A stretch of 23,044 bases of DNA from a virus. This document shows positions 1 to 23,044 of this stretch, piece by piece (positions within the stretch are counted from its first letter, which is position 1; the number at the start of each line of letters is the position of its first letter). The notes below the pieces were generated by a model, which saw only the letters and a program-made list of their open reading frames with translations, was not told the DNA's origin and made no database searches. The DNA lies in the IMG/VR virus record IMGVR_UViG_3300009149_000299, positions 1 to 23,044 of that record; one strand, 5' to 3'. The position numbers and the translations under genes are program-made.

Positions 1-38
1 GTCGAAGATATATGAAATGTGAAATCTGAAGTCAAAAG

Positions 39-83
39 CACCTTTTTAATCAACTAATAAATTCACCACAATGCACCTTTTTA
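39..83. repeat. 11-bp direct repeat upstream of the small terminase
   Basis: GCACCTTTTTA occurs at 39-49 and again at 73-83, start to start 34 bp apart, in the 112-bp AT-rich stretch before the first gene. Stops in all three forward frames within the first 29 bases show that any upstream gene ends there, so the rest is non-coding. The repeat could be a protein-binding site, for example a late-gene regulator or a terminase recognition site, but nothing in the sequence decides this. I see no convincing -35/-10 pair here. Confidence 0.4.
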
Positions 84-112
84 TATCCATGTAAAAGTTA
101 TATGGTTTTCTC

Positions 113-481
113 ATGGAAGATATATTAGAAAACGAAACATTTAAAGCACCAAGTGTCGATCCTGAATTTAATAGGTATTGGGATTTATTTATTGGAGACG
201 TGACTGCCAGGGAAAACTTCAAACCAGGGCATCTTGAGCAACTTGCTATACTATGTCGAATGTACATGGAATTTTACGCGCTGTCAAAACAGATAGATGA
301 GAGAGGTGCTGTTTATGAAAACGACTCACCAAGGTACGGCATAACAATAAAAGTTCACCCAGCAACAACAATTCGTGACAAGACAATTGCTGAGATACGT
401 CATTTTAGTAAGATGCTAGGGTTAATTCTCGTAAAAGATAGTGAAATGAAAGATAAACCTAAAAAAAGCGAGTGGGATTAG
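113..481 (+). CDS. terS: Terminase small subunit, P27 type
   Basis: This 122-residue protein should be the DNA-recognition subunit of the packaging motor, loading the large terminase onto phage DNA. The pattern fits the P27/Terminase_4 family: a central helical stretch (residues about 42-63, HLEQLAILCRMYMEFYALSKQI), a short hairpin with G-x-x-x-K-V-H-P (about residues 76-83), then a helix with R-D-K-T-I-A-E-I-R ending in the family's LGL motif (residues 102-104). Length is in the usual range. ATG 113 is chosen because a stop lies six codons upstream and no other start intervenes; the ribosome binding site is poor. A short unknown gene and the large terminase follow directly, the normal context. 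Confidence 0.85.
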   Translation: MEDILENETFKAPSVDPEFNRYWDLFIGDVTARENFKPGHLEQLAILCRMYMEFYALSKQIDERGAVYENDSPRYGITIKVHPATTIRDKTIAEIRHFSKMLGLILVKDSEMKDKPKKSEWD

Positions 482-482
482 C

Positions 483-692
483 ATGGAAAAAATGACACCT
501 CAACAAATCTACAATGCGATGCCAGCTGAAACAAAAGTGCAATTACTTGAGCCAAAAATGGCTATACTTATTTCAATGGCCAAAGATATTCATTTAAACA
601 TTTTAAATTTTGGTTTGATGAAAAAAGGATCAATGGCGCATGAGGATTTCTACAAAAAGTATTACCAGATTTTTCCTCAAGATAAAAAATAA
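483..692 (+). CDS. Small protein of unknown function between the terminase genes
   Basis: I do not recognise this 69-residue protein. It starts one base after the small terminase stop and its own TAA overlaps the next ATG (TAATG at 690-694). Residues 1-20 (TPQQIYNAMPAETKVQLLEP) look helical, followed by an amphipathic helix, and the C-terminus is rich in Lys and Tyr. No signal peptide or membrane segment is visible. Codon use matches the neighbours, and the tight spacing supports translation as part of the packaging operon. It may be a packaging accessory factor, but that is only inferred from position. Confidence 0.6.
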   Translation: MEKMTPQQIYNAMPAETKVQLLEPKMAILISMAKDIHLNILNFGLMKKGSMAHEDFYKKYYQIFPQDKK

Positions 693-739
693 TGAAAGTA
701 CTAATCGCTTGTGAGCAATGGGGTGGTTTAGTTGAGTAG
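692..739 (+). other. 15-codon mini-ORF overlapping the large terminase start
   Basis: An ATG in a TAATG overlap with the previous gene opens MKVLIACEQWGGLVE and stops at TAG 737-739, five bases past the TTG start of the large terminase. The first eight residues resemble the N-terminus of phage cytosine-methyltransferase-like proteins, which often begin M-[KR]-V-L-[VI]-A-C-E. It could be a deletion scar of such a gene, or a leader peptide whose translation feeds ribosomes to the weak TTG start. Fifteen residues cannot prove homology. Confidence 0.35.
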
Positions 740-2408
740 GTTTTCAAAAGAAAAATATCCACTTTCTTACTCTGGCTACAAGTACGCAGAGGACATAATT
801 AACAATGTAATACCTAGTTGCTGGCAAATAAGGTCTTCTTGTGAGAGATTTTTCAGAGACATAGAAAATGAAAAGTTCATATTAGACCTTGATAAAGCGG
901 AAAGAGCAAACAGGTTAATACAAAAATATCCTCACATAAAAGGGCCATTAGCAAATACTCCAATGATATTTGAGCCATGGCAAAACTTTATATATTTAAA
1001 TGTGTTTGGATTCATACTTAAATCAACTGGGTTTAGAAGATTCACAAAAGTATTTGTGTTATGTAGCAGAAAAAATGGAAAAACAGCAGTTTCATCTGGT
1101 CTTGGTCTATACATGATGACTCTTGACGGTGAGCAAGGAGCTGAAATATACAGTTTGGCAGGTAAAAAGGATCAAGCAAGAATAGTATTCGACTCTGCCA
1201 GGGAACAAGCAAAAAGATCTGAAGAGTTTTTAAAACATACTGGCACAGAAGTTTTTAGGCATCACATAGAGCATGACAAGACCGCATCTGTTTATAAGCC
1301 TCTAGCAAGTGACTCAAACTCACTCGATGGTTTAGGGCCACATCTTGTTATTTTCGATGAAGTACACTCGTTTAAAGACAGAAATCTTTATGGAGTAATG
1401 GAAACGGCCGTTGGTGCAAGAAAACAGCCTTTGTTGTGGGCTATATCAACAGCAGGTTTTGACGACACTGGAATTTGTCACGAGCTTCAAGTTGATTTAG
1501 AGAAAATATTAAAAAGAGAATACGAAGATGATTCTCAGTTTGGGATGATATATACGATAGAAAAAGACGATGACTTTAGGGATAAAAAATGTTGGATCAA
1601 GGCTAATCCAAACTTGAACGTATCCTTATCTGAAGAGTACATTCAAGGGATGGTTGACAAGGCCATAAGACAACCAGGAAATAAGAACAATGTTTTAACT
1701 AAGCACTTTAATGTTTGGTGTACAGCAAGTGAAAATTTATTTGATATGGCCGCATACGACAGGTGTGAAGATAAAACATTAGACATAAAAAACTTTTTTG
1801 GTGAAAACTGTTTTACCGGAGTAGATCTTTCATCAAAGGTAGATTTAACAGCATTTGCGCATGTGTTTAAAAAAGATGGGCATTACTATGCTTTTTCTGA
1901 TCCATTTCTTCCTGAAGCAGCAATAGCAAATTCAATGAACGCTTCGTATGAGGCATGGGTTGAGGAAGGTTGGTTAAACGCAACAAAAGGCGAGGCTATA
2001 AATTATGATGAGCTTGAAAAATACTTAATAGAAAAGAGTAGTTCATTTAAGATTAAAGATGCAATGTATGATCCATGGTCTGCTAACCAGTTCGCACAAA
2101 ATATGTCAAAGAAAAGAATAGAAATGTGCGAGTTTAGAATGAATACAGCAAACGTTAGTGAGCCTCTTAAGTTTTTAGATGCAATAATAAGAGAGGGTAA
2201 GTTTCATCACAATGGAAGTCCTATCATGAGGTGGTGTTTCTCAAACGTAGTGGCCAAGGAAGATAACAATGGAAACATATATTTTAGGAAGGCTCATGAG
2301 AAATTCAAGATAGATATTGTGGTATCTATTGTTATGGCCATTGCTGGTTGGGTAAACGAAGAAAACGATGATTCAATATATAAAGAAAGAGGAATGGTGT
2401 TTATATGA
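732..2408 (+). CDS. terL: Terminase large subunit
   Basis: This is the ATPase/nuclease that pumps phage DNA into the prohead and cuts it. The 558 residues match the Terminase_1 (HK97-like) family in length and motif order: Walker A SRKNGKT at 112-118, Walker B LVIFDE at 205-210, and the coupling motif STAG at 239-242. The C-terminal RNase H-like nuclease acidic residues are D365 (GVDLSSKVDLTAF), D447 (MYDPWSA) and D528 (FKIDIVVSIVMA). All appear intact. The start is TTG 732, preceded by GGGGTGG; there is no ATG until past conserved sequence, and an upstream mini-ORF ends across it, suggesting coupled translation. The stop forms ATGA with the next small gene. Confidence 0.95.
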   Translation: MSRFSKEKYPLSYSGYKYAEDIINNVIPSCWQIRSSCERFFRDIENEKFILDLDKAERANRLIQKYPHIKGPLANTPMIFEPWQNFIYLNVFGFILKSTGFRRFTKVFVLCSRKNGKTAVSSGLGLYMMTLDGEQGAEIYSLAGKKDQARIVFDSAREQAKRSEEFLKHTGTEVFRHHIEHDKTASVYKPLASDSNSLDGLGPHLVIFDEVHSFKDRNLYGVMETAVGARKQPLLWAISTAGFDDTGICHELQVDLEKILKREYEDDSQFGMIYTIEKDDDFRDKKCWIKANPNLNVSLSEEYIQGMVDKAIRQPGNKNNVLTKHFNVWCTASENLFDMAAYDRCEDKTLDIKNFFGENCFTGVDLSSKVDLTAFAHVFKKDGHYYAFSDPFLPEAAIANSMNASYEAWVEEGWLNATKGEAINYDELEKYLIEKSSSFKIKDAMYDPWSANQFAQNMSKKRIEMCEFRMNTANVSEPLKFLDAIIREGKFHHNGSPIMRWCFSNVVAKEDNNGNIYFRKAHEKFKIDIVVSIVMAIAGWVNEENDDSIYKERGMVFI

Positions 2409-2545
2409 TAATTTTAAAAATAATAATCGCAGTATTTTGGGCAATTATTTGTCTACCTTTAGCAGTGGTAATTTTCTACGTAATTGAGTCTTATGAGCTG
2501 GCTAAAATTTTTTCTAGTTGGATCGAGGATATTCTGAGACAATAG
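2405..2545 (+). CDS. 46-residue single-span membrane peptide
   Basis: ATG 2405 overlaps the large terminase stop as ATGA, and the frame runs to TAG 2543-2545. Residues 2-27 (starting IILKIIIAVFWAIICLPLAV) form one strongly hydrophobic span. A short polar C-terminal helix follows with E-S-Y-E-L-A-K and W-I-E-D-I-L-R-Q. The ATGA junction and phage-like codon use argue that it is real. No family is recognised. A holin is conceivable, but it is short, has one span, no lysin gene is near, and the location next to terL would be unusual. Confidence 0.5.
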   Translation: MIILKIIIAVFWAIICLPLAVVIFYVIESYELAKIFSSWIEDILRQ

Positions 2546-2658
2546 TCTAAGTTTCACCCCACCATTCACTCCTGGGATGAAATTTTATCCTTCAGGGTGT
2601 GCTATGGATGGCTATCCCTGCCGTTCATACTTTATAATTTGCCAACGCACAATAATTT
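2546..2658 (+). other. Structured non-coding stretch with two competing hairpins
   Basis: No open frame of note crosses this region. Two imperfect hairpins share one arm. Hairpin A pairs CCTG 2571-2574 plus GGATGAAA with TTTTATCC and CAGG 2593-2596. Hairpin B pairs CAGGG 2593-2597 with CCCTG 2616-2620 and holds an inner GGAT/ATCC stem. CAGG can pair only one way at a time. Together with the terminator-like hairpin just downstream, this looks like a leader or the remains of a mobile element's flank. No known riboswitch or group I intron core was recognised. Confidence 0.35.
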
Positions 2659-2690
2659 CCTTACACTTTTATTGATGTAAGGAGTTTTTT
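2659..2690 (+). terminator. Intrinsic terminator-like hairpin that also covers a ribosome binding site
   Basis: CCTTACA (2659-2665), a 10-nt loop, then TGTAAGG (2676-2682), AG and TTTTTT (2685-2690) give a 7-bp stem with a U-run. The 3' arm overlaps the Shine-Dalgarno sequence TAAGGAG (2678-2684) of the gene at 2695. Transcripts that read through would therefore have that site partly hidden. RBS-masking hairpins are known ahead of some phage homing-endonuclease genes, such as I-TevI of T4. Confidence 0.65.
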
Positions 2691-2694
2691 ATTT

Positions 2695-3078
2695 ATGTTT
2701 AAAGTTATCAGTGACTTTCCTAATTACATGATAGATATGGACGGGAATGTTTATAATAGTAAAATGATAAAAAGAAAAGATCAACCAAACAAGGATGGGT
2801 ATAGATGCGTAACCTTGTATGATAAAGGTTATAGTCAAAGCAGGACTATCCATTCTCTTGTGCTTGAAACGTATGGTTACAGGTATGGAAATAAGTGCGC
2901 TGTCGGTATCAATAATGGGCAAGCTGTTTTGACAGAAGATAATGTTTTAGAAATAAAGAAAATGCTAAAAAATAGCAAGCTTCCACAATGGAAGATAGGT
3001 GAAAAGTTTAAAATAGACCAAAGTACTGTTTCTAATATAAAAACAGGTAAGTTATGGAGTCATATATGTTTAACATAA
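2695..3078 (+). CDS. NUMOD4-type homing-endonuclease relative lacking the HNH core
   Basis: Residues 1-20 (FKVISDFPNYMIDMDGNVYN) match the NUMOD4 DNA-binding motif of phage HNH endonucleases. The next stretch (GYRCVTLYDKGYSQSRTIHSLVLETYGY) matches the start of the HNH region with its first His. The expected N-H-x-D-G-N-x-x-N-N-x-x-x-N-L-E-W core is missing. The chain instead runs into residues 75-127 (GQAVLTEDNVLEIKKMLKN..., QWKIGEKFKIDQSTVSNIKTGK), which resemble the C-terminal helix-turn-helix of these enzymes. Family members are typically longer than its 127 residues. It probably binds DNA but does not cut. Its 3' end overlaps the protease gene by 13 bp, and its RBS lies in a hairpin. Confidence 0.7.
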   Translation: MFKVISDFPNYMIDMDGNVYNSKMIKRKDQPNKDGYRCVTLYDKGYSQSRTIHSLVLETYGYRYGNKCAVGINNGQAVLTEDNVLEIKKMLKNSKLPQWKIGEKFKIDQSTVSNIKTGKLWSHICLT

Positions 3079-3764
3079 AAAGTATAAGCGGTAATCCAAT
3101 GGATTTCAGAATTAAAGCAAAGACCTCAACAAAAGCTGAGATGTTTATGTATGGAGATGTTTCTGAGTATGACATATCTGCAAATGCAGTTGCTTTAGCT
3201 ATGAAAGATCTTGATTCAAAAATAAACGAGATAGATATAAGACTTATGTCTGGTGGTGGCGATGTTTTTCAAGGAATTGCCATATATAACATACTGAAAA
3301 GATCAGAAAAGAAAATAAACATATACATAGATGGTTTGGCAGGATCAATTGCTTCTATAATTATGTTAGCAGGTGATGAAGTTATTATAGGTGAAGGATC
3401 TCAGGTTTTCATACATAAACCATGGGCATTTAAAGCTGGAAATTCTAACGAGCTTCAAGAAATGATTGACCAACTGGATAGAGTTGAAAATGAAATGCTT
3501 AAGATATATTCAAGTAAGATGAGCGTAACAAACACACAAATAATAAAAATGATGTCAGATGAAACTTGGTTTAATGATGATGAAGCAATTGAGTTTGGTC
3601 TTGTTGACAGGAAGATAGCAGCAAGTACAGATATGAATATTGCTGCTGCTGTTAGGAACTGTGATTGGGTTAAGAAGAAAGAGCTTGCAAAAGCGAATCT
3701 TGAGTTTAAAAATAAGATTCAAGATAATATTAATAAATTTGACGATGTTTTAGCTCGCAAGTAA
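3066..3764 (+). CDS. Prohead maturation protease, ClpP-like (S14)
   Basis: This protein should process the capsid N-terminal delta/scaffold domain inside the prohead. The ClpP fold is clear: the GGG of the oxyanion region (residues 63-65, MSGGGDVFQGIAIY), the nucleophile Ser94 in GLAGSIASI, and the catalytic His117 in VFIHKPW. The later WFNDDEAIEFGLVDRKI is the usual end of the protease domain. ATG 3066 is chosen over the in-frame ATG 3054 because GGAG (3056-3059) lies 6 nt before it; this gives 232 residues. The basic C-terminal tail after about residue 180 is typical of phage forms. The capsid gene follows after 51 bp. Confidence 0.9.
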   Translation: MFNIKSISGNPMDFRIKAKTSTKAEMFMYGDVSEYDISANAVALAMKDLDSKINEIDIRLMSGGGDVFQGIAIYNILKRSEKKINIYIDGLAGSIASIIMLAGDEVIIGEGSQVFIHKPWAFKAGNSNELQEMIDQLDRVENEMLKIYSSKMSVTNTQIIKMMSDETWFNDDEAIEFGLVDRKIAASTDMNIAAAVRNCDWVKKKELAKANLEFKNKIQDNINKFDDVLARK

Positions 3765-3815
3765 GCGCAGCAACTCGTTTGTAAATTTTTTGTTGTATTT
3801 TTAAAGGAGAAAAAA

Positions 3816-5093
3816 ATGGACAAACTAAAGAAAAGACTTGCAGAGATTGTTGCATCTTTAAAAGAGTTTCAAGCTCTTGAAGGGTTAACTGTTGAGCAAA
3901 CAGAATCAGTAAAAGCTTTAACGGGTGAAGCAAATGAAATCAACACTCAAATCGAAGCTAAAATCAGCATGGAAAATGTTTTAAATTTTTCTAACGAGCC
4001 AGTTCAAAAAGTTAAGCCACAAACTAATGCTTCATCTGCTGGAACTCCAAGAGTTATGGAAAATGGTAATCACGGTTTTAATAACATCGGTGATTTCTTC
4101 ATGGCCATTAAAAGTGATCCTAGAGGCGTTAAAAATGAAAACCTTAAAGTACTTGCTTCTCAAAAAGAGAAAGTTGGTGAAGATGGTGGTTTTTTAGTTC
4201 CAGACGAAATGCTTGGAAGTGTAGAGAAGAAAATTAATGGTGATGAAAGTTTACTTTCAAGATGTCGTCAATTAAAAACAAAAGGTAACAGAATTACTGT
4301 TCCTGTTGATGAAACTGCACCTTGGTCTGGAAACGGATCTAACTTTGACGCTTATTGGGTTGGAGAAGAAAAAACATCTAATGAATCTCAAAAGAAATTA
4401 GGTGAAGCTGATATTAAACTTAATAAACTAATGGCAAAAATTAGTGTTACTGATGAAATGCTTGAAGATGCACCACTTATTGAATCAATGATTATGAGTG
4501 ATGTACCAGAAGTTATTATGGCCAGAATTAATAATGCAATCATTTCTGGATCGGGTGTAAAAATGCCTCAAGGTATTTTAAACTCTGGTTTTGGTTATGA
4601 AGTTGCAAAAGAGGGTGGACAAGCTGCTGATACACTTGTTTTTGAAAACCTTAAAAAACTTTATACTCACGCACTTCCAAGAGCTAAGAAAAACGGAGTA
4701 TTTATTTATAACGTAGCTTGTGAAGAGGAATTAATTGGTATGCAACTTGGAACTGATCCTTCAAGTCCATCAGTTTATTTGCCAAATAACTCTATCGCTG
4801 GTGCTCCTTTTGGAACGCTTTGGGGTAAATCAGTATTCCCAATGGCCGGTGCTATGCCAGCTCTAGGTGATGCTGGAGATATTATGTTTGTTGACCTTTC
4901 TTACTACTATGCTGCAATTAAAGCTGGTGGAATTAAGAGAAGAATTTCTGTTCACGCTTTATGGGATGAAGATAAAACTTCTTATAAATTCTCATTTAGA
5001 ATGGGTGGTCAATGTCCATTTACTCAACCTGCTGAGTCTGAATTTGGTAATTACAAGTTATCTGGTTTACTTAGACTTCAAGCAAGAGCTTAA
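3816..5093 (+). CDS. Major capsid protein, HK97 fold
   Basis: The 425-residue protein matches the Phage_capsid family. Residues 1-60 are a charged coiled coil (KKRLAEIVASLKEFQALEG...), the delta domain acting as built-in scaffold. A low-complexity linker follows, and mature capsid begins near GEDGGFLVPDEM, with cleavage probable somewhere before about residue 115. The later GSGVKMPQGILNSG and the IMFVDLSYYYAA region are typical of the A and P domains. Translation should be strong: AAAGGAG sits 7 nt before ATG 3816, and codon use is biased to GGT, GCT and GTT more than in the flanking genes, as expected for the most abundant virion protein. Confidence 0.93.
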   Translation: MDKLKKRLAEIVASLKEFQALEGLTVEQTESVKALTGEANEINTQIEAKISMENVLNFSNEPVQKVKPQTNASSAGTPRVMENGNHGFNNIGDFFMAIKSDPRGVKNENLKVLASQKEKVGEDGGFLVPDEMLGSVEKKINGDESLLSRCRQLKTKGNRITVPVDETAPWSGNGSNFDAYWVGEEKTSNESQKKLGEADIKLNKLMAKISVTDEMLEDAPLIESMIMSDVPEVIMARINNAIISGSGVKMPQGILNSGFGYEVAKEGGQAADTLVFENLKKLYTHALPRAKKNGVFIYNVACEEELIGMQLGTDPSSPSVYLPNNSIAGAPFGTLWGKSVFPMAGAMPALGDAGDIMFVDLSYYYAAIKAGGIKRRISVHALWDEDKTSYKFSFRMGGQCPFTQPAESEFGNYKLSGLLRLQARA

Positions 5094-5109
5094 TTAATAG
5101 GAGAATAAA

Positions 5110-5565
5110 ATGAAATTACTTTCGGAAGAAATAAGAGTAAAAAATGCAGGTATCTTAGGTGATACTGCTGGTGGTGTAGAAACTGATAGACTTTTCCTTG
5201 GAGATTCTAATAAGGTTTCAATCATCGTTAAATTAGCTGTTAGAGCTGGTACAACTTTTTCAATGACTTTAAGACAACACACACTTGCTGCTGCAGGTAC
5301 AAGTGCTGACTTAATTTCAACTGTTCCTGTTTATCACAAAGCTGACGTTGATGCTGACTTTACAAGACTTGACGTAACAACTGCTGCAAACGCAATTGCT
5401 ACTCTTGACACTGTTGCTGGTCATGTTGTTGTTGAAGTTTGTCAAGATGATTTAGCTGATGGTTTTGATTATATTTCTCTAGTACTTGCTGCACCTGGTG
5501 CTGCTCGTGTTGGATGTGTTGATTATATGATCGATACTAAGAACAAACCTGCTTACAAATCTTAA
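5110..5565 (+). CDS. Probable capsid decoration (cement) protein
   Basis: This 151-residue protein directly follows the capsid gene (16-bp gap holding AGGAG) and shares its strongly biased codon use, so it is probably made in large amounts. The sequence is mostly beta: GDSNKVSIIVKLAVRAGTTF, SMTLRQHTL, HVVVEVCQDDL and DYISLVLAAPG, with no helix of note. That fits the small beta-sandwich cement proteins placed at this locus in many HK97-like phages. I do not recognise a specific family. It carries two Cys (in VEVCQDD and VGCVDY) that could pair. An intrinsic terminator follows 16 bp downstream. Confidence 0.6.
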   Translation: MKLLSEEIRVKNAGILGDTAGGVETDRLFLGDSNKVSIIVKLAVRAGTTFSMTLRQHTLAAAGTSADLISTVPVYHKADVDADFTRLDVTTAANAIATLDTVAGHVVVEVCQDDLADGFDYISLVLAAPGAARVGCVDYMIDTKNKPAYKS

Positions 5566-5581
5566 TTTAAGATAAAGTATG

Positions 5582-5609
5582 GCCCCTTGTAATGAGGGGC
5601 TTTATTTTT
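5582..5609 (+). terminator. Intrinsic terminator after the capsid/decoration genes
   Basis: GCCCCT (5582-5587), a 7-nt loop and AGGGGC (5595-5600) form a perfect 6-bp GC-rich stem followed by TTTATTTTT. It closes the capsid-decoration unit and should reduce transcription into the gene at 5621 and the portal. Confidence 0.9.
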
Positions 5610-5620
5610 AGGATGACGCT

Positions 5621-5917
5621 ATGAAAAACAAAGTTAGTGAGTTATTTTTTAATTACGCAATAGATTTCAAGGGAAAAAGTTACAAAAAAGGCTATGCCTA
5701 CAAACTTAATATGAATGATGTTGATATTAAGACTCTACTTAGAATGGGTTGTATTTATGCTGCAAAAGATGCAAAATATTACCAAGAGCCAAAAATAGAG
5801 ATTAAGCCTGTTGAGAAAACTGTAATCCAGGAAGTAAAAGAAAATGTCGATAATAAAACTATTGAGCCAGCAAAGGTACAAACAAGACCAGCCTTTAACG
5901 CAAACAACGTTAAATAG
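5621..5917 (+). CDS. Small protein of unknown function upstream of the portal
   Basis: This 98-residue protein starts just after the terminator, with AGGATG upstream. Residues 1-55 look folded (FFNYAIDFKGKSYKKGYAYKLN, then DIKTLLRMGCIYAAKD), and residues 58-98 are a Lys/Glu/Pro-rich, probably disordered tail. Small proteins with a similar outline are found near capsid genes, but I cannot name a family. The last 74 bp also encode the portal N-terminus in another frame, and the disordered tail is what one would expect of such dual-coding sequence. Role unknown; a head accessory protein is the best guess. Confidence 0.55.
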   Translation: MKNKVSELFFNYAIDFKGKSYKKGYAYKLNMNDVDIKTLLRMGCIYAAKDAKYYQEPKIEIKPVEKTVIQEVKENVDNKTIEPAKVQTRPAFNANNVK

Positions 5918-7127
5918 TTTTGTTTATGGTAATTCGATAAATGACAGTACTTCACTAGAGGTTGCTGCTTTTTATAGAGGTTTATTTTTTATCTCTTCTC
6001 AAGTTGCCAAAATGCCATGGGATATAAAAACTTTTGATAACAAAGTTGTTAACAATAATAACGATGTTTATGATCTTTTAAATATTTCACCAAATGATGA
6101 TATGAGTGCTTTTAACTGGAAGGTTTTATGTACTCAAATTGCTATTTTGCAAGGTAATTGTTTTAACGAAATAGTTCGCACAAGATCTGGTAAAATTCAC
6201 TCAATAATTCCAATGCTAAATTACGATGTATGCATGGTTAGAGATGGTGCTGGTAAATTATTTTATCAAATATCTAATACTAACGATGAATCTGAGTCAG
6301 TTGTTTATTTAAGAAAAGATGAAGTTCTTCATTTTAGAAATATTCATACTGAAGATGGCATAAATGGAATGTCTTTAATAAACCATGCAAGTAAGTCACT
6401 TGGACTCGCGGCCGGTGCAGATAGAATGGCCGGAAATATATTTGGTAACGGTGGTCTTCCTTCGGGTGTTCTAGAGACTGAAAGAGTATTAAGTCCAGAG
6501 GTTATAGAAAGATTAAAAGTTGAATGGAAAAATAAGTTTGGTGGTAATAAATCTGGTGGCGTTGCTGTATTAGAAGAGGGAATGAAGTTTAATCCGTTAA
6601 ATTTTGCCCCTGATGTTTTACAGTTTCTTGATTCTAGAAAATATTCTGTCTTAGAGATAGCAAGATTCTTAGGTGTTCCACCATCTAAATTATATGTATT
6701 AGAAGCTCAAAGTTATAACAATATTGAACACTCAAACTTAGAAGTATCAAATGATACCATCGACGTTTGGGCCAAAAACTTTGAGGGCGAAGTTAATATG
6801 AAACTTTTAAACAGTAAGGTTTCGAAACTAAAAAGTGACATGGATCTCTACGCAATTAATAGAGGCGACATGGATAAGAGATCATCTTATTTTCAAAAGA
6901 TGATTGGAAGTGGTGCAATGTCTCCTAACGAGATAAGAAGAAAGGAAGGGATGGCCATATATGAAGGTGGTGATGAATATTACATCTCAACAAATAACCT
7001 AACTCCAATTTCAAGACAAGATGAAATCATTGACTCTCAGATAAAACAAAAAGATACTGTAGATAAAAATAGTAAAGCCGATGATGATTTAAAAGCAGCT
7101 TTGGCCAAGAAAATTAACAAAAAATAA
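5844..7127 (+). CDS. Portal protein, HK97 gp3 type
   Basis: The portal forms the twelve-subunit ring at the DNA entry vertex and docks the terminase and connector. The 427 residues match the Phage_portal (HK97) family: SLEVAAFYRGLFFISSQVAKMPWDI near the N-terminus; INGMSLINHASKSLGLAAGADRMAGNIFGNGGLPSGVL in the middle; then GVAVLEEGMKFNPLNF, EIARFLGVPPSKL and the HSNLEVSNDTIDVWAKNFE helix; and a Lys/Asp-rich C-terminal tail. ATG 5844 is the only start ahead of conserved sequence, giving a 74-bp overlap with the preceding gene. It lies after the capsid genes rather than between terL and the protease, as is usual. Confidence 0.93.
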   Translation: MSIIKLLSQQRYKQDQPLTQTTLNSFVYGNSINDSTSLEVAAFYRGLFFISSQVAKMPWDIKTFDNKVVNNNNDVYDLLNISPNDDMSAFNWKVLCTQIAILQGNCFNEIVRTRSGKIHSIIPMLNYDVCMVRDGAGKLFYQISNTNDESESVVYLRKDEVLHFRNIHTEDGINGMSLINHASKSLGLAAGADRMAGNIFGNGGLPSGVLETERVLSPEVIERLKVEWKNKFGGNKSGGVAVLEEGMKFNPLNFAPDVLQFLDSRKYSVLEIARFLGVPPSKLYVLEAQSYNNIEHSNLEVSNDTIDVWAKNFEGEVNMKLLNSKVSKLKSDMDLYAINRGDMDKRSSYFQKMIGSGAMSPNEIRRKEGMAIYEGGDEYYISTNNLTPISRQDEIIDSQIKQKDTVDKNSKADDDLKAALAKKINKK

Positions 7128-7156
7128 CTAAACTCGTTATACACGCAGTAGGTTAA

Positions 7157-8893
7157 ATGGATTTAAAAGAGATATATGCTCTAGTCGATTACTTAGTCGA
7201 GGAGAAGCTAAGCCAAGTAAATTTACCAAGTGGTCTTAAAGGAAGTCGAGGGCCTAGAGGTTTTGACGGTAAAGACTTTTCTTGGGATGAAAACCAAAGC
7301 GAAATACTAAAACACATAAGAAATAATTCCATAACATTTGAAAAGTTAACACCAGAGCAAGTAGAGTCTATTCGCGGTAAAGATGGTGAGCCAGGATTGC
7401 GTGGCTTAAAAGGTCGAGATGGTAAAGACTTTAATTGGGACGAACATAAGAAAGAGATATTAACTAGAGTTGATTCAACAAAATTAAAATTTTCAGATTT
7501 AAGTACAGAGGAAAAAGAATCATTAAAAGGATCTCGTGGTTTTAGAGGTCAAAAAGGTGCTCCAGGAAAAAGGGGTATTGACGGTAAGGATGGGCTTGAT
7601 GGAAGTTCATTTAATTGGGACGATCACGTAGATGAAGTTTCAAAAATAATTAAATCAAATAAACTAAAACTATCAAAAGAAGAAATAGAATCACTTAGAG
7701 GTGAGCAAGGTATTAAAGGGCCAAAGGGTGTGGCCGGAAAAGATGGTATAGATGGACAAAACTTTGTTTGGAACGATCACAAAGAAAAAATATTTAATAA
7801 AATAGAATCACATAAATTAAAATTTTCTGACTTAAGTGAAAAAGAAGTCGAATCATTAAAAGGTGCCAGAGGTTATCGCGGTCAAAAAGGTGCGCGTGGT
7901 AGTGATGGACAAAAAGGTATTGACGGTAAAGATGGTGCTGTTGGTAAGTCTGGAGTTCCAGGAATACAAGGTCTTCAGGGTTTTGCTGGGCGAGATGGAA
8001 GATCTGGGCTAGATGGACTTGATGGTGAAGACGCTCCAACAATAATAGATATTCAACTAAGAGAAGATAGGGGTACTTTTTATTTTGTATTCTATTTTAG
8101 TAATGGATCAATTGTTGAAACTAAATCAATTGATAAGCCAGTTGTAGAAAGCATTATTCAAAACACAGTAATGTACGCTGGTGGTGGGTCTAGTACTGGT
8201 GGTGGCGCTTCTGTTTTAGAAGTATATAAAGATTCAATTTTAGCAGGACTATCTGAGTCGTTAAATTTTACTGGAGACAATATAGTTGTTTCCTACGATT
8301 CAAACACAAGTCAATCAACAATATCAGTAACAGAAAAATGTATTCCAGTTCTAGATGAAGGAACGCAAGTTGCATCATGTTTAAATAGTATTGACTTTGT
8401 TGGTGCTGGAGTAACGGTTGTAAACACAACTGTCATGGCCGATTGGACTAGTTTATCTATTGTTACATCTATGGCCAATTACCAAGCTTTTGACACTGGA
8501 AATGTTGTAGTTAATATTCCACAAAACGAAATTTCTGCTAAGCTTGGAGTAACCAGAATAGCATCTGAAGATATTGCTCAGTTTAGTTTAGTTAGACTTG
8601 TTTCAAGTACTCATGTTGCAAATGGATCTAGTGATACAGAATTAGAATCAAAAATATCAGGTATAGCATTAAATGCAGCACTCACTGGGGAAAATGTAGA
8701 TTTTGTTATGTTTGGAATAATAGAAGATGCAAGCTTTGTATTTCCATTACTGGCAAAGTTATTTTTACAATCAAACGGAACACTCGGACTTGTACCACCA
8801 AGCGCTGTAGGACAATTTATTGTTGTCACTGGTGAGTCACTTGGTACGGGTGCAGTTTTTGTTAACATACAAGAGCCAGAGGAGATCATATGA
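7157..8893 (+). CDS. Collagen-like fibre protein with repeated helical modules
   Basis: This 578-residue protein is probably a trimeric surface fibre. Residues 1-25 are an amphipathic helix, a possible attachment point. Residues 26-292 hold five Gly-X-Y tracts (about 5, 6, 9, 7 and 19 triplets). They are separated by four copies of a 31-34-residue module starting F-x-W-[DN] and ending E-S-[LI]-[KR]-G. A beta stretch follows (IIDIQLREDRGTFYFVFYFSNG), then a Gly/Ser hinge (GGGSSTGGG), a beta-rich middle, and a C-terminal domain from about residue 480 resembling those of two proteins downstream. Collagen tracts are common in phage fibres; the module is not one I know. Placement beside the portal suggests a head or neck fibre. 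Confidence 0.8.
   Translation: MDLKEIYALVDYLVEEKLSQVNLPSGLKGSRGPRGFDGKDFSWDENQSEILKHIRNNSITFEKLTPEQVESIRGKDGEPGLRGLKGRDGKDFNWDEHKKEILTRVDSTKLKFSDLSTEEKESLKGSRGFRGQKGAPGKRGIDGKDGLDGSSFNWDDHVDEVSKIIKSNKLKLSKEEIESLRGEQGIKGPKGVAGKDGIDGQNFVWNDHKEKIFNKIESHKLKFSDLSEKEVESLKGARGYRGQKGARGSDGQKGIDGKDGAVGKSGVPGIQGLQGFAGRDGRSGLDGLDGEDAPTIIDIQLREDRGTFYFVFYFSNGSIVETKSIDKPVVESIIQNTVMYAGGGSSTGGGASVLEVYKDSILAGLSESLNFTGDNIVVSYDSNTSQSTISVTEKCIPVLDEGTQVASCLNSIDFVGAGVTVVNTTVMADWTSLSIVTSMANYQAFDTGNVVVNIPQNEISAKLGVTRIASEDIAQFSLVRLVSSTHVANGSSDTELESKISGIALNAALTGENVDFVMFGIIEDASFVFPLLAKLFLQSNGTLGLVPPSAVGQFIVVTGESLGTGAVFVNIQEPEEII
7277..7864 (+). repeat. Four in-frame helical modules interrupting collagen tracts
   Basis: Within the fibre gene, modules begin at residues 41, 92, 152 and 203 (bases 7277, 7430, 7610 and 7763), so periods are 51, 60 and 51 residues. 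The shared pattern is F-x-W-[DN]-[DE]-[HN], then [EK]-[IV], then [ST]-x-K-L-K-[FL]-S-x-L-S in copies 2 and 4, and E-S-[LI]-[KR]-G. Copy 3 lacks three residues around the S-D-L segment. DNA identity between copies is only partial, so this is an old, diverged duplication. Confidence 0.85.
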
Positions 8894-9324
8894 GCTATAA
8901 AATTATAGCCAGAGATGATACTGGTAAAAAGATTCAAGTAGATCCGACCACTATTGGAGGAGCTAATGTTGTACTTCCTAATGTAACATGTCTTGCGAGT
9001 GTATTTGTTGGTGCAGTTGTCATTATGGATGTTGGTGGTTTTGCTAAAAACGCAATTGCAAACTCACTTGCTAATTCAAATATAATTGGAGTTGTTGAGA
9101 GTAAAGCATCAACCGTACTTTGCAATATCAGAGTTATTGGGGTGACAGATGCAATATTTTCTGGTCTAGATGTTACTAAGGAATATTTCTTATCAGATTC
9201 AGTGGCCGGAACAATGGTGAATGTTGCACCGATCGCATCTGGAAGTGTAATTATAAGAGTAGGGCAACCATTTAGCGCGACAGAGTTATTGGTTAATAAA
9301 GGACAACGAGTAGTAAGGAGTTAG
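8890..9324 (+). CDS. Head-fibre-like beta protein, similar to the collagen fibre C-terminus
   Basis: The 144-residue protein starts in an ATGA overlap with the collagen-like gene. After a short N-terminus (SYKIIARDDTGKKIQVDPTTIGGANVVLPNV) it follows the pattern VFVGAVVIMDVGGFAKNAIANSLANSNIIGVVESKAS..IRVIGVTDAI..GLDVTKEYFLSD...GSVIIRVG. This small beta fold recurs at the C-terminus of the collagen-like fibre and of the 458-residue fibre downstream. It resembles surface-exposed trimerising domains in phage head-fibre proteins. It may be a partner or cap for the fibre made just upstream. The similarity is judged by eye; no precise family is claimed. Confidence 0.6.
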   Translation: MSYKIIARDDTGKKIQVDPTTIGGANVVLPNVTCLASVFVGAVVIMDVGGFAKNAIANSLANSNIIGVVESKASTVLCNIRVIGVTDAIFSGLDVTKEYFLSDSVAGTMVNVAPIASGSVIIRVGQPFSATELLVNKGQRVVRS

Positions 9325-9326
9325 GG

Positions 9327-9632
9327 GTGGCAGTTAAAAAGAAAGTGGCAAAAAAATTAGTTGAGAAAAAGTGTTTATCAGAAGTTGAAATGTTAAAAAG
9401 TGATCTACTTACAAAAGAGATGAGATTACTTGAGCTAGAGACTTTGGCCATAACACAAAAGAAAAAGATATTCGATTTAGAGTTTGAAAAACAGGCTCAA
9501 AAAAAGCATAATGAATATAACATGGCACGTGACAAAAAAACGTTTTTCATTAATGAATTAAAAGAAAAATACAAAACAACCAAGGATCAAATTAGTTATG
9601 ATCCAATAACAGGAGAAATCAAGGATGAGTGA
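9327..9632 (+). CDS. Lys/Glu-rich coiled-coil protein
   Basis: This 101-residue protein starts at GTG 9327, with TAAGGAG 6 nt upstream and the previous stop immediately before it. The N-terminus is very basic (MAVKKKVAKKLVEKK). Residues about 17-75 form one continuous heptad-like helix (SEVEMLKSDLLTKEMRLLELETLAITQKKKIFDLEFEKQAQKK), followed by a short polar tail. It has no Gly, Pro or aromatic core until the end, so it is probably a coiled-coil rod or oligomeriser. Sitting between two fibre genes, it could be a fibre chaperone or linker; this is inferred from position only. It overlaps the next gene by 8 bp. Confidence 0.6.
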   Translation: MAVKKKVAKKLVEKKCLSEVEMLKSDLLTKEMRLLELETLAITQKKKIFDLEFEKQAQKKHNEYNMARDKKTFFINELKEKYKTTKDQISYDPITGEIKDE

Positions 9633-11001
9633 AAAATTCCTCAAGGTAGGGCCGGAAGGCGCTTATGACGAAGTATTAGGTTTTTTAACAAGTGAGTTTG
9701 TTGATGCAAGTGTTGGTGTTGCTGATGCTGGTAAGCCAGTTATCTTGGACGCAGCAGGATTGATTGATAGTTCAATGGTTAACGTTGGAACTCTTGATCA
9801 CGGAGCTTTGCTTCCAGCATCTTTACTGGATGACGATCATACAATTTATTCTTTAGCAGATGGTTCGAGAGATTATTCTGCATCAGTAAGTTATGCTTCA
9901 CATCCAGTTTTTACTACTGATCTTCAGATAGTCGATAAAAAATATGTTGATGATGTTGCTGCTACTCTTGAGTGGCAAGACAGTGTTTTAGACGCTGACA
10001 TACTAGATCCTACTGCCTTGACTCCAACTACAGGTGACAGATACCTAATCAATGGTACTGGTGCTGGTGCGTGGGTTGGACAAGACAACAATATCGCTGA
10101 GTGGAATGGTACTGCATGGGTTTATACAACTCCAACAGTAGGTATGAGAGTCGGTGCTGATGATGAGCCAAATGTTGCTTTCTATCTTTATGGTGGTGCT
10201 ACTTGGTCTGCTAAACTACTAGAGGCAACTACAGCTTCAACTGGTTTGGTTAAAGTTGGTCAAGACGTAAGACTTGATGCTTCAAGTGCTGGTGACGGTT
10301 TAGGTTTTACTGCTGGTGTTTTAGCTGTAAATGTTGATGATAGTTCAATTGAAATAATCACTGATACTCTGAATGTAAAAGCTTTAGGTATTACAGATGC
10401 AATGTTAGCTGGAAGTATTTCTGATGGTAAACTTGCTCAAGATTATATCCAAACAACTGAAGTAGATAACGTAACAATTGAGTTTGGTACTACTTTAAAC
10501 GTTAAAGATGATGGTATAAACGCTCTTAAAATCGATTGGGGTCTAGGAGCTAACCAAGTATCGGCTAGTGATTTACCAATTGCTGATGCTGGTGGGTATA
10601 CTGCTGAGACGGATGCTGAAGGCGCTATACAAGAGCTTTATAGCTTGCTTTCTGATAGAGGTGTTGAATTAACATCTGCTGGTGTTTCTAAGGGAGATCT
10701 TGTTTATGTATCTGCTAATAACACGCTTGCTACTTATAGCACTATTACTACATTTCATAAAGCAGTAGGTCTTGCAAACGCAACTGTTGCTGCTGCTAGT
10801 CCTGTTAAGTCTTTATCAAATGATACTAGAGTTAACGGTATTTTATCTGGAGCAACTGCTGGTGATGTTTATTATTGGGATGGTACAAACCATGTCAATA
10901 GTATTCCTGCTGGATCTGGAGCTTATGTAATTCAGACTGGTACAGCAATTAATGCTACGGATTTGTATTGCGAGTGCCGATTAGTAAAGAAAAATATTTA
11001 A
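9625..11001 (+). CDS. Large fibre protein with a DUF2793-like module
   Basis: The 458-residue protein looks like a structural fibre. Residues about 110-120 have the fibre motif IVDKKYVDDVA. Residues about 125-185 match the DUF2793 pattern: an early W, TPTTGDRYLI, GAWVGQDNNIAEWNGTAWVYTTP and VGMR. Next is a long beta-rich stretch of short repeats (LNVKALGITDAMLAGSISDGKLA, LNVKDDGINALKI), seen in many virion proteins with a predicted beta-prism shaft. The C-terminus (about 345-458, KGDLVYVSANNTLA...AVGLAN...VNGILSG..GDVYYWDG) resembles the two fibre proteins upstream. Codon use leans to GGT/GCT, suggesting good expression. A strong hairpin follows. Confidence 0.7.
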   Translation: MSEKFLKVGPEGAYDEVLGFLTSEFVDASVGVADAGKPVILDAAGLIDSSMVNVGTLDHGALLPASLLDDDHTIYSLADGSRDYSASVSYASHPVFTTDLQIVDKKYVDDVAATLEWQDSVLDADILDPTALTPTTGDRYLINGTGAGAWVGQDNNIAEWNGTAWVYTTPTVGMRVGADDEPNVAFYLYGGATWSAKLLEATTASTGLVKVGQDVRLDASSAGDGLGFTAGVLAVNVDDSSIEIITDTLNVKALGITDAMLAGSISDGKLAQDYIQTTEVDNVTIEFGTTLNVKDDGINALKIDWGLGANQVSASDLPIADAGGYTAETDAEGAIQELYSLLSDRGVELTSAGVSKGDLVYVSANNTLATYSTITTFHKAVGLANATVAAASPVKSLSNDTRVNGILSGATAGDVYYWDGTNHVNSIPAGSGAYVIQTGTAINATDLYCECRLVKKNI

Positions 11002-11007
11002 TAAGGA

Positions 11008-11036
11008 AAGGGAGGGTAATTCCTCCCTTATATTTT
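11008..11036 (+). terminator. Strong hairpin after the large fibre gene, possible terminator
   Basis: AAGGGAGG (11008-11015), a 6-nt loop and CCTCCCTT (11022-11029) form a perfect 8-bp stem followed by ATATTTT and then ATG 11037. The U-run is short and interrupted, so termination may be partial. The 5' arm contains the only GGAGG near the next gene, 21 nt from its ATG, so the hairpin may also affect initiation there. Confidence 0.6.
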
Positions 11037-11321
11037 ATGGCACCAAGACTACCAAAATTTTCAATCCTAGAAATAGATGGCGCAGAACTTGGCATTGGTG
11101 TTGAGTACGAGCCAGTAATAGAAGATATATATTACGATGCAAGTAAGCTTGAGAATCTAAAGTCTGTGATTGATGATATATTTTTGGGATATAGAGACTT
11201 TTTTCAATACAAACTTGATAGAGATTTTACAGTGCCAGCTCTTAGAAGTAAGGTTGTTACTAGCGAAATAGAAGTTAATCAGTACTGCTTAATTGTTGAA
11301 GGTATTTTGGAGATTACATGA
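11037..11321 (+). CDS. Virion-associated protein of unknown function
   Basis: This 94-residue acidic protein (MAPRLPKFSILEIDGAELGIGVEYEPVIEDIYYDASKLENL...) is not recognised. It alternates predicted strands and one helix (KLENLKSVIDDIFLGYRDFF) and ends in a strand (NQYCLIVEGILEIT). ATG 11037 is used; the frame stays open upstream to a TTG at 10968, but that would begin inside the preceding gene and cross the hairpin. The RBS is not obvious because the nearest GGAGG lies in the hairpin arm. Its stop overlaps the next ATG. It belongs to the accessory fibre cassette by position only. Confidence 0.55.
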   Translation: MAPRLPKFSILEIDGAELGIGVEYEPVIEDIYYDASKLENLKSVIDDIFLGYRDFFQYKLDRDFTVPALRSKVVTSEIEVNQYCLIVEGILEIT

Positions 11322-11842
11322 GTAAGATTATATTGAATGAACTAGCGGTTCCGCCAAGTACACCCGCTATTGGTAAGGCTGCAGTAACAGTGACTAATAC
11401 TGATACAATCAGACTTACAAACGATCAAGGTCAATCTTTCGAGTTCGGAGCTTCTACTGTGTTTGGTACAAACTTTCAGGAGACTTCAAAGCAAACAACT
11501 GAAACTAATGGAGAGGATGTTTATTCTACATATCTAACATTAAATATCCCAACAGCAGTTATTGGAGCTAAGTACAGAATAGGTATAGCAGTAGCATGGG
11601 GTATGAATACTGGTTCAAGAAATATTCAAATACAATTGTCACACAATAACACAGTTCTTGGTTTGCTTGAGATGGAAGCTACGGATACTGGTTCTGATAT
11701 TAGAAATTGGAACACTTGTTTCTTTTATGCAACAGAGGATACTGCTGGCCCTCACACTATTGAGGTTGCGTATAGACCTGAAGATGATGATGATACAGCT
11801 ACAATATATTATGCCGGAATAGAGAAATGGAGAGTTGAGTAA
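11318..11842 (+). CDS. Beta-sandwich surface protein with fibre-type N-terminal motif
   Basis: The first 40 residues (ILNELAVPPSTPAIGKAAVTVTNTDTIRLTNDQG) match a motif frequent in phage surface proteins, roughly P-S-x-P-x-x-G-x-x-x-[LVI]-Y/V..D-x-[LI]..D-x-G, which often precedes a trimeric beta domain. The remaining residues alternate strands (YSTYLTLNIP, YRIGIAVAWG, NIQIQLSHNN, HTIEVAYRPEDDDDTATIYYAGIEKWRVE), giving a jelly-roll-like profile across 174 residues. It has no enzymatic motif. I infer a head-surface or receptor-binding role from this outline and from the fibre genes around it. The gene overlaps its upstream neighbour by 4 bp and its downstream one by 1 bp (TAATG). Confidence 0.55.
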   Translation: MSKIILNELAVPPSTPAIGKAAVTVTNTDTIRLTNDQGQSFEFGASTVFGTNFQETSKQTTETNGEDVYSTYLTLNIPTAVIGAKYRIGIAVAWGMNTGSRNIQIQLSHNNTVLGLLEMEATDTGSDIRNWNTCFFYATEDTAGPHTIEVAYRPEDDDDTATIYYAGIEKWRVE

Positions 11843-12351
11843 TGGAAGAATATTTTTATACAAAAAATTTAGACTCTGACTTATTAAAAGAAGCAATTCA
11901 ATTAAGGACTACCCTAAGAACAGTTCTTCAGGGTGTTAGCGTATCTATAAACCAAGACGGGACAGTTAATCCAGATAATATTTCTGTTAAATTTACTCGT
12001 GCGCTTCTAAGCACAGAACAAGACGAGATAACGGCAATTATTAATTTAATGGGATCTGGTACCTATGATCTTGAGGTAAGAAAAAGTATAGAAGAAAATG
12101 TAATGAACAGAGTTATGGCACAAGGTCATATGCTTTTGGCTAAGTTTGCAGCAAACAATATTTACGCAGGTAAAAACCAGACTCAAGTTGAAGCGCTTGC
12201 TACGCAATATCCAGAATTAATACACTCACTTATTACTGGTTCACTGACAGTAACTTATGGAATATTTTTAGCAATGGTTCCAGATGCAAATATAACTCAA
12301 GGTGAGATAGACGAATTTAGGCTTAGGTTAGAAATCATACTAGGGATGTAG
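11842..12351 (+). CDS. Phage protein of unknown function
   Basis: This 169-residue, mainly helical protein is not recognised. It begins with a charged helix (SDLLKEAIQLRTTLRTVLQ), a short strand pair, then LLSTEQDEITAIINLMGSG and a second helical half (VRKSIEENVMNRVMAQGHMLLAKFAANNIYAG...HSLITGSLTVTYGIFLAM). The last part is hydrophobic but looks more like a packed helix than a membrane span. The TAATG junction with the preceding gene and normal codon use support expression. Similar proteins occur between fibre and connector genes in other phages, so a virion role is plausible. Confidence 0.55.
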   Translation: MEEYFYTKNLDSDLLKEAIQLRTTLRTVLQGVSVSINQDGTVNPDNISVKFTRALLSTEQDEITAIINLMGSGTYDLEVRKSIEENVMNRVMAQGHMLLAKFAANNIYAGKNQTQVEALATQYPELIHSLITGSLTVTYGIFLAMVPDANITQGEIDEFRLRLEIILGM

Positions 12352-12353
12352 GA

Positions 12354-12839
12354 ATGAGAGTTTCAGTTCATAAATGTAGAAGCACATACCACCCAGTTCC
12401 AATAGTTGGTTGGTTGATTATGATTGCTCAAGGCATGAATCCATTTAGTAAAAAAGCGTATGATCACATGTCTATAAGCTATAGTGATCGCATGTACGAT
12501 GTTACTGGAAACACAGGAACAGATGATTGGGCATATGACTATTTTTTATCTAAATATAAATTAATTGAATCTCACGAGTTTAATTTGGATGTAACAGATA
12601 TTGCATTTAGCGAGTTTTGGTTAGAGTTTTCTGGAACACCTTATGACAGGCTTCAGATATTTGGTTTGTTCTTTAAGTCTATTGGATTTAAAAAGTTTAA
12701 TACCATTGGGAATAACACATCAAGGTTAATATGTAACGAACTAGTTATAGTTTACCTTAAAAGGTTTCACGGGTTTATTTATGAAGATTCAGATAACTTT
12801 GATCTCATAGATACCTGGAAGATAGCAAAGGAATATTAA
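12354..12839 (+). CDS. Possible circularly permuted papain-fold hydrolase (YiiX/NlpC-P60 superfamily)
   Basis: The 161-residue protein has the order expected of permuted NlpC/P60 or YiiX-type enzymes: a His early (H38 in KKAYDHMSISY, followed by MYDVTG), a conserved-looking GTPYDRLQIFG near residues 94-104, and a Cys late (C127 in RLICNELVIVYL, like the C-S-E-L-V motif). Such enzymes cut amide or ester bonds in cell-wall peptides or lipids. A hydrolase here would sit among head and connector genes, apart from the canonical tail NlpC/P60 gene near 20 kb. The assignment rests on motif pattern only; an inactive structural relative is possible. It ends in TAATG with the connector gene. Confidence 0.5.
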   Translation: MRVSVHKCRSTYHPVPIVGWLIMIAQGMNPFSKKAYDHMSISYSDRMYDVTGNTGTDDWAYDYFLSKYKLIESHEFNLDVTDIAFSEFWLEFSGTPYDRLQIFGLFFKSIGFKKFNTIGNNTSRLICNELVIVYLKRFHGFIYEDSDNFDLIDTWKIAKEY

Positions 12840-13495
12840 TGTTGGTTTCACTAGTTGACATGAAAGACTACCTTGGAATTTTAGATAATTCAGAGGATAC
12901 ATATTTAACTTCAGAGCTTACTTTATTTACTGTTACGGTGGAAAATTATTGTAACAGATCCTTTGAGTCGGCTACATATACTGAAAGAATTTATCACAGA
13001 GATTTTTACAACGTAAGAGATTATTTTCTTTATCACTTTCCTGTAATCTCTATAACATCTGCTACTGAAAAAGCACTAGATGAAGCTGATGTTGTTTTAA
13101 ATACATTAGTTAATAAAAGAATTGGAAAGTTAAATATGGTTGATGATGGTGAATACTTCACAAAGTTATTTAATAATACTGGAAGAAATGGATATATAGA
13201 AATAATTTACACTGCTGGTTACGCAACTGTTCCACTAGACATTCAAGAGTCTGTTAAGCAGATAGTTCAAGCAAGATACAATAAGAAAAACTCAGGTGTA
13301 GATTTTAACTTTGGTTCAAACGTGCAAAGAATATCTGTTCCTGGTGTAATTGGAATTGATTTTGATTACACGCTAAGCACAAATGAGAGAAACAATAAAT
13401 ATGGGATGCTGCTTGGTGATTACCAAAATGTTTTTGATAACTACAGATCAGAAAGAACAATCATTGGTGACACTCAAGTAACTTATATGGTGTAG
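12839..13495 (+). CDS. Head-tail connector (adaptor), HK97 gp6-like
   Basis: The adaptor ring binds under the portal. The 218-residue protein matches the gp6-like pattern: an N-terminal VSLVDMKDYLGI, a helix ending in ENYCNRSFE, the Y-x-E-R-I-Y-x-R-D region, a central FPVISITSATE, then NTGRNGYIEIIYTAGYATVPLDIQESVKQIVQARYNKK, where Y-x-A-G-Y-x-x-x-P-x-D-[IL]..A/S-V is the diagnostic core. The last 60 residues (SVPGVIGIDFDYTLSTNERNNKYGMLLGDYQNVFDNYR) extend past the minimal domain. It begins in a TAATG overlap and is followed one base later by the head-closure-like gene. Confidence 0.85.
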   Translation: MLVSLVDMKDYLGILDNSEDTYLTSELTLFTVTVENYCNRSFESATYTERIYHRDFYNVRDYFLYHFPVISITSATEKALDEADVVLNTLVNKRIGKLNMVDDGEYFTKLFNNTGRNGYIEIIYTAGYATVPLDIQESVKQIVQARYNKKNSGVDFNFGSNVQRISVPGVIGIDFDYTLSTNERNNKYGMLLGDYQNVFDNYRSERTIIGDTQVTYMV

Positions 13496-13496
13496 A

Positions 13497-13807
13497 ATGA
13501 AAGCATTACAAAATGTTATAAATTACGTAATAAGACTCCAGGGCATTGATGTTTCAATAACCAGAATGTCCGACTCAAGCGTTAACAATGTAAAGGCAGC
13601 TCAATCAAACTACTTTAGAAAGCCATTTATAGATGAGCAAATAACAGGTAGTGGAAGATCATATTTAATTTCATCGAAGAATTTGTCATTTATCCCAAGG
13701 AGGGGTGATAGTTTAAAATCAGTGCAACTGAATACTATTCAATAGAACAAGTTGACGAACTAAGGGCACTTACTCAAATACTTGGGTATAGATTGTTTCT
13801 AACTTAA
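13497..13807 (+). CDS. Head-closure-like protein, complete only after a -1 frameshift
   Basis: In frame 0 this gene gives 82 residues ending at TAG 13743-13745. The -1 frame, entered at T TTA AAA (13712-13718), continues with ISATEYYSIEQVDELRALTQILGYRLFLT and ends at TAA 13805-13807, giving 103 residues. The extended form looks like a normal small head-closure/connector protein: RRGDSLKISATEYYSIEQVDELRALTQILGYRL follows the R-G-D-x-[LI]-x-x-x-x-x-Y-x-I-x-x-V-x-E-x-R family pattern, while the frame-0 tail SVQLNTIQ does not. The TAA overlaps the next ATG as TAATG, like many junctions here. It is either programmed frameshifting or a one-base deletion (real or a sequencing error). Function is inferred from size, position and pattern. 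Confidence 0.65.
13697..13730 (+). promoter_or_regulatory. Candidate -1 frameshift signal with upstream SD-like stimulator
   Basis: AAGGAGGGGTGAT (13697-13709) is close to the perfect 16S anti-SD complement. The heptamer T TTA AAA (13712-13718) is in the correct phase (frame-0 codons AGT TTA AAA). GGAGG ends 8 nt before the heptamer, close to the arrangement in E. coli dnaX. A small hairpin, CAGT (13720-13723), GCA, ACTG (13727-13730), begins 1 nt after the heptamer. Confidence 0.6.
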
Positions 13808-14652
13808 TGCTAGATATAGATATGTCATATTCAAGCAGAGGCACAAAGGTTCAAGGGCCAGAGCGAGTTGCGTTTAAAACAGCAGATGAATTAATAGATT
13901 TCGTTAAGGCAAGTTTAGTTGTTACGGCCAAGGACTTTTTAAAGCAAGAACAAAAAAGTGGTTTTTTTCCAGAGAAAGATTTTCTTGTTTTGGTTGACGG
14001 TAAACTTAATAAAAAAGAAGAGTCGGCAAAGGCTTTTGGTAAGATTGAATATGTAACGAAGCTAGAGGACATAACAGAGGTTGTATTGGATGTTATGAGG
14101 TTGGTTGTCGAGCGGTCACCAACTGTGACTGGTTACTATCAATCAACAAATGTCTTAATGTTTAATGGTAATGTTGTGGCCAAAGGACTTTTTGAGACGA
14201 ACTCATGGTTAAAAGCTGATAGAGAATACAAGCCGACTGATAGGTTTAGAGTTATAAATATGGCACCATATGCAATTAAGCTTGAGAGACTTGGTATCAA
14301 GAGAGGTACTAGGGGTAAGAAAGCTGGTAAGAAATCAGATAAATCAAGGGAGAAGAAAGATAGAACATCTGGAAATAAAGTCCTAGCTCCAAATGGTGCA
14401 TACTGGTTAGCAAAAAATACAGCAAGGAGAAGATTCCCACAACTAAAAGATAATATACAATTTAATTTCATACCTCTTACTCCTAGTGTAGCAGCAGGAC
14501 AAAACACCAAAAGCTTCAAACCTAGTAACTATAAATTTGCAAAGGGTAGACTAAAAGATAAACCATACCTTTACCCATCAATATCAATATCAATTAAATC
14601 AAGTTCATTCTCATCGAACTCAGGTTTTACACAGGATGGAGCAAAAGTATGA
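13807..14652 (+). CDS. Neck / tail-completion protein
   Basis: This 281-residue protein lies between the head-closure-like and tail-terminator genes, the place of neck (Ne1/gp10-like) proteins. Visible elements are an N-terminal helical part (TADELIDFVKASLVVTAKDFLKQEQ), a core with ERSPTVTGYYQSTNVLMFNGN and NMAPYAIKLERLG typical of these proteins, a Lys/Arg-rich loop (residues about 162-195) and APNGAYWLAKNTARRRFP. The C-terminus has KGRLKDKPYLYPSISIS, similar to the P-Y-x-Y-P ending seen in neck proteins. The basic loop might contact DNA or the portal. ATG 13807 overlaps the frameshifted stop of the previous gene, and the end overlaps the next gene as ATGA. Confidence 0.65.
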   Translation: MLDIDMSYSSRGTKVQGPERVAFKTADELIDFVKASLVVTAKDFLKQEQKSGFFPEKDFLVLVDGKLNKKEESAKAFGKIEYVTKLEDITEVVLDVMRLVVERSPTVTGYYQSTNVLMFNGNVVAKGLFETNSWLKADREYKPTDRFRVINMAPYAIKLERLGIKRGTRGKKAGKKSDKSREKKDRTSGNKVLAPNGAYWLAKNTARRRFPQLKDNIQFNFIPLTPSVAAGQNTKSFKPSNYKFAKGRLKDKPYLYPSISISIKSSSFSSNSGFTQDGAKV

Positions 14653-15086
14653 GTGGCGTATTAACAAGAACAGAAATCAAGAATTATTTCGGTGCAAACT
14701 CAGTAGAAACATTAATAGACATATCTGGTGAGTTTAGAGAAATAAAAAATTTATTAACAGATGAAGTTATAGCTGACACAGACAATTGGGTAGCAATACA
14801 GTTCGTTGGTAACGCAGAGGAAATGATTAGTATTCCAAAGGGTTGTTATAGAGAGTTTGGCACAATATCATTTCACGTTGTGGCCCCTATTGCTATCGGA
14901 GCGATTGACGGAATATTAACAAGGTGTGAAACTATAAGAAGTTTGTATAGGGGAAAAAGAATCAATGACATAATAATTGAGTCAGTTAGTCCACCAAATA
15001 CAGAGATAGGCACAACTATAGATTTTGAAAGTAACTTCATGAGTGCCAGTTTTTTTGTAGATTATTATAGAGATATAAAGGAGTAG
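14649..15086 (+). CDS. Tail terminator protein (gpU / DUF4128-like)
   Basis: Tail terminators cap the tail tube and join it to the neck. The 145-residue protein has the family outline: an N-terminal helix (LTRTEIKNYFGAN), a strand with a W (DNWVAIQFVG), the G-C-Y-R-E-F-G-T-I-S-F-H-V-V-A core, a helix (GILTRCETIRSLYRGKRI), and a final strand pair containing FMSASFFVDYYRD. Y-R-E-x-G-x-I-x-x-x-V is the most recognisable signature. It starts in an ATGA overlap and sits just before the tail tube gene, the usual order. Confidence 0.75.
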   Translation: MSGVLTRTEIKNYFGANSVETLIDISGEFREIKNLLTDEVIADTDNWVAIQFVGNAEEMISIPKGCYREFGTISFHVVAPIAIGAIDGILTRCETIRSLYRGKRINDIIIESVSPPNTEIGTTIDFESNFMSASFFVDYYRDIKE

Positions 15087-15089
15087 TAA

Positions 15090-16277
15090 ATGTCCAGTAG
15101 TAACGAAGTACAACTTGCCTACATTGAGGAGTCCGTTTACGGTGAAACTCCAGGTGCAGGTAATTTTAAACAAATGAGATTCACAAGTGAGGGCCTTAAC
15201 GCTGCTCCTGAAACTGTTGAAAGTGCTCAGATTAGAACGGACAGATTAAGCTCTGGACAAGTTTTAACTGGTCTTACTATCGGTGGTGAAGTTCCTGTTG
15301 AATTTGCAAAAGCACAAGATGTAGATGATTTTCTTGAAGGTGCTATGATGAGTTCTTGGGCCACAACTGCTGCTGTAGTTGCTGATCTAACAACTGATGT
15401 AGTTGCTGCTACTTTAACAAGAGCTGCTGGTGACTGGAACACAGATGTTAAAATAGGTGATGTAATATTTTTAACAAGTATGGATGATGCTGTTAACAAT
15501 GAGCCTGTTATGATTACAGAAATAACAAGTGCGCTTATTGCAAAGTTTATTGGGCCATCAACAATGATCACTGGAACAGGCGCAGGTGCAAGTTTCCAAA
15601 AAGGTGATGAGATAACAATTGGTACTGCTAAAAGATCTTTTGCAATTGAGAAAAAATTCAATGACCTCACAACAAAGGGAATTGTTTATAATGGAATGTA
15701 TGTTGATGGTTTTAATTTAACTGCTGCATACGGTGAAATTGTAAGTGGATCATTTAGTTTTGTTGGAGCTGATTATTTAACAGCAGATATTGCTGGTGAG
15801 TTAATAACAAACGCTAGAACAGTTGATGCTGCACCTACGAGTGGTTCACTAAATGGATCAATTGACATGGCTTTCTTAGCGTCTTCATCAGGTGCATCTT
15901 TTACTGGTGTGGATTTTTGTATTCAATCAATTGATGTATCCCTTGCAAATAACAGCACTCCTCAAAACTGTGTTGGTAAAGTAGGGCCAGATAACTATTC
16001 ACTAGGAACAGCAAATGTAAATGTTTCTTTATCTGTTTATTTATCTGATGAGACATGGAGTTTTCTTGATAAAAAATTATCTCAAGAATCTTTTTCAATT
16101 GGTTTTATTGTGAAAAACTCAAGTGGTTGGTATGCATTTTTTATTCCGGCGCTTCAGGTTTCATTTGACGATCCTACAAGTGGTGGTCAAAACACTGACA
16201 TTATAATGGATATGTCTGGAGTTGGTAAGGTTGGAGCATTAGGTGAGAAGTCACTTTATGTTTACAAGTCTATCTAG
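15090..16277 (+). CDS. Major tail tube protein
   Basis: The tube protein polymerises around the tape measure. The 395-residue protein has the N-terminus of the Phage_tube_2 type: VQLAYIEESVYGETPGAGNFKQMRFTSEGLNAAPETVESAQIRTDRLSSGQVLTGLTIGGEVPVEF. This is followed by a long internal beta insertion (residues about 95-180) and a C-terminal half with repeated strands ending MDMSGVGKVGALGEKSLYVYKS. It is longer than a minimal tube protein, and the insertion may form an outer domain. AAAGGAG before ATG 15090 and GGT/GCT-rich codon use suggest high expression. An intrinsic terminator follows 28 bp after the stop. Confidence 0.85.
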   Translation: MSSSNEVQLAYIEESVYGETPGAGNFKQMRFTSEGLNAAPETVESAQIRTDRLSSGQVLTGLTIGGEVPVEFAKAQDVDDFLEGAMMSSWATTAAVVADLTTDVVAATLTRAAGDWNTDVKIGDVIFLTSMDDAVNNEPVMITEITSALIAKFIGPSTMITGTGAGASFQKGDEITIGTAKRSFAIEKKFNDLTTKGIVYNGMYVDGFNLTAAYGEIVSGSFSFVGADYLTADIAGELITNARTVDAAPTSGSLNGSIDMAFLASSSGASFTGVDFCIQSIDVSLANNSTPQNCVGKVGPDNYSLGTANVNVSLSVYLSDETWSFLDKKLSQESFSIGFIVKNSSGWYAFFIPALQVSFDDPTSGGQNTDIIMDMSGVGKVGALGEKSLYVYKSI

Positions 16278-16305
16278 TCTTCATTGATATTATCTTTGAA
16301 TATTG

Positions 16306-16334
16306 GCCCTTGTCTTTGACAGGGGCTTTTTTTT
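16306..16334 (+). terminator. Intrinsic terminator after the tail tube gene
   Basis: GCCCTTGTC (16306-16314), loop TTT and GACAGGGGC (16318-16326) form a 9-bp stem with one G-U pair, followed by eight T (16327-16334). This is the strongest terminator in the window. It separates the abundant tube protein from the low-abundance tail assembly genes. Confidence 0.95.
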
Positions 16335-16369
16335 GTACAAAAATCTATTTATTCAACAAGGAGATATTA

Positions 16370-16780
16370 ATGAAAAAGAACAACTTAAGTAAGGCTTATG
16401 CAACTGACAAAAATCTTGAAACTGAAGGTAAGTGGTTTGAGATCACAGAGGATGTATCATTTAAAATGAAAAGAATGGGTGGTGCAAACGCTCATAAATT
16501 AGCAGAGATTAGAGCGATACATTTCAAGCCCTATGCTAGACAGATTGCAAAAAACACTCTTGATAAAAAGCTTCAAGAAAAATTATTCATTAGAGTTTTC
16601 GTTGACGGTTGTATGGTTGACTGGAAAGGTTTATGTGATGACGTTGGAGAGATTGAATATAGCAAACAAAATGCTATGGATTTATTCACTGAGACACCTG
16701 ATCTTTTTGATGATGTTGTATCTCTAGTTGATGATATTTCAAACTACCAACTAGAGGTTGAAGACTTGGGAAACTCTTAA
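16370..16780 (+). CDS. Tail assembly chaperone, gpG-like (short form)
   Basis: This 136-residue protein corresponds to the lambda gpG class, which coats the tape measure during tail assembly and is absent from the virion. Features are a conserved opening (KWFEITEDVSFKMKRMGGANAHKLAEIRAIHFKP), a middle containing FVDGCMVDWKGL and a helical end rich in Asp (DLFTETPDLFDDVVSLVDDISNYQLEVEDLG). ATG 16370 has AAGGAG 6 nt upstream; the frame extends upstream only through the terminator, so earlier starts are rejected. Its stop lies two codons after the G GGA AAC slippery heptamer, exactly as in gpG genes. Confidence 0.9.
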   Translation: MKKNNLSKAYATDKNLETEGKWFEITEDVSFKMKRMGGANAHKLAEIRAIHFKPYARQIAKNTLDKKLQEKLFIRVFVDGCMVDWKGLCDDVGEIEYSKQNAMDLFTETPDLFDDVVSLVDDISNYQLEVEDLGNS

Positions 16781-17136
16781 CAGAGTATTTAGAGTTCGAT
16801 AACAAGTATCCTGATAAGGACTTTTATTATAGTTTGGTTGATAAAGGAGCTAATGTGCAGGTGTGTCCTGACATTGGCCCATTCATATTCTATGTCGATG
16901 CGTTTAATGAGTTGTCAACTTGCAGACAAAGTGGCATGGGAATAGGAAAAATACCTTTTACAGCTATACATGAATACGCTAAAATTTATAATATTGAGGA
17001 CTTTCAAAGCTTCAATTACTTAATACGAGTTATGGATAACAAAGTAATTAAGTTAAGTGATAAAAAATCCAAGGACGATGGAAATGGCAAGCAACGTAAA
17101 GTCGGTAACGCTAAGAATAAGGTCAGTAGGGGATAA
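16370..17136 (+). CDS. Tail assembly chaperone gpGT-like, made by -1 frameshift
   Basis: A -1 shift at 16768-16774 joins the first 135 residues of the gpG-like protein to the frame beginning CTC at 16774, giving about 255 residues. The added T part (LLTEYLEFDNKYPDKDFYYSLVDKGANVQVCPDIGPFIFYVDAFNELSTCRQ...) includes F-x-E-L-S-x-x-R and G-K-I-P-F-T-A-I-H-E-Y-A, then DKKSKDDGNGK, a polar tail. In lambda, gpGT binds tape measure and tube protein in a fixed ratio to gpG. A separate T gene is unlikely: its only candidate start, TTG 16834, lies after conserved sequence. The end overlaps the tape measure start by 53 bp. Confidence 0.85.
16768..16785 (+). promoter_or_regulatory. -1 frameshift site G GGA AAC in the gpG-like gene
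   Basis: GGGAAAC (16768-16774) is in phase with frame-0 codons TTG GGA AAC and matches slippery sites used in many gpG/gpGT genes (lambda uses GGGAAAG). An SD-like AGAGG (16753-16757) lies 10 nt upstream. A small hairpin CTCT-TAAC-AGAG (16774-16785) starts at the heptamer's last base and contains the frame-0 stop. Confidence 0.88.
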
Positions 17137-19201
17137 AGTTCTTAAGCAAGTGTCAATGGATATGAAAAAATTATCCAAAAACACACGTGCTATTAAGAGA
17201 GATTTTACTGGACTTAGGAATGTTTTTCTAGGCGTATTTGCTGGCCAAGGTATTAAGGCAGTTGTTACCATGATTGATTCAATTCAATTACTAGGTGATA
17301 GAATTACTGCATTTACGGGTGATACAAAAAGTGGTGCCGAAGCTCTTGATATATTATTTCAAGCTGCTGACCTAACCAATCAAAGTATCGATACATTGGC
17401 CGAAGGTTTTAACCGTATAGCCTTAGCGACTCAAGAACTTGGTTTATCTACAAGTGAGATGATTGGTTTTACAACTACATTACAAAATGCATTTAGAATA
17501 CAAGGTGCGAGTGCTGCAGAGGCTACTGGTGCAACTATACAACTTACGCAAGGCTTGTCATCAGGGGCTTTACGTGGTCAAGAATTAAGATCCGTTCTAG
17601 AGGCATCATCTGTTGCGGCCGGAGTTTTGGCTGACGCTGTTGGTATTACACGTGGTAAGTTGATTAAGTTTGCTGAGACTGGTGCGTTTACATCAGAAGT
17701 TACGTTGAAAGCATTTTCTGCAAAGGCTCTAGAGTTAAATGAGAGAGCGAGTAAACTTGGTACAACAATGGGCCAGACACTTGTAAAGGCCACAAATAGA
17801 TTCAAAAAAGGGCTTAATGAATTAAACAAAGATGCCGAATTAAGTAAGAAGTTTGAAAAGTCTGTATTGTCCGCGGTATCTGCAATTGAAGACCTTATTA
17901 AAGCAGTTGGCAGAAGTGATGGGTTTTCAACATTTATTGGATTACTAAAAGACTTCGGCGAGGGGTCATCTATTATAGCTAAAACTTTTTTTGGAAAAGA
18001 GAGTCCTTTAGAGAGCGTTAATAGGCAAATAGATAAAACCATGGAAACTATAAGTAATGCTGAGTCTGATCTTAAAAGAGTAAAAAGCAGAGGTGTTATT
18101 CTTGATTTTCTAACAAGCGTATTTACAGTTACTCCAGGTAAAACTGGTTCAAGTTTAAAAACTAGAGATATTGAGATTCTTGAAAAAAGGATTTCTGATC
18201 AGAAAATATTAAAAGAAATACTAAAAGATGAGAGAAAAGAATTAACTGGGCTTGGAAAGACAACTGATGTAGTAACAAAAAAAACAAACGCCGCACTTCA
18301 ATCGCTTAAAGACTTTAGTCGATTGGATATAGCCAAAGGTATAACAAAAGTAGGTTTTAGCTTAAAGGGATTAAACTTGTCACTCAAGGATGGTGATATA
18401 ACTCCTGAAAAATATAAAGAAGCGTTTCTAGCTCTTGAAGCATCAAATCTTTCAAAATCTTTTGATGATGGTAAAATAAGTGCTGAAGATTATGACAAAA
18501 AAGTACAAGAACTAGCAATAAGCCTTGGCACTCTGAGTGGTAAATTTGGGCCGTTAGAGTTAGGTGCAAAAAAAGCACTGGATGGTATTGGAACATTAGC
18601 CGAAGGTATAACTGACACAGTTTCCAACGCATTTGGAACTCTTGAAGATCAGTTGTTCGACTTTGTAAAGACAGGCAAGTTTGCTTTTAATGACTTTGCT
18701 CAGGCCATACTTGATGACCTAACCAGAGTTGCCATAAGACAAGCAGTAATAGCTCCAATAACAGGTGCGTTGTTTGGTGGTACAGGTGTTTCTTCTATTT
18801 TTGAAAATCAATTTGTTGGCCCAGTAAAACCAAGCGCTAAAGGCTCTGTTCTAAGAGGTGGAAACTTCCAAGCCTTCGCAAGCGGTGGTGTTGTTAACTC
18901 ACCAACATTTTTTCCTACAAGTTCTGGTACTGGTCTTATGTCCGAGGCAGGGCCAGAGGCAATAGTCCCATTAGAAAGAGTTCCTGGTGGTGACTTAGGA
19001 GTTAAATCTACGCCTAGTAAAGTAGTCGTTAATGTAAATAACAATGCTGGTGTTGAAGTTGATGTTCAAGAATCATCAGATGGAAGCACAAGAATAATTG
19101 ATTTATCAATAACAAAAGCAGTTAACGCTGGTATAAAAAGTGGACAGTTCGATAAAGCGTTTAGTGCTAGTTATGGAGTGAACAGAAAAGGAAGTAGGTA
19201 A
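17084..19201 (+). CDS. Tape measure protein
   Basis: This protein sets tail length and is expelled on infection. ATG 17084 is preferred because AAGGA (17071-17075) lies 8 nt before it; the frame is also open from GTG 17057. The 705 residues start with a basic helical region and a hydrophobic patch (GVFAGQGIKAVVTMI). They contain the tape-measure N-terminal domain (AFTGDTKSGAEALDILFQAADLTNQSIDTLAEGFNRIALATQELG...SGALRGQELRSVLEASSVAAGVLADAVGI), a coiled middle, then a lambda-like end: FDFVKTGKFAFNDFAQAILDDLTRVAIRQAVIAPITGALFGG, FASGGVVNSPTFF and MSEAGPEAIVPLER. At about 0.15 nm per residue the tail would be near 105 nm. Confidence 0.93.
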   Translation: MASNVKSVTLRIRSVGDKVLKQVSMDMKKLSKNTRAIKRDFTGLRNVFLGVFAGQGIKAVVTMIDSIQLLGDRITAFTGDTKSGAEALDILFQAADLTNQSIDTLAEGFNRIALATQELGLSTSEMIGFTTTLQNAFRIQGASAAEATGATIQLTQGLSSGALRGQELRSVLEASSVAAGVLADAVGITRGKLIKFAETGAFTSEVTLKAFSAKALELNERASKLGTTMGQTLVKATNRFKKGLNELNKDAELSKKFEKSVLSAVSAIEDLIKAVGRSDGFSTFIGLLKDFGEGSSIIAKTFFGKESPLESVNRQIDKTMETISNAESDLKRVKSRGVILDFLTSVFTVTPGKTGSSLKTRDIEILEKRISDQKILKEILKDERKELTGLGKTTDVVTKKTNAALQSLKDFSRLDIAKGITKVGFSLKGLNLSLKDGDITPEKYKEAFLALEASNLSKSFDDGKISAEDYDKKVQELAISLGTLSGKFGPLELGAKKALDGIGTLAEGITDTVSNAFGTLEDQLFDFVKTGKFAFNDFAQAILDDLTRVAIRQAVIAPITGALFGGTGVSSIFENQFVGPVKPSAKGSVLRGGNFQAFASGGVVNSPTFFPTSSGTGLMSEAGPEAIVPLERVPGGDLGVKSTPSKVVVNVNNNAGVEVDVQESSDGSTRIIDLSITKAVNAGIKSGQFDKAFSASYGVNRKGSR

Positions 19202-19563
19202 TGGCCGAATTATATCCAAGTACTTTGCAAGATAATTTTACCAAGGGAACTTTTAACAGAAATCCTGGAAGTAATATTGCTATATCAGAAATGGATGTAG
19301 GGCCAATAAAAAAAAGAAGACGATCAACTCTAAGAAGAGACAACATAACTGGAAGTATTTTATTAAGAGACACCACTGAGTATACAACTTTCATAACTTG
19401 GTTTACATCAACATTGCAAGACGGGATTAATTCTTTTTTCTTTAATGATCCGGCCACAGGAACTCAGTTAACAGTTACGTTTAAGCAAGATGGAATGTCA
19501 ATAAGGGACGTTGGATTTCAAACATATCAAGTTAACATGGCGCTAGAGGTGATAAGTGAGTAA
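19201..19563 (+). CDS. Minor tail protein (distal-tail class)
   Basis: The 120-residue protein starts in a TAATG overlap with the tape measure. Its pattern, including NPGSNIAISEMDVGPIKKRRRSTLRRDNITGSILL, EYTTFITWFTSTLQDGINSFFFNDPATGTQLTVTF and a final VGFQTYQVNMALEV, matches small tail proteins found right after the tape measure in lambda-like siphoviruses. There, G-P-x-K-x-R-R-R and F-x-x-[FW]..L..G...F.[FL].D-P are conserved. The role is probably a distal ring around the tail tube (gpM/Dit-like). I cannot give the exact family name with certainty. Confidence 0.7.
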   Translation: MAELYPSTLQDNFTKGTFNRNPGSNIAISEMDVGPIKKRRRSTLRRDNITGSILLRDTTEYTTFITWFTSTLQDGINSFFFNDPATGTQLTVTFKQDGMSIRDVGFQTYQVNMALEVISE

Positions 19564-20029
19564 GGTATCTCTACACGCAATTGATCAAATGTATAGTTCA
19601 CATTCTGCTGATCCAATGCTAATGCTTTTGAAAATTACTTTTCCAAATACAAATACATTTCACTATGTAAATAACACAGAAGACATAACTTCAAACGGTC
19701 AATTGTATACAGCTTTTCCATTTAAGTTTACCCTTCCAAGCGACACAGATGAAGAGGTTCCAATACTACAAATAACTATATCAAACATTGGGCTAGATTT
19801 AATTGATGACTTAAGTGTTTCTACTTCAGATGTAATTGCAGATATAGATATTGTGTTTGCATCAGTTCCAGATTTTGTTGAGATAAATTTATCTGCAATG
19901 ATACTAAAAGGTATTGTTTATGATGATAAGTTTATAACAATGAGTCTTGGTTATGATGATATATTAAACGTGCAAGTTCCTAGTTATACTTATTCAGCAA
20001 AAGATTATCCTGGATTATTAAGTGTATGA
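19556..20029 (+). CDS. Minor tail protein, DUF1833-like (gpL-like)
   Basis: The 157-residue protein starts at GTG 19556 inside the end of the previous gene. The pattern fits DUF1833-type tail proteins: LMLLKITFPNTNTFHYVNNTEDITSNGQLYTAFPFKFTLPSDTDEEVPILQITISNI near the N-terminus, then a repeated strand pattern to the closing YDDILNVQVPSYTYSAKDYPG, which is the family's typical end (the last part P-x-x-x-[YF]-[ST]-x-x-x-[FY]-P). In lambda-like order this gene precedes the NlpC/P60 gene, as it does here. It probably forms the ring linking tube and tip. Confidence 0.8.
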   Translation: MSKVSLHAIDQMYSSHSADPMLMLLKITFPNTNTFHYVNNTEDITSNGQLYTAFPFKFTLPSDTDEEVPILQITISNIGLDLIDDLSVSTSDVIADIDIVFASVPDFVEINLSAMILKGIVYDDKFITMSLGYDDILNVQVPSYTYSAKDYPGLLSV

Positions 20030-20414
20030 TGAGTTCCTTAAAATATTTTATCATAAGAATCATAGGGACTTTGTATTTTGTGACTGCTACGGAATATGTT
20101 ACTTATTTAATAAGGAAATATTAAAAATAGAACTACCCCTCTACCTTAATGAAAGAATACATACATACGACGATATATCAAATACACTAATGACGAGAAA
20201 GACAGACTTTAAGAAAGTGCAAAAAGGCAAAGAAGTTATGGGCGACATAGTAATGCTTAATGTTAAAAATATGCCAGTACACGTTGGTGTTGTTTTACAA
20301 AACGGGCTAATGCTTCATATAATGGAAGGCAAGCACGCTGTCATAGAAAGCTATAATAATAACAACTGGAAAAAAAAGGTAGATTCTTTTTATAGATATG
20401 AGAGTACTAACTAA
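20022..20414 (+). CDS. NlpC/P60 tail peptidase, gpK-like
   Basis: The 130-residue protein starts at GTG 20022 (8-bp overlap). It shows the NlpC/P60 catalytic set: C22 in FVFCDCYGICYLF, H87 in MPVHVGVVL and a second polar site at H99 in LMLHIMEGKHAVIES, followed by W116 and Y124-R-Y. In lambda, gpK is a tail protein thought to trim or cross peptidoglycan. The MPN-type domain often fused N-terminally in gpK is absent here, so this is the short form. It overlaps the tail tip gene by 17 bp. Confidence 0.85.
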   Translation: MYDEFLKIFYHKNHRDFVFCDCYGICYLFNKEILKIELPLYLNERIHTYDDISNTLMTRKTDFKKVQKGKEVMGDIVMLNVKNMPVHVGVVLQNGLMLHIMEGKHAVIESYNNNNWKKKVDSFYRYESTN

Positions 20415-23044
20415 AAAACAAATTTTCGAAAACTACACAGAGCACGTAATAGACCACGGTGCGACACTACAAGATATTGTAATGGAGATGAATTATCCAA
20501 AAGAGATTTGGGAATTTGTTGAAGTTAGATGTAATGGTGATTTGGTAAAAAAAGAATATTGGAAGTATGCTAGACCTAATGCTGGAGTAGTTACATCAAT
20601 TGCTATAGTTCCTGCTGGTGGTGAGAGTGGAACAGAGATATTAAAGACTGCTGCTGCTATCGCTGTTGCATACTATACGAGAGGAGCAACTGAGGGAATG
20701 GGACTCGTTGGAGGTTTCCTAACCGCTGGCGCAACTATGGCCACAGGACTTTTGCTAAATGCAATGTTTCCACCTCCAGTACCATCGCTAACAGAAAATC
20801 CTGACAGAACAAGTGTCTCCGCAATAACAGGGCAATCAAACAAAGCTGATCCATACGGTGTGGTAATAAGAAATTATGGATTCAATAGAGTTTATCCAAG
20901 AGTTGCTGCTGAGCCATTTACCAAAATAAAAGTAAGTGATACATGGCTAACTGTTGTTTATGACTTTGGATTAGACACTCAAGACATTCAAAGCCAGGGT
21001 GTCAGGATTGGAGAAACAAGTATTGATGAGTTTGATCACTCACATAATGTAGCTCACTTGCCTAGTGATTTTATACTGTATACAAACAAAACAAACACTG
21101 AAGACTTAAATTCAAACTTTACAGAAATTGGAGACAATTATAAAAATAACTCTCCTGTAAACTCAAGTTCAATAGATCTTAAATTTCAATTTCCAACAGG
21201 TCTAGTTGCTCAAATATCTTCAGGACTTAAAGAGGTAACTTTAAAGCTTGCCGTAAAGATAAGGCCAGTTGGTTCGTCTACATGGAATGACTTTAACGAC
21301 TATGACTACTCTGTTGAGAGAGGATATATAGTTGATAATTACACTGAGTTTTTTGTTAGTGTTGACCCAGATTTTCAAAATAGAGAACACGTTAAAACTC
21401 CACCTCTCGGAGATGATTCTCCAAATGGTTACGTAACAAGATTTTCAGCATCGGGATCTGGGCGTGACGTTAAGGTTAAAATAGATTTGGCCGTCGCCTC
21501 AACTTCAAGACCTCCTATAGCTGGAGACACAATACACTTGCCCTCAACTACAATAAGGGGCAACACTCAGTCAAACACAAGAAGAGTTGTTTCTGTAAGC
21601 ACAATAAACGAAGTGACTGGTGAATATTTATTAACTGTAGATTTTGATTATTCTTATTCCACCACAGTAACTATAGTCTCTGATTTTCAAATACCAGAAG
21701 ACTTGAGTTACATAATAACATCCAAAGTAAGAAGCCCATCGGCAACTATAAACATAAAGGGAAGAACAACAAGTCCATTCACATTTAACGTTAGCATAAA
21801 CCCTGGTGTCGTTGATCAGTGGGAAGTTTGGGTGATTTGGCAAGACACAATAATAGACACAGGCGCTCCTGTGATTTCTATATTAGATGACTTTGTTTGG
21901 TTTGGTATCGTTGGTTATCAGGAAAGCAATCCTATAACGGCACCTCAATTACATACTTACTATGAGGTTGATATAAGATCCACGAATCAACTTAGTGGAC
22001 AACTAGACAATATAAGCGCTGAAGCTCACTCTCTTCTAGAGTATTACGATGATGTAGCAGGTGTTTGGAAGGAAAAACTTACAAGTAATCCTGCGTGGGT
22101 TTTTGTTGATATACTAACTGGTAATCTAAATCAAAGAAAAATGTCTAAAGATCAATTAGATATAGACTCACTAGTGGCTTGGGCCAAGTACTGCGAAACA
22201 AACACTATAACATATCAAGGAAACACAATAGGTTTTGAGTGTAACTTCGTTCTAGACTATTCAGTAACCATTAAAGAACTTCTTGATCAAGTCTGTTCTT
22301 GTGGCCGCGCATCTTTTAATATTAACAATGGAAAGTTTGGCGTAATCATAGACGAGGAAAGAACTAATCCTGTCCAAATATTTAATCAAAGAAATATAAA
22401 ATCATTAAAAGTAACTAGGTCGTATGCCAAAACACCAGATGCAATATCTTGTACTTTTACAGATCCATTATCTAACTGGCAAAAAAATGAAGTTATAGCT
22501 TATGATGATGGAAAAGACATAAACAATTCAGAAACTATAGAGTCGATAGCGATGTTTGGAGTTACAAATATAGCTCAAGCATGGAGACAAGGAAGATATT
22601 ACCTTGCTCAACAAAAACTGCGTAAAAACTCATTATCAATTGAAGTTGACTTTGAAAGTATAGTTTGCTCCAGAGGTGACTTAGTTTTATTTTCACACGA
22701 TGTTATGAAGACTGGTGGATTACCATGCAGAGTTCTAGATATAACTGGAAATAACGTAACTCTTGATGAGCCAGTAAATGATCAGGCCGGAACATATGTG
22801 CTTAGATCAAGGATGAGACTTGATGATACAATAACTGACTTATCAGTAATTAGTTTTCCAGGAACACACACCGTTGAGTTATCACTAGTTGGAAATCTTC
22901 AAGTAGATGACCTGGTTGTTTTTGGTGAAGCTGCAACTGTTACAACTGAATACATTGTAAAATCGATTGAGTTTTCAAGTGAGTTTGATGCAACAATATC
23001 ATTAATAGAACATGCCCCAGAAATATATAATGCTGACACAGGAA
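20398..23044 (+). CDS. Tail tip / host specificity protein, gpJ-like, with gpI-like N-terminus (3' end outside the window)
   Basis: Starting at ATG 20398, the frame is open to the window edge (882 codons, no stop). Residues 1-75 look like the ubiquitin-like fold of gpI (HGATLQDIVMEMNYPKEIWEFVEVRCNGDLVKKEYWKYARPNAGVVTSIAIVPAGG), then a hydrophobic stretch (about 80-128, TEILKTAAAIAVAYYTRGATEGMGLVGGFL...). Next comes the J motif SLTENPDRTSVSAITGQSNKADPYGVVIRNYGFNRVYPRVA. Later parts resemble the central J region (VDILTGNLNQ, VAWAKYCETN, DQVCSCGRASFNINNGKFGVIID, IAQAWRQGRYYLAQQK). It should form the central tail hub and carry receptor binding near its missing C-terminus. Confidence 0.9.
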   Translation, partial: MRVLTKKQIFENYTEHVIDHGATLQDIVMEMNYPKEIWEFVEVRCNGDLVKKEYWKYARPNAGVVTSIAIVPAGGESGTEILKTAAAIAVAYYTRGATEGMGLVGGFLTAGATMATGLLLNAMFPPPVPSLTENPDRTSVSAITGQSNKADPYGVVIRNYGFNRVYPRVAAEPFTKIKVSDTWLTVVYDFGLDTQDIQSQGVRIGETSIDEFDHSHNVAHLPSDFILYTNKTNTEDLNSNFTEIGDNYKNNSPVNSSSIDLKFQFPTGLVAQISSGLKEVTLKLAVKIRPVGSSTWNDFNDYDYSVERGYIVDNYTEFFVSVDPDFQNREHVKTPPLGDDSPNGYVTRFSASGSGRDVKVKIDLAVASTSRPPIAGDTIHLPSTTIRGNTQSNTRRVVSVSTINEVTGEYLLTVDFDYSYSTTVTIVSDFQIPEDLSYIITSKVRSPSATINIKGRTTSPFTFNVSINPGVVDQWEVWVIWQDTIIDTGAPVISILDDFVWFGIVGYQESNPITAPQLHTYYEVDIRSTNQLSGQLDNISAEAHSLLEYYDDVAGVWKEKLTSNPAWVFVDILTGNLNQRKMSKDQLDIDSLVAWAKYCETNTITYQGNTIGFECNFVLDYSVTIKELLDQVCSCGRASFNINNGKFGVIIDEERTNPVQIFNQRNIKSLKVTRSYAKTPDAISCTFTDPLSNWQKNEVIAYDDGKDINNSETIESIAMFGVTNIAQAWRQGRYYLAQQKLRKNSLSIEVDFESIVCSRGDLVLFSHDVMKTGGLPCRVLDITGNNVTLDEPVNDQAGTYVLRSRMRLDDTITDLSVISFPGTHTVELSLVGNLQVDDLVVFGEAATVTTEYIVKSIEFSSEFDATISLIEHAPEIYNADTG

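Follow-up and report, generated by a model that had tools for sequence, protein, structure and literature searches.

A portal-adjacent collagen-like fibre of uncultivated tailed phages, in which short Gly-X-Y tracts alternate with a length-controlled, probably helical module

The stretch of DNA analysed here (the window) has 23,044 bases, makes up one virus record and represents a tailed-phage structural operon. It encodes a protein of 578 aa (7157-8893, plus strand, as are all features of the window given below) in which five Gly-X-Y tracts alternate with four copies of a conserved, probably helical module, and this architecture is shared by a family of fibre genes from metagenomic phages. 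The protein probably forms a fibre on the virion of an uncultivated tailed phage whose head is of the HK97 type, its likely site being the head or neck and not the tail tip. We are somewhat inclined to see it as a homotrimer attached to the head or neck, in which the modules would clamp and register the short collagen tracts.

The operon runs in the order terminase, ClpP-like protease, HK97-type major capsid protein (Pfam E 8e-33), portal, fibre, connector, tape measure and J-like tail protein, the terminase, protease and connector being named by sequence and position. The portal gene (5844-7127; Pfam Phage_portal E 4e-81) is directly 5' of the fibre gene, which is an ATG-start open frame with a match to Pfam Collagen (PF01391) of E 5e-19 and 68.3 bits, for a cut-off of 27.2. 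The gene order TerL-ClpP-MCP-x-portal-fibre is kept across the fibre family. Of 57 loci, an automated rule scored 53 as having the fibre immediately 3' of the portal gene. Among the other four, three show a portal match that runs a few bases into the start of the fibre ORF, and the contig of the last one starts within the fibre. Wherever the flank is visible, the fibre gene is the immediate successor of the portal gene. The TerL proteins of four loci (L020, L055, L038 and L012) are 67-73% identical to that of the window and the adjoining head genes only 37-45%, which suggests recombination at the terminase.

The chain opens with a helix (residues 1-25, 7157-7231) that AlphaFold2 places at residues 3-20 with pLDDT 76-84 and that we propose as the virion anchor. 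The Gly-X-Y tracts lie exactly where an earlier reading made from the sequence only had located them: tract 1 has 5 triplets (residues 26-40, 7232-7276), tract 2 has 6 (residues 74-91, 7376-7429), tract 3 has 9 (residues 125-151, 7529-7609), tract 4 has 7 (residues 182-202, 7700-7762) and tract 5 has 19 (residues 236-292, 7862-8032). A Pfam search of the whole fibre at E up to 0.1 rendered no family besides Collagen. Between the tracts stand module 1 (FSWDEN...VESIR; 33 aa, residues 41-73, 7277-7375), module 2 (FNWDEH...KESLK; 33 aa, residues 92-124, 7430-7528), module 3 (FNWDDH...IESLR; 30 aa, residues 152-181, 7610-7699) and module 4 (FVWNDH...VESLK; 33 aa, residues 203-235, 7763-7861). The segment length of 31-34 residues given in the sequence-only reading fits three of them, the third falling one residue outside that range; the linker of this module is without FSD. 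The phenylalanine, the tryptophan, the leucine before the second half, the E-S pair and the flanking glycines are invariant in all four. The F-x-W-D start that had been described is the version of the window, since family-wide the third position can be F, W, L, I, V or Y.

Scored pairwise with BLOSUM62, the four modules sum to 453. In 2000 shuffles that kept the composition the mean was -46 (sd 22) and the highest score 29, which gives a z of 22.9. Judged by their sequences, the four interrupters are homologous, with a kinship far beyond chance. Their helical appearance agrees with the AlphaFold2 monomer model, which predicts a helix-loop-helix in each with moderate confidence (helices 43-57 and 66-73 in module 1, 94-107 and 117-124 in module 2, 154-167 and 174-181 in module 3, with lower confidence, and 205-219 and 228-235 in module 4); pLDDT is below 70 over most of the length of modules 3 and 4. 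All the models were of monomers, and their mean pLDDT was 67 for the window fibre and 60 for that of the relative L019.

Searched against viral contigs, the four modules rendered 18 loci, and a second scan with a wider alignment rendered 66, from which 56 non-identical fibre ORFs of metagenomic phages were extracted, about 50 after accounting for near-duplicates. A profile built from the four modules therefore finds copies in other fibres, and the module is repeated and conserved in the homologues, with its length restricted to a few classes. In N-terminally complete relatives a helix-like stretch of about 25 residues is followed by the alternation of Gly-X-Y tracts and modules; the last tract is usually long, and is usually followed by a beta domain starting with APxIxDI. 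Inter-module tracts of 3-5 triplets make up 93 of 120 across the family, and the number of modules is exactly four in 24 of 42 fibres. Among the loci recovered, the full module is confined to the fibre lineage adjoining the portal gene; an unrelated ORF of 1,440 residues (L086) carries the 15-residue unit described below only. Uncultivated phages that carry a collagen fibre gene beside the portal gene thus form a widespread group.

When 84,980 species genomes were scanned, the single match was L087, an all-phage contig within a Candidatus Dependentiae MAG. The portal of this phage was found in 1 of the 101 genomes searched around it, so that contamination is as likely as a link to a Dependentiae host, and no host is assigned through this match. 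The terminase large subunit gene of the same contig (L087, 2-2035) appears to bear an intein-like insertion. In L006 the fibre ORF (5740-6522) leaves the frame past module 4 when compared with the near-identical L005 (3549-5333), by either an assembly error or a real frameshift. A second, unrelated type of interrupter (SYDTWL...DYLKSL / AYEIAVENGFVGTEEEWLESL) was observed in L005 (residues 257-277), L033, L050, L068 and L087.

The lengths of the interrupters are markedly constrained: 141 of the 181 extracted, a few of which are not true modules (for example a C-terminal segment of L033), have 33, 41, 56 or 59 residues. The module is composed of a head helix with an F-x-[WFL] start and one to four units of 15 residues with the consensus LKxFSDLTxEExxSLK. 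In 136 of the 150 interrupters that end in the 15-mer the head has 14, 18 or 26 residues, steps of about 4 residues that are near whole helical turns. The 33-residue form of the window corresponds to a head of 18 plus one unit, the 56-residue form to a head of 26 plus two units, and the 59-residue form, which is usually the last before the long tract, to a head of 14 plus three units. In the AlphaFold2 models of the window fibre and of L019 the head forms helix 1, and each unit contributes a short FSDL loop and a helix 2 of 7-8 residues, with identical helix boundaries relative to the module; 10-residue means of confidence over the modules are about 54-84 in these monomer models. The L-[ST]-x-x-E-[IVK] motif at the start of helix 2 is presumably a helix capping box with a hydrophobic staple. 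Hydrophobic positions are invariant across the 181 modules.

The inter-module tracts, with mostly 3-5 triplets, are shorter than the peptides that form stable triple helices alone, so that the registration of the three chains needs some other support. Judging from their anatomy, the helical modules, conserved and controlled in length, are plausible and obvious candidates for giving it. Each module would be a three-chain helical knot in which the chains are brought together in register, and this registration would let the short Gly-X-Y tracts between modules fold. Modules could also give the shaft thicker and perhaps flexible points that determine its spacing. If they do trimerise and register the chains, the use by these phages of tracts of only 3-5 triplets would be explained.

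It could also be the case that the modules are just flexible spacers or hinges, short amphipathic helices that break the triple helix so as to allow bends and fix the length of a fibre trimerised solely by its terminal beta domains. In natural collagens, interruptions can serve as flexible sites, the confidence of AlphaFold2 is low in modules 3 and 4, and the modules are less conserved than both ends of the protein when the window is compared with L005. In that comparison, which involves the only close pair, the modules are the least conserved segments, with 58% identity, a pattern that a spacer or hinge would explain no worse than a clamp; their dN/dS is about 0.24, with synonymous sites near saturation, a value indicative, at the sequence level, of purifying selection. 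The N-terminal helix, with 80% identity and a dN/dS of 0.13, is among the two most conserved segments. The strict length classes and the invariant hydrophobics of the 181 modules, however, exceed what a spacer needs, and without trimerisation nearby, folding would be difficult for tracts of 3-5 triplets. We regard the spacer explanation as unlikely, albeit one to be kept in mind.

The hydrophobic pattern bears on how the three chains might be wound. In the 41-, 56- and 59-residue classes the periodicity peaks at 3.71-3.75 residues per turn (bootstrap 3.70-3.76), with power at 3.5 far below this peak, and the hydrophobics of the head helix are spaced 4-4-3-4. A heptad periodicity of 3.5 therefore lacks support in these classes, while modules 1 to 4 of the window peak at 3.57, 3.51, 3.74 and 3.66, two of them close to 3.5. 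Right-handed coils show 11- or 15-residue periodicity, and heptad coils switch handedness at the junction with collagen (PMC3368898). The peak and the head spacing would suit modules that form a right-handed three-stranded alpha-helical coil (15/4) with a twist matching that of the collagen superhelix, which is also right-handed, the two making one continuous right-handed rope. AlphaFold2, though, breaks the helix at every FSDL loop, so that the 15-residue period may reflect the tandem repeat only, and the modules of the window are without a clear 3.75 peak. For these two reasons the continuous right-handed coil was demoted from lead model, and we consider it quite improbable. A bolder version of the clamp reading, also doubtful, is that an undescribed trimerisation module, made of a variable head helix and n units of 15 residues, strings short collagen into long registered fibres without hydroxyproline, maybe with a right-handed twist throughout as one continuous superhelix. 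Were the modules true clamps, they would be short, genetically modular tools for stable unmodified collagen in bacteria.

The sequence-only reading had not recognised the interrupter as a known one, and for the module as a whole this agrees with the profile libraries searched: no profile match above threshold to the modules was found in Pfam, PHROGs or PDB, which leaves room for a known fold, and the matches to Pfam and PDB profiles that did appear were sub-threshold and attributable to chance. A Foldseek search with the L019 model, which bears tandem 15-mers, gave nothing with E <0.4, a result uninformative either way given the mean pLDDT of that model. The second half of the module, on the contrary, already occurs in cultured phages. 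With the 15-residue unit and its collagen flanks as query, 75 cultured-phage records were matched, from Staphylococcus, Streptococcus, Campylobacter, Mycobacterium, Gordonia and Vibrio phages. The unit follows the pattern F/L-x-[FY]-x-D-[LF]-T-x-E-[EQ]-x-x-x-L-[KR]. Among the records inspected, examples of exact 15-residue interrupters between Gly-X-Y tracts are FVYSDFTPAQLALLK in Vibrio BD1, FTYEDFTEEQLENLK in a Campylobacter phage and FKYSDFTEEQLSNLK in Staphylococcus Machias. Inspection of one Mycobacterium record (Twister) did not find the 15-residue interrupter, so that some of the 75 records match on collagen alone.

The FxYxDFTxEQxxxLK interrupters of Staphylococcus IME1323 and Machias, Vibrio BD1 and CHOED and Campylobacter 3PH123 have the length of the second half of the module, share its hydrophobic and capping positions and are flanked by Gly-X-Y, but they are without the F-x-[WF]-E-E-H head helix and are mostly single units. 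Collagen broken up by small helical units is therefore an existing phage design, and the novelty lies in the head helix and in the quantised, composite make-up of the module; in the literature searched, neither this composite module nor the phage family that carries it appears to have been described. Of the nearest annotated phages in whole-protein tblastn, Salmonella As2 and Cutibacterium CaCom2 were inspected and discarded: the protein of each has one long collagen run and no modules, so that their matches rest on Gly-X-Y composition.

After the last tract, the chain of the window fibre continues with a small beta domain of the form APxIxDIx(n)FxFxFSNGxxIETxxI (8033-8146), modelled with a pLDDT of about 90 and 84% identical to that of L005; this domain is nearly constant across the family. 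The C-terminal domain (residues 456-578, 8522-8890), with a pLDDT of about 95 over most of it, is predicted to have the beta-tulip fold of capsid-cement and head-fibre proteins, as indicated by Foldseek/VIA comparisons. VIA aligned it with HFTV1 (8qsy) at Z 11.5 and an rmsd of 3.2 over 110 residues, and with the capsid decoration proteins of Adjutor, Pam3 and T1 at Z 10.8, 10.4 and 9.6. Against phi29 gp8.5 (6qyy) it gave Z 7.1 and an rmsd of 3.1 over 91 residues, with a Foldseek E of 6e-4, a match that is moderate alone and stands beside Z values of 8-11.5 for other tulip cement proteins. The fibre would thus run from an N-terminal helix anchor through a shaft of collagen and modules to the small beta domain and the beta-tulip domain. 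Since the N-terminal helix is conserved and the C-terminal domains vary, anchoring would be N-terminal.

The closest link to a known fibre was found with a C-terminal profile (A6), which matched gp82 of the Anabaena phage A-1(L) (PDB 8keg) over gp82 residues 97-240 with E 8e-15, indicating that the C-terminal domain of gp82 is homologous to the tulip of the window fibre. In A-1(L) the N-terminal domain of gp82 fastens the gp82 trimer to the neck, and gp81 beads are strung from gp82C, with gp80 at the far end of the chain (PMC10966104). The fibre family is thereby tied by homology to a neck fibre of known architecture, and the match is compatible with the polarity of N-terminal anchoring. There are also differences between the two: gp82 has 241 aa, with collagen not mentioned in PMC10966104, whereas the window fibre has a collagen shaft; the N-terminal domain of gp82 was not found in the profile match, which begins at gp82 residue 97, and the window fibre has upstream of it the collagen, the modules and the APxIxDI domain; and the neck-fibre genes of A-1(L) are far from other structural genes, whereas the window fibre gene adjoins the portal.

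The head fibre gp8.5 of phi29 (6qyy, 6qvk) also has a beta-tulip domain (PMC6542822, PMC7602432), and its stem is described as a trimeric helix-turn-helix supercoil. In gp8.5 the tulip is N-terminal and capsid-binding, and no collagen is described; in the window fibre the order is reversed, with modules at residues 41-235 and the tulip at the C-terminal end, and helices alternate with collagen. SPP1 gp12 is described as a collagen-like trimeric capsid spike (PMC7602432); the window fibre resembles it in being collagen-like and would share its site on a phage head, and no alternating helical modules are described in gp12. In the E. coli prophage collagens EPclA and EPclB the collagen is next to a proven trimeric alpha-helical PCoil (PMC3368898). 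The PCoil is one long heptad region rich in Ala/Ser at one end, whereas the window-type modules are built around Leu/Ile/Phe cores, are not rich in Ala/Ser and recur between short tracts. The EPcl proteins have PfN, Pf2 and PfC phage-fibre domains; in the window fibre, Pfam at E up to 0.1 gave Collagen alone.

The alternative of a tail fibre, that is, a receptor-binding fibre at the tail tip with an exchangeable C-terminal domain that binds the receptor, has in its favour that the PHROGs entries matched by the collagen part bear tail-fibre names, and that relatives keep the N-terminal helix but differ in their C-terminal domains. Those names, however, rest mostly on collagen repeats, and composition alone gives such matches. 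The gene is moreover kept in the head operon between portal and connector, and both the tulip fold and the homology with the gp82 neck fibre argue against a tail tip, which we find rather improbable. The C-terminal fragment of phi29 gp12 has the tulip fold as well, and so do tail-fibre-like proteins in BFVD, so that the fold does not settle the attachment site.

The next gene (8890-9324) encodes a tulip-type protein of 144 aa assigned to type B in a profile-profile comparison of tulip types, the fibre end being of type A. Types A and B match each other with a profile-profile probability of 99.8%. A fibre ending in type A is followed by a type B gene in 8 loci, and the reverse occurs in 6, the alternation having been noted in the window, L016, L032, L033, L040, L056 and L087; 30 of 57 loci are without either type in the available stretch, some being truncated and others having quite different C-terminal domains. 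By analogy, types A and B read as two partner domains of one joint, as gp82C and gp81 are, and gp82 shares its operon with the bead protein that docks on gp82C, an arrangement comparable to that of the tulip gene at 8890-9324, whose product probably docks on the C-terminal end of the fibre. Further downstream in the window (9625-11001), a protein of 458 aa has a DUF2793 match (Pfam E 1.4e-10), and its C-terminal part resembles, by eye, a putative tulip-type domain.
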